A stretch of 64,000 nucleotides of DNA from Prevotella sp. HUN102 (GTDB lineage Bacteria > Bacteroidota > Bacteroidia > Bacteroidales > Bacteroidaceae): NCBI RefSeq assembly GCF_000688375.1, contig NZ_JIAF01000001.1:582301-646300 (forward strand), read 5' to 3'. Shown one piece after another: positions 1-64,000 of the stretch. The translations under genes were made by a program, and so were the position numbers. Below the pieces are notes generated by a model. The model saw nothing but the letters and a program-made list of their open reading frames with translations. It had not been told where the DNA came from and ran no database searches. Position 1 is the stretch's first letter. Each line of letters starts with the position of its first letter.

Positions 1-360
1 TCTTATATCTTCATTCAAAAAAACAATAAATCAGAACATAACTGTTTTTGAGTTCAGATTTTTCTTGAATCTGATAGACATTAAGACTATAAATTAACAG
101 GTTACAATTAAGTCTTCTGTTATGCCCGGAGGAATGAACTAAAGAATAAGGATTGCAGCAATTAGGATAAATAAACAAAATTACCCGTTCATCCATTAAA
201 TTATACATCTATGGATTTTTTGAATGTAGACAAATATTAAGAAAAATAAAAACTATAAATATTATGTAGAGTTATGAAAAAGAAAAGATTAATCATCATT
301 TGTTTTGCGTTATAATTAATATGTGATATGTTCATTGATTAACCTCAAAAATAAACAATT
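1..360. other. left flank, no gene recognised
   Basis: AT-rich sequence without a convincing coding region. A short reading frame on the minus strand (11-208) has no recognisable features. A 13-codon frame at 274-315 starts like a signal peptide and stops at once; it may be a remnant. No clear TAnnTTTG promoter for the recombinase was found here. Confidence 0.5.
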
Positions 361-1383
361 ATGAAATTTAAATTTCTTTCATTATTCAGAATTAGAAAAT
401 CGCAAGACAGCTTTCATACAAAGGCAAAGAAGGTACAAAAGACACCAACTACTTTCGGTTCCTTTCTAAATACAGCATCAAAAGGCCTCAGCATATCTAC
501 AAAGCAAAATTATGAAACAGCTGTACGGTCATTCATCCGTTTCTCTAATGGGAAAGATATTTCCCTTGCTCAGCTCAGTAGTGAATATATCAAGGCTTAC
601 GAACGATGGATGAGAGACAACAATGTCTGTCTCAATACATCTTCCTGTTATCTCCGCTCGCTACGTGCCATTTACAACAAAGCTGTGCTTCAACGGAAAA
701 TCAAGGATTACAAGCCCTTTGACAAAGCTTTCACTGGCAATGAAAAAACTGCTAAACGATGCATCACCGAGAATGAGATACGAAAGATTAAAGCAACGGG
801 TATCAACAACAAAAGTTTTAAAAGAAAGCTTACCTGCGATCTATTTTTATTCTCTTTTTATGCAATGGGAATGCCATTCGTCGATATGGCAAATCTTAGA
901 CAGCATCAAATAAAAGACGGAATACTGACATATTATCGCCGAAAAACAGGCAAACAAGTGAGAGTGAAGATTGAACAATGTATGCAGGATATCATTTTAC
1001 GATATACCACAGAGAAGTCCGATTACGTTTTTCCTATTCTATATAAAATAATAAATAAGAAAATAAGAAAACGCACCTATTCCACTGCGCTCAACCTATA
1101 CAACCAAAATCTGAAACGACTTGCACACGAAGCGAATATAGGCGTAGCACTTACTTCTTATATTTCCCGACATTCATGGGCAAGCATCGCTTACAGCCAT
1201 AACGTAGAGTTACCAGTAATATCGCAGGCTATGGGACATACAGATACCCAAACAACACTTATCTATATAAATGAAATAGGCGATAAGCAAATCGCACAAG
1301 CCAATCATAAAGTTTTGGAGGAAATATTTTCAAGAACTCTTGGTAAGAGGTGTTACACATTCTTAAAAACAATGCAAAGATAG
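361..1383 (+). CDS. tyrosine recombinase, probable DNA invertase of the adjacent promoter switch
   Basis: Site-specific recombinase of the phage-integrase family, 340 aa, with an N-terminal SAM-like core-binding region (about 30-130) and a C-terminal catalytic domain. Visible catalytic elements are Lys195 in YYRRKTGK, Arg270-His271 in SYISRHSWAS, His293 in MGHT and the nucleophile Tyr302 in TTLIYI. The usual Arg I (Bacteroidota integrases often read RGMxFVDMA) is Met169 in YAMGMPFVDMA; loss of Arg I is known for IntDOT, so activity is still plausible. The first His of HxxR is Tyr. Codons 326-331 overlie the left inverted repeat of the invertible segment, so inversion would replace the last ten residues (CYTFLKTMQR) by Tyr-Glu-stop, giving 332 aa with the catalytic core intact. 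The adjacent repeats suggest that it is the local invertase; this is inference. Confidence 0.88.
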   Translation: MKFKFLSLFRIRKSQDSFHTKAKKVQKTPTTFGSFLNTASKGLSISTKQNYETAVRSFIRFSNGKDISLAQLSSEYIKAYERWMRDNNVCLNTSSCYLRSLRAIYNKAVLQRKIKDYKPFDKAFTGNEKTAKRCITENEIRKIKATGINNKSFKRKLTCDLFLFSFYAMGMPFVDMANLRQHQIKDGILTYYRRKTGKQVRVKIEQCMQDIILRYTTEKSDYVFPILYKIINKKIRKRTYSTALNLYNQNLKRLAHEANIGVALTSYISRHSWASIAYSHNVELPVISQAMGHTDTQTTLIYINEIGDKQIAQANHKVLEEIFSRTLGKRCYTFLKTMQR

Positions 1384-1531
1384 ACCTTTTTTTCCATACT
1401 TACAAATAAATTCTGAAAAAATTACTATTCCACAATGAAATCCTAATATAAGAATATCCTAACTATACCTTAATATTATAACCAATTATTTTCTAGGTCA
1501 TTTAGAGATTATTCATACCTCTTACCAAGAG
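1337..1531. mobile_element. putative invertible promoter segment bounded by 15-bp inverted repeats
   Basis: Left repeat 1337-1351 reads CTCTTGGTAAGAGGT. Right repeat 1517-1531 is its exact reverse complement, ACCTCTTACCAAGAG. Each repeat is itself a near-palindrome with a GGT/ACC centre. The 165 bp between them carry a full Bacteroidota promoter on the minus strand and no TAnnTTTG promoter on the plus strand. The segment starts inside the 3' end of a tyrosine recombinase gene and ends 28 bp before the first gene of the surface operon. Phase-variable promoter inversion is known in Bacteroidota (Mpi and Tsr recombinases); its operation here is inferred. Confidence 0.75.
1375..1406 (-). promoter_or_regulatory. 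promoter inside the invertible segment, facing the recombinase
   Basis: On the minus strand TTTG (1406-1403) and TATCTTTG (1382-1375) are separated by 20 nt, an exact match to the Bacteroidota -33/-7 pattern. Predicted start is near 1368, running antisense into the recombinase 3' end. After inversion the -7 box would lie at 1486-1493 with a start near 1500, about 60 nt before the peptide gene at 1560. Confidence 0.75.
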
Positions 1532-1559
1532 GTAAACTAAATATTTTAACAATATTTCT

Positions 1560-1679
1560 ATGGAAAAAAATAAAAAACAGACATATCTCCAACCTCAAAT
1601 CAGCATTATAGCCGTAGAGAAAGAGACCCCAATGTTTGCCACTGAATGGAGTACACCACTCAAACAGAAAACAACATAA
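1560..1679 (+). CDS. small peptide, 39 aa, first gene after the invertible promoter
   Basis: Short reading frame beginning MEKNKKQTYLQPQISII, without a signal peptide or membrane segment. It shares the pattern KK..Y..PQ..II with the 64-aa product at 4720-4914, so both belong to the short lysine/PQ-start peptide class that I associate with surface-protein loci in Prevotella-like genomes. It lies 28 bp after the right inverted repeat, where a flipped promoter would first read. The upstream region is AT-rich without a Shine-Dalgarno sequence, normal for this phylum. Function unknown. Confidence 0.55.
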   Translation: MEKNKKQTYLQPQISIIAVEKETPMFATEWSTPLKQKTT

Positions 1680-1751
1680 TCACTTGTAAACCATAGTAAC
1701 TACAAGAAAAGATCTGTATTACCAAAAGAAGTAAAAGTAGAGCACAAGAGG

Positions 1752-1814
1752 TAGCTGACAAGTACGATACTTGTCAGCTATAAGTTGCATACTTATGAAG
1801 TACTACTTCCTTAC
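1752..1814. repeat. three consecutive hairpins before the HU-like gene
   Basis: A perfect 13-bp inverted repeat (1752-1764 with 1768-1780, core TAGCTGACAAGTA, 3-nt spacer) is followed by ATAAGT/ACTTAT arms and by GAAGTA-C-TACTTC. No U-run follows, so it is not a typical terminator. It could be an operator, an mRNA processing or attenuation element, or a recombination site. CAAGAGGTA at 1745-1753, beside the first stem, matches 9 bp of the right inversion repeat. Confidence 0.6.
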
Positions 1815-1854
1815 TTGTTGAAAAGCTAACTAATAACTTCATAAAAATAAGATT

Positions 1855-2319
1855 ATGGCATTTTACAAAAAAGTATTGAAGAAAATCAACAACAAATGGT
1901 ACCCACAATCGGTACTCGTGGGTAAGCCTATTACAACCGAGCAAATTGCAAAGCGACTTGCCACAGAATCAACTGTAAGCCCTGCCGACGTACGAGCAGT
2001 GCTTACTGCTCTTGGCAGTGTGATGGGCGACTATATGGCACAGGGACGTTCCGTAAAATTAGACGGCATAGGTACATTCTATTTCACTGCTACTGCATCC
2101 AAGAATGGTGTAGAAACAAAGGAAAAAGTTACAGCCAATCAAATCAATGGCGTGCGAGTACGTTTCGTGCCGGAGACCTATTTCCGTCGTACATCAGGCA
2201 CCAGGATTGCCACACGCACCTTGACCGATACCAACATCTATTGGGAAGAATGGCATGAGACTGACGAACCAAATCACTCCAGTAAGGATTCTGAATCAGA
2301 AGAGGACTCTAATCCATAA
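1855..2319 (+). CDS. HU/DNABII-family DNA-binding protein
   Basis: 154-aa protein of the HU-like family common in Bacteroidota. Residues about 20-125 carry the helical start (ITTEQIAKRLATESTVSPAD), the dimer core and the GIGTF turn typical of HU; the tail is acidic (SKDSESEEDSNP). It is longer than classical HU (about 90 aa), as usual for the HU-HIG class. It probably binds or bends DNA in the nucleoid. Between a recombinase switch and surface genes it could act as an accessory bending factor for inversion or as a local regulator; this is inference. No TAnnTTTG promoter is visible between 1680 and 1854, consistent with transcription from the invertible promoter. Confidence 0.8.
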   Translation: MAFYKKVLKKINNKWYPQSVLVGKPITTEQIAKRLATESTVSPADVRAVLTALGSVMGDYMAQGRSVKLDGIGTFYFTATASKNGVETKEKVTANQINGVRVRFVPETYFRRTSGTRIATRTLTDTNIYWEEWHETDEPNHSSKDSESEEDSNP

Positions 2320-2545
2320 CAAGGAAGGAAAAGCGTTTAGTTTCTCAATGAAAAGATCGATTTACAGCCAATTGGATATTCATAAAATGATTATTATCCA
2401 CTTGAAATCATTTTACTGGTTGTTAATATTTCCATATCAGAAAACTTACTGTAAATCAACACATTCCATTTACAAACAACTGTCATTCTGCAGATAATTT
2501 ACAAAACAATAAAATTTTATACAATATTCTTTTAAAACATCTTTT

Positions 2546-4696
2546 ATGAATAAAAATTATTTACAACGAGCGTTATTTTCGCTTATGCTTTTAGTTTCAG
2601 CAACATGGGCAAGAGGACAAGTCAATTCAGGGCAAGACCAGTTGATATTCCATGAGACATTCGATAAGAATTACAACATTGACTTTACCGGTACATCAGC
2701 AGGTTCTGGTTTCGGAGGCTTGTTCGGTGCTTGGACTTGGGACAGCGATGACTACTGGGTGAATAACAGAGACCATTCATCTGGAGGATGGGGGTTTTAT
2801 AAAATGGGACCTGGTCTGAATAGTGTCGTTATGAGAGAGAATGGTGGATACATTACAACTAAACAGCTTGGAGAGATAGATAAAAAAGTCAATGGACGAA
2901 CTTTTCCCGACAAGGATGACATTACGGTAAAGATTAAAATCGGAAAGCCTTTTGGATTGGTAAACTTGCAGGCAGGCATCATCTCAGCAATTTTCAAGAT
3001 ATTTCCTCGTATTACCAATATTAACCTCAAAGGAGCAGGACCCGACACGAAGTGTAGCGCAGACCATCTTTCGATGGGCGGTTGGCGTACAACCTTTTTC
3101 GGCTCTACAACCAAAACCTTCGAAATCAGAAATGCAACGCCGACAACACAGGTCCAGTTTGTAGGCAATATCCAAACCTGTATTTACGACATCCGTTTCT
3201 ATCGTGAAGGAAGACCAACTGACAAGATTTGGAATATTGATGACATAGATGGCAGCATCATAGGAGAAGCCTCTGGTTGGATGTATGGTTATGTGACCCG
3301 TGTAGAAACTCAAAAACATAAGGTTAAGGTCATGGAGGGCGGAAAGGAAGTAGAAAAAGATGAAAACATCTATACCTTGATTATCAGAAAAGACTTCAAC
3401 GATTTCAGTAAGGAAGTGGCAGTTCCTCTCTACAACAAGACATTTGAAATCAAGAAGAAAGCTATAACCTTAGAGGAAGCAAAAGAATTGCCTTTCAGTG
3501 CAGAACAGTATGTGGGTATCAATAAACTTAAAAACATTCATTCAGCTGGAGATTTAATAAACAGCAAGGTTCTGTTCCACGCAACATTCAACAAAGATAC
3601 GGGACAAAAACTCTACAGATGGCTTGATGACAAGAAAAAGAATTGGGAATATATAGACAACTGGAAAGAACCAGTAGCTGATGTCGACCGAATGCTCGTC
3701 ATGACCCCTCTATACTCTGAGTTGACAGATTATCGTATGAAGGATAGTGACATCAAATATATGAATTCCGTATTCTCATTCGATGGTAAAGGTGTCATAA
3801 ATGGAAAGGAATATGATGGAGTTTCAAAAAATCATCTGTTCTATGTCCTTAATACCTCCGATGATGCCGTACGCGAGATAGATAATGTTATTTCCGTTCA
3901 CTATGATGCCATAAATGCTGGAAACGACGATACTTCCTTGGCAAGTCTTCCTAATCAAGGGACAGCAACAAAAATTTCACTGACAGATGCGGGAAACAAT
4001 AAGGATTTTTGGAACTTGTACGACGCAGAGGTAGCCGGAAACCTTCCTACATTCGACCGTGACATCAGCAAGAATGGTTCTGTAAAATCTTTCATCTCTC
4101 CATTTGATGTAACTTACGACAAGGATGCTTTCACAGCATATTCATTCAACCCCTCCAACGTTTCCTATACCAAAAGTACAGCACGCATCATAATGAAAGA
4201 AACAATAGATAATCCACTTAAAGCCAATCATCCATATATGCTTGTGCCTAAAAATCCTAATGACGGATATCAAGTCATTGCAGCAAACAGCAAAATTGCA
4301 ATATCAGAGTTTCCGACAAAACGTACAGGTTGGACTCTCACAGGTACATTTCGTAAACTCAGCAATGCTGAAGCTGCAAAATATGGAGCAGTAGTGCTAA
4401 GCAATGGTAAGCTCTATGCAATTGAAAGTGGAACTGACAGCTATGTGCCTGCATTAAGAAGTTTCATAGAGAGTGCTCCTGGCTTTGAGGTAAAACCAAC
4501 AACTGCCGGTGTCAAAAGTTTTATCCTTTCTTTCCAGTCTCTCGATGCAGAGGGAACGACTAGTGTTGAGAATCTGTCGTTCGCAGACAAGAAGCCTTTG
4601 CCAATCTATTCCATCAATGGTGTTTACCTCGGAACTGATTTTGATGCTTTGCCCAAAGGCATATACATTGTAAATAACCACAAGATAGCTAAATAA
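2546..4696 (+). CDS. large secreted surface protein with Por-like C-terminal tail
   Basis: 716 aa. An N-terminal signal peptide (MNKNYLQRALFSLMLLVSAT, cleavage near ARGQ) is followed by an aromatic- and glycine-rich region (about 30-210) that looks like a beta-sandwich, then mixed beta sequence. The last 30 residues (IYSINGVYLG ... LPKGIYIVNNHKIAK) match the Y-x-x-NG...GIYIV tail also present on the proteins at 27312-29222 and 42350-42958; such tails resemble type IX secretion sorting domains. The 226 bp upstream have no exact TAnnTTTG promoter, so it is probably read through from the invertible promoter. No enzyme motif is recognised; an adhesin or structural role is a guess. Confidence 0.7.
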   Translation: MNKNYLQRALFSLMLLVSATWARGQVNSGQDQLIFHETFDKNYNIDFTGTSAGSGFGGLFGAWTWDSDDYWVNNRDHSSGGWGFYKMGPGLNSVVMRENGGYITTKQLGEIDKKVNGRTFPDKDDITVKIKIGKPFGLVNLQAGIISAIFKIFPRITNINLKGAGPDTKCSADHLSMGGWRTTFFGSTTKTFEIRNATPTTQVQFVGNIQTCIYDIRFYREGRPTDKIWNIDDIDGSIIGEASGWMYGYVTRVETQKHKVKVMEGGKEVEKDENIYTLIIRKDFNDFSKEVAVPLYNKTFEIKKKAITLEEAKELPFSAEQYVGINKLKNIHSAGDLINSKVLFHATFNKDTGQKLYRWLDDKKKNWEYIDNWKEPVADVDRMLVMTPLYSELTDYRMKDSDIKYMNSVFSFDGKGVINGKEYDGVSKNHLFYVLNTSDDAVREIDNVISVHYDAINAGNDDTSLASLPNQGTATKISLTDAGNNKDFWNLYDAEVAGNLPTFDRDISKNGSVKSFISPFDVTYDKDAFTAYSFNPSNVSYTKSTARIIMKETIDNPLKANHPYMLVPKNPNDGYQVIAANSKIAISEFPTKRTGWTLTGTFRKLSNAEAAKYGAVVLSNGKLYAIESGTDSYVPALRSFIESAPGFEVKPTTAGVKSFILSFQSLDAEGTTSVENLSFADKKPLPIYSINGVYLGTDFDALPKGIYIVNNHKIAK

Positions 4697-4719
4697 TAAC
4701 ATTAAAATATAGAACAATT

Positions 4720-4914
4720 ATGAACAAGAAAAAATATATAGCACCACAGACAGAGATAATACAGCTGAATACTGGAGAAATTCTCGAAGGGCCTTTGGAC
4801 TTAGGCTCCATTCAAGGTGATCCGAAAGGGCTTGGAGGTGAAGGCAGCACTCATCCCGTTGATGCCAAAGAAAACAACTTTCAGTACGAACCATATGAAG
4901 TGTGGAAGGATTAA
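4720..4914 (+). CDS. small peptide, 64 aa, related to the 39-aa peptide upstream
   Basis: Starts MNKKKYIAPQTEIIQL and continues acidic and glycine-rich, without a signal peptide. The start resembles the product of 1560-1679 (KK..Y..PQ..II). It lies 23 bp after the large secreted protein and is followed by a 16-bp hairpin before the lipoprotein gene, so it may sit in the leader region that sets lipoprotein expression. Function unknown. Confidence 0.65.
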   Translation: MNKKKYIAPQTEIIQLNTGEILEGPLDLGSIQGDPKGLGGEGSTHPVDAKENNFQYEPYEVWKD

Positions 4915-4936
4915 ACTGAAACACTAATAAAAACTT

Positions 4937-4979
4937 ATCCCTTATGGTTTGCCAAAACAATCTGCAAATCATAAGGGAT
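4937..4979 (+). terminator. 16-bp hairpin between peptide and lipoprotein genes (attenuator candidate)
   Basis: 4937-4952 pairs with 4964-4979 over 16 bp (one G-T pair) around an 11-nt loop; TACATTTATT follows instead of a pure U-run. It ends 16 bp before the lipoprotein start, so it could limit read-through or cover the initiation region. Confidence 0.6.
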
Positions 4980-4995
4980 TACATTTATTCACAAA

Positions 4996-6867
4996 ATGAA
5001 ACAACTAAAGAAATATATTCTCAATTCAGTGATCATCCTGACAGCCGGGATGACTTTCTACGCCTGTTCCTCTGACAAAGATGAGCTTTTTGACAAAATT
5101 TCTACAACACAGGAAACAACGACAGTCAGCAATATAACAGGAACAATACTGACACCAAAGACTGATTATCCTGATTCTAAAACACACAAAATGCCAACAA
5201 AGGCGTTTCTCATAGGGGCTGATGCCGATGTTCCTGGAATACTGTCAAGTAGTCGATTCACAGCACATTGCCTTATCAAGGTAGCTGGCGATGATGGCAT
5301 AAAACACACAGAAGTAACTATGTCGGCTAAGAGTTCTTCTGACGGTAAGTATACCATTATCGTACAGGATGCCGGAAAAGTGTTCCATAACGCCGTAAAG
5401 CGTAATCCATATGCCAATGAGGAATGGGAAATGGCTATCATTGCCGGTGGTGGAAAATGGGACGAGAGCAGCAAGCGTGTAATCTTCGCAATAGAAGGAA
5501 ATGACGGTGTTTCATCTCACGAAGTCAATCACTTGATTGCACCGTTGACAACAAATTGGACGAAAGTTACAACCAATGGCGATGGCAGCTACAATGTAAA
5601 GTTGATTTTTTCCATCAGAGGAACACTCGTGAGATTAAATGTCAACAACGAGCGTACAGAGGCCTTTCGTGGTGCCGTACGTCTGAATTCAAAGGCACTC
5701 TGCCGTAATATATATTTTGACATGAGTTCGCCAAGTCACAACGGACAATTGGTATGGAAACCACTTGCAAAATATGATAAACCGACCATAGTGACCAACA
5801 GTGCTGTTCCTGCACGCTACGCAAAGCAATTTATATTTTGGGGTATGCCTACAAATGAGCAGACAGAGGCTGAAAATGAATTTACGCCAGATCAGTATGG
5901 TTATACATTCATAAATGAAACCAACGATGAACTGTATCGGCGCAAGGGTGATTTCAAGGAAGGGAAATCAACCAATCTTTCCTTACGCATCGCCAATATC
6001 AAACTGCCGATTGAATACTTTGATAAGAATAACTATACGAGGCATTCCAAATGGGCATTTACAAACACTTCATATAATAACCAGTCATATTATGTCTACA
6101 ACCGGGCCTTGGACATTCTTACCGACTTAGACAAGCAGAATAAGGACTGGCATGTGCCAAGCGTTTTTGAATGGGCTGCCATTGTCCCGCGTTCACACGG
6201 GTATACAGAAGAAGCTGCTTCTCGTCCGCTCATTTATCTTGATGGTAAGAGCAATCATCGTAAACGTATGGAGCAAAATGAGGAAGTGGAAAGTCCACGA
6301 AATAACTTTACCACTTATCGTTCAGAATATATCAACATTAGAAAGGGTGTAAACTATGCCGTACGATTTGCACCCCCAACTGCAAAGGTACGTTGGCGAA
6401 GTGCTGCGAGCTACAATGCTTCCTTCCATTCCAAGCCAATACCTTTTGCCAAAGATTATCGATACTATTCAGCTTATAAATATGAAGTTGTAGAGGATGC
6501 CGGAAACGGGCAGCGAGGGCTTCTTGTTACCGTACGCTATTTAGGAGAAGGTGGGAAGCATATAACCTTAAAAGATATTAACGATGAATTCTGGAACAAT
6601 CCTGCACCATCGGGTATCAATGATGTTAAGATATCTTTCCCCTTCTATGGCTATATGGATCAAGGCATCATTAATAAGAAAGTGAAGCAACAAGGAGAAG
6701 CCTGCTATTATTGGACGGTTACTCCCGGAGGCTCACTTGTTCCTCTGGGAGGTTGGATGACTTACATTACTGCTGCGCGTTCTATCAGTTTGCGAGACTA
6801 TCAACTCAATGAAACTCACGACGGCCGACAATACAGATATCTGCTTCGACTTGTGTCCTCTAAATAA
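4996..6867 (+). CDS. surface lipoprotein, fimbrillin/FISUMP-like
   Basis: 623 aa. A lipoprotein signal ends at Cys24 (TFYAC) and is followed by SSDKDE, an acidic stretch compatible with surface export in Bacteroidota. The middle (about 60-300) is beta-rich and fimbrillin-like. The C-terminal half has the pattern of a major-paralogous (FISUMP) or similar domain, with DWHVPSVFEWAAIVPRSHGY near 385-405 and VRWRSAAS near 475. I infer an outer-membrane anchored tip or accessory adhesin. It is the last large gene of the set downstream of the invertible promoter, which makes phase variation of this exposed protein plausible. Confidence 0.65.
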   Translation: MKQLKKYILNSVIILTAGMTFYACSSDKDELFDKISTTQETTTVSNITGTILTPKTDYPDSKTHKMPTKAFLIGADADVPGILSSSRFTAHCLIKVAGDDGIKHTEVTMSAKSSSDGKYTIIVQDAGKVFHNAVKRNPYANEEWEMAIIAGGGKWDESSKRVIFAIEGNDGVSSHEVNHLIAPLTTNWTKVTTNGDGSYNVKLIFSIRGTLVRLNVNNERTEAFRGAVRLNSKALCRNIYFDMSSPSHNGQLVWKPLAKYDKPTIVTNSAVPARYAKQFIFWGMPTNEQTEAENEFTPDQYGYTFINETNDELYRRKGDFKEGKSTNLSLRIANIKLPIEYFDKNNYTRHSKWAFTNTSYNNQSYYVYNRALDILTDLDKQNKDWHVPSVFEWAAIVPRSHGYTEEAASRPLIYLDGKSNHRKRMEQNEEVESPRNNFTTYRSEYINIRKGVNYAVRFAPPTAKVRWRSAASYNASFHSKPIPFAKDYRYYSAYKYEVVEDAGNGQRGLLVTVRYLGEGGKHITLKDINDEFWNNPAPSGINDVKISFPFYGYMDQGIINKKVKQQGEACYYWTVTPGGSLVPLGGWMTYITAARSISLRDYQLNETHDGRQYRYLLRLVSSK

Positions 6868-6904
6868 GACATACATATTTTCTAACAAAGATTAGTCATC
6901 AGGG

Positions 6905-6967
6905 GCGAAGGTGTGATAATAGTTTTTAAATTGTATAAACTAACCGTAAAATCTTTTCAGCCTTCGC
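6905..6967 (+). other. structured intergenic element after the lipoprotein gene
   Basis: GCGAAGG (6905-6911) pairs with CCTTCGC (6961-6967), and TAGTTT (6920-6925) with AAACTA (6937-6942) inside it. This two-level fold ends 20 bp before a 49-aa membrane protein gene. It could be a 3'-UTR terminator without a U-run or a leader element. Confidence 0.4.
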
Positions 6968-6987
6968 TCCATTATATCTAAAAAATT

Positions 6988-7137
6988 ATGGCTAAAAGAT
7001 ATACCAGTTTTATTTATGAAAGAAGAATGAGGAAAAGACAAAGAATACATAAGATAAAACTATTTGTTTTTTATTTCCTGATTATCATTTCAATCATTAT
7101 CCTGTTATGGTGTGCCTATCTTTACAGCTATGATTGA
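6988..7137 (+). CDS. small single-pass membrane protein, 49 aa
   Basis: Begins with a strongly basic segment (ERRMRKRQRIHKIK) and continues with one hydrophobic helix of about 20 residues (LFVFYFLIIISIIILLW). Positive-inside topology predicts a cytoplasmic N-terminus. Nothing links it to a named family. It lies 120 bp after the lipoprotein and may be the end of the same transcription unit. It could be a chance frame, but the charge/hydrophobic layout favours a real gene. Confidence 0.5.
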   Translation: MAKRYTSFIYERRMRKRQRIHKIKLFVFYFLIIISIIILLWCAYLYSYD

Positions 7138-7316
7138 GAATTCATTTCATCTTTCAGGACACTAATCTCGTACTATCTGACAATTATATTCAACCAAACT
7201 TACCAGAACTTAACTACCTACAACTTTCTTTTGATGAATATCTCTTTCTGTCTAATTGCCTTTTGAGAGAGAATGAATCATTGACTCCTCATATTTTACA
7301 ATAAAACAGTATCTTC

Positions 7317-7347
7317 TTTGCGATGTCATTCTTTTTAGCTACCTTTG
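7317..7347 (+). promoter_or_regulatory. promoter of the lnb-like gene, near-leaderless
   Basis: TTTG (7317-7320), 19-nt spacer and TACCTTTG (7340-7347) fit the Bacteroidota consensus exactly. The start is expected near 7354, three bases before the chosen ATG at 7357. Confidence 0.75.
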
Positions 7348-7356
7348 CGACGCAAA

Positions 7357-8529
7357 ATGAAGAAGAGTACACTATATATAATGTTATGCGCCTTGCTTTC
7401 AGTATTCCAACTGGGTGCAAAGGCTCAGAACCTATCGTACTCTGACTCTGTCGAGATTTCCTTGCTTACTTGTTCGCCGGGCAAAGAGGTATGGGCGCAA
7501 TACGGTCATACGGCCATCAGATACAATGACAGGATTAACGGCAACGACCTCGCCGTAAACTATGGTCTGTTCTCGCAGGACCAGCCCAACTTTATCCTCC
7601 GTTTCATCTTCGGACTGACCGACTATCGTGTCGGCATTCAGCCTATGGCACTCTTTATGGCACAGTATGCTTACGAGGAAAGGGGCGTCGTGGAGCAGGT
7701 TCTCAACCTTACAGATGATGAAAAGTTAGCCATCTATCGGGCTTTGGAAACGAATCTCCGTCCGGAAAACGTGGTGTATCGCTATAATTTCTTCTACGAC
7801 AACTGCACCACAAGAGCGCAGCACGTGTTGCTGGACTCCTTGAATAGCGGCGTCGTAAGCGACTGGAACAAAGCACACAAGATGCCTACCTATCGTGAGA
7901 TGATTCACGAATGGAACAAGGATTACCAATGGGCGCAGTTCGGCGAAGACCTTCTGATAGGTCTGAAAGCCGATATGGCATTGGAGAAAGAAGAGCGGCA
8001 GCTCTTTCTGCCCGATAATCTCAGGAAATACATCGGTGCCGCCACACACAACGGCCGCGCTCTGGTAAGGGAAACGAATGTGCTCATAGAAACGCCTGCG
8101 ATGGTTCCGGAAAAGGGGTTTCCACTTTCGCCTCATCAGGTGGCGTCTATCTTTGCTTTCATTTCGGCAATAATCCTCGCATACGAATGGAAAACAAGGA
8201 AACTGCTGTGGGGCTGGGACTTGTTCCTGATGCTTGTTTCGGGCATCATCGGGCTTGTTCTGTTTGCAATGATTTTCTCAGAGCATCCCTGTGTCAGCCT
8301 GAATATGATAATCTTTTTCTTCAATCCTCTTCCGCTGCTGTTCCTTTACAGAGCCATCAGAAAAGAGAGGAAGAGAGAACGCGACTGGTGGTGGCTGCTT
8401 TGGGGCGTGCTCATCGTCATCGGAATCGGCGGAGCGTTTTTCCAACGCATTCCCATTCCGGTACTGATTGTGGCACTGTTCTTGCTTTTAAACTGTATCA
8501 CGCATCACGCAATACAACAGAAGAGATAA
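7357..8529 (+). CDS. Lnb-type lipoprotein N-acyltransferase (DUF4105)
   Basis: 390 aa from the ATG at 7357; a TTG four codons upstream lies inside the promoter -7 box and is rejected. After a signal peptide (cleavage near AKAQ) comes the DUF4105 periplasmic domain with GHTAIR (His51) and FFYDNCTTR (Cys150), the His/Cys pair expected of the catalytic site, and then about four C-terminal membrane segments. Family knowledge: DUF4105 proteins of Bacteroides were identified as Lnb, which adds the third acyl chain to lipoproteins. Cell-envelope location is expected. The following gene starts 11 bp downstream, suggesting an operon. Confidence 0.72.
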   Translation: MKKSTLYIMLCALLSVFQLGAKAQNLSYSDSVEISLLTCSPGKEVWAQYGHTAIRYNDRINGNDLAVNYGLFSQDQPNFILRFIFGLTDYRVGIQPMALFMAQYAYEERGVVEQVLNLTDDEKLAIYRALETNLRPENVVYRYNFFYDNCTTRAQHVLLDSLNSGVVSDWNKAHKMPTYREMIHEWNKDYQWAQFGEDLLIGLKADMALEKEERQLFLPDNLRKYIGAATHNGRALVRETNVLIETPAMVPEKGFPLSPHQVASIFAFISAIILAYEWKTRKLLWGWDLFLMLVSGIIGLVLFAMIFSEHPCVSLNMIIFFFNPLPLLFLYRAIRKERKRERDWWWLLWGVLIVIGIGGAFFQRIPIPVLIVALFLLLNCITHHAIQQKR

Positions 8530-8540
8530 AATAACTGTCA

Positions 8541-8900
8541 ATGAATAAGTATATTACCGCGCTGCTCGTAGTTTTGGCAGCAACTGGCGTAGAAGCACAG
8601 ACCTATCAGTCTGCGCTCAAAGCGGCATTGGGTAATTGCAGCATTGAGGAAATCTGCCATCAGGTTGAGCTTCGGGGCGTAGAAACAGACATTCTGTCAG
8701 TCATCGAGGCTTACAAGAACATATCTAAAGAGGAAAAGAAAGAGCCGTCCGGCAAAAATGCACTTGCACTCTCCGACAGAAACGAGGCGAAACGCATTGA
8801 GGAAGGCGTCTTTACACGTTATAAGAAAGAATTGTCCCTTTATCTTCCGAATCCTTCTGTCAATTCGGGAATTATTATCCGTGCGCCGAGTGCAGCCTGA
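8541..8900 (+). CDS. small secreted protein, unknown function
   Basis: 119 aa. A signal peptide (MNKYITALLVVLAATGVEAQ) is followed by a helical, charged region and a short C-terminal segment. One Cys pair (NCSIEEIC) could form a disulfide. No family recognised. It is 11 bp behind the lnb-like gene and 79 bp before secA, so it is probably co-transcribed with lnb. Confidence 0.65.
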   Translation: MNKYITALLVVLAATGVEAQTYQSALKAALGNCSIEEICHQVELRGVETDILSVIEAYKNISKEEKKEPSGKNALALSDRNEAKRIEEGVFTRYKKELSLYLPNPSVNSGIIIRAPSAA

Positions 8901-8979
8901 CATTTCGGGTATCGCAGCACAAGGAGCTGCACAATAAAATTATAAACAAAGGAAATACTTTTCTTAAAGCATACAAACA

Positions 8980-11900
8980 ATGAATTTCAATAAAATATTA
9001 AAGTCGCTTTTCGGCGACAAGTCCACACGTGATATGAAACTTATTCAGCCTTTCGTAGAGAAAGTAAAGGCTGAATACCCTGCAATCAAGGAACTTAGCA
9101 ACGACGAACTTCGTGCCAAGACCAAGGAAATACAGCAGTATGTGCAGGATGCAGGCAAGGCACAGCGCGAGGAAATTGAGAAACTGCGCGAGGAAATAGA
9201 GAAAACGCCTATCGATGAGCGTGAAGAAATCTTCAACAAAATCGACAAACTCGACAAGGAAGCACTCGAAAACTACGAGACTGCCCTCAACGAGGTAATG
9301 CCGGTGGCCTTCTCCATCGTGAAGGATACAGCACGCCGATTTGCCGAAAACGAAGAAACCATCGTAACGGCGACTGATTTCGACCGCGAACTCGCTGCCG
9401 ACCCACGCAAGGACTTCATCACGATAGACGGCGACAAGGCTATCTATCACAATCATTGGACTGCCGGAGGCAACGACCTGAAGTGGGAAATGGTTCACTA
9501 CGACGTGCAGCTCTTCGGTGGTACGGTGCTCCATCAGGGTAAGATTGCCGAAATGGCAACGGGTGAGGGTAAGACACTTGTGGCTACGCTGCCGGTGTTC
9601 CTCAATGCACTGACGGGCAACGGCGTTCACGTCGTAACCGTGAACGACTATCTTGCAAAGCGCGACTCCGAGTGGATGGGTCCGCTCTATATGTTCAACG
9701 GTCTTTCGGTAGACTGTATCGACAAGCATCAGCCTAACTCTGAGGCACGCCGCAGGGCATATCAGGCCGACATTACTTTCGGTACGAACAATGAGTTCGG
9801 TTTCGACTACCTCCGCGATAATATGGCTGTGTCGCCTTCCGACCTCGTTCAGCGTCAGCACAACTATGCCATTGTCGATGAGGTGGACTCCGTTTTGATT
9901 GACGATGCACGTACACCTCTTATTATTAGTGGTCCTGTGCCGAAGGGCGAAGACCAGATGTATGAGGAATATCAGCCATTGGTGCAGAAACTGTTCGAGG
10001 TTCAGCGCAAGCAGGCAACAGAACTGCTTTCCGAAGCTCGCCACAAGATAGCAGAAGCAGGCAAACTGACAGACGACAAGGCACGCTCTGCAATGCTCGA
10101 AGAGGGATTCCTCGCACTCTATCGTTCTCATAAGGCGTTGCCAAAGAATAAGGCACTCATCAAATTCCTGTCGGAAGACGGCATCAAGTCGGGAATGCTC
10201 AAGACCGAGGAGTTCTATATGGCAAACAACAACCGTGAAATGCCGAAGGCTATCGAACCGTTGTTCTTCGTTACCGACGAAAAGATGAACTCAAGCGACC
10301 TTACCGACAAGGGTGCTGCGTGGTTGGCGAAGGAAGTTAATGACGATAAACTCTTCGTTTTACCTGACATTACGACAGAATTGTCGCTCCTTGAAAAGGA
10401 AAAGGACGAGAAGAAAATCGACGAACAGACCTATATCGACAAGAAAGACGACCTGATGAGCTTCTATGGCGTGCAGAGCGAGCGCGTCCATACGCTTCAG
10501 CAGCTCCTCAAGGCATACACAATGTTCAACAAGGATGATGAATACGTGGTTCTTGACGGCGAAGTGAAAATCGTAGACGAGCAGACAGGCCGTATTATGG
10601 ACGGTCGCCGATGGAGCGATGGTCTGCATCAGGCCGTTGAAGCCAAGGAACACGTGAAGGTGGAGGCTGCAACGCAGACTTTTGCCACAATCACTTTGCA
10701 GAACTACTTCCGTATGTACCACAAGCTCGCAGGTATGACCGGTACTGCTTCCACCGAGGCAGGCGAGTTCTGGGACATTTATAAACTCGACGTTGTTGAG
10801 ATTCCTACCAACCGTCCTATCGCCCGTAAGGATATGGACGACCGTGTCTACAAGACTGCACGCGAGAAATACGCAGCCGTAATCGAGGAAGTGGAAGCAA
10901 TGCGCAACAGCGGCCGTCCTTGCCTTGTGGGTACAACATCCGTTGAAATCAGCGAACTCTTGAGTAAGATGCTGAATATGCGCAAGATACCTCATCAAGT
11001 ATTGAACGCCAAGCAGCACCTGAAGGAAGCACAGATTGTTGCCGACGCAGGCCGTTCTATCGACGGCAAGGGTGCCGTAACCATCGCTACCAATATGGCG
11101 GGCCGTGGTACGGACATCAAACTCTCACAAGAGGTTAAAGACGCAGGTGGTTTGGCAATCATCGGTACGGAACGCCACGAGAGCCGCCGCGTAGACCGTC
11201 AGCTGCGTGGCCGTGCCGGTCGTCAGGGCGACCCGGGTTCTTCCGTATTCTATGTTTCGCTCGAAGACAAACTGATGCGTCTGTTCGGTTCAGAACGCAT
11301 TGCAAAGGTAATGGACAGGCTCGGTTTCGACGAAGGAGAGCGTATCGAATCCTCTATGATTTCGAGCAGCATCGAGCGTGCTCAGAAGAAAGTCGAGGAA
11401 AACAACTTTGGTATTCGTAAGCGTCTGTTGGAATACGATGACGTTATGAACAAGCAGCGTACCGTTATTTACGAAAAACGTCGCCACGCCTTGATGGGAG
11501 AGCGCATCGGTATGGATATTTCCAACGTCATTTGGGACCGTTGCGTGAACATCATACAGAACAACGACTACGAAGGTTGCAAGGAAGAGTTCCTCAAGGT
11601 ATTGGCAATGGAATGCCCATTCTCTGAAACAGAACTTGCAACAGCAAGCAAGGACGAGCTTGCAGAGCGCAGTTTTCAGGCTGCCATCGATACTTTCGAG
11701 CGCAAGACTGAGCGAATCCAGACTGTTGCGTGGCCGGTTATCAAGGATATTTACGAGAATCAGGGCGCAATCTACGAAAGAATTATGGTGCCAATCACAG
11801 ACGGCAAGCGCGTCTACAACATTCCTTGCAACCTCAAGGAGGCATACGACTCTGAAGGTAAGGATGTTGTGAAGCAGTTTGAAAAGGTCATCCTCCTCCA

Positions 11901-12336
11901 TCTCATCGACGACGACTGGAAGGAGAACCTCCGTCAGCTCGACGAGCTACGCCATTCCGTTCAGAACGCATCCTATGAACAGAAGGATCCGTTGCTCATC
12001 TTCAAGCTGGAGAGCGTGAAACTGTGGGACAATATGATCAACGACCTGAACAACCGTACTGCAAGTGTGCTTATGCGTGGGCAGATTCCGGAAATGCAAC
12101 CTGCCGAAGAGGTCAAGGAAGCAGCTCCGGAGGAAAGAACCCAGCGTTACAATGAGCAGAAGGATGACTTGATTGATCCTAACCAACAGGCGGCTGCCCA
12201 TCACGATACACGCGAAGGTGCGCAACAGCCGCAGCGTGTGCCTTATCAGGCCGAAAAAATGCCACGTCCGAATGATCCATGCCCTTGCGGTAGTGGAAAG
12301 AAGTTTAAGAATTGCCACGGTCGCAACTTGCGATAA
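8980..12336 (+). CDS. preprotein translocase ATPase SecA
   Basis: ATPase motor that pushes preproteins through SecYEG at the inner membrane. 1118 aa, longer than the usual 830-900 aa but normal for Bacteroidota, which carry insertions in the N-terminal half. Visible motifs: Walker A MATGEGKT (Lys198), Walker [17 protein letters not shown] (Asp300-Asp303), the DEAD-motor signature NMAGRGTDI and [14 protein letters not shown]. The C-terminal zinc site [16 protein letters not shown] gives Cys1101, Cys1103, Cys1112 and His1113. A bidirectional terminator follows directly. Confidence 0.97.
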
Positions 12337-12354
12337 ACGGCAAATCATACGAAC

Positions 12355-12390
12355 AAAAATGGTGTTTGGAAATTCCAAACACCATTTTTT
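12355..12390. terminator. bidirectional terminator between secA and nrdG
   Basis: AAAAATGGTGTTTGGAA and its reverse complement (12355-12371 and 12373-12389) form a near-perfect palindrome with A- and T-runs at both ends, between convergent genes. Confidence 0.85.
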
Positions 12391-12537
12391 ATTATCTCTT
12401 CTTTGCATCCACTAAAAACAAATATCTGCATTCATCTCGAACAGATACAGTAAAAATGCCTCTGCTTCCTCTATGCGAGGAAAAAACCGTGATTCCGTGA
12501 AACCTGTGCGAAATAAAATCGCCACACCAAGAGGCTA

Positions 12538-13032
12538 TCAATCGCCAAATTTATTCTGCCAAAAACGATTCGTAATGTCTTCCAAGGAACCGTTCTCCCC
12601 CACTCTATACATTCTCTGATTCGTTTTACGGCTGTCAAGCCCACCGAGATGTTTGATATACGGTCCCACCTTTATATAATCGAAGTTCCGTTTTTCAATC
12701 TGACTGGCTATCATCGTGCGCCCCGTGTACCATCCGATTTTCAGTTCCGGATGCCTTTCTCTTACCTCTTTCGCCAAGACATTCACGGCATCGGGTTCAG
12801 CGTCGCCACCCATTATTCCCAGACAGGTAAGCCTGTTGTTGCTCGACTGCAACATAGTCTCAACGGCATCGATGGTCAATAGTTCCCCAACGTCTTTCCA
12901 AAGAAACGTGCTGTGGCAACCGGGACACCTGCAAGGACAGTTGGAGAGATTGATTGCCAGCGTTACTTCGTCGGGAAATTCCTGAAAAACGATGTCGGAA
13001 TTAATGTATTTCAGCATAGAGATTACAGACAA
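12538..13032 (-). CDS. anaerobic ribonucleotide reductase activating enzyme NrdG
   Basis: 164-aa radical-SAM enzyme that makes the glycyl radical on NrdD using S-adenosylmethionine and a 4Fe-4S cluster. The CX3CX2C motif is seen in NCPCRCPGCH, and the glycine-rich LGIMGGD stretch is the SAM-binding region. Length is typical. It lies 102 bp after nrdD on the same strand, so both are probably one transcript. Confidence 0.93.
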   Translation of the reverse strand: MSVISMLKYINSDIVFQEFPDEVTLAINLSNCPCRCPGCHSTFLWKDVGELLTIDAVETMLQSSNNRLTCLGIMGGDAEPDAVNVLAKEVRERHPELKIGWYTGRTMIASQIEKRNFDYIKVGPYIKHLGGLDSRKTNQRMYRVGENGSLEDITNRFWQNKFGD

Positions 13033-13134
13033 TAAAGACGTGAAAGGAATACAAAATCGTGTTTAAAAGGGAGAAAGCGATGGAGTGAAGAAGCGAAAAA
13101 ACTTCACTTCTTCACTACCATTACCCGTGTTTTC

Positions 13135-15240
13135 CTAAACAGTATATTTCTCTTTCGTTGCGTAATATCTGCGCTCAGCCTCGGCCTGACGCGGAGCAGA
13201 GAAGTTGCTGACACGCTTCATATAACCAATGACACGAGTGAGATAATCCAAATTCTTGGAATGGCAATGCGGACACTCCTTCAGATTGCGCTTGTCTATG
13301 TGCCCACAATCGTTGCAGACCGTGTTCGGGATATTGAACGTAAAGTAGTTGCAACCTTCCTGTGCTGCCACCTTCAGCAACTGGCGATACTGTGGCTGTG
13401 TAAGATGCTCGTCAAGATTCATGTGAAGTGCCGAACCACCCGTCAGATGCTCGATATACGGCGCACCGTGCAGACGGAACTTGTCGAGAATCGTCAGCGA
13501 ATTGTCTTCCACACGATAGAAATAACTGTTGTAGCAGTCGCGTGGAACGAAATAGCCGTCGGTCTTATCCCATTTTGCGTGCTTCACACCCACATTCTCG
13601 GCAGGTATCATTTCGCAGTTGAACATAGCTTCCTTGGTGCGATAGCTCTTGTTGAACTTCTCTACCAGACCGAGCACACCCTGCACAAATTCCTTATACG
13701 CATCGTTCGGAGTGATGTCCAGTCCCATAAATTCCGCCGCTTCCACCAAACCGTTGATACCGATAGTGAGATACTGTCGGTCGATGTTGATATAGCCGGC
13801 ATCGAACAACGGCAGCATACGGTTGCGCAGCAAATCCTTCAGATTCTCATTGTAAGCCAACTGCACCTTGTGGCACACATCAATCACGTGCGAAAGATAT
13901 TCCTTATAGTCCATCCCACGATTGACGGCATACTGAATGCAACGGTTCAGATTGATGGTGAGCACACTCTTCGAGCCCGTTGAAACACCACCTGCACCGA
14001 GCGTATAGGAGAAACCATTGTCCTGAATCTCGTTACGGAGACGGCAGCAAGAACTGAGTGAGTCGGCATTGTCGCTCATATAAGTGAAGAAGCTGTGCCC
14101 TTCGGCATACATCTGCGCAGCATAATCGCCCCATTCCGCATCGCGGCACTCTCCGTTGTCGGCGAGCAGAGCCATTGTTTCCACCGGGAACGTGAGCACG
14201 GCCTTCGTTCTTTCCTGATTGAACCATTTCATAAAGCGTTTCTGCAACCACGACACGCCTTCCCAATCAGGCTTTGAACCGTCGGGGAAATAGAAATTCT
14301 CGAAGAGCGATTCAAAATAATACTTGTCGTAATACGAGATATTCCAGAAAACAGCCTGATAATTGCGTGCACCGGTCGGTTGGTTCAGCGAATAGACAAT
14401 CTGCTCAAAGTAATCCGTGATAATCTTGTCAATCGTGCGCTGCTTCAAACTCAGGTCCACCACCTTGTCGGAATGCTGCCAATAGTCCTTTCCATACTCT
14501 AATTGGATGAAATAGTTCATATACATAAGGAACTCCGGCGTGGCGCAGGCACCGGCCAACATACTGGAAACCATAAACACCATATTGATGAAGCCCCCGC
14601 AGAAGCTCCTCAGATTGGTAGGTGCCGTAGAGTTGCCTCCGATGGAAGTTGTGCCGCCAATCAGCCAAGGATACATCGTGATGGATGCACAATAGTTCGC
14701 CAGATTCGTTTCGTCGTTCTTATAGATAAAATGATGAGTGAGCAAGTGAACATACTCTTCTGCCAGCTCCTTTCCGTACATCTTCTTGATTCTGTCCGTC
14801 AGCAGACGACGGTTCAGACGAATGAAACCCTGCTTCGGCAATTCGCCAATCAATGTAGCGATATTCTTGTTTTCCACATTGGCATTCGCATCAAATTTTG
14901 AACCCGTTGCGGCATTCTCTGCCATACAATAGTCTGTCAGGAAGCGCATCTTCTCCAAAACCTCTCGGTCTTCGGTGTGCTGCTGACGATACACGATGAA
15001 GCTCTTGGCTACGTTGTAATACCCCTCCTTCATCAGTGCCACCTCCACCTGATTCTGAATATCCTCTACCTTAATATCATTGTGAATGTCAAGATTAGCC
15101 AACACCTTAGACACCGTTCCGAGATCCGTCGGTTCATTCACACTTTCAAATGCCTTTACGATGGCATTCATAATCTTGTCGAGCGAGAAACGCTCCTTAG
15201 TTCCGTCACGCTTAGTAATCGTGAAATTCTTGATTTCCAT
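13135..15240 (-). CDS. anaerobic ribonucleoside-triphosphate reductase NrdD
   Basis: 701-aa class III reductase that makes deoxynucleotides without oxygen. The N-terminal ATP-cone (about 5-95; TITKRDGTKERFSLDKI) is followed by the large catalytic barrel. Near the end are the zinc ribbon CNDCGHIDKRNLKECPHC and the glycyl-radical loop RVIGYMKR (Gly672). It is upstream of nrdG. An exact -7 box lies about 130 bp upstream. Confidence 0.96.
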   Translation of the reverse strand: MEIKNFTITKRDGTKERFSLDKIMNAIVKAFESVNEPTDLGTVSKVLANLDIHNDIKVEDIQNQVEVALMKEGYYNVAKSFIVYRQQHTEDREVLEKMRFLTDYCMAENAATGSKFDANANVENKNIATLIGELPKQGFIRLNRRLLTDRIKKMYGKELAEEYVHLLTHHFIYKNDETNLANYCASITMYPWLIGGTTSIGGNSTAPTNLRSFCGGFINMVFMVSSMLAGACATPEFLMYMNYFIQLEYGKDYWQHSDKVVDLSLKQRTIDKIITDYFEQIVYSLNQPTGARNYQAVFWNISYYDKYYFESLFENFYFPDGSKPDWEGVSWLQKRFMKWFNQERTKAVLTFPVETMALLADNGECRDAEWGDYAAQMYAEGHSFFTYMSDNADSLSSCCRLRNEIQDNGFSYTLGAGGVSTGSKSVLTINLNRCIQYAVNRGMDYKEYLSHVIDVCHKVQLAYNENLKDLLRNRMLPLFDAGYINIDRQYLTIGINGLVEAAEFMGLDITPNDAYKEFVQGVLGLVEKFNKSYRTKEAMFNCEMIPAENVGVKHAKWDKTDGYFVPRDCYNSYFYRVEDNSLTILDKFRLHGAPYIEHLTGGSALHMNLDEHLTQPQYRQLLKVAAQEGCNYFTFNIPNTVCNDCGHIDKRNLKECPHCHSKNLDYLTRVIGYMKRVSNFSAPRQAEAERRYYATKEKYTV

Positions 15241-15370
15241 TTCTTAGTATATTGTATTAATAAATATTATTCTGATTCTCAAAAAGGTCAGACAAGGCAT
15301 CCTAAAAAGAGAATTTAATCAAACATAAAATCCGATATAGTTTTCAGTTTTGGACAACTTTTCCCATTTG

Positions 15371-15401
15371 CAAAGGTATAAAGTTTTCCCAAATAAACAA
15401 T
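15371..15401 (-). promoter_or_regulatory. promoter of nrdDG
   Basis: TACCTTTG (15378-15371) with TTG 19 nt upstream (15400-15398) on the minus strand. The predicted 5' UTR is about 125 nt. Confidence 0.6.
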
Positions 15402-15833
15402 TAATAATTTCACTAAGAAATATAGAACATTTCTATTATAAAACTATAACAAACTGATACACAATAGTTTGTGAATTCACAAAAACAAGAATAACATAGA
15501 AAAATTTTCCATATTTATTACAAACTTTATTCGCAATGACAATTCATAAAATATTATTTTGGAAAACTTTTATATTTCAAATAAAACAATATAGTATTCA
15601 TTTTACTCATTCAAGAAGAAAAACACAGCCTAAAAATATATTTATATAAATACCTCTGAACCTGAAACTATCCTATATCTCCCTTTGATTTTGTGTTGAT
15701 ATCAAACCCGGGCGAACTCATTTTCAATCCTAAACCCGAACAATTTTATGGGCACAAATCAACGAACAAACCATCAGAACAGCATCTTCAATCCATCAGA
15801 ATATCTCCCTTGTTTCAGACCCACAAAAACTCG
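15402..15833. other. intergenic region upstream of nrdD
   Basis: About 430 bp of very AT-rich sequence without a supportable gene or RNA; it leads into a double-hairpin repeat. The frame covering 15748-16206 has no family features. Confidence 0.5.
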
Positions 15834-15921
15834 TTTTGCATTCTTGCGAAGAATACATTCCATTCTTCGCAAGAATGCAAAACAAACGTGCGAAGATTGC
15901 CTTACAATCTTCGCACGTTTG
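15834..15921. repeat. double-hairpin intergenic repeat, copy 1
   Basis: Two perfect hairpins in tandem: 15834-15854 pairs with 15862-15882 (21 bp) and 15883-15899 with 15905-15921 (17 bp). Each stem holds GCGAAGA/TCTTCGC. The right flank GATTTTCAACCACTTACAA (15945 on) recurs beside copy 6 and, inverted and partly changed, beside copies 4 and 5. Confidence 0.9.
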
Positions 15922-16073
15922 AAAAATAAAAGTTTGCCTATTGATTTTCAACCACTTACAAGCAACCTGACATTGTCAATATTTCATCTGCCAACATTAC
16001 TGTATAACAAGGCTATAAATGCCCAAATGATGGTTCACTTGCAGTATAGAAAGGTTTGTTTTTCTTACAAATA

Positions 16074-16985
16074 TCAGATGCCTTTCGCCTTATTGGCAAC
16101 GAACACGCCCAAAAGGATGAGGGCACAGCCGACAAAGGCCATCAAGGTCATTGGTTCGTCGAGGAAAAGGGCACTGGCGAGAACCGTTGTAACGGGGCTG
16201 AGATAGATGTAGTTGGATGATTTCAGCGCACCGAGCTTCACGATAACCCACGTCCACGATACAAAACATACAAAGGATGCAATGCAGCCGAGGAAGAAAA
16301 GATTGCCCCAGATATTCACATCAAGGAATCCACTGAGAGGGAAGGTCCAAGGATTGACAATATAGATGGGCAGTATCGACAGCACTCCATAGAAAAACAC
16401 TTTGCGGGTAAGAAATACTGACGAATAACGGCCGGAGACATTCTTCATCAGCAACGAATAGAAAGCCCAGCTTACCGCAGCAGCCAGTGCAAGAAGGTCA
16501 CCGAGAGGGTTAAGTTTAAGATTGAACTGACCATTGTAAATCACAAAACCTACACCCAGAACCGCCATTGCCGAACCAATCGTAAGCAGCCAACTTGCCT
16601 TGACGTTCTTATAAATCATCAGCGCAATCATTACCGTGATAAGCGGCGCAATGGAAACGATGAAGCTCACATTGTTTACAAAGGAGTATTTGATAGCCCA
16701 ATTCTCGGTGCAGAAGTAAAGCGAACCACCGAAAACACCGAGCAGAAACATCAGGAACTCGTCTTTCCACGAGTCAGCAAAGAGCTTCTGGGGGGAGATA
16801 AACCATATACAGATATATGCAATGAAGAAACGAAGCACGAAGATGTCTTCCGGTTTCAGCCCTCCGTCCATCAGCTTACGCGTGTTTACAAAAGTTATAC
16901 CCCATATCATTGCAGTAACGATAGCCACGATATGGTAAACGATAGTGCGCATTGCGCCAGATTCTTTTTTTGTCTTCAAATTCAT
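16074..16985 (-). CDS. EamA/DMT-family transporter
   Basis: 303 aa with ten predicted membrane segments arranged as two EamA repeats (about 15-145 and 160-298), the hallmark of drug/metabolite transporters in the inner membrane. Motifs IVTAMIWGITFVNTRKL and SPVTTVLASALFLDEPMT are typical. The substrate cannot be told from sequence. The first Met is kept, but Met12 (MRTIVYH, 16952) is an equally good start. It lies 189 bp behind the prolyl oligopeptidase gene. Confidence 0.85.
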   Translation of the reverse strand: MNLKTKKESGAMRTIVYHIVAIVTAMIWGITFVNTRKLMDGGLKPEDIFVLRFFIAYICIWFISPQKLFADSWKDEFLMFLLGVFGGSLYFCTENWAIKYSFVNNVSFIVSIAPLITVMIALMIYKNVKASWLLTIGSAMAVLGVGFVIYNGQFNLKLNPLGDLLALAAAVSWAFYSLLMKNVSGRYSSVFLTRKVFFYGVLSILPIYIVNPWTFPLSGFLDVNIWGNLFFLGCIASFVCFVSWTWVIVKLGALKSSNYIYLSPVTTVLASALFLDEPMTLMAFVGCALILLGVFVANKAKGI

Positions 16986-17132
16986 AGTTATAAAGATAGG
17001 AAAAAAGGAAAAGAAAATTTCATTGAAAAGAAGGAAAAGGTTGTGTTATTTCAGAACCGATTCCTGTCAGATTCATTTAATTTACGCTGTTTTATTTATT
17101 ACCTTACTAAATTATTCATCATTTTACAACCA

Positions 17133-17162
17133 CATCCCCCTCTGCCAAAGCGAAGGGGGATG
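17133..17162 (-). terminator. G/C-rich hairpin after the prolyl oligopeptidase gene
   Basis: CATCCCCCT (17133-17141) pairs with AGGGGGATG (17154-17162), 13 bp past the stop codon. No U-run follows on the minus strand, so it may be a transcript-end stabiliser. Confidence 0.45.
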
Positions 17163-17174
17163 AGGAGATTTGTA

Positions 17175-19289
17175 TTATTTCATTTTCATTCCGAGATGAT
17201 ACATTATGAATCCATAGATATCGGCACTCTCTTCGAGCTGCTTGCTCAATGGTTTTCCGGCACCGTGGCCTGCCTTGGTGTCGATTCTGATGAGCGTTGG
17301 TGCGCTGCCCTTCTGGCAATCCTGCAAGGTAGCGGCAAACTTGAACGAATGGGCGGGAACCACACGATCGTCGTGGTCGCCCGTCGTTACGAGTGTTGCA
17401 GGATAGGCTGTGCCCGGTTTGAGGTTGTGCAACGGAGAATAACCCTTCAGGTATTCAAACATTTCCTTGCTGTCCTCGCTTGTTCCATAGTCAGGTGCCC
17501 AGTTCCATCCGATCGTGAACTTATGGTAACGGAGCATATCCATTACGCCCACCTGCGGCACACACACCTTGAAGAGGTCGGGACGCTGCGTCATACAAGC
17601 ACCGACGAGCAAACCACCGTTGCTGCCACCCACGATGGCAATCTTTTCGTTCGAGCTGTATTTGTTGGAAATGAGCCATTCTGCCGACGCAATGAAGTCG
17701 TCGAACACGTTCTGCTTGTTCATCTTCGTGCCGGCCAAGTGCCATTCCTCGCCATATTCGCTTCCGCCGCGCAGATTTACCTGTGCATAGATGCCGCCAT
17801 TCTCGAGGAACGGAATGCGCATTGACGAGAATCCGGGAGGCAACGATACGTTGAAGCCACCATAACCGTAGAGATAAACCGGATTCTTTCCATTGCGTTT
17901 CATACCCTTCTTATAGGTAAGGAACATCGGAACCTTCGTTCCATCCTTGCTCGTAATAAACACCTGTTCGGTGTGATAGCCATCCGACTTGAAATTAACT
18001 TTCGGAGAAGCGAATACCGTGCTCTTATTACTGTTTACATCGTAGGCATAAATCATTCCCGGAACGGTAAAGGAAGAGAAGGTGTAGAAACATTCCTTGC
18101 GTTCGCGCTTGCCCGAGAAGCGAGCCGTACCAACGGTAGGCAACTGAATTTCGTGCAGCCGCTGTCCGTCCATATTATAAAGGTAGGCGTGGCTTGAGGC
18201 ATCCTTGCTGTAAGAAAGAATCATCTTTCCGTCCACAAAAGTTACGTCTTCCAGCACGTCCGACGTTTCGGGAATCAGCTCTTTCCAGTTTTTCATTCCC
18301 GGATTCTTCACGTTTGCCACCATCAACCTGTTGCGTGGCGCACCATCGTTGGTGTAGATGTAGATATTGTCGCCGATGATCTCGATGGGCATATACTGCA
18401 AATCCATATTGGAAGTCATCTGAATGAACTGCGAATTGGGCACACGGAGGTCGCGGACGAAAAGATTGTTGCCTGCACCTCCTCCACTTTCGGTAAGGAA
18501 CATCATTGTTTCCTCCTCATTCACGCTAACGCTGTAAAAGCGAAGGGGCTGCGAAGGATTCTGATAGAAAAGCACATCCTCGCTCTGGGGCGTCCCCATC
18601 TTGTGATAATAGATCTTATGCACCTCGTTCTTGCTGCTGAACTCCCTGCCCTTTTCGGGAGCATCGTAGGCACTGTAATAGAAACCGTCGCCACACCAGA
18701 CTGCACCCGTGAACTTTGCCCACACGATATGGTCGTCGAGCACCTTTCCAGTAGCCACGTCCTTCACGTAGATTTCGTTCCAATCGCTGCCACTTCTTGC
18801 AATCACATAGGCCATATACTTGCCATTATGCGAAAACGATGTGCCTTGCAGAGCCACCGTACCGTCCGTACTCAACTGATTGGGGTCCAAGAACACACGC
18901 TGCGTGCCATTCAACTCGTCCATCTGATAGAGCACGCTCTGGTTCTGCAAGCCATTGTTGCGATAGATATACCATTTTCCGTCTTTCTCGAAAGGTGCTC
19001 CCACCTTTTCGTAGTTGGCAACTTCAGTAAGTCGCTTCAGGAGTTTGCCACGAAACGGAATCTTTTGCAGATAAGCATTCGTCAGTCCGTTTTCAGCCTG
19101 TACCCAAGCCGTCGTTTCTGCACTGCGGTCGTTTTCCAACGGTCGGTAAGGGTCGGCCACTTTCGTACCGAAATACTCATCGACTGTATTGTCGCTCGGA
19201 GCTTTTGGATACTTAATGCCTACACCCGTTTGTCCCATCATAGTTGTTGATGTCAGCATAAGAGCCGACAATAGGAATGTCTTCTTCAT
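17175..19289 (-). CDS. prolyl oligopeptidase, S9A family, exported
   Basis: 704-aa serine peptidase that cuts short peptides after proline. A signal peptide (MKKTFLLSALMLTSTTMMGQ) indicates export, then a seven-bladed propeller (about 75-420) and an alpha/beta-hydrolase domain. Catalytic Ser556 lies in GGSNGG, the Asp in TTGDHDDRVVP and the His in KAGHGAGK. The length matches the family. Likely role: periplasmic peptide breakdown for nutrition, in line with a peptide-using anaerobe. Confidence 0.94.
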   Translation of the reverse strand: MKKTFLLSALMLTSTTMMGQTGVGIKYPKAPSDNTVDEYFGTKVADPYRPLENDRSAETTAWVQAENGLTNAYLQKIPFRGKLLKRLTEVANYEKVGAPFEKDGKWYIYRNNGLQNQSVLYQMDELNGTQRVFLDPNQLSTDGTVALQGTSFSHNGKYMAYVIARSGSDWNEIYVKDVATGKVLDDHIVWAKFTGAVWCGDGFYYSAYDAPEKGREFSSKNEVHKIYYHKMGTPQSEDVLFYQNPSQPLRFYSVSVNEEETMMFLTESGGGAGNNLFVRDLRVPNSQFIQMTSNMDLQYMPIEIIGDNIYIYTNDGAPRNRLMVANVKNPGMKNWKELIPETSDVLEDVTFVDGKMILSYSKDASSHAYLYNMDGQRLHEIQLPTVGTARFSGKRERKECFYTFSSFTVPGMIYAYDVNSNKSTVFASPKVNFKSDGYHTEQVFITSKDGTKVPMFLTYKKGMKRNGKNPVYLYGYGGFNVSLPPGFSSMRIPFLENGGIYAQVNLRGGSEYGEEWHLAGTKMNKQNVFDDFIASAEWLISNKYSSNEKIAIVGGSNGGLLVGACMTQRPDLFKVCVPQVGVMDMLRYHKFTIGWNWAPDYGTSEDSKEMFEYLKGYSPLHNLKPGTAYPATLVTTGDHDDRVVPAHSFKFAATLQDCQKGSAPTLIRIDTKAGHGAGKPLSKQLEESADIYGFIMYHLGMKMK

Positions 19290-19348
19290 ATAGATTTATT
19301 GCCTTTTCAGTATCTTAGGTTTATGTTTTTGCTAAATTCGATTTGGCG

Positions 19349-19381
19349 CAAAGTTAGTAAATTAATCGGAAGAAACAGAAA
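19349..19381 (-). promoter_or_regulatory. promoter of the prolyl oligopeptidase gene
   Basis: TAACTTTG (19356-19349) on the minus strand with TTTC 21 nt upstream (19381-19378). The 5' UTR would be about 50 nt. Confidence 0.55.
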
Positions 19382-19440
19382 GGAAAGGTAATTTTAAATG
19401 TAAAAAAAACAATGTATTATATATTTTTAACAAAGAAAAC

Positions 19441-19542
19441 TTGCAATAATAAATTATTACTCTTAATTTTGCATCGTGTTTTTCATGGTATTAGATTATT
19501 AAGGTTTAAGATTGGTTGTCGTGAGACAGTCAATCTTTTTTT
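19441..19542 (+). ncRNA. candidate small RNA of about 65 nt with its own promoter and terminator
   Basis: TTG (19441-19443), 20-nt spacer and TAATTTTG (19464-19471) give a start near 19478. A 13-bp stem with GTGA loop (19508-19537) followed by seven T ends it near 19542. The body contains CATGGTATTAGATTATTAAG. No open frame of note lies in it. I have the impression that similar ATGGTATTAGATT...GTCGTGAGAC transcripts recur in Bacteroidales but cannot confirm it. It could instead be an attenuated leader. Confidence 0.55.
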
Positions 19543-19965
19543 GCTCCAACGGACAGTTGGGGCAATTTTGTTTATATTCGACAAGGCAAAACACGCCTGT
19601 CAGACCTATAAACCTCGCCTACCGAAAACTCTCTTCGCCCTCATCCACACCCGATTTCGGGATGAATTGATGCTGAGAAAAACACTATTCACAAGCGCAC
19701 AAGGTAAGAGCTCCACGAGGCAATCAATCAGTCGTGATACGAAATTGCAACAGATTTGTCAAGTTGCTATTATTTCAGCCCTACTCCCATTTCACTCTTT
19801 GACTTAAATTGAGGTGGTATTATTCCAAGCCTACCTGTCTCCTGTCCTTTAACTACGGAGTTCGGAACACGCCTTGATTCAACTAATCCGTATCCCTTTT
19901 CCCAAAAATCCCAAGCATATAAAAACAAAAAATCCTGCAAATCAATGATTTACAGGAACTGTTTG
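19543..19965. other. intergenic region before the tRNA pair
   Basis: About 420 bp without a supportable gene. The plus-strand frame 19412-19807 overlaps the RNA candidate and has no family features. Confidence 0.5.
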
Positions 19966-20037
19966 TAGTCGGTACGAGAATCGAACTCGTATGCCAAGAT
20001 TGAGAATCTTGTATCCTAACCGTTAGATGAACCGACC
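19966..20037 (-). tRNA. tRNA-Glu (CUC)
   Basis: 72-nt cloverleaf: acceptor GGTCGGT/ACCGACT, anticodon stem CAAGA/TCTTG around loop TTCTCAA (anticodon CTC), T-arm GAGTTCGATTC. CCA is not encoded. It is second in a tRNA-Ser/tRNA-Glu unit. Confidence 0.93.
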
Positions 20038-20060
20038 GAATGGCATCCCCAAAAGGGTGG

Positions 20061-20147
20061 CGGAAGGAGGGGGATTCGAACCCCCGGTACGCTTACGCGC
20101 ACGGCAGTTTAGCAAACTGCTGGTTTCAGCCACTCACCCATCCTTCC
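20061..20147 (-). tRNA. tRNA-Ser (GCU)
   Basis: 87-nt tRNA with a long variable arm: acceptor GGAAGGA/TCCTTCC, anticodon stem GCAGT/ACTGC around TTGCTAA (anticodon GCT), T-arm GGGTTCGAATCCC. First in the transcript with tRNA-Glu. Confidence 0.94.
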
Positions 20148-20199
20148 AGTCAGGGCTCGTTTACCGAGTTGCCAAGCATCCGTTTTTTCAAATGCGTTG

Positions 20200-20231
20200 C
20201 AAAGTTAGTGTTATTTTTTCTATCCCACAAA
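20200..20231 (-). promoter_or_regulatory. promoter of the tRNA-Ser/tRNA-Glu unit
   Basis: TTTG (20231-20228), 20-nt spacer and TAACTTTG (20207-20200) on the minus strand: an exact consensus match. Confidence 0.8.
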
Positions 20232-20507
20232 CTTTTAAAGGAGTTTTTTTACAAAAAATATTACAAGATGTGTGTTTGCATCAAGCCTCAACGAAAAGAC
20301 CAAGGAGCTAAGACAGACAGATTATGATTCATTCGCGCTTCAGCCGTTCAAGCCACAGCCTTGATCTTCTGCCGAAACTCGGACACGCTCAAAGCAAACA
20401 TTGTAAAAACAGATTACCAAAAATCGAACAATTTTTTTCTGCAATCCAGAGATTTTCAGGCGTTATAAGGATGGTTGAATTTCATTTTTCTGCCATTCGG
20501 CTACTCT

Positions 20508-20592
20508 TCAACCGAAGATTGCATTCCATTCTTGCGACAAACGCATTGCGTTCGTCGCAAGAACGAAAGATGACTGTGCGAAGATTTCACGC
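20508..20592. repeat. double-hairpin intergenic repeat, copy 2 (diverged)
   Basis: CCGAAGATTGCATTCC, then a 35-nt hairpin (20529-20563, arms TTCTTGCGAC/GTCGCAAGAA) and a partial second unit with TGTGCGAAGATTT. It is the most diverged of the six copies. The rest of 20232-20820 holds nothing I can support. Confidence 0.7.
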
Positions 20593-20820
20593 AAAAAAGA
20601 GGTTGAAAAATCGGATTTATTCGTCTGTTCGGGAAGTATTTCGGGCTTTGCCGATGCACACGCTCACACTAATTAGTCATAAACAACAGAATGATAACCT
20701 TTTACATTTGCACGTTAAAAACCTGCATATTTGAAAAACAAAAATATCTTTCTCAAAATAATCGAATTATGAAGGGACTTTTGTCAAGATTATTCACACG
20801 AAATCCTGTGCAGCAGACGG

Positions 20821-23733
20821 CTATCTGCCACACAGTTGTCTGTACGGACAATACTCACAGGTGCGCAACGTTTCGGTGGGTTTGAAAGGAATGTCCTTGT
20901 TGAATATCTCTTCCATCTTCGCTTTCAGCAGCGTAAAAAACTCATCGGCGTAGTCTTCGGCTCTGTCGATGCGTTTCTTGCCGAGCGAAAGCACCGGCGA
21001 ATAGTCGTCGCCACCGGCGTGCTGTATGAAAAGCAGAGCCGGACTTACGGGCAGATGGGCGAGATTGTGTTCCTCGTCGTCGGTAGATTCTATGATGCTG
21101 TAAAGCAAAGCCTGAAGCGTGTAGTCGCTCTTCTTGTCGTGAATGTTGGCCGGATTAAAGATTTCCTCCACACTTCCGAGTTCCTTTGCCACCTTGTTGC
21201 CCGTCTTGTAGTCCACCACACGCAACCGAGGTCGGCTCGTTCCCGTTCCCACTTCGTCGAGCCTGTCCACACGTCCTCCTATCTTCAGTTTCTTTCGGGT
21301 GCCATTTACCTCGATTTCCACCTCTTTAAATATATCGAACTCGTGCTTTATGACGCGCATCGGCGCAATCCTTGCATCGAGACGGAGCAACTGTCGGAGA
21401 TACTTCTCCACCACTTCACGGTTAATCAGTTGCAGACCATTGAGCTTAGGATGCTGCTTTGTGCCCTTTTTCTGAAGGAAAAGCTCGCGCGCAAAGGCTT
21501 CGGAAATCACGTCGTCGAAGGTGGATTGATGGTTGCCCGTGGTAACGGATTGTGCCGACTTGCCTGTTTTCAGCACATATTCTATATTTTCCCGCGTGAT
21601 GACCTCACGAGGCAGCAACTGCTCGTACATCAGTTCGGCAGCCAGATGGAAGATGTTTCCGAAGACACGGCCGTCTATGTCGTCCTCGTCGCTGTCGTCG
21701 CTTTCCGCCAGTCCTCCTATGTATTTATAGTAGAACATCAGTTGGCAACGCTGATAGGTGTTGAGTGCCGTCGGCGAAAAATAGGATATCTCGTTGAGTT
21801 TCTCCACCACAACGGCGTCTTTCGCAATGTCGGTTGCAGTGCCCTGCATCGGTTCCTGTCCGGCTTGCAGTGCCAATCGGCGAATCGGCTGTCCGAGTTC
21901 CACCATCATCTGCAACATAAACCGGCTCATTTCGCCTGTCTTGCTGCCCTGTGTGGAGTTGTTGTAGAGTATGGTTACGTCCTTGGCACGCTGCAACAGA
22001 CTGTGGAAATAATAGCTGTAAATCGCCACTTTGTTGTCGATGGTGGTAAGTTCGTAGGCCTTACGGATGAAGTGAGGGATAAACGACGTATCGTCTACGC
22101 CCTTCGGCATATTGCCCTCGTTGCAGGAGAGCAGCAGCACGTGGTCGAAGTCGAGATTTCGCGTTTCCAGCACGCCCATTATCTGCACGCCTCGTGCAGG
22201 TTCGCCGTGGAAGGGAATGTTTGTCGATGCGATGAGTTGGTTGAGCAGGCGTCTGAATATCGTGAAGTTGGCTTCCAAGTCGCCCGCAGCCATCAGTTCG
22301 GCAAGCCTGTTCAGCAGGGTGTACATTCGGAAAACAGACTCGCTGAACAGTTGGTCGTCCTGCATTCTGCCGTTTTTTGCAATCATCCGCACGATTTCAG
22401 ACAGCCACGCAACGAATTGTTGGAGGTGTTGCCTGTCGTGCTCAACGTGTCGGAATATGGAGTTTTCGGCTGCCTTGATGTAATACTGCTTCGTGGAATT
22501 GAATTTGCGCAGCAGCGCATCGGCCTCATCAGTAATGAATTTTCCGTAAGGATGGCGCAGAACCCGGTTGATGTGGTGCAGCCGATAAGCATTTTCGCGC
22601 TGCGAATAACCCTCGGTCTGCAGATTGATGAGCTGCGCCACCATCGATGCTATCGGTGTTTGCTGCAACGGATAGCCCGTGGTTACGTTCACATCCTCTA
22701 CGTTTTCGCCCGGAATACAATGTATCACGGTCTGTAAAAGATTCTCATCGCACATCACAATAGCCGTGCGCTTGCCGTCGAGATAGCGTTTGTTTTCCTC
22801 CAGCCAATGCGTGATGTAGCGTGCTTGGAGGTTTTCCGTCGGGGCAGAAATGAAGGTAATGTCTTTCTTTTCCTTAAAGTTGTTGTAGAGTTCTTCCTTT
22901 ACCTCGCTGAGTTCGTTCGGGAAAATGCTCAGCCATTTACGGATATATGCGCCGGCTTCATTCATCGGCTGGAGATAATAGTCGTCGTAATCCCAGTAGA
23001 ACAGAGCCTTGCCTTCCTTTCGCAAAGCCTTGAAGAGTTTCTGCTCAACAGTCTGCAACACGTTGAAACCCACGAAAATGTACTTTTCATACTGGTCGGG
23101 AAGGTTCTGACTTTCCACTACTTCGCGATACAACATACCTTCGTAGGCCAGATTCTGCGCACGGAGGCGTTCCTTAAAGTCTGTGAACACGGCGTGCAGC
23201 TTGCTCCATAGGTCGATGAACTTGCGGCGGATGCCCTCGTCGCTGCCGGTAAAGTTCGAGAAGAATCGCTTCAGCTCGGCCTTCTGCTCGTCTGTGAGAT
23301 AGCTGACCGTGTCCAGTTCGTGGATATCCCTTATGTTTCTGAACACCAATTCGGCATCGGCCATATTCTTGTCTATGTCGTCGAAGTCGCCTAACAGCAG
23401 TTGTCCCCAACCATAGAACTGGTCGAGGTCTTCCGTGCTGCCCGTAATCTTGGTGTAACTCTTGTATAAATCGCACAGACTCTTGATGGGGTCGGCCACC
23501 GTAAACGTGGATTGCTGACGGAAAAGTTCGGAAATAGTGATGTAAGCAGGGCTCCACATAGGGCCTTCCGACAGCTTCGCCAGTTCGCTATTGAGGAAGA
23601 GCGAGGCGCGCTTGTTCGGGAAAACCACTGCTATGTGGGCGAGGTCGGTGCCGTGTTTCTGTATCAGGTCTTTTGCTACTTGCTTGAGAAATGTCTGCAT
23701 AATTCTATCTTTTGGCTTGTGGGAAAACATCAT
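20821..23733 (-). CDS. AddB-type nuclease/helicase-like subunit (PD-(D/E)XK)
   Basis: 970 aa. Partner of the UvrD-like AddA protein encoded just upstream; together they process double-strand breaks for recombination. The N-terminal part is a degenerate helicase-like region (VVFPNKRASLFLNSELA). The C-terminal nuclease domain contains GGRVDRLDE and RVVDYKTGN. Four Cys positions for the AddB-type Fe-S cluster are visible: YQRCQLMFYYKY and the terminal CEYCPYRQLCGR. Length is below the usual 1100-1200 aa of Firmicutes AddB, as in other Bacteroidota. It starts 64 bp after the addA stop. Confidence 0.82.
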   Translation of the reverse strand: MMFSHKPKDRIMQTFLKQVAKDLIQKHGTDLAHIAVVFPNKRASLFLNSELAKLSEGPMWSPAYITISELFRQQSTFTVADPIKSLCDLYKSYTKITGSTEDLDQFYGWGQLLLGDFDDIDKNMADAELVFRNIRDIHELDTVSYLTDEQKAELKRFFSNFTGSDEGIRRKFIDLWSKLHAVFTDFKERLRAQNLAYEGMLYREVVESQNLPDQYEKYIFVGFNVLQTVEQKLFKALRKEGKALFYWDYDDYYLQPMNEAGAYIRKWLSIFPNELSEVKEELYNNFKEKKDITFISAPTENLQARYITHWLEENKRYLDGKRTAIVMCDENLLQTVIHCIPGENVEDVNVTTGYPLQQTPIASMVAQLINLQTEGYSQRENAYRLHHINRVLRHPYGKFITDEADALLRKFNSTKQYYIKAAENSIFRHVEHDRQHLQQFVAWLSEIVRMIAKNGRMQDDQLFSESVFRMYTLLNRLAELMAAGDLEANFTIFRRLLNQLIASTNIPFHGEPARGVQIMGVLETRNLDFDHVLLLSCNEGNMPKGVDDTSFIPHFIRKAYELTTIDNKVAIYSYYFHSLLQRAKDVTILYNNSTQGSKTGEMSRFMLQMMVELGQPIRRLALQAGQEPMQGTATDIAKDAVVVEKLNEISYFSPTALNTYQRCQLMFYYKYIGGLAESDDSDEDDIDGRVFGNIFHLAAELMYEQLLPREVITRENIEYVLKTGKSAQSVTTGNHQSTFDDVISEAFARELFLQKKGTKQHPKLNGLQLINREVVEKYLRQLLRLDARIAPMRVIKHEFDIFKEVEIEVNGTRKKLKIGGRVDRLDEVGTGTSRPRLRVVDYKTGNKVAKELGSVEEIFNPANIHDKKSDYTLQALLYSIIESTDDEEHNLAHLPVSPALLFIQHAGGDDYSPVLSLGKKRIDRAEDYADEFFTLLKAKMEEIFNKDIPFKPTETLRTCEYCPYRQLCGR

Positions 23734-23750
23734 TGGATTTGTGGAGGAAC

Positions 23751-23802
23751 TTCATTAAGATTATGAAAATCTTTATTAAGCTTATGGGAAAAGTTCATTA
23801 AG
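23751..23802. repeat. three 21-22 bp tandem repeats across the addA stop
   Basis: TTCATTAAG or TTTATTAAG followed by similar tails starts at 23751, 23772 and 23794. The third unit contains the addA stop codon. Confidence 0.6.
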
Positions 23803-26800
23803 ACTGCGGAAGAACTTCATCTATCTGATTGCGCATCACATACCAGAGATAGCCCTTCACGTTTCGGTATCCCATCTTCGTGAGCATATTCATATATCCC
23901 CGCACCTGTTCGGAATATTCATCGCGGGGAATGCCGAACTTGAAGTCTACAACGATGGTTTCCTGTCCGTCTGTCATCACTCTGTCGGGCCGCCGCGATT
24001 CTACGGTTTCGGTTTCCTCATTGTACTCTATGATGGCACATTCGTTGAAAATCTTCCATTTCGGCGAGAACCAGTCGCGCACCTGTGGGGTGTCGATGGC
24101 TGTTTCTATCTTTCGGCGCAGTTCGCTCGTGGTCACCTCATCGTTGTAAATGATGCCTTCCTGTTCCAATTCGGCGAGCTTTGTAGGAATATCGTCGGTC
24201 GTATAGATGGTGGAGAAAAGCTGATGGAGAATATTTCCCACCTTTATATATCTGTCCCTGTCCGACATTTCCAAATCATCGCTCTCCACAAACTCCCTGC
24301 TTTTCCCGCTCTGCCTGAATCCGAGAATGTGTGGGAAAGTCTTGATTTCCACCTGAAAATTCGTTGAATCCACCAAGAAAGGATTGTCCTGACTGTTCTC
24401 CTTCGCCTTGTCCGTACCGTTTTCCAACTGTCCGTACTCAAAGATTATCGGTTCTTTTTCCGATGCCGGTTTGTCCAATACGCTGCCTGTGAGCCTTGCG
24501 GCAATGGCTTCCAAAGCCAGTTCCATTCCCTGCGAACGGTTGGATGTGCCCGGATTGGCCTGCTGTTCCTTGAAAGTCTTGTCCGTCATACGCTTACCCG
24601 TAACGAAAAGGTTCTTCGCAGCACGTGTGAACGCCACGTAAAGGAGGTTCATATTGTCGATGGTGTTCTGAAAATGCTCTTGCTTGTAGTCGTCCTCATA
24701 CACCGTTCCCTGCATAGCATTCTTGGAAAAGTCCACCGGAACGAGTGGAATTTCGTTGAAAGGTGCTTCCTTTCCTTCCGTCTTACACCATATTATATTG
24801 CCTTTTTCCAGCGTCCAGTCGCAGAACGGAATGAGAACGTTGTCAAATTCCAGTCCCTTGCTCTTGTGAATGGTAATCAGTCTGATGCCTTCTATCTCGT
24901 CGCTCTGTATCGTCTTGGCGGAAAGGGTGCTGCTCCACTCCTTGATAAAGTCGTCTATGTCGGCGGGATGGTCGCGAAGATACTCGTTGAGCGTGTCGTA
25001 GAAGGTGCAGACATACGTATTCTGTCCTTTCAGCGTATCAAGATTGAAGAGTGTGAAAAGCTCATCCACAAGGTCGATGATAGGCATTCCGAGCAGTTTC
25101 TCCCCGTTTTTCACGAAGTTATCGGGAAGAGATTGGTTCAGTTTGCGCATCTGGTTCTCTTGCGACAGTCGTATCAGTTCCTGTTTCTCGGCCTTTGCCT
25201 TAATCTCTTCGTCGAACTTATTGAGATTCACAAGTATATCGCTGTCGGTAATGTTCTGTTTCAGCACCTTCTGCGTATAGGTTTTGGCGAGCTTTCCACG
25301 CGTGAGCAGGTCATCGGGATGCGTGAGCAGGTGGAGCGCATCAATGATAATGTTTACGGCGAGCGACGCATCGAGACGGAATGCCTCATCGGAAACAATG
25401 CTCACACGGCTGCCCAGACGCCTGACAAACGTGTCGGCAATGTCCTGTATCACGCCTTTTGAGCGCACCAATATGGCAATGTCTTTCTGTTTATAACCCT
25501 TTTCCAGCAGCATTTCAACCGTATTGGTAAGTGTTTCCAACACAGCTTCCCTGTATCCGTCCTTACTGCTCGGCAACAGTTCCATTCTCACGTAGCCGTG
25601 TCCATCTTTCCTATTCGGAATCTGCCTTACGTCCGCATAGGCTTTCCTCAACAGTTCCGAATCGGCAATGCCGTCGTTTTCCAGTTCGGCTACGGTGGTA
25701 TTGATGACTTCTTCAAAGAAAACATTATTGAAGTTCACAATGTTCTCTTCGGAACGGAAGTTATGCTCCAGCGTCTGCACGTCCACCACCTCATCGTGGA
25801 AGCCCCGTGCATCAGGATTGTCAATATCGTTGAGCAGTTTCCAGTCGCCTTCGCGCCAACGATAGATACTCTGCTTGATGTCACCCACGATGAGGTTGCG
25901 GGATTCGGCCTGCGAGATGCAGTTGTCGAGCAACACCCTGAAGTTCTCCCACTGAATGGTGCTCGTATCCTGAAACTCGTCTATCATTATATGCTTCAGG
26001 CGTGCGCCGATTTTCTCGAAAACGAAAGGTGCATCGCTGTCGACAATGAACTTACGGAGCAGCGACTGCGTGTTGCTGAGCATAAACCTGTTGCTGTCCT
26101 TGTTCAGTTCGTCCACCTGATTGGCAATGGCGTTCAGCAAACGCAACTGCGACAGATGGGCAAGTGTGAGAATGCACGACTGGTATTCGCACCAACTGCC
26201 GATTCTTGCTTCTTCCAACTCCTTGAGCATTTCGCACAAATGCGACGATGCGAGGCTTACGACAATGTCCTTTTCGGCTGCCGGACACGATTTACTCACC
26301 CATTTTTCAGCTTTTTCAATGCAGCCCAACACGTATTTAGGGCTGTCTTCATTGCTGATTCTGCCAGTAGAACGCTTCACGATGTAGTCGTAAAGCCAAC
26401 GCGTAAAGTAAGAGGAATCGTCCACACACGCATCACGAATCAGCCGGAGCATCTTCTGCGCAATGTCGTTCATCGATTTCTGAAGCTGATTTCGCTTTTT
26501 ACGAAGCATATTCGTGTACTCCTTGAAGAAATCCTCATCGCCGAATAGTGCCTGCAAACGGTCTTTCTCGTCCTTGTAGAAGTCCTTGAAAATATTGAGA
26601 CCGAAGTCCTTTATCTTCCCGATTACGTTCCATCCGAGGTCGTCTTCAATGCTCTTGTCAATGTAATCGCGAATCCATTTCAGCACATCCTGTCCCGGTT
26701 CAAGCCCTTCAATCATCTGGTCCACGGCGTTGTTTTCCACCTGTTCGTCGTTAAGGTCCACACGGAGATTGGCCGAAAGGTCAAGCTCGTGCGCCAGATT

Positions 26801-27157
26801 GCGGAGCACGTGCTGAAAAAAGGCATCAATGGTCTGCACACGGAAGTCGTTGTACTTATGAATGAGCAGCGACATTGCCGCCTTTGCGTTGTTCCGAATC
26901 ACAATCTCTTCCAGTCCTGTCTTCTCCTTAACTTTCTCCAGATAGCTGTCCGACGATTCCAGCCCATTGGCAATGCCATAAAGCTGCGACAGGATACGCA
27001 TTTTCATTTCCTGCGTAGCCTTGTTAGTGAAAGTAACGGCGAGTATTTTCCGATAATTCTCGGGATCTTTTACCAAGATTGAAATGTATTCCACGGCCAG
27101 CGTAAACGTTTTTCCCGACCCTGCCGATGCCTTATACACAGTGAGCGACTTGTTCAT
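23798..27157 (-). CDS. AddA-type UvrD/Rep helicase-nuclease
   Basis: 1119-aa superfamily-1 DNA helicase with a C-terminal nuclease region. Motif I YKASAGSGKTFTL is at the very N-terminus; motif II MIDEFQDTSTIQW; late motifs TIHKSKGLEFDNVLIPF and YVAFTRAAKNLFV. The PD-(D/E)XK part ends with ETIVVDFKFG. It forms the break-processing complex with the product of the next gene. The closest named systems are AddAB and RecBCD. Confidence 0.88.
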   Translation of the reverse strand: MNKSLTVYKASAGSGKTFTLAVEYISILVKDPENYRKILAVTFTNKATQEMKMRILSQLYGIANGLESSDSYLEKVKEKTGLEEIVIRNNAKAAMSLLIHKYNDFRVQTIDAFFQHVLRNLAHELDLSANLRVDLNDEQVENNAVDQMIEGLEPGQDVLKWIRDYIDKSIEDDLGWNVIGKIKDFGLNIFKDFYKDEKDRLQALFGDEDFFKEYTNMLRKKRNQLQKSMNDIAQKMLRLIRDACVDDSSYFTRWLYDYIVKRSTGRISNEDSPKYVLGCIEKAEKWVSKSCPAAEKDIVVSLASSHLCEMLKELEEARIGSWCEYQSCILTLAHLSQLRLLNAIANQVDELNKDSNRFMLSNTQSLLRKFIVDSDAPFVFEKIGARLKHIMIDEFQDTSTIQWENFRVLLDNCISQAESRNLIVGDIKQSIYRWREGDWKLLNDIDNPDARGFHDEVVDVQTLEHNFRSEENIVNFNNVFFEEVINTTVAELENDGIADSELLRKAYADVRQIPNRKDGHGYVRMELLPSSKDGYREAVLETLTNTVEMLLEKGYKQKDIAILVRSKGVIQDIADTFVRRLGSRVSIVSDEAFRLDASLAVNIIIDALHLLTHPDDLLTRGKLAKTYTQKVLKQNITDSDILVNLNKFDEEIKAKAEKQELIRLSQENQMRKLNQSLPDNFVKNGEKLLGMPIIDLVDELFTLFNLDTLKGQNTYVCTFYDTLNEYLRDHPADIDDFIKEWSSTLSAKTIQSDEIEGIRLITIHKSKGLEFDNVLIPFCDWTLEKGNIIWCKTEGKEAPFNEIPLVPVDFSKNAMQGTVYEDDYKQEHFQNTIDNMNLLYVAFTRAAKNLFVTGKRMTDKTFKEQQANPGTSNRSQGMELALEAIAARLTGSVLDKPASEKEPIIFEYGQLENGTDKAKENSQDNPFLVDSTNFQVEIKTFPHILGFRQSGKSREFVESDDLEMSDRDRYIKVGNILHQLFSTIYTTDDIPTKLAELEQEGIIYNDEVTTSELRRKIETAIDTPQVRDWFSPKWKIFNECAIIEYNEETETVESRRPDRVMTDGQETIVVDFKFGIPRDEYSEQVRGYMNMLTKMGYRNVKGYLWYVMRNQIDEVLPQS

Positions 27158-27230
27158 ATTGCGTTCTTCAACTAATTTTTATGTAAAGTTAGCGATAAAT
27201 TCCCGAAACGCCAAAACTTTTTTCACAGTT

Positions 27231-27277
27231 AAAGCCACATCTGTTGTCTCAACAATGAAGGCAACAGACGTAGCTTT
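27231..27277 (-). terminator. imperfect hairpin after the BspA-like gene
   Basis: AAAGC...CTGTTG and CAACAG...GCTTT arms form a long stem between the BspA-like gene and addA, both on the minus strand. No strong U-run; terminator function is probable only from position. Confidence 0.45.
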
Positions 27278-27311
27278 ATTGCATTTTCAAGAGAATAAAG
27301 ACTGCAAAAGT

Positions 27312-29222
27312 CTATCTCTTCATCATCTTTTTTATACTGCCGTCTGAATATTTCACGATATTGATGCCGCGCACAGGTGCAGGTATCCGTTGTCCGTTGA
27401 TATTATAATAGCCAACAACATCTGCGTTTCTCTCGTTGGACACCGTTCCGTCAATGGCAGTTGTTTCGTTAGCCACGAGGCGCAATACGATTCTTTCATT
27501 GGATTCCCCTGCTGCGTTCTTCACGATTTGAGACGGAATCACAAGGAAATACTCTATGTTTTCATTGAAGTTATAGAGCTGAACGGCACCGTCTGCATCA
27601 CCTGCCCATACGTTTACCGATTTTTGGTCGGAGTTGAGCGTTACGTGCCAACTGCCGTCAGCCGTGAAAACGTTCGGATAGAATACTGCATTCTTTCTGA
27701 GCGTAACCTCCGGTGTTTCTGTCGCCACCGAAACTTCTTCGTCAAATGTAATCTTGAAAGTCATAGGCTTGTATCCCTCCATCACAGAACCGTCGCTCGG
27801 ATCCGTGCCGACCGGACTTAAAACGCCCAGTTCGCTTTCCACAATGGCAAAGTATTCATCCCAATGCGCCTCCTTAAAAGCCTCGAAACAACCCTTCGGA
27901 ACAACGAGTTCCACACCTGAAGCAATGTTGTAGAACGGGCTGTAATAATCTTCACTGTAATCAATTATTTCAGGAACTTTCTTTCCCTTATAAATCACTT
28001 TCGCCAATTTCGCATCGAAACCGAATGCAAGATTGTCTATCTCCTCTATTGAAGAAGGCAACGTTACAGTGATTAAATTCTCGCATTTGCCGAAAACTCC
28101 CTTGGAAAGGAGAGTTACATTTTCGGGAATTACAACTTCCGTCAATTTTGTTTCGGCAAATGCCTGCTGCCCAATAAAGGTAAGCGAGTTTGGAAGATCA
28201 ACCTTGGTCGCCTTTATGCCGAAGAAAGAATGGTCGCCGATGGCCAACAATGTATTCGGAAGAGTAAGCTGCTCTATCTCGCTGCCCCAGCAGGCTCCAC
28301 CGTTGATACCCACGCATTCATCTTCTACAACAAGATTTGTAAGCCCACGCATCAGCACCAGATACAACACCTTCTGCTTCTTTCCATAAAGTGCATTATT
28401 GTCTTTCAGATAAAAATACTCCGAGTTCGGGTCTACGGTTATCGAGGAAATAGAGGTTGCAGCCATAAAACTGTCGCCAAGTTTCTCCACGCTTGCAGGG
28501 ATATTCACTGTGGTAAGACCAGAACAATTCAGGAAAGCCTCCGTTCCTATAGTCTTCAACTTGTTGGGAAGCGTTACATTGCTCATTTTTGCGCATCCCA
28601 TAAATGCTGCATCGCCAATGGAAATCAGTTCTTCGGGGAGCGTCAGCGTCTTGAGAGCCGTACACTTGCTGAACGCTGCATTGCCGATTGTCTCGAGTGT
28701 CTTTGGCAAATGCAATTCAGTCAATTTCGGAAGATGATAGAATGCACCTGCCGCAATCGTTTTCAGACCGTCGTTAAACTTTATCCTTTCAAGATTAGAA
28801 CAGCTCAAGAAAGCATTTTCGCCAATTTCAACAACCGATGTCGGAATTTCCAGTTCAGTTATTTTCGCCGACGAATAAGCCGATTTTCCTATCTTCTTTA
28901 AATTCTCAGGCAACTTTACCGTCTTGATTTCTGCATACTGGAAAGCCTTGTCTCCGATGCTTTCAATCGTAGAAGGCATATCCGCTGATTCTACCTTAGT
29001 CCACGAAAATGACTCTGCACCAATCGCCGTAACGGTATAGGTCTTGCCATTATTCTGCACTTTCTCAGGAACAACCACCGAAACCTCAACGCCATTATAT
29101 TTCTGCGTTTCAACCGTACTCTCGCCAGTTATCAAATAGACAATCTGGTTTGACTCAAAAGTATCCTGTGCGCTTGCAAAAAGCGACAGAAACAGGAATC
29201 CAATAAGTAGAATTTTCTTCAT
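27312..29222 (-). CDS. BspA-like leucine-rich-repeat surface protein
   Basis: 636 aa. A signal peptide (MKKILLIGFLFLSLFASAQ) is followed from about residue 45 to 400 by tandem LRR_5 repeats of about 23 residues (for example LKTIGTEAFLNCSGLTTVNI). After that comes a region with an Ig/bacterial cohesion look (430-580). It ends with VVGYYNINGQRIPAPVRGIN, the Por-like tail shared with two other secreted proteins here. Family knowledge: BspA proteins bind host matrix proteins. Role as an adhesin is inferred. A -7 box lies about 155 bp upstream. Confidence 0.85.
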   Translation of the reverse strand: MKKILLIGFLFLSLFASAQDTFESNQIVYLITGESTVETQKYNGVEVSVVVPEKVQNNGKTYTVTAIGAESFSWTKVESADMPSTIESIGDKAFQYAEIKTVKLPENLKKIGKSAYSSAKITELEIPTSVVEIGENAFLSCSNLERIKFNDGLKTIAAGAFYHLPKLTELHLPKTLETIGNAAFSKCTALKTLTLPEELISIGDAAFMGCAKMSNVTLPNKLKTIGTEAFLNCSGLTTVNIPASVEKLGDSFMAATSISSITVDPNSEYFYLKDNNALYGKKQKVLYLVLMRGLTNLVVEDECVGINGGACWGSEIEQLTLPNTLLAIGDHSFFGIKATKVDLPNSLTFIGQQAFAETKLTEVVIPENVTLLSKGVFGKCENLITVTLPSSIEEIDNLAFGFDAKLAKVIYKGKKVPEIIDYSEDYYSPFYNIASGVELVVPKGCFEAFKEAHWDEYFAIVESELGVLSPVGTDPSDGSVMEGYKPMTFKITFDEEVSVATETPEVTLRKNAVFYPNVFTADGSWHVTLNSDQKSVNVWAGDADGAVQLYNFNENIEYFLVIPSQIVKNAAGESNERIVLRLVANETTAIDGTVSNERNADVVGYYNINGQRIPAPVRGINIVKYSDGSIKKMMKR

Positions 29223-29376
29223 AGATTTGATTATAGTAAATTAAATATTAAGTGATTAAAACACATCTCTATTTCTCGAACATTCATCAAGATTGTAAGG
29301 TGCGACATACAAACAACTTTCCATAATGAACCATTAAGCTTATCTACGGAAAAGGACTGCATCTAATCACACTTGA

Positions 29377-29384
29377 CAAAGATA
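29377..29384 (-). promoter_or_regulatory. -7 box upstream of the BspA-like gene
   Basis: TATCTTTG on the minus strand fits TAnnTTTG; no good -33 element was found, so the 150-nt leader is tentative. Confidence 0.4.
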
Positions 29385-29698
29385 CGACAAAAAATCAATA
29401 TCATCATATCTTTCCACCAAAAAATATGTATTTACTATTTAAAACACCCAAATAATTCTGATTTGCCATAATTTTTAAAAACTCAAACTAACAAATATAC
29501 GCACATTTCTATGAGCAATTATCTTCATTTCAACTTCAGCTCTTCATATCCCTTTTGTAGATAACAAATTATTACTATTCAATTCTCCTTGAATCAATGG
29601 ACGCTCCTGTGTTCTTTTCTAAGTGGCTCCGAATTAATAAGCACAACACTACAATTAAAATTATAAACAACTGAAATCAATTATTTAAAACCATTCTT
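29385..29698. other. intergenic region upstream of the BspA-like gene
   Basis: AT-rich, no gene or RNA seen. It separates the BspA-like promoter from repeat copy 3 and the tRNA-Asp pair. Confidence 0.5.
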
Positions 29699-29780
29699 CA
29701 TTCTTGCGAAGATTGCATTTCATTCTTCGCAAGAATGCAGGGCAATCTTCGGACAAATGGAATGCAATCTTCGCACATTT
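29699..29780. repeat. double-hairpin intergenic repeat, copy 3
   Basis: CATTCTTGCGAAGA (29699-29712) pairs with TCTTCGCAAGAATG (29724-29737). The second half has two more CAATCTTCG units but its hairpin is degenerate. Confidence 0.8.
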
Positions 29781-29966
29781 GCAAATCGCATTTCCGAAGC
29801 AGGTGTTCAGGGATTGATTGACAGAGTGAGGACGAAACTGAAACCGATAAGCAGAAGGTGTATGGAGAATAATAAAGAACTTCCGTCCGAGACTGCCTGC
29901 TCCTTATCAATACGCATTGAACCGTATATAAACAAGAAAGTGCATCATTGCTGATACACTTCAATG

Positions 29967-30040
29967 CGGTGCGTACGAGACTCGAACTCGTGACCTCCTG
30001 CGTGACAGGCAGGCATTCTAACCAACTGAACTAACGCACC
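29967..30040 (-). tRNA. tRNA-Asp (GUC), copy 2
   Basis: 74-nt cloverleaf: acceptor GGTGCGT/ACGCACC, anticodon stem CCTGC/GCAGG around CTGTCAC (anticodon GTC), T-arm GAGTTCGAGTC. Identical to the copy 26 bp upstream in the transcript. Confidence 0.95.
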
Positions 30041-30066
30041 TTGGTGCTGATAAAGAATGATAACTG

Positions 30067-30140
30067 CGGTGCGTACGAGACTCGAACTCGTGACCTCCTG
30101 CGTGACAGGCAGGCATTCTAACCAACTGAACTAACGCACC
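30067..30140 (-). tRNA. tRNA-Asp (GUC), copy 1
   Basis: Identical 74-nt sequence to 29967-30040, first in the transcript, 40 bp after a consensus promoter. Confidence 0.95.
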
Positions 30141-30180
30141 AAAATGATGGTCGCAAGCTACCATTTCTGTTTAGCGAGTG

Positions 30181-30211
30181 CAAAGATAGCAATTTTATTT
30201 ATATTGACAAA
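30181..30211 (-). promoter_or_regulatory. promoter of the tRNA-Asp pair
   Basis: TTTG (30211-30208), 19-nt spacer and TATCTTTG (30188-30181) on the minus strand: an exact match. Confidence 0.8.
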
Positions 30212-30227
30212 GAACTGAACCTTTTTT

Positions 30228-30746
30228 TTATAAAAAAAATTGCATAACCACTGCGTCTTTAAATTCTCCCTGCACAAAGAACCAGTCCTTCAACTGGGCT
30301 GTTTCCCTGAAACCAACCGAAGCAAGGCATCTTATGGAGTCTTTATTGTCTGTGTCGATATAGGCATAGACCTGCCGCAGATGGAGCACCTTGCGGGAAT
30401 GGTCCAGTATTTTCGTTATCGCCGACTGTCCGTAGCCTTTGCCGCGGTGTGCCTTCAATATGATTATGCCCAGTTCCGCACGCTGACTCCGTGGGTCGAA
30501 GTTCACTAAGTCGAGTACTCCCACCGTGATTCCGTCAGCATTGTCTATCAGGAGCCGCACCTGTCCGTCCTCGTAGATGTCGTTACGGGACGAGGCAATG
30601 TAGTCTCTCAGCACATACTTGCTGTAAGGAACATTGGAAACTCCGACGTTCCACGCCTCATCATTGTTTTCTATCTGATAAAGAAGCTCCAAATCCTCGG
30701 GTTCCATCGCACGGAGGCGCACCTGTACATTGTCGTTGTCCATCAT
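30228..30746 (-). CDS. GNAT-family N-acetyltransferase
   Basis: 172 aa from the ATG at 30746. This start overlaps the stop of the upstream glycosyltransferase as ATGA, implying translational coupling; an earlier in-frame ATG (30776) lies inside that gene and is less likely. The acetyl-CoA binding signature is visible in LKAHRGKGYGQSAITKIL, and VRLRAMEPEDLELLYQIE is the usual N-terminal strand-helix. It resembles the RimJ/SpeG-like group; the substrate is unknown. Confidence 0.85.
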   Translation of the reverse strand: MMDNDNVQVRLRAMEPEDLELLYQIENNDEAWNVGVSNVPYSKYVLRDYIASSRNDIYEDGQVRLLIDNADGITVGVLDLVNFDPRSQRAELGIIILKAHRGKGYGQSAITKILDHSRKVLHLRQVYAYIDTDNKDSIRCLASVGFRETAQLKDWFFVQGEFKDAVVMQFFL

Positions 30747-31939
30747 CTCAGCACTTCTTTTGGTGTAATGATGCAACCCGTTCGGGCACTATACGTGCCT
30801 ATCAGCACGTTGTGTTTGGGCGACTGGGAGAAGAACTCCAGTATCTGTTCGTATGAGAATGTTTCGGCATCATACACTATATAGTTCAGCCGCTTGGGGG
30901 CTATGATGTGTTCGAGCGTCCGGTGGCCTGCCGCTTTCAGCCTGTCGTCGGCAATAAGGAACTCGGAAGACAGTCCACGCCTGTCGGAAATCCGTCTGCA
31001 ATCGTCTATTGCCGACCGACTGCCTATGAAAACATAGTTTGGAAAAGCCTCTCTGGATATTCTGACGAATCCCAGGGAACGGCTGGTTTTGTCGTAAAGC
31101 ATCTGCATCAGGGAGACAAACGCCTTCAGATAGATGGCCAACTTGATAGGAATGCTGAGCAAAAGCGACATACCACTGTAATGCTTACGGAAGAATATCA
31201 GCATCGCATCGTAGAAAACGTGTACGTATCGGAAGCTCGACTTCTTGGTGCTTTCGCCTTTGTAATGCAGAATCGCAGCCGGGATATACCAGTTTTGGTA
31301 TCCTCCTTTAAGAATCCTGTAACTCAAATCCACGTCTTCGCCATACATAAAGAAGTCTTCGTCGAGCAGTCCCACCTTGTCCAACGCCGAACGGCGCAGC
31401 ATAAAATAGGCTCCGCTGATTACTTCTATGCGTCCCGGCTCGTCCCACGAAAGGTTGCCCATATAATAATGTCCGAACTTGGGATGATTGGGGAAATGCT
31501 TACACAGACCTATCATCTTGTAGAAAGCCACCTTCGGAGAGGGAAGTCCGCGCCGGCTTTCCATCGCCTTGCTCCCGTCGGCGTTCAGCATACGCAGCCC
31601 CAATGCGCCGGCTTCGGGATGGGAATCCATAAACTGCAGGGACTTTACAATGGTTGATTCTGCCACCAACGTATCGGGATTCAGCAGCAGCACGTATTCG
31701 CCCCTGCATTGTCTGATGGCGAGATTGTTGGCACGCGAGAATCCGAGATTATGGAGCGACGAAATGCACCTAACGTCGGGAAAACGCTGTTGGATATGTT
31801 CCACGGATTCGTCCTTGGAATGGTTGTCCACGACGATGATTTCGGCATCAACGCCCTCTATTGCGCGCTTCACGCTCAGTATGCACTGCTCGAGAAAGAA
31901 CTTTACGTTGTAGCTTACGATGATAACACTCAGTTTCAT
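30743..31939 (-). CDS. family 2 glycosyltransferase
   Basis: 398 aa from the ATG at 31939, which has a clear AAGGAG seven bases upstream; a longer frame would overlap the preceding gene. The GT-A domain begins KLSVIIVSYNVKFFLEQC. The UDP-sugar/metal motif appears as LLLNPDTLVAES, followed by MYGEDVDLSYRI typical of rhamnosyl- or galactosyl-type GT2 enzymes. C-terminal hydrophobic segments (about 275-300) suggest membrane association. It probably adds a sugar to a surface glycan. Gap of 10 bp to the upstream gene and ATGA overlap with the downstream gene. Confidence 0.9.
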   Translation of the reverse strand: MKLSVIIVSYNVKFFLEQCILSVKRAIEGVDAEIIVVDNHSKDESVEHIQQRFPDVRCISSLHNLGFSRANNLAIRQCRGEYVLLLNPDTLVAESTIVKSLQFMDSHPEAGALGLRMLNADGSKAMESRRGLPSPKVAFYKMIGLCKHFPNHPKFGHYYMGNLSWDEPGRIEVISGAYFMLRRSALDKVGLLDEDFFMYGEDVDLSYRILKGGYQNWYIPAAILHYKGESTKKSSFRYVHVFYDAMLIFFRKHYSGMSLLLSIPIKLAIYLKAFVSLMQMLYDKTSRSLGFVRISREAFPNYVFIGSRSAIDDCRRISDRRGLSSEFLIADDRLKAAGHRTLEHIIAPKRLNYIVYDAETFSYEQILEFFSQSPKHNVLIGTYSARTGCIITPKEVLR

Positions 31940-31949
31940 AACTCCTTGA

Positions 31950-32417
31950 TCAAGCTGTTTTGTTGTTATCACCCGCACCCGTTCTCCCGTTTTCTCCGAA
32001 TGAAGTTTCGCGTTTGCACCGGTCTTCCGAAGGATATACAAAATAGAGAGCAAGGAAAAGCACCACGGCAAGATAGAAGAATCCTACTTCCGAACCGTAA
32101 AGATAATAGAAAAGAATGTTCAGCACCAACGGAACGCAGAGCATCAGCATCCTTACCGAAGCCCAAAGGATATATATTCCCTCAGACCGTGCGCCCACAA
32201 CGGATTTCTTCACGATGCCGTTGCGCAGCAGATAAAGCCCGGTGGGAATCACGAAGAGCGTTGTAAGCTGCATAGCCATCTGAACATAATAGAGCGAACC
32301 GTGCCCCGACAGGCTGCCGGGCATCAGCAAACCGAATTCGAATGCTATCACAATGAGCAGCGTCAATAAGATTGCCGCTGCCAGTTCTCCTAAAAGTATT
32401 TTCCTACTTTTATTCAT
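31950..32417 (-). CDS. four-helix inner-membrane protein, unknown
   Basis: 155 aa with about four hydrophobic segments (residues 8-30, 45-65, 82-105, 110-128) and a basic, polar tail. No family named. It begins 12 bp after recR and ends 10 bp before the glycosyltransferase, so it belongs to the same operon and may support glycan synthesis. Confidence 0.7.
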   Translation of the reverse strand: MNKSRKILLGELAAAILLTLLIVIAFEFGLLMPGSLSGHGSLYYVQMAMQLTTLFVIPTGLYLLRNGIVKKSVVGARSEGIYILWASVRMLMLCVPLVLNILFYYLYGSEVGFFYLAVVLFLALYFVYPSEDRCKRETSFGENGRTGAGDNNKTA

Positions 32418-32429
32418 TTTTTTTTGCCA

Positions 32430-33038
32430 TCAAGTGTCAAGCGTCGTGCGGTTGAGGATGCTTCTGCCCAGCGTTATCTCATCGGTGTACTCCAATTCGT
32501 CGCCGACGGAAATACCTCTTGCAATAACCGACAGTTTCACCTGCGTATCCTTGAGCTTGCGCGATATATAAAAATTAGTGGTGTCGCCCTCCATCGTGCT
32601 GGCCAGAGCCAATATCACTTCCCGGACGTCATTAGTCTTAACGCGTTCCACCAACGAATCGATCTCCAAATCATTGGGACCAATCCCGTCAATCGGCGAG
32701 ATAATGCCCCCGAGGACGTGGTAAAGCCCGTTGAACTGCTGGGTGTTCTCGATTGCAAGCACGTCCTGAATATTCTCCACGACACAAATCAGCGACGCAT
32801 CGCGCCGTTCGTTGGAACAGATGGAACACACATCGGTGTCTGAAATGTTATGACACACCTTGCAATACTTCACGTCGTGGCGCAGCCGCGAAATGGAATC
32901 CACGAAAGCCTCCACGTCGTCGGTCGTGTCTCTCAGTATATGAAGTGCAAACCTGAGAGCCGTTTTCCTGCCTACTCCGGGCAAGCGCGTGAGTTCATCA
33001 ACTGCCTTTTCGAGCAACTGCGACGGATATTGCTGCAT
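32430..33038 (-). CDS. recombination protein RecR
   Basis: 202 aa, the standard RecR length. The helix-hairpin-helix region ([20 protein letters not shown]), zinc finger CKVC...CSIC and Toprim domain ([14 protein letters not shown]) follow in order. It acts with RecF/RecO to load RecA at gaps. It starts 16 bp after the upstream barrel-protein gene. Confidence 0.96.
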
Positions 33039-33054
33039 ATTTTATCGAACGGTA

Positions 33055-33549
33055 TTAATCGTCGAAGAGATAAACGCCCACACCTATCTTGAATCCGATG
33101 GTGGAATAGTCGGAATCGTTGAACGAATGGTCGTAGTAGACAGCCGGCTCTACCGTTACCGAACGGTTGATGAAGAATGCGTAGCCCACTTCCGCGCCGG
33201 GCATAACGTCGTTGTAGTTGTGGTTGGCGTGGATGAACTTGGCATTTGCGCCGAGATACAAGCCGTTCTGCGTGATGTAGTAGCGTGCGCCGGCACCGGC
33301 CATAATGTGGTCGGCCACAGCTTCCGAGCCGTTATGGTTTGCGCTCAGCATTCCGAGCACCATTATGTCGTCCCACAGGAAATAACCACCCTTTGCTTCC
33401 AAGCCGAAGTTGAATCCGTCGCGGCCGTTATAGTGCAGGTCAAGTCCCGTAAGAGACGCTCCCACATAGCCTTTACCCTCCTGAAACTGCGCATTTGCAG
33501 TCAGAACCATCATTAAAGCTGTTACCAGCATTGCCAATTTCTTAGTCAT
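33055..33549 (-). CDS. small outer-membrane beta-barrel protein
   Basis: 164 aa. A signal peptide (MTKKLAMLVTALMMVLTANAQ) is followed by alternating strands with glycine and aromatic residues and a terminal GVGVYLFDD strand, typical of eight-stranded barrels. It probably sits in the outer membrane; ligand unknown. It is the first gene of the recR-GT2-GNAT run. Confidence 0.75.
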   Translation of the reverse strand: MTKKLAMLVTALMMVLTANAQFQEGKGYVGASLTGLDLHYNGRDGFNFGLEAKGGYFLWDDIMVLGMLSANHNGSEAVADHIMAGAGARYYITQNGLYLGANAKFIHANHNYNDVMPGAEVGYAFFINRSVTVEPAVYYDHSFNDSDYSTIGFKIGVGVYLFDD

Positions 33550-33709
33550 ACGTTATAATTTTTGATGTTAATATTCCAACACGTATAAAGTATTCTATTT
33601 ATAAGAGTATAACGAAAACAAACGCTGAATAGTATTTTGAAACGAATCAAAACGACAGATTGAAATGTTATAATTAATCTTATAATCCAAGACAAAGGTA
33701 GTGCAAATA

Positions 33710-33740
33710 TTTGGATTACAAAAATTATTACCTATCTTTG
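33710..33740 (+). promoter_or_regulatory. promoter of the GHL10 gene
   Basis: TTTG (33710-33713), 19-nt spacer and TATCTTTG (33733-33740): an exact match. Start expected near 33747. Confidence 0.78.
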
Positions 33741-33796
33741 TAACGCAATCGCTCAGGCTAACTGCCTGTCAAACATATATGTACAAAGAAAAAACG

Positions 33797-35503
33797 ATGA
33801 AGAAAATATTCTGTGCAGCCATCATAAGCTGTCTGGCTCTCAACGCATTTGCCCAATACGGCTACAACGCAGTTCCATTCAATATAAACGGCACGCCGAA
33901 GAATGAGATAAGGGCAGTATGGCTCACCACGCTTGCCAATCTCGACTGGCCAAAGACCCACGCAACATCAGAATACACCATAGAACAGCAGAAGCGCGAA
34001 CTTACCGACATTCTCGATAAATACGCAGCAGCCAACATAAACACCGTGCTGCTCCAGACACGTGTGCGTGCCGCAACCATCTATCCTTCGTCCATCGAGC
34101 CTTGGGACCAGTGCATTACCGGACAGGAAGGCGGCAATCCCGGATTCGGCTACGACCCTTTGAAGTTCGCAGTCGATGAATGCCACAAGAGAGGTATGGA
34201 ACTCCACGCGTGGATAGCTGCCATACCCGTCGGCGCATCGAAATCATTGGGATGCAGAATGCTGAAACAGAAAGGATTCAGCATAAGAAGCTACTCAACA
34301 GGCTCTTACGTGAACCCTGCCGACCCGAAGATAGCCGACTATCTCGCCGAAATCTGCGGAGAAATCACACGAAACTACGATGTAGACGGCATCAATCTTG
34401 ACTACATACGATATCCGGACGGATGGCCGAAGCCGAGCAACAGAGACGGAGATACGCCCGACGACAGAAGATACAACATAACAAAGATTGTCAAAGCCAT
34501 TCACGACAAAGTGAAAAGCATCAAGCCGTGGATAAAGATTTCCTGTTCGCCAATCGGCAAGCATTCCGACCTGAGCCGATACTCCTCAAAGAACTACAAC
34601 GCAAGGGAGCGTGTATCGCAAGACGCACAACTGTGGCTCGAGAAAGGATATATGGACCAACTCTACCCGATGCAGTATTTCAGGGGCGACAACTACTATC
34701 CCTTCTGCGCCGACTGGATGGAAAATTCAGACGGAAAGGACGTTGTTACCGGTCTCGGCACTTACTTTCTCGACCCTCGTGAAGGCAACTGGACGCTCGG
34801 CGAACTGAAAAGACAGATGCACGTGAGCCGTTCGCTCGGAATGGGGCACGCCCATTTCTGTTCCAGATTCCTTACCGAGAACCTCCAAGGGGTCTACAAC
34901 TTCGAGAAGGAATTCAATTCAAACCTCGCCCTTCCTCCCGCAATGACGTGGATGGGAAAGCGAAAGCCCGCAACGCCCACCTACGACAAGCGGCTGAACG
35001 ACCTGAAAACCATCGGCAGCGACAACAGGGTTTCGCTCTCGTGGTCGGGAAATTCTCCTTATTATAATATATACGCAAGCTACAACTACCCCGTAGACAT
35101 CAGCGATTCACGCAATCTTGTCTTCGCCCGATTCAGCGGCAACAGCCTTTCCTTTACCGAAAAGGGACACCACGACCTGCATTTTGCCGTTACATCAATG
35201 GACAGATTCGGCAACGAAAGCTCTGCGCTGCAAGAGTACAAGGCGAGCTACGAAGAATTTGAAAGCCATTTCATCGAGAACGACGGCAAAACGCTCCACC
35301 TTTCAAAGCAGGCACAGCGCATAGACATCGACTACTTTGAAATCAAATCCCTGTCGGGCAACACCATCAGACGCATCTATCCAGTCGCAAAGCGAATGCA
35401 GGTCGATATTTCTCTCCTCCCCAATGGTGTCTACACCGTTTACGGGCACTCCAAGAAAAAGGACATCAGCCACCGCCTGGGCTATTTCATCATCAAAAGA
35501 TAG
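33797..35503 (+). CDS. GHL10-type exported glycoside hydrolase
   Basis: 568 aa from the ATG at 33797 (MKKIFCAAIISCLALNAFAQ, a clear signal peptide); Met at 33779 would add six residues. The GHL10 barrel (about 30-350) starts with EIRAVWLTTLANLDW and contains DVDGINLDYIRYPDG and MQYFRGDNYYP. Family knowledge: relatives such as DigH cut denuded peptidoglycan glycan strands. The C-terminal part (about 375-480) looks like a fibronectin-III fold, followed by a tail with YPVAKRMQVDISLLPNGVY. Likely lipid-free periplasmic or outer-surface enzyme. Confidence 0.85.
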   Translation: MKKIFCAAIISCLALNAFAQYGYNAVPFNINGTPKNEIRAVWLTTLANLDWPKTHATSEYTIEQQKRELTDILDKYAAANINTVLLQTRVRAATIYPSSIEPWDQCITGQEGGNPGFGYDPLKFAVDECHKRGMELHAWIAAIPVGASKSLGCRMLKQKGFSIRSYSTGSYVNPADPKIADYLAEICGEITRNYDVDGINLDYIRYPDGWPKPSNRDGDTPDDRRYNITKIVKAIHDKVKSIKPWIKISCSPIGKHSDLSRYSSKNYNARERVSQDAQLWLEKGYMDQLYPMQYFRGDNYYPFCADWMENSDGKDVVTGLGTYFLDPREGNWTLGELKRQMHVSRSLGMGHAHFCSRFLTENLQGVYNFEKEFNSNLALPPAMTWMGKRKPATPTYDKRLNDLKTIGSDNRVSLSWSGNSPYYNIYASYNYPVDISDSRNLVFARFSGNSLSFTEKGHHDLHFAVTSMDRFGNESSALQEYKASYEEFESHFIENDGKTLHLSKQAQRIDIDYFEIKSLSGNTIRRIYPVAKRMQVDISLLPNGVYTVYGHSKKKDISHRLGYFIIKR

Positions 35504-35646
35504 TGCGTGAGGGAGGAATGAACGCCCAAAATGAGAAATCACACATACAGTCTGTTATCATCATCTGATGATGACGGACTACATAATACTCCCAAAGAAA
35601 TACATCCTATAAGTACCTGAAAATCAATGGGTAAAACGTTGATTTC
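35504..35646. other. intergenic region before repeat copy 4
   Basis: No gene. A CATCATCTGATGATG palindrome near 35560-35574 may end the GHL10 transcript. Confidence 0.4.
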
Positions 35647-35730
35647 CAAACGTGCGAAGAATGCAGTGCAATCTTCGCACGTTTGCATTGCATTTTTGCG
35701 AAGATTACAAGGCATTCTTCGGTCAGTTGC
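35647..35730. repeat. double-hairpin intergenic repeat, copy 4 (inverted order)
   Basis: CAAACGTGCGAAGA (35647-35660) pairs with TCTTCGCACGTTTG (35672-35685), followed by TTTTTGCGAAGATTAC and GGCATTCTTCGG. The hairpin order is reversed relative to copy 1, and the left flank carries the complement of copy 1's right flank (GAAAATCAATGGG). Confidence 0.85.
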
Positions 35731-35963
35731 AAAGCTTATCAACCTTCGAGATAACTCCAAGTTTATTTTTGCTTTTGCTTCTCACTTATTTTACAGAACC
35801 ACAGGCTTTTCCCTTCGGTATTTGACAGCCTGAATCTATTGCGTTTTTGTAAATTTGGCTCGAAATCGGATTGCAAATCTGTTCTAAATTGCATTCCACA
35901 CAGGAGAAAGAGAATGGTTGTGGAATGAAAGTGTCCGACAAAGCGCAAAAAACAGTCAAAAGA

Positions 35964-35995
35964 TTGCATATAAATAAAATCTTTTCTTACCTTTG
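35964..35995 (+). promoter_or_regulatory. promoter of the acidic-protein/Plug operon
   Basis: TTG (35964-35966), 21-nt spacer and TACCTTTG (35988-35995). Start near 36002, 24 nt before the ATG. Confidence 0.6.
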
Positions 35996-36025
35996 TCTAC
36001 ACATTCTTTCCAAAACTCTTAAACT

Positions 36026-36463
36026 ATGGAAGTTATTGAACAAACACAGCAGCAAGTGGAGCGATTTCTAAGAAAAGTGGCTCAGAAGTTTCCTAATTCA
36101 GAAGAAACGGACCTTATGACCGATATTCATCTGAGGGTTTCGCAGGACAGCGGCGACCTAATGGCATTCGATGATGACGGAACGGAAATTACCCGCTGCG
36201 TTGTGGACGAATGGATTGAAAACAAAAACGACAACTTCAACGAGCTTGTTACGGCCTTTCTTCGTCAGGATATGATTCGGCTGAAGGACGTTGTGGACAA
36301 TCTCGGCATTATGAAGCCTTACAGCTTCGTTTTGGAAGACGAGGAGGGAGAGAACATTGCCGAACTCTACCTTGCCGACGACGACACCATCATCATAAGC
36401 GACGAGCTGCTTCCCGGCTTGGATGAAGAGCTGGACGACTTTCTGAAACACCTAATCGACTAA
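36026..36463 (+). CDS. acidic cytoplasmic protein, unknown function
   Basis: 145 aa, very rich in Asp/Glu and without a signal peptide or membrane segment. The C-terminal ELLPGLDEELDDFLKHLID is amphipathic. No family recognised. It lies 5 bp before the Plug gene and therefore shares its transcript. Confidence 0.75.
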   Translation: MEVIEQTQQQVERFLRKVAQKFPNSEETDLMTDIHLRVSQDSGDLMAFDDDGTEITRCVVDEWIENKNDNFNELVTAFLRQDMIRLKDVVDNLGIMKPYSFVLEDEEGENIAELYLADDDTIIISDELLPGLDEELDDFLKHLID

Positions 36464-36468
36464 CGCCG

Positions 36469-37719
36469 ATGACAAGAAAAAGCCTTGTCCTTGCATTACT
36501 GCTGCTACTGGCCAACGTAGTTTCCGCACAGCAACACCAGATTTACAGCGACAATATTAAGTCGTTGCAGGTGGTTGCAAACGGCGATTGGCTTTCGATG
36601 CCCGTAATGGAACTTGGCAACGGCTCTGTAACCATCGATTTCGACGACATCACGCACGAATACCATCGCTACACCTACGCCATTGAGCACTGCGAAGCCA
36701 ACTGGACGCCGTCGGCGCAGCTTTTTGAAAGCGACTATCTGCTCGGTTTTTCAAGAGACAACACCATCGACGATATTCAGGAGTCCACGCTCACAAACAC
36801 GATTTACACGCACTATCGCATCAGCATTCCCAATGAGAAATGCAGTCCGAAGATATCGGGGAACTACATACTGACGGTATATGACAATGAAAATCAGCCT
36901 GTGCTGAGTGCCTGTTTTATGGTAACCGAACCTAAATTTCAGGCTATGGGCGTAGGGCTTTCCGTAACCACAAACACGGATGCCACCATCAACAACGCCC
37001 ATCAGCAGGTGGAAATGGAACTGAACTACGGCAACTACAACGTTTCCAATCCTCAAACGCAGATAAAGACCGTGGTGCTGCAAAACAGAAGATGGGACAA
37101 CGCACGGTGGAATGCCAAGCCGCAGTACGTGATGAGCGACGGGCTGAAGTGGAGCCACAATCAGAATTATATCTTCTGGGCGGGCAATGAGTACCGGAAG
37201 TTCGAGATTCTCTCTACCGACGTGGCATCAATGGGCATCGACCATATCAGTTGGGACGGCAGGGAGTTCCACGCCTACCCTTTCATTGCCACTCCCCGAC
37301 CCAACTATCTCTACGACGAAGATGCCGACGGTGCCTTCGTTATTCGCAATTCGGACAACGTCAGGAATGCTTCCGAAAGCGACTATATGCACGTTCACTT
37401 CCAGTTGGACCTCCCACGGATGAAAGACGGAGAGATATTCGTGAATGGCGATTGGACCAACGGCAGCTTCTCCGAGGAATACAAGATGGAATATGACGAG
37501 GCGTCGAAGCTCTATCAGCTCACGATACCGCTGAAACTGGGCTATTACAGCTATCAGTATCTGCTGCGCGACCAGTATGGACAAATACAGCCGCTGCCTT
37601 CCGAGGGCAGTTTCTATCAGACAGAGAACAGCTATCAGGCATTGGTCTACTATCGGGAACAAGGCGGCAGGACGGACAGACTGGTGGGATACAGTTCCGT
37701 CAAGTTTCTGCCGAGATAA
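36469..37719 (+). CDS. DUF5103 protein, type IX secretion Plug
   Basis: 416 aa. A signal peptide (MTRKSLVLALLLLLANVVSA) is followed by the DUF5103 domain: LQVVANGDWLSMPVMELG at the start, then HCEANWTPSAQ, GNYILTVYD and YHRYTYAIE-type strands, with the C-terminal half reading as a second beta domain (DGEIFVNGDWTNGSF). Family knowledge: DUF5103 proteins plug the SprA/Sov translocon of the type IX secretion system from the periplasmic side. Here it supports a working T9SS, in line with the tails on three secreted proteins in the window. Confidence 0.85.
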   Translation: MTRKSLVLALLLLLANVVSAQQHQIYSDNIKSLQVVANGDWLSMPVMELGNGSVTIDFDDITHEYHRYTYAIEHCEANWTPSAQLFESDYLLGFSRDNTIDDIQESTLTNTIYTHYRISIPNEKCSPKISGNYILTVYDNENQPVLSACFMVTEPKFQAMGVGLSVTTNTDATINNAHQQVEMELNYGNYNVSNPQTQIKTVVLQNRRWDNARWNAKPQYVMSDGLKWSHNQNYIFWAGNEYRKFEILSTDVASMGIDHISWDGREFHAYPFIATPRPNYLYDEDADGAFVIRNSDNVRNASESDYMHVHFQLDLPRMKDGEIFVNGDWTNGSFSEEYKMEYDEASKLYQLTIPLKLGYYSYQYLLRDQYGQIQPLPSEGSFYQTENSYQALVYYREQGGRTDRLVGYSSVKFLPR

Positions 37720-37803
37720 AAAATCAAATCTGATTTGATTGGAAACACAAGTTTTCCGAGCAATTTTTAGAACTTTCAATGACAGAAATTACATTATTAT
37801 TTG

Positions 37804-37811
37804 TAATTTTG
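37804..37811 (+). promoter_or_regulatory. -7 box of the nucleotidase gene
   Basis: TAATTTTG fits TAnnTTTG. The start near 37818 would give a 20-nt leader to the ATG at 37838; no good -33 element is present. Confidence 0.5.
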
Positions 37812-37837
37812 TAGCTTATTATAGTTATAATATTTTT

Positions 37838-39595
37838 ATGATTAGATTTATCTTTGCTATTATGGCAATACTATTGTCAGGTGCCGACGGATTTGCACAA
37901 AAGAAAGAAATAACGATTCAGCTTGTAGAAACCACTGATGTTCACGGTTCGTTCTTTCCATACGACTTCATCAACAGAAAGAATATGCCCGGCTCAATGG
38001 CAAGGGTTTCTACGTATATCAACAACCTGCGCAGGGAAAAGACTCCGGACAACGTATATCTGATGGATAATGGCGACATTCTCCAAGGGCAGCCCATATC
38101 CTATTACTACAACTATGTAAAGCCGGAAAAGAAAAACATAGCGGCGAGCGTGCTCAACTATATGAAGTACGACGTTTCTACGGTGGGAAACCACGATGTG
38201 GAAACGGGGCACAGCGTGTACGACAAATGGATTAAAGAACTCGACTGCCCGATGTTGGGGGCAAACATCATCGACACCAAGACCAACAAGCCCTATCTCT
38301 TACCTTATTATAATATAATAAAGGGAAACGGAGTGAAGGTAACCGTAATCGGAATGCTGACGCCTGCCATCCCGAACTGGCTGGAAGAACGGCTGTGGAG
38401 TGGTCTGAGGTTTGAGGAAATGGTGGCGTGCGCACGCAAGACCATCGAAGAGGTAAAACAAAAGGAGCATCCAGACGTGATAGTCGGGCTGTTCCATTCG
38501 GGTTGGGATGGCGGCATCCGTACACCGGAATACACCGAAGACGCAGCAAAGATGGTGGCAGAGCAGGTTTCGGGCTTCGATGTTGTATTCTTCGGACACG
38601 ACCACACGCCGAGAAACACCACCGTGCTGAATCCTGACGGCAAGGAAGTGCTCTGCCTCGACCCTGCAAACAATGCGCAGAAAGTGGCTGTTGCCGAGAT
38701 TACCTTGCAGGCAAACCCACGGAAGATGGCGAAGAAAGGAAAACGATTCAGCATCGTGAAGAAGGAAGGAAAGCTCATCGACGTGAGCAAAATGGAGATA
38801 GACAAGGCGTTTATGGCTCATTTCCAAGATGATATCAACGAAGTGAAGCAATGGGCAGACAGAGAAATCGGCACATTCGAGCAGACCATCTACTCCAAGG
38901 ACTGCTATTTCGGCAGCTCGGCATTCAACGATCTGATTCAGGAATTGCAGATGAAGATTACCAATGCAGACATCTCCTTCAATGCGCCGTTGCAGTTCAA
39001 CTCTTCCATCAAAGCCGGACCGATAACCGTTGCAGAGATGTTCAAACTCTATAAGTACGAAAATCAGCTCTACGTAATGCGAATGACGGGAAAGGAAATA
39101 CACAATTATCTGGAAATGAGCTACAACCTTTGGGTGAACACGATGCAGTCGCCAGACGACCATATCCTCTTATTGTCCGACACAAAGAACGACGCACAAA
39201 GGCTCGGCTTCAAGAACTTCTCGTTCAATTTCGACTCGGCAATGGGCATAGACTACGAGGTGGACGTAACGAAACCTGAAGGTGGGAAAGTGAAAATCCT
39301 GAAAATGACGAACGGCGAACCATTCGACGAAAACAAATGGTACAACGTTGCAGTAAACAGTTACAGAGGAAACGGTGGAGGAGAGCTGATGACGAAGGGA
39401 GCAGGCATACCGAAAGATTCGTTGCAGAGCAGAATCGTATGGCGAAGCGAGCTTGACCAACGGCACTATCTGATGGATGAGATTTCAAAAGCAGGAAAAT
39501 TGAATCCCCAACCTCACAACAACTGGAGGTTTGTGCCCACGGAATGGACCGAACCTGCCATTGCCCGCGACCGGAAACTGCTCTTCGGAGAATAA
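37838..39595 (+). CDS. periplasmic 5'-nucleotidase / 2',3'-cyclic phosphodiesterase family
   Basis: 585 aa from the ATG at 37838 (MIRFIFAIMAILLSGADGFA signal peptide); the longer frame starts upstream of the promoter box and is rejected. The metallophosphatase domain shows ETTDVHGSFFP, MDNGDILQGQP, GNHDVE, GLFHSGWDGG and FFGHDHTPR, the full dimetal set. The C-terminal 5'-nucleotidase domain (about 320-560) contains VAVNSYRGNGGGELM. It removes phosphate from extracellular nucleotides for salvage, fitting the purine permease two genes downstream. Confidence 0.92.
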   Translation: MIRFIFAIMAILLSGADGFAQKKEITIQLVETTDVHGSFFPYDFINRKNMPGSMARVSTYINNLRREKTPDNVYLMDNGDILQGQPISYYYNYVKPEKKNIAASVLNYMKYDVSTVGNHDVETGHSVYDKWIKELDCPMLGANIIDTKTNKPYLLPYYNIIKGNGVKVTVIGMLTPAIPNWLEERLWSGLRFEEMVACARKTIEEVKQKEHPDVIVGLFHSGWDGGIRTPEYTEDAAKMVAEQVSGFDVVFFGHDHTPRNTTVLNPDGKEVLCLDPANNAQKVAVAEITLQANPRKMAKKGKRFSIVKKEGKLIDVSKMEIDKAFMAHFQDDINEVKQWADREIGTFEQTIYSKDCYFGSSAFNDLIQELQMKITNADISFNAPLQFNSSIKAGPITVAEMFKLYKYENQLYVMRMTGKEIHNYLEMSYNLWVNTMQSPDDHILLLSDTKNDAQRLGFKNFSFNFDSAMGIDYEVDVTKPEGGKVKILKMTNGEPFDENKWYNVAVNSYRGNGGGELMTKGAGIPKDSLQSRIVWRSELDQRHYLMDEISKAGKLNPQPHNNWRFVPTEWTEPAIARDRKLLFGE

Positions 39596-39649
39596 AAAAG
39601 AACACGAACCAACCGGAAACAACGGTTCGGGAAATATAAAGATAGACGT

Positions 39650-40420
39650 ATGAAGTGTTATTGGTTTATATTCTGCAAGTCGGACTTGGTGCTTGAGAAA
39701 ACAAAGGATGGCTACACGATTCCCCTTTCCGAGGAATCTCCGGTGAGTTTACGGGCTTGGTCGCAGGTATTGACCATTGCACCGATGGACGACGGAACGG
39801 AAGTGAGAGCCGTGAACATCGACGCACCAGTTACAGACAACGAACGTCTGGAAATGTGCGGCCTGCGACAGAGCTACTATAAACTCTCCTCTGCGTTCTA
39901 TCTCAAGGCAGGCAAATGCGCCGAACTGCTGTATTGGAACCAGAACACGCAGTTCTGCGGCATCTGCGGCGCGCCGATGAAATTGGAAACAGAGATTTCC
40001 AAGAAATGCACAAACTGCGGAAAGGAGATTTGGCCGCAGATTTCCACTGCCGTTATCGTGCTCATACACAGAGGCGAAGAAGTGCTTCTGGTGCAGGCAC
40101 GCAACTTCAAGACCGACCACTACGGACTGGTGGCAGGCTTTATTGAGACGGGCGAAACCTTAGAAGAGGCCGTTCACCGCGAAGTGATGGAAGAGACAGG
40201 GCTGAAAATCAAGAACCTGCGCTACTTCGGGTCGCAGCCGTGGCCCTATCCCTGCGGAATGATGGTCGGCTTCAATGCCGATTACGAAAGCGGCGACATC
40301 CATTTGCAGAAAAGCGAACTCACGAAGGGAAGTTGGTTCACGAAAGAAAACCTGCCCACAATACCCGAAAAACTCTCCATCGCCCGTATGCTTATCGACG
40401 ATTGGCTCAACAAGAAGTAA
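39650..40420 (+). CDS. NAD+ diphosphatase / RNA decapping enzyme NudC
   Basis: 256-aa Nudix hydrolase. The zinc ribbon CGICGAPM...CTNCGK precedes the Nudix box GFIETGETLEEAVHREVMEE (the following TG completes it). The NudC-specific SQPWPYPCGMM follows. It cuts NAD(H) to NMN and AMP and removes NAD caps from RNA. It is 42 bp before the purine permease gene, probably one operon. Confidence 0.94.
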   Translation: MKCYWFIFCKSDLVLEKTKDGYTIPLSEESPVSLRAWSQVLTIAPMDDGTEVRAVNIDAPVTDNERLEMCGLRQSYYKLSSAFYLKAGKCAELLYWNQNTQFCGICGAPMKLETEISKKCTNCGKEIWPQISTAVIVLIHRGEEVLLVQARNFKTDHYGLVAGFIETGETLEEAVHREVMEETGLKIKNLRYFGSQPWPYPCGMMVGFNADYESGDIHLQKSELTKGSWFTKENLPTIPEKLSIARMLIDDWLNKK

Positions 40421-40462
40421 ACAAACAAATATTTATTGATTCGTATTTAAATAACCTTAATT

Positions 40463-41764
40463 ATGACCTTTTTAGAGAAAGCCTTAGGATTTGATCCTAA
40501 AACAATGAATCATCGCACCGAGATGATTGCCGGAGCCACGACATTCCTCACTATGAGTTACATTCTGGCTGTAAACCCTGCTATCCTTTCTGCAACGGGA
40601 ATGGACAAAGGAGCATTGTTCACCGCCACGGCGTTGGCTTCTGCCATTGCCACGCTTCTGCTCGCATTTATGGCAAAACTCCCCTTCGCACAGGCTCCGT
40701 CGATGGGCTTGAACGCCTTCTTTGCCTACACGCTCTGCCTTTCAATGGGCTATTCGTGGGAACACGCCCTCGCAATTATGTTTATAGAAGGCATCACATT
40801 CATCATCATCACGTTCTTCAACGTGCGCGAAATGATTCTGGACTCCATTCCTACGAATCTGCGCTATGCCATTTCTGCCGGAATCGGTATGTTCATAGCC
40901 TTCATCGGATTGAAGAATGCCGACATCATCGTGCAGAAAGAAGGCACGTTCATCGGCTTGGGAGAATTTACAAACACCTGTCTGTTAGGCATTTTCGCCA
41001 TTCTGCTTAGTGGAATACTGATGGCAAGAAACGTAAAAGGCGCGCTCTTCTGGAGCATTATCTGCACCACGCTGCTCGGCATTCCGATGGGAGTAACCAC
41101 AATCGAGTCGGGCTGGCTTCCCGTTTCAGCCCCACAGGACATCTCGCCCATCTTCTGCAAGTTCAACTTTGAGGGGCTGCTGAATCTCAAAACGGCACTC
41201 GTGGTGTTCTCCCTGCTCATCATCAACATCTTCGACACCATCGGAACGCTGATGGGACTGGCAGAGAAAACCGGCATTGTGAAAGAAGACGGCAGTATTC
41301 CACGTGTCAGAGAGGCAATGATGAGCGACGCCATCGGCACAACCTGCGGCGCAATGCTCGGCAGCTCAACCCTCACGACCTACGTTGAAAGTGCGAGCGG
41401 CATTGCAGAAGGCGGCAAATCCGGTCTGACTTCGTTTACCGTGGGCTGCCTTTTCCTCGTTTCGCTCCTCCTCTCCCCTATCTTTATGCTCATTCCCAGT
41501 CCCGCCACGAGTGGCGCATTGGTTATGGTAGGCGTTCTGATGATCGATTCCGTCAAGAAAATCAATCTTCAGGACATCAGCGAAGCCTTCCCCGCCTTCA
41601 TCACGATGATTACAATGGTGCTCTGCTACTCCATTGCCGACGGAATCTGCCTCGGAATCCTCGCCTATGTGATTATGAAGCTCTGCACCCGACAATGGAA
41701 GAGCCTCAACTGGACGCTCTGCATCCTCTCCGTTCTCTTCATCCTGAATTTCGTGCTCGGATAG
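40463..41764 (+). CDS. guanine/hypoxanthine permease, NCS2 AzgA/PbuG type
   Basis: 433 aa with about 12-13 membrane segments. Typical markers: TEMIAGATTFLTMSYILAVN at the N-terminus, APSMGLNAFFAYT, and DTIGTLMGLAEKTG with GSSTLTTYVESASGIAEGGK in the second half. It takes up purine bases by proton symport at the inner membrane. Behind nudC and a nucleotidase it completes a nucleotide-salvage group. Confidence 0.93.
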   Translation: MTFLEKALGFDPKTMNHRTEMIAGATTFLTMSYILAVNPAILSATGMDKGALFTATALASAIATLLLAFMAKLPFAQAPSMGLNAFFAYTLCLSMGYSWEHALAIMFIEGITFIIITFFNVREMILDSIPTNLRYAISAGIGMFIAFIGLKNADIIVQKEGTFIGLGEFTNTCLLGIFAILLSGILMARNVKGALFWSIICTTLLGIPMGVTTIESGWLPVSAPQDISPIFCKFNFEGLLNLKTALVVFSLLIINIFDTIGTLMGLAEKTGIVKEDGSIPRVREAMMSDAIGTTCGAMLGSSTLTTYVESASGIAEGGKSGLTSFTVGCLFLVSLLLSPIFMLIPSPATSGALVMVGVLMIDSVKKINLQDISEAFPAFITMITMVLCYSIADGICLGILAYVIMKLCTRQWKSLNWTLCILSVLFILNFVLG

Positions 41765-41924
41765 TCGGAACACGAATCAAACGGATTCAAGAATAAAAAC
41801 AGCTCATCGGCTGAATCAGCTTTACCATATCCGGCAACGAGCGATTGCATATATTGCAGGCTATTATCCTACCAAGTAATATCTTTGTAATCTTCTGATA
41901 TTCAACTGAAGACACTTTCTTTTC
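41765..41924. other. intergenic region before repeat copy 5
   Basis: No gene seen. Confidence 0.4.
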
Positions 41925-42012
41925 CAAACGTGCGAAGAATGGATTGCATTCTTCGCACATTTGTTTTGCATTCTTGCGAAGAATGGAACGCAATCTTCGG
42001 TCATTTGAAAAC
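41925..42012. repeat. double-hairpin intergenic repeat, copy 5 (inverted order)
   Basis: CAAACGTGCGAAGAATG (41925-41941) pairs with CATTCTTCGCACATTTG (41947-41963), one mismatch; then TTTTGCATTCTTGCGAAGAATG with a weaker partner. Same order as copy 4. Confidence 0.88.
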
Positions 42013-42249
42013 CACCTTTCCATTACCCTACAACGATGCCTGCCCTGACAAGTTCAGAGAGCCTATTTCCGTTCAGGAAACAGAGATAAAATACGAGAAA
42101 AATCTCTAAATTTCAGCCTACCGTGAACTCCGATTTCCTATATTTCCGATTCATTTTCATCATATATCAGAACCTATTCCCGATTGCATTTGATAGTTAA
42201 GGAATGTTATAGACAATTGCCATTTTACAGAAAATCAAGCAAAAAGAAT

Positions 42250-42257
42250 TAACTTTG
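42250..42257 (+). promoter_or_regulatory. -7 box of the calycin-like gene
   Basis: TAACTTTG fits TAnnTTTG; no clear -33 element. Predicted leader about 85 nt, containing two copies of ATTAATCACA. Confidence 0.5.
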
Positions 42258-42349
42258 CAGTCAAAATTATGAATTTTGGTAAGAAATAGGCGAATTTCAC
42301 ACCAATAAATTAATCACAAATAATAATAGTTAATTAATCACACACCACA

Positions 42350-42958
42350 ATGAAGAAGATTTATTTTTTGATGTTGCTATCAATTTTGAGTGTTTCAGCA
42401 TTTGCACAGCAGGATGATACAGAAAAGCTCCTTGGCGAATATCAGGGCGAAGTTCAGCTGATCACAAATGGAATCGGCGTAAAGAAGAACGCAACCATTG
42501 AATTGGTAGCACAGCAAGATAGAGACAATTATCAACTGACTTTGAAAGGATACAAATTAGGTAATAGTGAATTTAATAAAATTACTATTGCAGACGTAAC
42601 TATCTCGCCTGACCATCAAAGTTATTTCGTTGGCATCGGGCAAGCTTTCATTTATGAAAAAAACACAAAAGGTGCTCTTTGCGTAATCAGTTATAAAGAC
42701 CAATTTGACCAGTCTAACATAGATAATAAGGAAGAGATATCTATAAACATCCTTTTCCGTACACAGGAAGGTAAACAATATATTGAAACAAAAACTATTT
42801 TCACAGGAAAAAAGAAAGTAGCTACTGGAATCAATCAGATAGAGCGTACAAATGATTCATCAAAGCCCGAAATCGTATATAATCTTAACGGTCAGCGTGT
42901 AGACAATCCTCAGCACGGCATCTATATCGTAAACGGTAAGAAGGTTATTTTCAAGTAA
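42350..42958 (+). CDS. secreted calycin-like protein with Por-like tail
   Basis: 202 aa. A signal peptide (MKKIYFLMLLSILSVSAFAQ) is followed by a lipocalin/calycin-like beta barrel (about 25-160) starting EKLLGEYQGEVQL. The end YNLNGQRVDNPQHGIYIVNG matches the tails of the proteins at 2546-4696 and 27312-29222. Small-ligand binding or host interaction is possible; unknown. A perfect terminator follows. Confidence 0.75.
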   Translation: MKKIYFLMLLSILSVSAFAQQDDTEKLLGEYQGEVQLITNGIGVKKNATIELVAQQDRDNYQLTLKGYKLGNSEFNKITIADVTISPDHQSYFVGIGQAFIYEKNTKGALCVISYKDQFDQSNIDNKEEISINILFRTQEGKQYIETKTIFTGKKKVATGINQIERTNDSSKPEIVYNLNGQRVDNPQHGIYIVNGKKVIFK

Positions 42959-43120
42959 ATAACAAGCCTGAGTTCAAGATTATCCCGAACTCAGAATTAC
43001 AAGATAACCCTAAAAAACGGCCTATTGGACATCTGGAGCTTTCCAATGCCAAATATCCAATACGCCAATTTCTCAGAGAAACAAGGATAGAAAAGGAGTA
43101 TAAGAATTATTCATTAAAAG

Positions 43121-43154
43121 ACAAAAGGAATCTCCATCAGGAGATTCCTTTTGT
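43121..43154. terminator. bidirectional terminator between calycin-like gene and nqrF
   Basis: ACAAAAGGAATCTCC (43121-43135), ATCA loop and GGAGATTCCTTTTGT (43140-43154): a perfect 15-bp stem between convergent genes. Confidence 0.88.
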
Positions 43155-43174
43155 TGTATAAAGTTGATTCGTCA

Positions 43175-44446
43175 TTATCCGAAGTCATCAAAACGGATGG
43201 CATCCTTTTCAACTCCAAGACTGTCGAGATAATCCGTAACGGTCTTGATGAGCATTGGAGGGCCGCAGAGATAGTATTCGCAGTCTTCCGGTGCCTCGTG
43301 GTCTTTCAGATAGGAATCGCGGATGCAGTTTACGGCAAAACCGGTGTAATACTTCACGCCTGCTGCATCTGCCTTCGGATCGGGCATATCGAGAGAAAGG
43401 TGGAAATGGAAGTTAGGATATTCCTTCTCCAATTCCCAGAAGTCTTCCAAGAAGAATGCCTCGCCCAACGCACGGGCACCATAGAAGAAGTGCATTTCAC
43501 GGTCGCGCGTGTGCAGAGTGCGCAACATGTGCATAATCTGACTGCGCAACGGAGCCATACCGGCACCACCACCAATCCATATCATTTCCTTACCGGAAGT
43601 GAAGTTAGGAGCAAACTCTCCGTAAGGACCACTCATCATTACCTTATCGCCCGGTTTGAGGCTGAAGATATAGGAAGAACCGATACCAGTCGGCACATTC
43701 TGGAATCCTACCTGCGGACGTGGCAGGAACGGAGTAGAGGCAATGCGCACCGTGAGCGTGATGATGTCGCCCTCGGCAGGGTAGTTCGCCATTGAGTATG
43801 CGCGAACCGTGTCTTCGGGATTGGTAGCCTTCAGGGAAAGAATGTTGAATTTCTCCCACGGACCGATATAATCCTCGCCTATGTCGTTCTTATCGAAGTC
43901 CTTATCGTAATCAATGCAGTCGTACTTAGGAATTTTAATCTGCGCATAAGAGCCGGGAACGAAGTCCATGTGTTCGCCCGGAGGCAGTGCAACCTTGAAT
44001 TCCTTGATGAAACTTGACACGTTCTTGTTGGAAATAACGGTGCATTCCCATTCCTTGACACCCATCACGGAGTCGGCAATCTTCAGTGAAAGGTCGCCCT
44101 TCACCTTAGCCTGACATCCCAGACGCCACCCCTCCTTGACTTCCTTACGGGAGAAATGAGGACGCTCGGAGTCGAGAATTTCGCCACCTCCTTCGAGAAT
44201 CTGACACTTACACTGTCCACAGCTCGCCTTTCCACCACAGGCAGAAGGCAGAAATACGCCGTTTTCATTCAACGTTGCCATAATGGAGCTGCCCTGCTCC
44301 ACCGACATTTCCTTGTCGCCATTAATCGTAATCTTTACCTTGCCGCTTGGACTGAGATATTTCTTGGCTACAAGCAGTATGACAACCAAAAGCAATATGG
44401 TTATCAGGAAGATACAAATACTATATAAAATAAAAGATATATCCAT
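43175..44446 (-). CDS. Na+-NQR subunit F
   Basis: 423 aa. An N-terminal membrane helix (about 5-30) is followed by a 2Fe-2S domain with CGGKASCGQC and ferredoxin-reductase FAD and NADH domains (ARVYSMAN-type region at RAYSMANYP; IGGGAGMAPLRSQIMHML). It takes electrons from NADH into the sodium-pumping quinone reductase. Last gene of nqrABCDEF. Confidence 0.96.
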   Translation of the reverse strand: MDISFILYSICIFLITILLLVVILLVAKKYLSPSGKVKITINGDKEMSVEQGSSIMATLNENGVFLPSACGGKASCGQCKCQILEGGGEILDSERPHFSRKEVKEGWRLGCQAKVKGDLSLKIADSVMGVKEWECTVISNKNVSSFIKEFKVALPPGEHMDFVPGSYAQIKIPKYDCIDYDKDFDKNDIGEDYIGPWEKFNILSLKATNPEDTVRAYSMANYPAEGDIITLTVRIASTPFLPRPQVGFQNVPTGIGSSYIFSLKPGDKVMMSGPYGEFAPNFTSGKEMIWIGGGAGMAPLRSQIMHMLRTLHTRDREMHFFYGARALGEAFFLEDFWELEKEYPNFHFHLSLDMPDPKADAAGVKYYTGFAVNCIRDSYLKDHEAPEDCEYYLCGPPMLIKTVTDYLDSLGVEKDAIRFDDFG

Positions 44447-44452
44447 TTCTTA

Positions 44453-45079
44453 TTATATTTTAAGACCCGAGAAACACATCATAGCCATAGCCATCAAGCC
44501 TACGGTAATAAACGTAATACCCAATCCCTGCAATGGTTTCGGCACGTCTGAATACTCGAGACGCTCGCGAATGGCACCCAAAGAAACGATCGCAAGCGTC
44601 CATCCGATACCCGAACCGAGACCATAGACAAGTGCGTCCAATGTTGAACCGATGTACTGAGAGCTTGCCGGATCCAATCCGATGCGCTGCTGCATAAAGA
44701 GCGAAGCTCCCATAATGGCACAGTTCACGGCAATCAACGGCAGGAAAATACCCAAAGCACCATAAAGAGCCGGAGAATATTTCTCCACCACCATCTCAAC
44801 CAACTGCACGATACCGGCAATAACGGCGATGAAGAGGATGAAGCTCAGGTAGGAAAGGTCTACACCTTCCACCAGACAGCCGTCAGCCAACACCTTGGTC
44901 TGCAACAGATAGTTGATAGGAACGGTTACTATCAGCACGAACGTAACGGCGACACCGAGACCCATAGAGGTCTTAACGTTCTTTGATACAGCCAGATAAG
45001 AGCACATTCCCAAGAAAAATGCGAATATCATATTGTCCACAAAGATGGACCTGAAGAATAAACTTATCAAATGTTCCAT
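44453..45079 (-). CDS. Na+-NQR subunit E
   Basis: 208 aa, six membrane helices, with [20 protein letters not shown] at the N-terminus, as in NqrE/RnfA. Paired with NqrD around a central iron centre. 6 bp before nqrF. Confidence 0.95.
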
Positions 45080-45081
45080 AA

Positions 45082-45711
45082 TTATTTCTTATCTTCTTTA
45101 ACGAAATATGCACGATGCACCCAAATAACAATACCGAGAAGAATCAACGCCATTGCAGGCATCGTCATCATACCGTTGTCCATATAGCCGGCATCGTAAA
45201 AACTCTGTGGAATAATCTTGAATCCCATCAGCGAACCTCTTCCGAAGAACTCACGAATACCGCCAACTATCACAAGAATGACAGCGTAGCCGAGGCCGTT
45301 TCCAATGCCATCGAGCAAGCTCGGCCACGGCTTATTGGTCATAGCGAATGCTTCGAGGCGTCCCATCAAGATACAGTTCGTGATAATCAGACCGATATAG
45401 ACGGAGAGCTGAACGCTCACATCGTAGGCAAACGCCTTCAGCACCTGACTCACGACCGTTACCAAGGCGGCAACCACCACAAGCTGAACGATGATACGGA
45501 TACGGTTTGGCACGGTATTGCGAAGAACTGAAATAATCACGTTTGAGAATGCAGTAATGATAGTTACGCACAATCCCATCACGATAGCAGGCTTCAACTG
45601 CGAAGTTACGGCAAGGGCAGAGCAGATACCCAGCACCTGTGCCATAATAGGGTTGTCCAGATTCAGAGGATTCGTGAATACCTCCTTATTTTGTTTTGAG
45701 AATAAATCCAT
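45082..45711 (-). CDS. Na+-NQR subunit D
   Basis: 209 aa, six membrane helices, with [20 protein letters not shown] at the N-terminus, typical of NqrD/RnfE. 2 bp before nqrE; the two proteins are related and form the membrane iron site. Confidence 0.95.
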
Positions 45712-45747
45712 TGTCTTTTTCTATTTAAATTATTAAATATTTACAGA

Positions 45748-46458
45748 TTAATTCTGCTGCAAGAACTTTATGTAAGCCTGAAGACCACCATTGTCTGACT
45801 GGAACATATCGGTAACACCATTGCAAGTCAGCGTGGCACCGGTTACGCCGTCCACCTGTGTCTTAGAATCTTCAACCTTCTTCAAAACAGAGAGTACAAC
45901 GTTGTCTTTCTTTTCCCCGAAGAGGCTCTTGCCCTTGAACTTTGCCTGCCAATCTGCATTGTCTTTGATTTCAGCACCAAGCCCGGCTGTCTCGCCCTCG
46001 TGATTGAAATACACGCCGAAAATAGTAGCCTTGTCCTCGTTCAATGCGATGAATCCGCTGATAGGTCCCCAGAGACCATTGCCATAGACGGGAATAACGT
46101 ACTTGTCTTTTCCATCAACCTTGCAACGGAACAGAGCCAGTTCGCCTGCCTTTGCATCCTTGCTGTTGAGCTTGAAACCTGCGTCCAAGCCGCCTTGTTT
46201 GCCGGGAGTAACCACATTTCCGTCCTTATCGAGAATATCATCGGCTACGACGATTTCATTCCAGAGCTTCAAAGCCGTTTCGTTGCTCATATCCCTGTCC
46301 TGATTCAGCGCAAAGAGAATCTGCTTCTGCTTGTCGAGCTGCACATTGATATCCTGTGCCGGCTTCAATGCCTGAAACACGAATGCCAAGAGGAAAGCCA
46401 CCACCACAACGAGAATAATCGAATAGATTATTGTATAAGAATTACTGTTTGTTTTCAT
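45748..46458 (-). CDS. Na+-NQR subunit C
   Basis: 236 aa. One N-terminal membrane helix and a periplasmic FMN-binding domain; the covalent FMN site is the Thr of DGVTGATLTCNGV (SGAT-like motif) near the C-terminus. Flavin attachment needs ApbE, which is not in this window. Confidence 0.95.
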   Translation of the reverse strand: MKTNSNSYTIIYSIILVVVVAFLLAFVFQALKPAQDINVQLDKQKQILFALNQDRDMSNETALKLWNEIVVADDILDKDGNVVTPGKQGGLDAGFKLNSKDAKAGELALFRCKVDGKDKYVIPVYGNGLWGPISGFIALNEDKATIFGVYFNHEGETAGLGAEIKDNADWQAKFKGKSLFGEKKDNVVLSVLKKVEDSKTQVDGVTGATLTCNGVTDMFQSDNGGLQAYIKFLQQN

Positions 46459-46474
46459 CTTAATCTACTCCTTA

Positions 46475-47629
46475 TTATATTTTAGCACGCTTAGCACGCT
46501 TGTTGATATTTGACTGAACCACATAGTAGTCGATCAGCGGCGCAAACATATTACCGAAGAGGATGGCAAGCATCATTCCTTCAGGATAACCGGGGTTGAG
46601 CACACGGATAATGACTGCCAAAGCACCAATGAGGAAACCGTAGATCCACTTGCCAGTCTCGGTACGTGCAGACGTAACGGGGTCGGTAGCCATAAACACG
46701 GCACCGAAGCAGAATCCACCGAGCACGAGATGTTCGTACCACTGAATCGGTGTTGCGTCAGTGCTCTGGAAGATATATGCCATCAATGTGCCGCCGAGGA
46801 ACACGCTCAGCATAGTTTTCCAGCTTGCGATATTGGTCCAGATGAGAATCAAGGCACCGAGTGCAATGGCGATAACCGAGGTTTCGCCCACCGAGCCGGG
46901 TATCAAACCCACTATCATATCGTTCAGGGATGCGTCTACCGGTGCTCCCTGTGCAATCTGTCCCAACGGCGTTGCCATCGTCGTTCCGTCGGCAACGGTG
47001 TATCCGAATCCGAAGATGGAATCCGTGGAAACCCAGATGGAGTCGCCGGTCATCTTGCTCGGATAGGCAAAGAAGAGAAACGCACGCGCTATCAAAGCCA
47101 CATTGAAGATGTTCATACCTGTTCCTCCGAAGATTTCCTTGCCGATAATCACGGCAAAGGCCACGGCAAGCACAAGCGTCCAGAGCGGCGTTGTAACCGG
47201 GATAATCAGCGGAATGAGGATACCACTCACAAGGAATCCCTCCTGAATCTCCTCATTCTTCCATTGTGCCCACGCAAACTCGATGCCCAGACCCACGATG
47301 TAGGAAATAAGGATGTTGGGCAGAAGTACCAGCAAACCATAAAGGAACATTCCGATATGCGTTGCCTCGCCGACCTTGCCTGCCGCAACGGCATTCTGAT
47401 AACCAATATTATACATACCGAACAGCAATGCCGGCAGCAGCGAGATTACCACAATACTCATTATGCGCTTTGAATCAATTGCGTCGTGGATAGACGAACC
47501 ACTCTTCGATGTTTCGTGAGGAACATAGAGAAAGGTATCAAAGCCGTCATAAACACTCTTGAAAGCGTGCAATTTGCCACCCTCTTCAAAATTCGGGCGC
47601 AGCTTATCAAGATAATTTCTTAAGCTCAT
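46475..47629 (-). CDS. Na+-NQR subunit B
   Basis: 384 aa, about ten membrane helices, the sodium-translocating subunit. A TMATPL motif (DGTTMATPLGQIAQG) occupies the position of the covalent-FMN Thr in SGATxL. 16 bp before nqrC. Confidence 0.94.
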   Translation of the reverse strand: MSLRNYLDKLRPNFEEGGKLHAFKSVYDGFDTFLYVPHETSKSGSSIHDAIDSKRIMSIVVISLLPALLFGMYNIGYQNAVAAGKVGEATHIGMFLYGLLVLLPNILISYIVGLGIEFAWAQWKNEEIQEGFLVSGILIPLIIPVTTPLWTLVLAVAFAVIIGKEIFGGTGMNIFNVALIARAFLFFAYPSKMTGDSIWVSTDSIFGFGYTVADGTTMATPLGQIAQGAPVDASLNDMIVGLIPGSVGETSVIAIALGALILIWTNIASWKTMLSVFLGGTLMAYIFQSTDATPIQWYEHLVLGGFCFGAVFMATDPVTSARTETGKWIYGFLIGALAVIIRVLNPGYPEGMMLAILFGNMFAPLIDYYVVQSNINKRAKRAKI

Positions 47630-47682
47630 ATTATAATAAAATTCTTAATTAAAATTCACGTTGTTATTTCCTTGGAAAGGAG

Positions 47683-49035
47683 TTATGCGTTTTCCTTTCT
47701 GAGAACGTTCAATCCGTCTCTTACGATTTTCTGTAATGGCAATTTAGAACTGTCCACAAACTCTGCCAGCGCAAAGTCTTCAGGACTTACTTCGTAAATA
47801 CCCAGTTGCTCCTGTCGGTCGATATTACCAGAGATAATTGCCTTGATGAGATATTCCGCATAGATATCCATCGGCAACACCCTGTCGTACTCGCCGCTCA
47901 TAATCAGATGGCGTTCGCCACCCTTGATACGGGCGTCGAGGTCGTACTCTCTGTTCTTGCCCAACAGCCAACTGAAATAGCTTCTTGAAGTGGAGAAATC
48001 GTTGAAACGAGGCATAATCCAGCCTGCCATTTCGTCCACATCGTCGCCTTCGGGAATCACGGTTACTTCGGAGGTATGTGCGCCAAGCACGGCACCCTCG
48101 CCTGCCACAACGCCCGTCAAGGGGTTTCCGTTCAGGATACGTATGTGCGCCTTCTCCTCCAACTGTCCCTCCAGGAGAACGGACAGAGGCGTTCCCACCA
48201 ATGCCTTCACGTAGGCGGGACTCTTCACTCGGCTTCCTGCCACGGCAACGGTGCGTGTCAGATCGACCTTTCCCGTATTGAAAAGTCTGCCGAAGAAGAT
48301 AACGGCAGTCGGTTCTACGGTCCATACCACCTCGCCTTTATTCACAGGGTCGAGATGATTTACCTGAACGCCGACATTTCCGGCAGGACAAGGACCGTCA
48401 AACACATTCAGTTCAACGTTTTTTGCAGCAGTTAATGCTTCTGAACTTTGCTTTGAGCCTAAAGACAGATAAACTTTCGCAATCTTTGAAAGCGCAGTAA
48501 GACCCGTCTGGAAATCCTTTTCCTGACCCCTCAACTCGTATTCAAAGTCGCCCTGCAAAGGCATATCCCTGAGTGCGGAAACAAAAATTGCCTTAGGAGA
48601 TTCTGTCGGACGTGTTACCACGGCGTAGGGCAACTGGTTGATATAGCCAAACAAGCCCGCTTCCAACAATGCTTTCTTCACTCCCTCGCCATCCAAGTCA
48701 GCCAAATTCTTCGCTCCGAACTCAACAAACTCTTGCTGAGCATCGGCCTGAATGCGCACGCAAACCAGCTTTCTCCGGTCTCCTCTCTCAATCGCACTAA
48801 CCGTTCCGCTTACAGGAGATGCAAATCCCAACTCCGGACAGCCTTTGTCCACGAACAATGCCTGACCGGCCTTCACGCGGTCGCCTTCCTTGACCACCAC
48901 TTTCGGCATCAGTCCCACAAAATCATCGGGCACCAGAGCGTACTCTGCTGATGATTTTAAAGGCAATGTCTGTTCCTTAGCACGTCCCTTTAGATTTAGA
49001 TCCAACCCCTTACGCAACTTTATTACATTTGCCAT
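47683..49035 (-). CDS. Na+-NQR subunit A
   Basis: 450 aa, cytoplasm-facing subunit without membrane helices. It starts VIKLRKGLDLNLKG, the usual NqrA entry, and contains the Barwin/SLBB-like central region. First gene of the operon; 53 bp before nqrB. Confidence 0.95.
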   Translation of the reverse strand: MANVIKLRKGLDLNLKGRAKEQTLPLKSSAEYALVPDDFVGLMPKVVVKEGDRVKAGQALFVDKGCPELGFASPVSGTVSAIERGDRRKLVCVRIQADAQQEFVEFGAKNLADLDGEGVKKALLEAGLFGYINQLPYAVVTRPTESPKAIFVSALRDMPLQGDFEYELRGQEKDFQTGLTALSKIAKVYLSLGSKQSSEALTAAKNVELNVFDGPCPAGNVGVQVNHLDPVNKGEVVWTVEPTAVIFFGRLFNTGKVDLTRTVAVAGSRVKSPAYVKALVGTPLSVLLEGQLEEKAHIRILNGNPLTGVVAGEGAVLGAHTSEVTVIPEGDDVDEMAGWIMPRFNDFSTSRSYFSWLLGKNREYDLDARIKGGERHLIMSGEYDRVLPMDIYAEYLIKAIISGNIDRQEQLGIYEVSPEDFALAEFVDSSKLPLQKIVRDGLNVLRKENA

Positions 49036-49082
49036 AATTTAAAAATGGAATATTTTAAGATATCTTTCGCTAAATTATTGTG

Positions 49083-49113
49083 CAAATATAGCAATTTTCA
49101 GGCAGTATAGAAA
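49083..49113 (-). promoter_or_regulatory. promoter of the nqr operon
   Basis: TATATTTG (49090-49083) with TTTC (49113-49110) 19 nt upstream on the minus strand. Leader about 40 nt. Confidence 0.65.
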
Positions 49114-49129
49114 CTTTTTTTTACACAAA

Positions 49130-49162
49130 TTTCACAATAAAGAAGAAATTTCGTAGTTTTGT
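49130..49162 (+). promoter_or_regulatory. promoter of tamB, divergent from nqr
   Basis: TTTC (49130-49133), 21-nt spacer and TAGTTTTG (49155-49162). A start near 49169 gives a leader of about 370 nt that includes repeat copy 6. Confidence 0.5.
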
Positions 49163-49326
49163 ATTTGAATTGAATAAAATCGAATCCGTCGGTGGCAGAA
49201 TTTCCGCCTGAATGCGCTTGCTTTCCCGTGCTTTCCGCTTCTTCCCCAAAAGGAATTACGACAAGGAAACGGCAGCACAGCAACCATTTCCGACCGACGA
49301 AAACACGATTTGCAAGTAACCGAAAA

Positions 49327-49396
49327 ATGCAGGGCATTCTTCGCAAGATTGCCCTGCATTCTTGCGAAAAACGGAACGCATTCTTCGCAAGATTGA
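49327..49396. repeat. double-hairpin intergenic repeat, copy 6
   Basis: ATGCAGGGCA (49327-49336) pairs with TGCCCTGCAT (49350-49359); CATTCTTGCG and CGCATTCTTCGCAAGATTG follow. The right flank CTGATTTTCAACCACTTACA matches that of copy 1. Confidence 0.8.
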
Positions 49397-49541
49397 AAAG
49401 CGAGAGTATGCACGCTGATTTTCAACCACTTACAAACGCATCAGGAATTGACACGCTGCACCCCTTGGAATGGCTGCCCCGACGGTAAACGGCAAGATGC
49501 ACGATTTCCTGCTGACGGTATTTCATAAATCAAGTTATCCA

Positions 49542-52500
49542 ATGGGTAAAATCAAGATAGCAATAAGATGGACGGTTTGGACTTTGCTGGGTCTGTATCT
49601 CGCCGTAACTGTGCTGCTCCACGTGAAGCCGGTACAGAGACTCATCGGGTCTACGGTGGCGGACGCACTCTCGGAAACGCTCGGCACGAAGGTGGAAATA
49701 GGGCGTGTGGCCCTCGGAGTCTTCAATAATATCATCATCGACGACGTGCTGATAGAAGACCGGAGCCGCAAGGCTATGATTCAGGCTTCGAGACTGGCTG
49801 CAAAGGCAGACATCATAGAACTGATAAGAAGCGGGAAAATACGGATTTCGTCGGCGCAGCTATTCGGGCTGAACGCAGATTTATACAAGAAAAACAAGGA
49901 ATCTGAACCCAATTTCCAGTTCCTCCTCGATGCGCTGTCGTCTAAGGACAAGGACACCGAAACGCCGTTGGACTTGAGAATCCACAGCCTTATCATCCGA
50001 AACAGCTCGGTGAAATACGACGAATGGGACGCACCTATCACAAAGGGGATTTTCAACACAAGGCATCTTGACCTGAAAAACATTTCCGGACATTTCAATC
50101 TTGACGAACTGACCGATGAAAAAATGGATTTCGGAATCAGAAACCTTGCTTTCACGGAAGGCTCGGGACTGGAGGTAAGAAAGATTGCGCTCAGTCTTAT
50201 TGCTGACAAAAACAAGGCAGAGGCAGAGGATTTTACCATAGAGCTTCCCCACTCCACGCTCAGCATTCCGTCGTTTACGGCGCAATACAAGTTTGCCGAC
50301 AAGAAGATTTCATTGAAATCGGTAGAAAGCAGCGTTGTAATTGAAAATTCCTCAATTACACCCAGCGACTTGGCAAGTTTCCTTCCCGCCTTAAAACAGA
50401 TTGACGACAAGATTTTCATTACCGGAGCATTGGACACTTCGGGCGAATCGGTTGCAATAAAATCATTAAAGCTGAACTCCGACAGGAATTTCAACATAGA
50501 CATTAAAGGAAAGGTTTACGATGTTTTCAGGAATTTTTCGTGGGATATTGACGCGAAACGGTTGGAAATTCGCAGCAATGCCACCCAGAAGATAAACAGG
50601 ATATTGAACCTCCGGCTGACGAAAGAACTTGCAGGCATCGGCGACATAGCATACACCGGAAAGGTTGCAGGCGGCAGAAACAGCTACGCAGCGAAGGGAA
50701 ACCTGAAAACTGATTTAGGAAACGTGCAACTTGATGTTGCAATGAAGGGCAATAATATATATGGTAATGTCAAAACGCAGACGTTCAGGTTTGACAACAT
50801 CATCAGAAATTCAGGCTTGCAGGAGATAGCCACCGACATAAAATTCAATGCCAACAAGCAACTGACAGCAGTTTCTGCCAAAGGAAAGGTTGCCAGACTC
50901 AAGATAAACGGCTATACCTATCAGAACATCGACATAGACGGCAGCTATACCAATGATGCTTTCCAAGGCATTCTTGCCTTGAACGACATCAACGGAAAGG
51001 TAAGAATTGACGGAAAAATACAGAACATACGTGCATTTATCGAAAAGAAGGCTAAGATTGATGCCGAGGCAAGCATCGAGGCAGAGCATCTGAACCTGCA
51101 CGCCCTGCGGCTTTCGGATGCACTCGGCGACAGAACGTTCTCTTTCTCCACGACCATCAAGGGCTATGGCTCGTCTGTGGACGATATCATCGGCACGCTC
51201 AATCTCAACCATTTTGCAATGGTGGACAAGAACGAGAGCTTCAGAATCAACACGCTCAACATTAAGACGAGCAACAGCCCTGCATCAAAGGCTCTGAGCG
51301 TTGAGTCCGATTTCGGCAACATCAACCTGTTGGGGGCATACGATTACAGCACCATCGCACAGAGCATTGCCAACGTTCTCAACCATTATCTCCCTGCACT
51401 CGTCAGGCAGCAGCGCAGCGGCAGCAGCCTCTCGGGCAACAGTTTCAAGCTGAATGCAAACATCAGAAACACGGATTTGCTGAAACGCATCATCGGCTCA
51501 AAGGTAAACTTCTCCGAGGCTACAATCGATGCCAGCGTGAACGAGCGTGCCAAAATGCTCGACCTTGACATCGACGCACCCGAACTGACCGTAAGCGGGC
51601 AGAATATCGAGCACCTTCAGGTATCGCTTTCCACTTCAGCAAATGCGCTCAACGCAGACATAGCAGCCGAAAGGGTTGATGACTCGGGCAGAAGAATCTC
51701 GCTCAGCACGCACGGCGAGGCTCAGAACGGTGCGCTCACCACCAATTCGCATTTCAACATTCCGGGCAACAAGCCCATTTCGGGCGTCATCAACTGCGAT
51801 GCGTCCTTCCATCGGAACGGCAATCGCCTCACTTCGCAGATTCATTTCAATCCTTCTGAAATTCAGATAGACACAATCACATTGAATGTGCAGCCGTCCG
51901 ACCTTACCTTCTCGCAGAACAATCTCGAAATCAGACACTTCGAGGTGTCCAACAACAATCAGCACATTACCGTGAACGGACAGACGAGCGGCAACTCCAA
52001 GGACTCCCTGATAGTGCAGTTGAAAGACATTGACGTACCTTATATATTAGAACTGGTCAATTTCAGCAGCGTGGAGTTCGACGGTCTTGCCACGGGCACC
52101 ATCGTCCTGAAGTCGTTCTTCAACAATCCTCACGCTACTGCCGACCTCGTGGTAAAGGACTTCCTTTTTGAGCGTGGCGAACTGGGAATACTCTATGCGA
52201 ATGCAACTTACGAACACTCGGACGGAAAAATCAACATCAATGCCGTTGCAAATGCAGGCGACAATTCGCAGACCAACATCGGAGGCTATATCGACATCAA
52301 GAACGGCTATCTGAATCTTCCGATTTTCGCCAACAACACCAACCTCTATTTCCTGAAGAAATACTGCCGTTCGTTTATGGACAACATTGATTTGCAGGCA
52401 AGTGGATGGTGCAAGGTGGTGGGATCGTTCAAGAACGTGAACATTGAGGGCGATATGTATGCTTCGGGCAAGGTGGACATCACGCCCATAGGGGCTGCTT

Positions 52501-53996
52501 ACAGGCTGAACAACAGCAGAGTACGAATGGTTCCAAACGAAATCATTCTCGACCGCGACACCATCCGCGACGACTACGGAAACATCGGAATCGTAACCGG
52601 AGGGATTCATCATCAGTCCTTCAAGCAACTGACCTACGACATCAACATAGATGCACGCAACCTCCTCGCCTACAATTTCCCAAAAAGAAAGGGAAAGGAG
52701 TCGTTCTGGGGAAGAGTGTTCGGAACAGGAACCTGTGCCATCATCGGACGCTCGGAAGAAACAACGCTGAACGTGGAGATGCGTCCCGAAAAGGATTCAT
52801 ACATTACCTATAATGCCGCCGACAACTCGATTAAGGAAAATTCATTCATCCGTTGGCAAGACATTACGCCTGCCAACGATTCGCTCGCACTGACGCTGAC
52901 CGATTCGCTTTCAACGGAAAGCAAGGCTAAAAAAGAGGAAGCTGAAAGTCAGCAGCAAAAGAACTTCGCAAGCGATTTGCGCATCAACTTCCTCATAAAC
53001 ACCACTCCCGACTTTACACTCGGAGTGCTGATGGACGAAGCCACCGGCGACAACATTGCCCTGAACGGTTCGGGAGGCATCAGAGCCACCTATTATAATA
53101 AGGGGGCTTTCCAGCTTTTCGGCAATTACAAAGTGTCGCACGGACTCTATAATTTCACTATTCAGAACATCATCAAGAAACAGTTCGTGTTCCAGCCCGG
53201 CTCTTCCATCGCATTCGGAGGCGACCCGTACAATGCGGCTTTGCACCTCAACGGTGTCTATGCACTCAACTCCGTGCCGCTGAGCGACTTGGGACTTGGA
53301 CGTTCGTTCAACACCAGCAACACACGTGTGAACTGTCTGCTCAACATCGAAGGCACGCCGATGGCTCCGGGCGTTACCTTTGGGCTGGATCTCCCCTCGC
53401 TTTCATCGGATGCCTTGCAGATGGTCCGGTCGGTTTTGAACTCGGAACAGGACCTCAACCAGCAGGTGCTCTATCTGCTTGCAGTAGGAAGGTTCTATCC
53501 CCAAACTGCCAACAATGCCGTTCCGGGCGACGCATCGCAGCCGGGACAGGCGTCGCTCGCTATGCAGAGCATTCTTTCGGGCACGTTGTCGCAGCAAATC
53601 AACACCGTTTTGTCCAACGTCATCAACAACAGCAACTGGAATTTCGGCGCAAACATCGCCACGGGCAACGAAGGATTCGACAATGCGGAATACGAAGGCA
53701 TACTTTCGGGTAAACTATTGAACAACAGGCTCTTGTTCAATGGAGAATTTGGATACAGAGACAACGTAGCCACCAATACATCTTCATTTATCGGCGACTT
53801 CGACATCAAGTATCTGCTCTTCCCAAGCGGCAATCTCGCACTCAACTTCTACAATCGCACGAACGACAGATACTTCACGCGCAATTCACTTACCACTCAG
53901 GGAATTGGACTGATTATGAAGAAAGATTTCACCAATCTGTGGGATCTTTTTGGAATCAGAAGGAAAAAAGCCAAAAAAGAAAAGGAAAATCGTTAG
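49542..53996 (+). CDS. translocation and assembly module TamB (DUF490)
   Basis: 1484 aa from the ATG at 49542; a longer frame starts 24 codons earlier without support. One N-terminal anchor helix (IRWTVWTLLGLYLAVTVLL) is followed by a very long beta-rich AsmA/TamB body that forms a groove across the periplasm, and the C-terminal DUF490 region (about 1150-1480) with PMAPGVTFGLDLPSLSSDAL and QQVLYLLAVGRF. It helps move lipids or insert outer-membrane proteins between the two membranes. Confidence 0.88.
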   Translation: MGKIKIAIRWTVWTLLGLYLAVTVLLHVKPVQRLIGSTVADALSETLGTKVEIGRVALGVFNNIIIDDVLIEDRSRKAMIQASRLAAKADIIELIRSGKIRISSAQLFGLNADLYKKNKESEPNFQFLLDALSSKDKDTETPLDLRIHSLIIRNSSVKYDEWDAPITKGIFNTRHLDLKNISGHFNLDELTDEKMDFGIRNLAFTEGSGLEVRKIALSLIADKNKAEAEDFTIELPHSTLSIPSFTAQYKFADKKISLKSVESSVVIENSSITPSDLASFLPALKQIDDKIFITGALDTSGESVAIKSLKLNSDRNFNIDIKGKVYDVFRNFSWDIDAKRLEIRSNATQKINRILNLRLTKELAGIGDIAYTGKVAGGRNSYAAKGNLKTDLGNVQLDVAMKGNNIYGNVKTQTFRFDNIIRNSGLQEIATDIKFNANKQLTAVSAKGKVARLKINGYTYQNIDIDGSYTNDAFQGILALNDINGKVRIDGKIQNIRAFIEKKAKIDAEASIEAEHLNLHALRLSDALGDRTFSFSTTIKGYGSSVDDIIGTLNLNHFAMVDKNESFRINTLNIKTSNSPASKALSVESDFGNINLLGAYDYSTIAQSIANVLNHYLPALVRQQRSGSSLSGNSFKLNANIRNTDLLKRIIGSKVNFSEATIDASVNERAKMLDLDIDAPELTVSGQNIEHLQVSLSTSANALNADIAAERVDDSGRRISLSTHGEAQNGALTTNSHFNIPGNKPISGVINCDASFHRNGNRLTSQIHFNPSEIQIDTITLNVQPSDLTFSQNNLEIRHFEVSNNNQHITVNGQTSGNSKDSLIVQLKDIDVPYILELVNFSSVEFDGLATGTIVLKSFFNNPHATADLVVKDFLFERGELGILYANATYEHSDGKININAVANAGDNSQTNIGGYIDIKNGYLNLPIFANNTNLYFLKKYCRSFMDNIDLQASGWCKVVGSFKNVNIEGDMYASGKVDITPIGAAYRLNNSRVRMVPNEIILDRDTIRDDYGNIGIVTGGIHHQSFKQLTYDINIDARNLLAYNFPKRKGKESFWGRVFGTGTCAIIGRSEETTLNVEMRPEKDSYITYNAADNSIKENSFIRWQDITPANDSLALTLTDSLSTESKAKKEEAESQQQKNFASDLRINFLINTTPDFTLGVLMDEATGDNIALNGSGGIRATYYNKGAFQLFGNYKVSHGLYNFTIQNIIKKQFVFQPGSSIAFGGDPYNAALHLNGVYALNSVPLSDLGLGRSFNTSNTRVNCLLNIEGTPMAPGVTFGLDLPSLSSDALQMVRSVLNSEQDLNQQVLYLLAVGRFYPQTANNAVPGDASQPGQASLAMQSILSGTLSQQINTVLSNVINNSNWNFGANIATGNEGFDNAEYEGILSGKLLNNRLLFNGEFGYRDNVATNTSSFIGDFDIKYLLFPSGNLALNFYNRTNDRYFTRNSLTTQGIGLIMKKDFTNLWDLFGIRRKKAKKEKENR

Positions 53997-54014
53997 TTTT
54001 CAGAATATTATTAC

Positions 54015-54022
54015 TAACTTTG
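54015..54022 (+). promoter_or_regulatory. -7 box of rpsA
   Basis: TAACTTTG, 20 bp after the tamB stop. The leader of about 80 nt could carry S1 autoregulation. Confidence 0.55.
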
Positions 54023-54107
54023 CACCCTGTTAGGGGTCATTGTATCCCATAGAGATTATTCACATAAAGTCAAACTTTATTAATTAAATTATTTTTTTAA
54101 ACATTTT

Positions 54108-55886
54108 ATGGCAAATTTTGAAAACGTCAACCCGTTGTCAGACTTTAACTGGGACGAGTTCGAGAATGGCTCTTCTGTAAACGCAAGCAAGGAAGAACTT
54201 ACCAACGCTTACGACGAGACTCTCAACAAGATTCAGGAGCATCAGGTTGTAGAAGGTACTGTTATTTCTTTGGACAAGAAGGAAGTTGTAGTTAATATCG
54301 GCTACAAGAGCGACGGTATCATTCCAGCATCTGAATTCCGTTACAATCCAGAATTGAAGGCTGGCGACAAGGTAGAGGTTTACGTAGAGAATCAGGAAGA
54401 CAAACTTGGTCAGCTCGTACTCTCACACAAGAAGGCTCGTCTCCAGAAGAGCTGGGAGAACATCAACAAGGCACTCGAGGATGACGCAGTCATTCAGGGT
54501 TACATCAAGAGCCGCACTAAGGGTGGTATGATTGTTGATGTATTCGGTATCGAGGCATTCCTCCCAGGCAGCCAGATTGACGTTCATCCTATACGCGACT
54601 ACGACGTATTCGTAGGCAAGACAATGGAATTCAAGGTTGTTAAGATCAATCAGGAATTCCGCAATGTTGTTGTTTCTCACAAGGCTCTCATCGAGGCAGA
54701 GTTGGAAGCACAGCGCAAGGAAATCATCTCTCACCTTGAAAAGGGTCAGATTCTCGAAGGTGTTGTTAAGAACATCACATCTTACGGTGTATTCGTTGAC
54801 CTTGGTGGCGTTGATGGACTCATCCATATCACAGACCTTTCTTGGGGCCGCGTAAGCGATCCACACGAAGTTGTTACACTCGACGAAAAGATCAACGTTG
54901 TTATCCTCGACTTCGATGAAGACAAGAAGCGCATCGCTCTCGGTCTGAAGCAGCTTGCTCCTCATCCTTGGGATGCACTTGAGTCTGAACTCAAGGTTGG
55001 CGACCACGTTAAGGGTAAGGTGGTTGTGATGGCAGACTACGGTGCATTCGTAGAAATCCAGCCGGGCGTAGAAGGCTTGATCCACGTTTCAGAAATGAGC
55101 TGGAGCCAGCACTTGCGTTCTGCACAGGAATTTATGAAGGTTGGCAACGAAGTAGAGGCAGTAATCCTTACTCTCGACCGCGACGAACGCAAGATGTCTC
55201 TCGGTATCAAGCAGTTGAAGGAAGACCCTTGGGAAACAATCGAAGTGAAGTACCCAGTTGGTTCTAAGCACCTCGCTAAGGTTCGCAACTTCACAAACTT
55301 CGGTATCTTCGTAGAACTCGAAGAAGGTGTTGATGGTCTTATCCACATCAGCGACCTCTCTTGGACCAAGAAGGTTAAGCACCCATCTGAATTTACAAGT
55401 CAGGGCGCAGAAATGGACGTAGTAGTTCTCGAGATTGACAAGGAAAACCGTCGTCTCAGCCTCGGCCACAAGCAGCTCGAATCCAATCCTTGGGATGAGT
55501 ATGAATCAATCTACACACCGGGTTCAACTCACGTAGGTAAGATTACAGAGGCTATGGACAAGGGTGCAGTTATCACATTGAACGAAGGTGGCGAAGGTTT
55601 CGCAACTCCAAAGCACCTCGTTAAGCAGGATGGCTCACAGGCACAGCTCGGCGAAGAACTTGAATTCGTAGTAATCGAGTTCGTTAAGGATACAAAGCGT
55701 ATCATCCTTTCTCACTCTCGCACATTCGAGGAAGTTAAGGAAGAGCAGCCACGCCGTTCACGCGGTGGCAACAACCGTAAGGCAGAGCAGCAGCCAGCAC
55801 AGATCAACAATGTTGCTGCCGGCACTTCTCTCGGCGACCTCGGTGTACTCGCTGACCTCAAGAAGAAGATGGAAGAAGGTAAGTAA
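54108..55886 (+). CDS. 30S ribosomal protein S1
   Basis: 592 aa with six S1 RNA-binding domains: the first two are diverged (GIIPASEFRYN, AFLPGSQIDVHP), the next three carry the classic VDGLIHITDLSW/VEGLIHVSEMSW/VDGLIHISDLSW, the sixth is degenerate. A basic tail (RRSRGGNNRKAEQQ) ends it. It brings mRNA to the ribosome; in a phylum that rarely uses Shine-Dalgarno pairing this role is important. Codon use is distinct, favouring GTT/AAG codons as expected of a highly expressed gene. Confidence 0.96.
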   Translation: MANFENVNPLSDFNWDEFENGSSVNASKEELTNAYDETLNKIQEHQVVEGTVISLDKKEVVVNIGYKSDGIIPASEFRYNPELKAGDKVEVYVENQEDKLGQLVLSHKKARLQKSWENINKALEDDAVIQGYIKSRTKGGMIVDVFGIEAFLPGSQIDVHPIRDYDVFVGKTMEFKVVKINQEFRNVVVSHKALIEAELEAQRKEIISHLEKGQILEGVVKNITSYGVFVDLGGVDGLIHITDLSWGRVSDPHEVVTLDEKINVVILDFDEDKKRIALGLKQLAPHPWDALESELKVGDHVKGKVVVMADYGAFVEIQPGVEGLIHVSEMSWSQHLRSAQEFMKVGNEVEAVILTLDRDERKMSLGIKQLKEDPWETIEVKYPVGSKHLAKVRNFTNFGIFVELEEGVDGLIHISDLSWTKKVKHPSEFTSQGAEMDVVVLEIDKENRRLSLGHKQLESNPWDEYESIYTPGSTHVGKITEAMDKGAVITLNEGGEGFATPKHLVKQDGSQAQLGEELEFVVIEFVKDTKRIILSHSRTFEEVKEEQPRRSRGGNNRKAEQQPAQINNVAAGTSLGDLGVLADLKKKMEEGK

Positions 55887-55914
55887 TTCTGCTTACAACT
55901 TTCTAAATCATATC

Positions 55915-55950
55915 AAAGCTGAATCCGTTTGGGTTCAGCTTTTTGTTTAA
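55915..55950 (+). terminator. rpsA terminator
   Basis: AAAGCTGAATCC pairs with GGGTTCAGCTTT (12 bp, one wobble) around GTTT, followed by TTTTTGTTT. Confidence 0.88.
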
Positions 55951-55970
55951 GTCTGTGAATGGGCTTCTTG

Positions 55971-56230
55971 CAGATTTCGCAAATCACGCGAATCTACAAA
56001 CTGAATCTCCAAAGATAAATCTGCGTCATCTGCGAAATTTGCGTGAGATATATTCTCACAGATTGCGCAGATTACGCAAATCTATGAAGTAAGACCAAAA
56101 AGATAAATCAGCGAGATTCGCGAAATCAGCGAGAAATATTCTCTCGTAAATTGCACAGATTATGCGAATCTATGAGATAAAACAAAATATGAATCAGCGA
56201 GATTTGCGAAATCTGCGAGAGTCACTCTTC
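55971..56230. repeat. CAGATT/CGCGAAATC tandem repeat, three units of about 88 bp
   Basis: Units start near 55979, 56068 and 56156. Each has a CAGATTACGCAAATCT-like half and a partly complementary AGCGAGATTCGCGAAATC half, so each can fold. It fills the gap between rpsA and the SDR gene. Confidence 0.8.
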
Positions 56231-56271
56231 CATACAGATTGCTTTTTAAATCATAATTTCAGCATTATCCT

Positions 56272-56302
56272 TTTGTATTGTAAACAAAACTCTGTAACTT
56301 TG
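56272..56302 (+). promoter_or_regulatory. promoter of the SDR gene
   Basis: TTTG (56272-56275), 19-nt spacer and TAACTTTG (56295-56302): an exact match. Start near 56309. Confidence 0.78.
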
Positions 56303-56325
56303 CTTCTATCAAAACAAACAATCTA

Positions 56326-57096
56326 ATGAATAATACAATGGAAAAGAAAATCGTAATGGTAACTGGTGCCACGAGTGGTATCGGAGAAGCCTGCGCAAAG
56401 AAGTTTGCACAGGGTGGATATAACGTAATCATCACAGGAAGAAAGGCCGACAAATTAGCATCTCTCAAGACCGAACTGGAGCAGTTGGGTGCAGAAGTAT
56501 GTGTATTGGAGTTTGATGTCCGCAACCGTGAAGCTGCCAAAAAGGCCGTGGAAAGTCTTACAGGAAAGTGGGCAAAGATAGATGTACTCGTGAACAACGC
56601 CGGTCTTGCGCTCGGGTTAGATCCTGAATACAACGGCGACTTCGAGGATTGGGACATAATGATTGATACCAACGTCAAGGGCTTGCTCACTATGACACGC
56701 TATATCGTACCGGGAATGGTGGAACGCAACCACGGTCACGTAATCAACATCGGCTCCGTAGCAGGCGATGCAGCCTACGCAAACGGCAATGTATATTGTG
56801 CCACGAAAGCTGCCGTGAAGACCATAACAGACGGACTTCGTATCGACGTTGCCGATACTGCCATCCGTGTTACCAACGTTAAGCCCGGTCTCGTTCAAAC
56901 CAACTTCTCAAACACCCGTTTCCACGGCGATGACGAACGTGCAGAAAACGTATATAAAGGTATCAAACCTCTGACCGGCGACGACATTGCCGACGTAACA
57001 TTCTATGCAGCAAGCGCTCCCGAACACGTACAAATTGCAGAAGTGCTCGTATTGGCTACACATCAAGCAAGTGGAAGTGTCATTATGAGGAAATAA
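56326..57096 (+). CDS. short-chain dehydrogenase/reductase, YdfG-like
   Basis: 256 aa. The Rossmann motif TGATSGIGEACA, NNAGLALG and catalytic YCATKAA (with the Ser in NIGSVAGDAAYANG) are all present. The pattern LGLDPEYNGDFEDWD is typical of the YdfG/serine-dehydrogenase subgroup, which oxidises 3-hydroxy acids or reduces the matching aldehydes with NADP(H). Cytoplasmic. A second ATG (56338) is a possible start. Confidence 0.9.
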   Translation: MNNTMEKKIVMVTGATSGIGEACAKKFAQGGYNVIITGRKADKLASLKTELEQLGAEVCVLEFDVRNREAAKKAVESLTGKWAKIDVLVNNAGLALGLDPEYNGDFEDWDIMIDTNVKGLLTMTRYIVPGMVERNHGHVINIGSVAGDAAYANGNVYCATKAAVKTITDGLRIDVADTAIRVTNVKPGLVQTNFSNTRFHGDDERAENVYKGIKPLTGDDIADVTFYAASAPEHVQIAEVLVLATHQASGSVIMRK

Positions 57097-57097
57097 T

Positions 57098-57156
57098 GGG
57101 AAATGTTAAATGGGAGATGGGAGATGGGAAATGAGAAAAGGAGAAAAGGAGAAAAA
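57098..57156. repeat. purine heptamer array
   Basis: Units GGGAAAT, GTTAAAT, GGGAGAT, GGGAGAT, GGGAAAT, GAGAAAA, then GGAGAAAA copies, beginning 2 bp after the SDR stop. The units are the complement of those in the array at 57291-57395. Confidence 0.75.
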
Positions 57157-57290
57157 GTTAAGCATAGATTATACTTTTGCACGGAAAGTGGCTGATGGTA
57201 ACGACACAGCTCAGCACTATTAGCCTTCCCTACCTCACCATAGTTTAATAAATTTTGCGTACACATTTTACACCCGTACAAGAAATAAAG

Positions 57291-57395
57291 ATTTTCCATT
57301 TTACATCTCACTTTTCACGTTTCCCATCTAACATTTCCCATCTCACATTTAACATTTCACGTTTCCCATTTAACATCTCCCATCTTCCATTTCAC
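57291..57395. repeat. pyrimidine heptamer array, 15 units
   Basis: Fifteen 7-nt units in strict register, consensus ATYTMMC (ATTTCCC, ATCTCAC, ATTTAAC, GTTTCCC and so on). It ends 11 bp before the stop of the next minus-strand gene. With the purine array it could form a long intrastrand duplex around 57157-57290. Confidence 0.8.
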
Positions 57396-57406
57396 ATTCA
57401 AAAACC

Positions 57407-57856
57407 TCACATCCTCCTACTCATCCTTTTCCGTTTGATATCCAGTTTCATCGGGTCTTTCACGGCTTCGTGCTGCATCAAATAGAGGTAACGTTCCGTA
57501 ATGCTGCACACACGCACATTCTTTCTGTCGGCCAGATGCGAGTAGACTACGGCAGGTGCTTTCGGAGGAACCACATTCAGCACGTGGAAAATGCTGTTCA
57601 CGATAGCTCCGAAGCCTAATGGCACACCCCGCTCATTGCGCAAGGCCTGCGTTTCCCACACCGAATGACAGAGTTCCACCAAGTCGCACTTCGTTCCTTT
57701 CCATACCAAACCTTCCTCCGGACTGCGTTTTATCAGATTCCTGAAGTCAGCCACCACGGTTTCCAACATTCTTTCACGGCACATTCTCTGCATTTCCTTC
57801 TCGTTCACTTCAGAATCTCTTACGCTTTTCATCTCGTTTTCAATAATTGTGTTCAT
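57407..57856 (-). CDS. small protein with an RteC-like C-terminal part
   Basis: 149 aa, cytoplasmic, strongly charged. The middle reads GLVWKGTKCDLVELCHSVWE and LGFGAIVNSIFHVLNV, which recalls the C-terminal domain of RteC (WTGxKxDLIELIYAL), a regulator of conjugative transposon excision in Bacteroides; the match is partial and from memory. No transfer genes are nearby. A -7 box lies 134 bp upstream. Confidence 0.55.
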   Translation of the reverse strand: MNTIIENEMKSVRDSEVNEKEMQRMCRERMLETVVADFRNLIKRSPEEGLVWKGTKCDLVELCHSVWETQALRNERGVPLGFGAIVNSIFHVLNVVPPKAPAVVYSHLADRKNVRVCSITERYLYLMQHEAVKDPMKLDIKRKRMSRRM

Positions 57857-57989
57857 TGCAAATCATTTAGGCAAATAAGTCTTTCGATTCCTGACAACGG
57901 GCAGCACAGTATCTAAGACTATTCGGTTAATTCAATAGATTAAATCAGACTCATAATTAAGAGCACCTACATTCCTCCCGTTACGTTTG

Positions 57990-57997
57990 CAAAGATA
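57990..57997 (-). promoter_or_regulatory. -7 box upstream of the RteC-like gene
   Basis: TATCTTTG on the minus strand; no matching -33 element. Confidence 0.4.
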
Positions 57998-58100
57998 AAC
58001 GCAGCGGCTGCACTATATGTTCAATCTTGAGAAAATATTAGTTAAATAAAACGAACCGATGAAAAGCAAAAATCTTTATCCGAGGCAGAAATAATATAAC

Positions 58101-58204
58101 AATCTCTCACAGATGCCACAGAATCACAGATATTCTCTCTTAGCTCCCAAACACAGAGAAGGTAAAAAGAATATTTGTGATCCTGTGAGGTCTATGAGAG
58201 ATTA
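58101..58204. repeat. long imperfect inverted repeat
   Basis: AATCTCTCACAGATGCCACA... (58101-58136) is partly complementary to ...CCTGTGAGGTCTATGAGAGA (58168-58204). Word content (CACAGAT, GTGAGAG) links it to the 88-bp repeats at 55971-56230. The rest of 57998-58321 shows no gene. Confidence 0.65.
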
Positions 58205-58321
58205 AGCCAAAAGATAGCGAAACACAGAACTTATAAACATCTGATAAACAATAAATTAAAAACGTTTTTAACTCTTCGCAAAAACGTAATGCAGACCTAC
58301 AAAGAATACAGGCTAATCCTC

Positions 58322-59539
58322 TCACAAACGATTGCTGCCTGCCACTTTACCCGTTGTCCAAGCTGCCTGAAGATTGAAACCACCCGTTATTGCGTCAATG
58401 TCGAGCATCTCTCCGGCAAAGAAAAGACCGGGACAGAGCTTGCTTTCGAGCGTATTGGAGTTGATGCTTTTCAGACTGACACCTCCACACGTAACAAATT
58501 CGTCGCGGAATGTGCCCCTGCCCGAAACCCGATGCGTGTCGTTCGTCAGCGTTTCTATCAGCTTGTTGATGCTTTTCTTGCCCAGTTCTTCCCAACGTTT
58601 TTCGGGCGACAGCCCTGCACGCTCTATGAGATAATTCCATATTCTGCCTGACAATTCATAGGGACGGACGCTGCCGAGCTGCTTTTTCGGATTCTTTGCA
58701 ATGATGCCCGTAATGCGTTCTTCAACGATGGAGGCGTTTGTCTCGTTCAACCAATTCACGGAAACGGGAAACTCGTAGTCACATTCGCTTACGTATCGGG
58801 CTGCATAGGATGAGAGTTTCAGCGTTGCCGGACCACTCATTCCCCAATGTGTGATGAGCAACGGCCCCTGACTGCGAAACTTTGTAGAGGGAATAGAGAG
58901 CGAAACCGGCTCCACCACCGTGCCCATCAGGCTGCAAAAAGCCTTCTCGCTGACATTGAACGTGAAGAGCGACGGCACCGGTGCTTCTATTTTATGCCCA
59001 AGACTGGCCAGATACTGCAACCCTTCAGCACGAGGCGAACCTCCCGTAGTAACGATTATTCTGTCGAAAGTTTCCGAACCGTGCGCTTTGAACCTTGCCT
59101 CCAGTCTGCCATCGCTCAATGGCTCAACAGCTTCCAGCGCATAGTGTGTCTTTACCTCTACACCCAGTTTCGATGCCGTGTGCGTAAGACAGTCTATCAC
59201 GGTCTGCGAATCCTGAGACACAGGGAACACACACTGGTCGGCCTGGGTGGTCAATTTCACTCCGTGTTCCTCAAACCATCGGTAGGCATCCTTGTGATCA
59301 AACGACTTGAAAAGTCGTTTCAATAGTTTGTCGCCACGTGGATATGCCTGTTTCAGGTCGGTAATTTCCTCAAAGGAATTGGTAAGGTTGCAGCGTCCAC
59401 CTCCCGAAACGCCCACTTTCGCCAGCACACGACCGGCCTTCTCAAAGATAGTTACCTTTGCGTGAGGATTCGTTTCCTTGGCGGCAATGGCAGCAAAAAA
59501 GCCTGCTGCCCCTCCACCTATGATGGCAATGTGCGACAT
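58322..59539 (-). CDS. NAD(P)/FAD-dependent oxidoreductase, HI0933/BaiN type
   Basis: 405 aa flavoprotein. The FAD motif HIAIIGGGAAGFFAAIAA opens the protein, followed by KVGVSGGGRCNLTN, the family signature, and the C-terminal FFAGEMLDIDAITGGFNLQ that closes the flavin site. Related proteins include YhiN and the bile-acid enzyme BaiN; the substrate here is unknown. Cytoplasmic. Confidence 0.9.
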   Translation of the reverse strand: MSHIAIIGGGAAGFFAAIAAKETNPHAKVTIFEKAGRVLAKVGVSGGGRCNLTNSFEEITDLKQAYPRGDKLLKRLFKSFDHKDAYRWFEEHGVKLTTQADQCVFPVSQDSQTVIDCLTHTASKLGVEVKTHYALEAVEPLSDGRLEARFKAHGSETFDRIIVTTGGSPRAEGLQYLASLGHKIEAPVPSLFTFNVSEKAFCSLMGTVVEPVSLSIPSTKFRSQGPLLITHWGMSGPATLKLSSYAARYVSECDYEFPVSVNWLNETNASIVEERITGIIAKNPKKQLGSVRPYELSGRIWNYLIERAGLSPEKRWEELGKKSINKLIETLTNDTHRVSGRGTFRDEFVTCGGVSLKSINSNTLESKLCPGLFFAGEMLDIDAITGGFNLQAAWTTGKVAGSNRL

Positions 59540-59616
59540 AATGGGGATAAATGATTGAATTTAAAAGGAATACACACAAACAAGCGGGCTGACAAAGCAG
59601 AAGCAAAGCAGCACAC

Positions 59617-60829
59617 CTATTCTATTTCTTCCACGTGCGTGTTGGGCACCTCGCGTTCTTTCAGCATCTGGTCCAAACTCTTGAAGGTATAGGCAGCCTT
59701 GTCCTTAACCATCGTAGTCTTGAAACGTTCGCGCAGTTCCATCAGTTTCTGAATCGCCAACGGATAGGTTTCGGCATTGATGCGCACCGCCATATCCTTA
59801 GCATTCTGCGGAGCAAACTCGAAATAAGTAATCAGCATCTGCTGGAACTGCAGCCGCTGACGCTCGTTCATCTCTTCGAGCTGCGCATTCATCTTGTCCT
59901 TCGCCTTGTAGATAATGAAGATGAGTTCGTCGGGTTCGCCACCACGCTGCCCGTGGTCGTATTTCTTTTCGTATTCAAAGTAGCAATCGCAATAGCCCTT
60001 GTCGGCAGTTCCTTGAGTTCCTGCAATGCAGGGTCGAGCACGCGCCGGCAGAAGTCGGAGAATTTCTTGTAGTTGTTCTCCAGTCGCAGCATCTTCCTGA
60101 ATTCCAGAGTCTTGATTACCGTGCGTCCTTTTTCCACCCACGATTCGATGAACATATAAATGCGCTGCGTATAGCGGTTCTTGCAGGCAAACACAATCTG
60201 CTTGCCGAGTCTGTGATAGCCGAAATCGAGCGATACAAGGCGTTCTGCCACGCTTTGGTCGAGCTTCAGGATGGCATATTTGTTATAGGAACGGTCTTCG
60301 GGAATATAAACGTCGCAGAGGTTCGTCGCCTTCGTGTACTTTCGTCCCTCACTCGTCTTGTAGGGTATTTCCACCGGGATGGCAGCAAAGCATCTTCAGC
60401 GAGTTGCGCAACTGCGGATAATGGTTCGGATCCACGCAAGCTCCTTGAACGGCAGCCTTGATAGGCATACGGCCGTCCTCGTCCAGTTCGTCGGTCTTGA
60501 AGAGATCGAGCTGTGGATTCCGCTTGTTGTTGAGGATTCCGTGAAGAATCTGCTGAAGATTTTCAACGATGGAAACGAGGATGCGCACCTGAATGAGCGA
60601 ATAGTCGTGGCGCATCATCGTAACGGCGATGGGCTGCAAGAGCCACGTTTCTTCCTCAATCGGTATCAGTTCGTCCGATATTCCGCGCTTTACCGGAGCT
60701 TTCTTGGCTTCGCTCCTTTCTTGCGCGTGGTGGCTTTCTTCGTTGCCGAAGCCGTTTTCTTGGTCGCAGCCGTGGGCTCTCTTCGCTGTCGGTGCAGCTT
60801 TCTTCTTTGTTTTTTTCGGTCGTTGCCAT
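59617..60829 (-). pseudogene. Rep_3-like replication initiator, broken by several single-base indels
   Basis: Read across frames, the region gives one protein of about 400 aa: a K/A/T-rich start (ATKKTASATKKATTRKKGAK), then HDYSLIQVRILVSIVENLQ, YTKATNLCDVYIPEDRSYN, RLVSLDFGYHRLGKQIVFAC, GYCDCYFEYEKKYDHG and a helical tail to EVPNTHVEEIE. This is the layout of RepB/Rep_3 initiators, found in Bacteroidota chromosomes as well as plasmids. Frame changes are needed near 60810-60816 (A7 run), 60775, 60706, 60388 and 60005; two compensating ones near 60458 and 60438 turn an expected LPFKELG into AAVQGAC. Most are G or A runs one base short or long. Confidence 0.65.
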
Positions 60830-60989
60830 AAAACGATTTTATATTAAGACTACAAAGATAAACAAAGTTTTTCGGATTCGGGCGATTGTTGGCGACAAAA
60901 ATAATCGCAGTTGTCGCATAGATGGAAAAGCAAAGGCGGTTCTTCGCCTGCATCATTCTACGGATTGCGCCGTCTCTGCCCAATCGGTG

Positions 60990-61805
60990 TCAGAGCTTTT
61001 CGCCGCAATGCGAACAGTATCTGTCTCCCTTTCTCCACCCGTTCGCCACACCTCGGGCATTCATTGTCCACCACTTTCCTGTTTGTTTCGTCGATAATCG
61101 TTGCCGAAACAATGCCCGTAGGCACGGCGATGATGGTGTAGCCGAGCAGCATAACGAACGCCGACAACACCTTGCCAACGCCTGTAACGGGCGTAATGTC
61201 GCCATAGCCCACGGTTGTCATCGTTACTATCGCCCAGTAGATGCTCGTGCCGATGCTGCTGAAATTGGGATTCACGCCGCTTTCCACCATAAACATCAGC
61301 GTGCCGATGATGGTAACGAGGATGAGAACGAAGAAGAAATAAACCAAAATCTTGTTCAGACTCTTGCGAATGGATGCAAGCAGCAGATAGCCCTCATTGA
61401 TGAACGTGAAGAGTTTGAAGACCCGGAATATACGCAGAAAGCGAAACACACGCAAGATAATCATATAGCCGAGACTCGGGAAGAACACGCCGAGATAGGA
61501 AGGAAGAATGGCGAGCAGGTCTACGATGCCGAAAAAACTGAGCATATAGTCGCGTTTGCGTGGCGAACAATACACTCTGGCTATGTATTCCAAATGTGAA
61601 AAGCACCGTAAACAATTCCTGTGCAATGGTCCAGTCCGTCCTTTATTCCGGGCAGAAGTGTGTCCACGCTCTTCACGAACGAGACGATAAGGCTTACCAG
61701 AATGGCGAAGATAAGCCATTCGTCAAAGAGTTTTCCACGCTTTGTGTCAGACTCGAATATGATTTCGTAGAGCTGTTCTTTCTGCAACCAGTCGGGTAGT
61801 TTCAT
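60990..61805 (-). pseudogene. voltage-gated-type K+ channel, frameshifted
   Basis: A six-helix ion channel: N-terminal MKLPDWLQKEQLYEIIF, S1-S4 with the arginine-rich ILRVFRFLRIFRVFKLF, pore filter TMTTVGYGD, S6 TIIAVPTGIVSATI and a C-terminal zinc ribbon CPRCG...YCSHCGEKL. Frame changes are required near 61633, 61592 and 61028; with them the protein has the normal length of about 270 aa. The start at 61805 carries the expected N-terminus. Each shift involves a run of two or three identical bases. Confidence 0.75.
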
Positions 61806-61883
61806 TCTTCTGCCAAGTTTGTTTAATTACAAAGGGATTTGCGTTGCGAAGAGAGTAGAAGGAGACTACACAAACAAACCCGT

Positions 61884-62012
61884 CCACTCATCGACTTGCA
61901 AACTCATCTCCTCGTAAACTTATCTTCTTGTCGCCTTGTCCACTCGTAAACTTGTTTCCTCGTCTCCTCGTTCACTCGTCCACTTGTAAACTCTTCCCCC
62001 TCGTCCACTCAT
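61884..62012. repeat. octamer array, 16 units
   Basis: Sixteen consecutive 8-nt units (one is 9 nt), consensus NNMCTYRT: CCACTCGT, AAACTTGT, CTCCTCGT and similar. It ends at the stop codon of the adjacent glucosaminidase gene. Confidence 0.8.
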
Positions 62013-62955
62013 CAATAAATCCTAACCTTGTCGCCCACTCGCAATCCGTCCTCAGCCAACTTACGGTTTTTCTTCACGAGGCTCTTGAGCCTTATGCCGT
62101 ATTTCTGGGCAATATCGTAAAGACTTTCCGAATTGCCCACAACGTGCGGACACTTCTTGAACTGCTTCGGCGCACGCTTCTGCTTCTTCTTCAGCCAGAT
62201 GATTTCGCCCGGATTCAGCCTGTCGCCCACCTTGCGCTCGTTGTATGTCGCCAATTTCCGCGCACTGATATTAAATTCCTTGCCGAGGCTCTTGAACGTA
62301 TCGCCCTGACGCACATTGATATAGCAGTTTTCATTGAATATCTTCGGCACGTGCGCATTACTGTCGTAAGCCGTCTCGGGCTGCTGCCGCTGCACCACAG
62401 GATTCTCGTTGCACGCCTGTGGACGACGCCATTTCGACGTTGCCTTGTCGTATTCATAGAGCTTGTAGACCTCTATAATGTCAATAAGTTTCTGGGCATA
62501 CACGGGGTTGGTGGCATATCCGGCACGCTTCAGTCCGTGTGCCCAGCCCTGGTAGTCGGTTCTTGAGAGCGGAAAAGACTGCTGTAACGCTGCCTGCCGC
62601 TGAGAAACCGGGAGTGGTCCTCATAGCTTCTCATCACGCTGTCGTAGGCACGGAAACACTCTCCCCGAAGGTCGTCGTCGTGGTAGATGGTTCGTCCCTC
62701 CCATCCGTGGCATTTTATTCCGAAATGGTTGTTGCCCTTCAGTGCCAGTTCGCTCTGCCCTGCCCCGCTTTCCAGCACGCCCTGCGCAAGCGTGATGCTC
62801 GCCGGGATGCCATACTTGAGCATCTCTTCGATAGCCATATCCTTATACCGGTCGAAATAATCCTGAAAGCGTTGGTTCCACTTCAGCTTTGGCGCGGCAA
62901 ATGCCGAGCAAAACACGAGGAGAGTGGAACATAAAATAAGCGTAAATCGTTTCAT
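62012..62955 (-). pseudogene. exported glucosaminidase with LysM domains, one frameshift
   Basis: Signal peptide MKRFTLILCSTLLVFCSAFA (start 62955) then a glucosaminidase (FlgJ/Auto-like) domain with SITLAQGVLESGAGQSELA and NNHFGIKCHGWEG. A single missing base near 62569 breaks the frame within SLFR/DYQGWAHGLKRAGY. After it come YAQKLIDIIEVYKLYEYDK and two LysM modules (INVRQGDTFKSLGKEFNIS; HVVGNSESLYDIAQKYGI). The enzyme would cut peptidoglycan glycan strands in the periplasm. One added C restores a 314-315 aa protein. Confidence 0.8.
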
Positions 62956-63165
62956 CAAGACGCGAAAATATGTGAACCAACTGCAAATATAATGTATTTG
63001 AACGGAAGTCCAAAACATAAATACTTAAAAAACTTCAATTCAAAGATTATCAAATACAATCTATGAGGAACAGCTTATGCGTGTTTCTTCGCTTTTCCTT
63101 ACTGCCAACACGCTCTATGGAGAAAAATTCGCAGCACTATGTGCTTTCCTAAATAGGCAAAAAAA

Positions 63166-63199
63166 GAGCAGAAGAAAACACGCTCATTTTCTTCTGCTC
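63166..63199 (-). terminator. terminator of the broken lipoprotein gene
   Basis: GAGCAGAAGAAAA and TTTTCTTCTGCTC (13 bp) around an 8-nt loop, followed on the minus strand by TTTTTTTGCC, 7 bp beyond the stop. Confidence 0.85.
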
Positions 63200-63205
63200 A
63201 ATAAG

Positions 63206-63637
63206 TTAATAATTGATTACATACATCAATGAAATATCCTTATTTTGATCTTCCCTTTTAAATACAAAAGGACCATTATTCTTACTGACCTCAATCCTTG
63301 CGTGGAACCGACTGTTATCGTTTATGGGTCTTCACTATGGCACGATAAAATTGCATTGTATCCTTTCTTTACAGGACCGAAGATAGCTTGCCATCTTGAT
63401 GTCGTTCCTTCAGGCATTCCGTAATCTTATTGCCACGACCCGTTGTTACATTAATCTCTTTTACACTTTTGGGATTATCTGACGTGCAAGTTACTTCATA
63501 ACGAATATAATATTCATCCTTTGACACTTCTACTTCCGGCTGTGTTTCTCTTTCTCACTAACCCCATCATCCGTCAGAAGAACAAGCACAGCAACATAAT
63601 GCAATAGCAATGATTGCAAACAAATTAACTTTTTCAT
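63206..63637 (-). pseudogene. small lipoprotein, several frameshifts
   Basis: Start 63637 with AGGAGT upstream. Read across frames: MKKL, then FAIIAIALCCCACSSDG (lipobox ending at Cys), TQPEVEVSKDEYYIRYEVTC, GMPEGTTSRWQAIFGPVKKG and NDNSRFHARIEVSKNNGPFV to YVINY-stop. At least four one-base shifts are needed. About 143 aa when repaired; family unknown. A -7 box (TAATTTTG) lies at 63707-63700 on the minus strand and a proper terminator follows, so all signals around the gene are intact. Confidence 0.65.
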
Positions 63638-64000
63638 ATTACTCCTCATTTATCTAAATTTAATAGTTCTAATTGAAGTATGCACTCAGTTTCGATGAAC
63701 AAAATTAGTGAACTTGTCAAACATAAACGACTAAAGGCTGACTTTTTCCTAACTTTATCATTATTTAACACTATAAAAATATTCAAAGGAATTGTATCTA
63801 TCAGTTGGAAATCAGATACTTATTATCATTGAATAAGGCCTAACTCTCTAATTCATAGTACTTAAAGAAACATAAAATTCCTACTTATAAAGCAAAATTA
63901 CATAATAAATCAAAAAAGAAAAGGAGGCTGCAACTGTCGGCAAGAACAGATTGATAGGGCATAGATTGTCTTGTGCGAATGAGCACTGCAGCCCGAATAT
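63638..64000. other. right flank, no gene recognised
   Basis: AT-rich leader of the broken lipoprotein gene with the -7 box TAATTTTG (63707-63700, minus), then about 290 bp without a supportable gene. Confidence 0.45.

Follow-up and report, generated by a model that had tools for sequence, protein, structure and literature searches.

A predicted promoter-inversion switch in Prevotella sp. HUN102, each flip of which would also exchange the C-terminal tail of its recombinase

Promoter inversion is well known in the Bacteroidales; what determines the bias of each switch towards ON or OFF is, to our knowledge, mostly open. Mpi of Bacteroides fragilis is a serine recombinase acting on 13 regions, and Tsr19 (BF2766), like other Tsr invertases with a local promoter, is a tyrosine recombinase encoded beside an invertible promoter upstream of surface genes (PMC4747536). 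The hCom2 survey (PMC11892184, section 7) includes Bacteroidota invertons whose invertase could not be driven by the flipped promoter and which lie near surface-protein genes, as is predicted for the locus considered here; its example of a gene intersected by an inverton is a restriction subunit S and not an invertase, and in one of its groups (145) recombinases occur in both drivable and non-drivable orientations. Intragenic inversions (Chanin 2024, as cited in PMC12632263) have a site within a gene and change its protein, as is computed below, but here it is the predicted invertase whose own gene would be altered, by a flip that would move a promoter as well. In the literature collection searched, five papers (PMC12632263 among them) mention invertible promoters together with phase variation, Prevotella and recombinases; none joins phase variation, Prevotella and promoter inversion, and none joins a recombinase C-terminus with inversion.

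The window (the whole stretch of DNA analysed, 64,000 nucleotides of the 3.3-Mb genome of Prevotella sp. HUN102) has near its left end a tyrosine recombinase gene (positions 361–1383, plus strand; 340 aa as sequenced), the predicted invertase, adjoining a predicted invertible segment of 195 bp (1337–1531) in which exact 15-bp inverted repeats enclose 165 bp. A preliminary description of this DNA had likened the arrangement to Mpi/Tsr-type switches. Only the Tsr comparison fits, because Mpi is a serine recombinase (PMC4747536) and the Pfam matches here (Phage_int_SAM_5, 4.1e-15; Phage_integrase, 4.9e-12) are to tyrosine recombinase domains only; membership of the Mpi kind is rejected on these matches, although promoter inversion ahead of surface genes is common to Mpi and to what is predicted for the window. 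By analogy of layout and recombinase class, the switch would work like those of the Tsr-type invertases of B. fragilis: a tyrosine recombinase gene adjoins the segment, and inverted sites with matching spacers flank one promoter. It differs from the Tsr19 system in that the left site lies within the recombinase gene, and whereas a distant promoter is among the targets of Tsr19 (PMC4747536), the genome considered here has one near-perfect site pair.

The left predicted recombination site (core CTCTTGGTAAGAG, 1337–1351, plus strand) is within the recombinase frame and encodes part of TLGKR; the right one (1517–1531, minus strand) is its exact inverted copy. Each consists of a short dyad with an asymmetric spacer, GGT on the left and ACC on the right, and the pair falls within the top-listed inverted repeat of positions 1–9000. 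Between them, on the minus strand, is a perfect Bacteroidota promoter (TTTG-N20-TATCTTTG, 1375–1406, with its -7 box at 1382–1375), which faces the recombinase as sequenced; a motif scan found no plus-strand TAnnTTTG in 1201–1620, nor anywhere in 1–7339. When the segment is inverted computationally, the -7 box moves to 1486–1493 on the plus strand, giving an estimated start near 1500, ahead of the first gene past the switch (peptide 1), which starts at 1560. In all these respects (the repeats, the single promoter facing away from the surface genes, the missing plus-strand motif, and a start after inversion about 60 nt before the first gene) the preliminary description was borne out. It had also placed the recombinase gene before the segment; the two are indeed adjacent, but they are not separate, since the gene reaches 47 nt into the segment. 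The location of the left site within the recombinase gene had been overlooked, as had the islet nature of the unit.

It is very probable that the recombinase gene and the repeat-flanked promoter segment form a promoter-inversion switch, each flip of which would also exchange the C-terminal tail of the enzyme. The recombinase would act on the sites at 1337–1351 and 1517–1531 and would be likely to flip the promoter between an orientation towards its own gene (the sequenced state, predicted to be OFF) and one into a predicted surface-protein operon (ON), so that the operon would be silent as sequenced and, after inversion, driven from about position 1500; in the sequenced orientation the promoter would produce RNA antisense to the recombinase. 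The tail would change at every flip because the left repeat sits within the recombinase gene: the portion exchanged (1352–1383, plus strand) would replace CYTFLKTMQR-stop by YE-stop, and the computed protein ends are accordingly LGKR-CYTFLKTMQR as sequenced and LGKR-YE inverted. The recombinase stop codon overlaps the promoter, its Q-R-stop end being the -7 box read on the opposite strand. At the level of sequence, the recombinase frame contains an intragenic site at which inversion would change the protein. Comparison with relatives (below) supports the reading of 1337–1531 as a local promoter-inversion switch.

Across the genome, CCTCTTACCAAGAGG (15 nt) matches exactly at one place and with a single mismatch at another, these being the two arms; seven matches have two mismatches, against 13 matches for a reversed control pattern. 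Exact inverted repeats of at least 15 bp whose arms are separated by 50 to 500 bp occur once more in the 64-kb window (55970/56202), and a second switch at 55970–56217 was rejected, as the repeats belong to an intergenic repeat array. That the segment is flipped by some other tyrosine recombinase of the genome, the adjacent gene not being its invertase, seems very improbable: the genome does hold 26 further matches to the window recombinase, and one B. fragilis Tsr also works at a distance (PMC4747536), but none of the 26 is more than 31% identical, and in all 13 of the close loci introduced below the sites adjoin close relatives of the window gene.

The switch and operon make up an islet of about 7.3 kb (1–7313, its left edge lying some 40 bp outside the window) which is absent from its site in all four relatives examined, the flanking genes being adjacent there, so that the switch module appears to have arrived in this genome as an islet. 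This agrees with a role of the repeats as sites that moved the islet, instead of as an inversion switch, but the sites are away from the islet edges, the genome has no further copy of the core at fewer than two mismatches, the sole flanking direct repeat of at least 11 bp is an AT-rich word, and both segment orientations are found in relatives. With neither a further near-perfect core copy nor a fitting flanking repeat, the mobility role was rejected, and we regard it as extremely improbable. A search of IMG/VR with the right-flank pattern gave no match, and in each of the 46 plasmid records matching the recombinase the best place was below 60% identity.

Thirteen close recombinase loci (including that of the window; loci are designated by L numbers) were compared, using one genome per species, Prevotella sp. 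HUN102 included, and a search pattern that left the spacer free. In named genomes, a query with one recombinase sequence gave no relative, whereas an alignment query did. L234 and L235 (identical to L074 and L073, respectively) were dropped before counting, and L021, L050 and L071 stand for a single locus. Not among the 13 are L128, which has no repeat and matches only partially, at 50%, and L228–L230 (49% by tblastn, no dyad repeat). The genome with L236 carries identical copies of two of the named Bacteroides heparinolyticus loci. All 13 loci have CTCTT-N3-AAGAG sites at or barely beyond the end of the recombinase gene. The 3-bp spacer is of six types between loci, yet left and right match within every locus, all 18 right-hand sites found having the reverse complement of the left spacer; even between L073 and L236 (89–91% identical over two matched pieces) the spacer differs, on both arms together. 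The distance from core to TGCAAA is 23 nt in ten loci and 22 in L227. Several copies of the repeat lie between promoter and genes in L215, L231, L232 and L074, as they do in Tsr19-type systems (PMC4747536).

Orientation is OFF-like in 12 of the 13 loci (the promoter call being weak, with two mismatches, in L075). Opposite orientations of a homologous promoter are found among B. heparinolyticus paralogues, in L072 and L073 versus L074, and also in L236: the segments of L072, L073 and L236 aligned to that of L074 in opposite orientation with scores of 52, 50 and 44 (shuffle maxima 27, 28 and 25), while same-orientation scores were 121 for L072/L073, 108 for L072/L236 and 174 for L073/L236. The window segment had no match beyond shuffles to those of L071, L073, L074 and L075. 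Both orientations are thus seen only between paralogues and relatives; the window locus itself, covered by one genome, was encountered in the sequenced orientation only.

The preponderance of OFF-like loci might suggest a decayed switch, locked OFF in this species, as might the recombinase itself, which lacks the first catalytic arginine at the canonical position (the XerC-like GLR of 4a8e aligns with GMP, residues 170–172). K195, R270, H293 and Y302 are invariant in all 80 aligned members, and residue 169, which is R in 55 of them, is M in the window recombinase; but the same loss is found in 25 of the 80, including L074 and L077 with their downstream-facing promoters, and here the recombinase frame is intact, with a perfect promoter and two perfect sites. 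A locked switch is thus very improbable.

Inversion would rewrite the recombinase in eight of the 13 loci (the window, L071, L075, L215, L226, L227, L231 and L232), in which the left site is in the gene, in frame as LGKR, and the tail changes; in five of these the stop codon comes from the reverse complement of the promoter -7 box. L231 and L232 have farther right-hand sites, with which their inverted tails would be nine residues, nearly the original length. L215 and L231, two of five loci with ten-residue tails, are near-identical in DNA (93.7%). Such an arrangement would allow feedback from the state of the switch to the rate of switching. One can imagine a self-editing invertase, in which the OFF enzyme has a ten-residue basic tail and the ON enzyme another (here a two-residue stub), so that, the tail being swapped with orientation, the state of the switch would set the activity of its own invertase and bias the population to one state; we consider this rather unlikely. 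A reasonably probable alternative is that the switch is real and tail exchange a neutral by-product, the site being at the gene end for compactness and the residues past LGKR being dispensable. Site/gene overlap is not needed, because five loci (the three named B. heparinolyticus loci L072, L073 and L074, together with L233 and L236) do without a tail-changing overlap, their recombinases stopping before or at the site. Neutrality would also fit the length of the window recombinase, whose 38 residues past the catalytic tyrosine are the most among the 80 members (median 21), and the fact that the final letters of the tail are dictated by the promoter read backwards. Against it are the in-frame LGKR of the eight loci and the ten-residue tail of similar make-up, ending L/M-Q-x, common to five.

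In the wider family, dyad repeats were found at 41 of 92 loci (no two alike at 98%), compared with none of 920 shuffles and one of 23 distant tyrosine recombinases, in a zone from -60 to +740 relative to the end of the recombinase match; eight of 100 family and ten of 33 control loci were left out because they had under 600 nt of downstream sequence or gave no tblastn hit. Grouping of loci alike at 90% gives 39 of 86. By the criterion used, 51 of the 92 have no dyad repeat, and at eight of the 41 loci the repeat departs from the CTCTT kind, four of these (L081, L082, L084 and L125) resembling other repeats. An outward promoter (at most one mismatch, in the last 35% of the segment) is present on exactly one strand in 21 of the 41 (16 facing the recombinase and five downstream) and on both strands in none, against 28 of 820 plain shuffles on one strand; at this threshold the other 20 have no promoter.

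The operon past the predicted switch has the gene order given in the preliminary description (all plus strand): peptide 1 (1560–1679, 39 aa), an HU-like DNA-binding protein (1855–2319; TIGR01201 HU_rel, HU-HIG), a predicted secreted protein (2546–4696, 716 aa, signal peptide by eye), peptide 2 (4720–4914, 64 aa) and a predicted lipoprotein (4996–6867, 623 aa, lipobox FYAC by eye). Surface location of this cargo is a prediction from secretion and lipoprotein signals recognized by eye. Single-sequence AlphaFold models were useless (mean pLDDT 32 for the lipoprotein and 31 for the secreted protein). The lipoprotein was without a match in the 149 further genomes searched within the genus; for the secreted protein, the matches listed there lie in its C-terminal part. 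Relatives carry other cargo, such as a Mfa-like fimbrillin operon (L072) and a BspA-type LRR protein (L071), suggesting one enzyme-plus-sites module with differing cargo: a fimbrial operon, a BspA-like LRR protein or a lipoprotein of unknown kind. Peptide 1 is separated from the HU-like gene by a stretch holding a perfect 13-bp hairpin (1752–1780, plus strand; no T-run by eye), and Rfam gave no match in 1300–2600, hairpin included, at E 0.1. The HU-like protein has three paralogues of 67–70% in its own genome, and in L215, L226 and L231 the first product is likewise a small peptide that, by eye, resembles peptide 1 in make-up.

The exact 15-bp inverted repeats claimed in the preliminary description were found at 1337-1351 and 1517-1531, and the 195-bp segment that they bound does contain a single promoter, on the minus strand (-7 box 1382-1375), aimed as sequenced at the recombinase and thus, as had been proposed, away from the predicted surface genes. 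The Bacteroidota promoter consensus is TTTG-N20-TAnnTTTG, of which the segment has this one occurrence; plus-strand TAnnTTTG, said to be absent between the repeats, is absent throughout 1-7339. Inversion would place the -7 box (by computation) at 1486-1493 on the plus strand, upstream of the first operon gene, peptide 1 (1560). As sequenced, the promoter would transcribe from 1375 leftward, antisense through the recombinase and towards minus-strand genes to the left of the window. In a survey of invertons, a described Bacteroidota promoter motif is mentioned, its letters not being given in the passages concerned, and it is stated there that a flipped promoter generally cannot drive a nearby invertase (PMC11892184). 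Segment 1200-1700 had matches in 54 of 398 genomes of the genus (own genome included), nearly all of those listed being short and located at about 1356-1435, the promoter stretch. Elsewhere in the window, interspersed palindromic intergenic repeats at 55970-56217, between genes that by eye encode an S1-domain protein and a short-chain dehydrogenase, give a 16-bp inverted repeat, between the arms of which no perfect promoter was found.

Comparison with relatives gives good support to the reading of the locus as a predicted promoter-inversion switch of the kind operated by the tyrosine invertases (Tsr) of Bacteroides fragilis, among which Tsr19/BF2766 flips one local and one distant promoter; Mpi is a serine recombinase, and more repeat copies before genes go with lower transcription (PMC4747536). 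Thirteen close loci (the window, L071-L075, L215, L226, L227, L231-L233 and L236) were chosen at about 50% recombinase identity or more, the repeats playing no part in the choice. All 13 have a CTCTT-N3-AAGAG site at the end of the recombinase gene or within about 50 nt past it, and all 18 right-hand sites found, in a search that left the spacer letters free, match the left site of their own locus. There are six spacer types (GGT in five loci, GCT, GCG and GGC in two each, GGG and ACG in one each), and between the paralogs L073 and L236 the spacer differs on both arms at once. Strand exchange between the sites requires just such agreement of left and right spacers, although common descent means that the 13 loci do not count as independent (over 2 kb, L215 and L231 are 93.7% alike). 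Core and TGCAAA, which belongs to the promoter -7 region, lie 23 nt apart in 10 of the 13 and 22 nt apart in L227; in L074 this spacing is mirrored. In four loci (L215, L231, L232 and L074) the right-hand site is present two or three times with the same spacer, which could allow several segment lengths, as described for the B. fragilis EPS promoter.

The flipped form was sought in relatives, and the expectation was borne out among paralogs, though not for the window segment itself. In L072, L073 and L236 the promoter faces the recombinase; in L074, a paralog in the same Bacteroides heparinolyticus strain as L072 and L073, homologous sequence faces its own downstream operon, with opposite-strand scores against L072, L073 and L236 of 52, 50 and 44 (shuffle maxima 27, 28 and 25); L073 and L074 also occur as identical copies in the genome of L236. 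For the window segment, a same-orientation match was obtained with L072 (score 40; shuffles 24), and scores with L071, L073, L074 and L075 did not rise above shuffles. Judged by promoter position, 12 of the 13 close loci are OFF-like (promoter facing the recombinase), the call for L075 resting on a site with two mismatches, and one is ON-like.

A dyad inverted repeat close to the end of the recombinase occurs in 41 of the 92 family loci that extend 600 nt or more downstream (39 of 86 after grouping at 90% identity), compared with none of 920 dinucleotide shuffles, one of 23 distant tyrosine recombinases and none of 230 shuffles of the latter. In eight of the 41 the arms differ from the CTCTT type: four belong to a separate dyad of G024, and those of L081, L082, L084 and L125 are probably other repeats. 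An outward promoter faces the recombinase in 16 of the 41, downstream in five, both ways in none, and is lacking in 20 (28 of 820 plain shuffles gave one on one strand); in 38 of them the plus strand carries the longest open frame within 2.5 kb downstream. Of more than ten matches in G024, a genome of the same genus, four paralogous recombinases (L065-L067 and L069) share one inverted repeat of 19-23 bp, preceding operons that look fimbrial by eye.

The recombinase has Phage_int_SAM_5 and Phage_integrase domains, and all 80 aligned family members share K195, R270, H293 and Y302. The first catalytic arginine is absent from its usual place; all 80 have S, P, A or T at the Xer arginine position. 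At residue 169, 55 members have R and 25 do not, the latter including L074 and L077, whose promoters face downstream; the arginine beside GM that is usual in the family (YTRGMSF) is replaced in the window enzyme (YAMGMPF). In a tree of the 80, the window groups with Prevotella illustrans, three B. heparinolyticus loci and Phocaeicola abscessus (support 100/99), nested in a 23-row set (100/98) that contains all six rows then marked as tail-changing, including L079 and L080, whose arms agree at 19 of 21 positions.

The segment had been described as following the recombinase gene; it adjoins the gene, but the gene (361-1383) extends 47 nt into it. The left site is in frame, coding for part of TLGKR, so that a flip would edit the recombinase itself, a real structural twist to the predicted switch. 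By computation, the end of the window enzyme is LGKR-CYTFLKTMQR (340 aa) as sequenced and would be LGKR-YE (332 aa) after inversion; its 38 residues after the catalytic tyrosine are the most among the 80 members (median 21). An in-frame site and an end changed by inversion were computed for eight of the 13 close loci. WNRIYNRLQI would become V or CER in L215, and V or CGREGKSSW in L231; WNKIFNRMQS in L232 would become LGK-SICL with the first right-hand site and CGNGRKSSW with the second (masked bases make the third unreadable); WKHFIKSLQR would become WNGG in L226, CNYH would become CAK in L227, WAYL would become WT in L071, and L075, with no tail as sequenced, would gain 48 residues. The window stop codon (TAG, 1381-1383) overlaps the promoter -7 box: read on the other strand, TAnnTTTG becomes CAA-Ann-TA, which encodes Gln and one further residue and then begins a stop codon. 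A perfect TAnnTTTG supplies the stop in this way in five loci (window, L215, L226, L231 and L232), the TTTG at -33 being imperfect in L215 and L226. The gene ends before the site in L072, L073, L233 and L236, and in L074 its stop falls within the site, leaving the tail unchanged; thus the overlap of gene and site is common yet dispensable. A limited literature search found no report of recombinase tail exchange.

The cargo varies: L072 has DUF3575, DUF5119 and Mfa_like_1 fimbrillin genes, and L071 (P. illustrans) a BspA-type LRR protein. Searching 149 other genomes of the genus gave no match to the predicted lipoprotein of the window; for the predicted secreted protein, the matches listed lie in the C-terminal part. 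In L215, L226 and L231 the first gene past the switch encodes a small peptide similar in make-up to peptide 1. The HU-like gene has three paralogs (67-70%) elsewhere in its own genome, where an HU-like gene also occurs in the near-identical loci L202 and L203 (98.9% over 2.4 kb), next to genes for proteins of 1114 and 1118 aa.

Switch and operon lie in an islet of about 7.3 kb (1-7313). In the four relatives examined (L182-L185), the 435-aa gene (left) and the Lnb gene (right; also present in 20 other genomes) adjoin across a short gap, the adjacency in L185, where the right junction is unaligned at the DNA level, being shown by gene order only. Homology to relatives ends some 40 bp to the left of the window and restarts near 7314, about 40 bp of L182 being replaced at the islet site; the only direct repeat of at least 11 bp between the flanks is an AT-rich word. 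Also within the islet, a small basic ORF of 49 aa (6988-7137), read by eye and probably membrane-spanning, lies after the operon and ahead of the Lnb gene.
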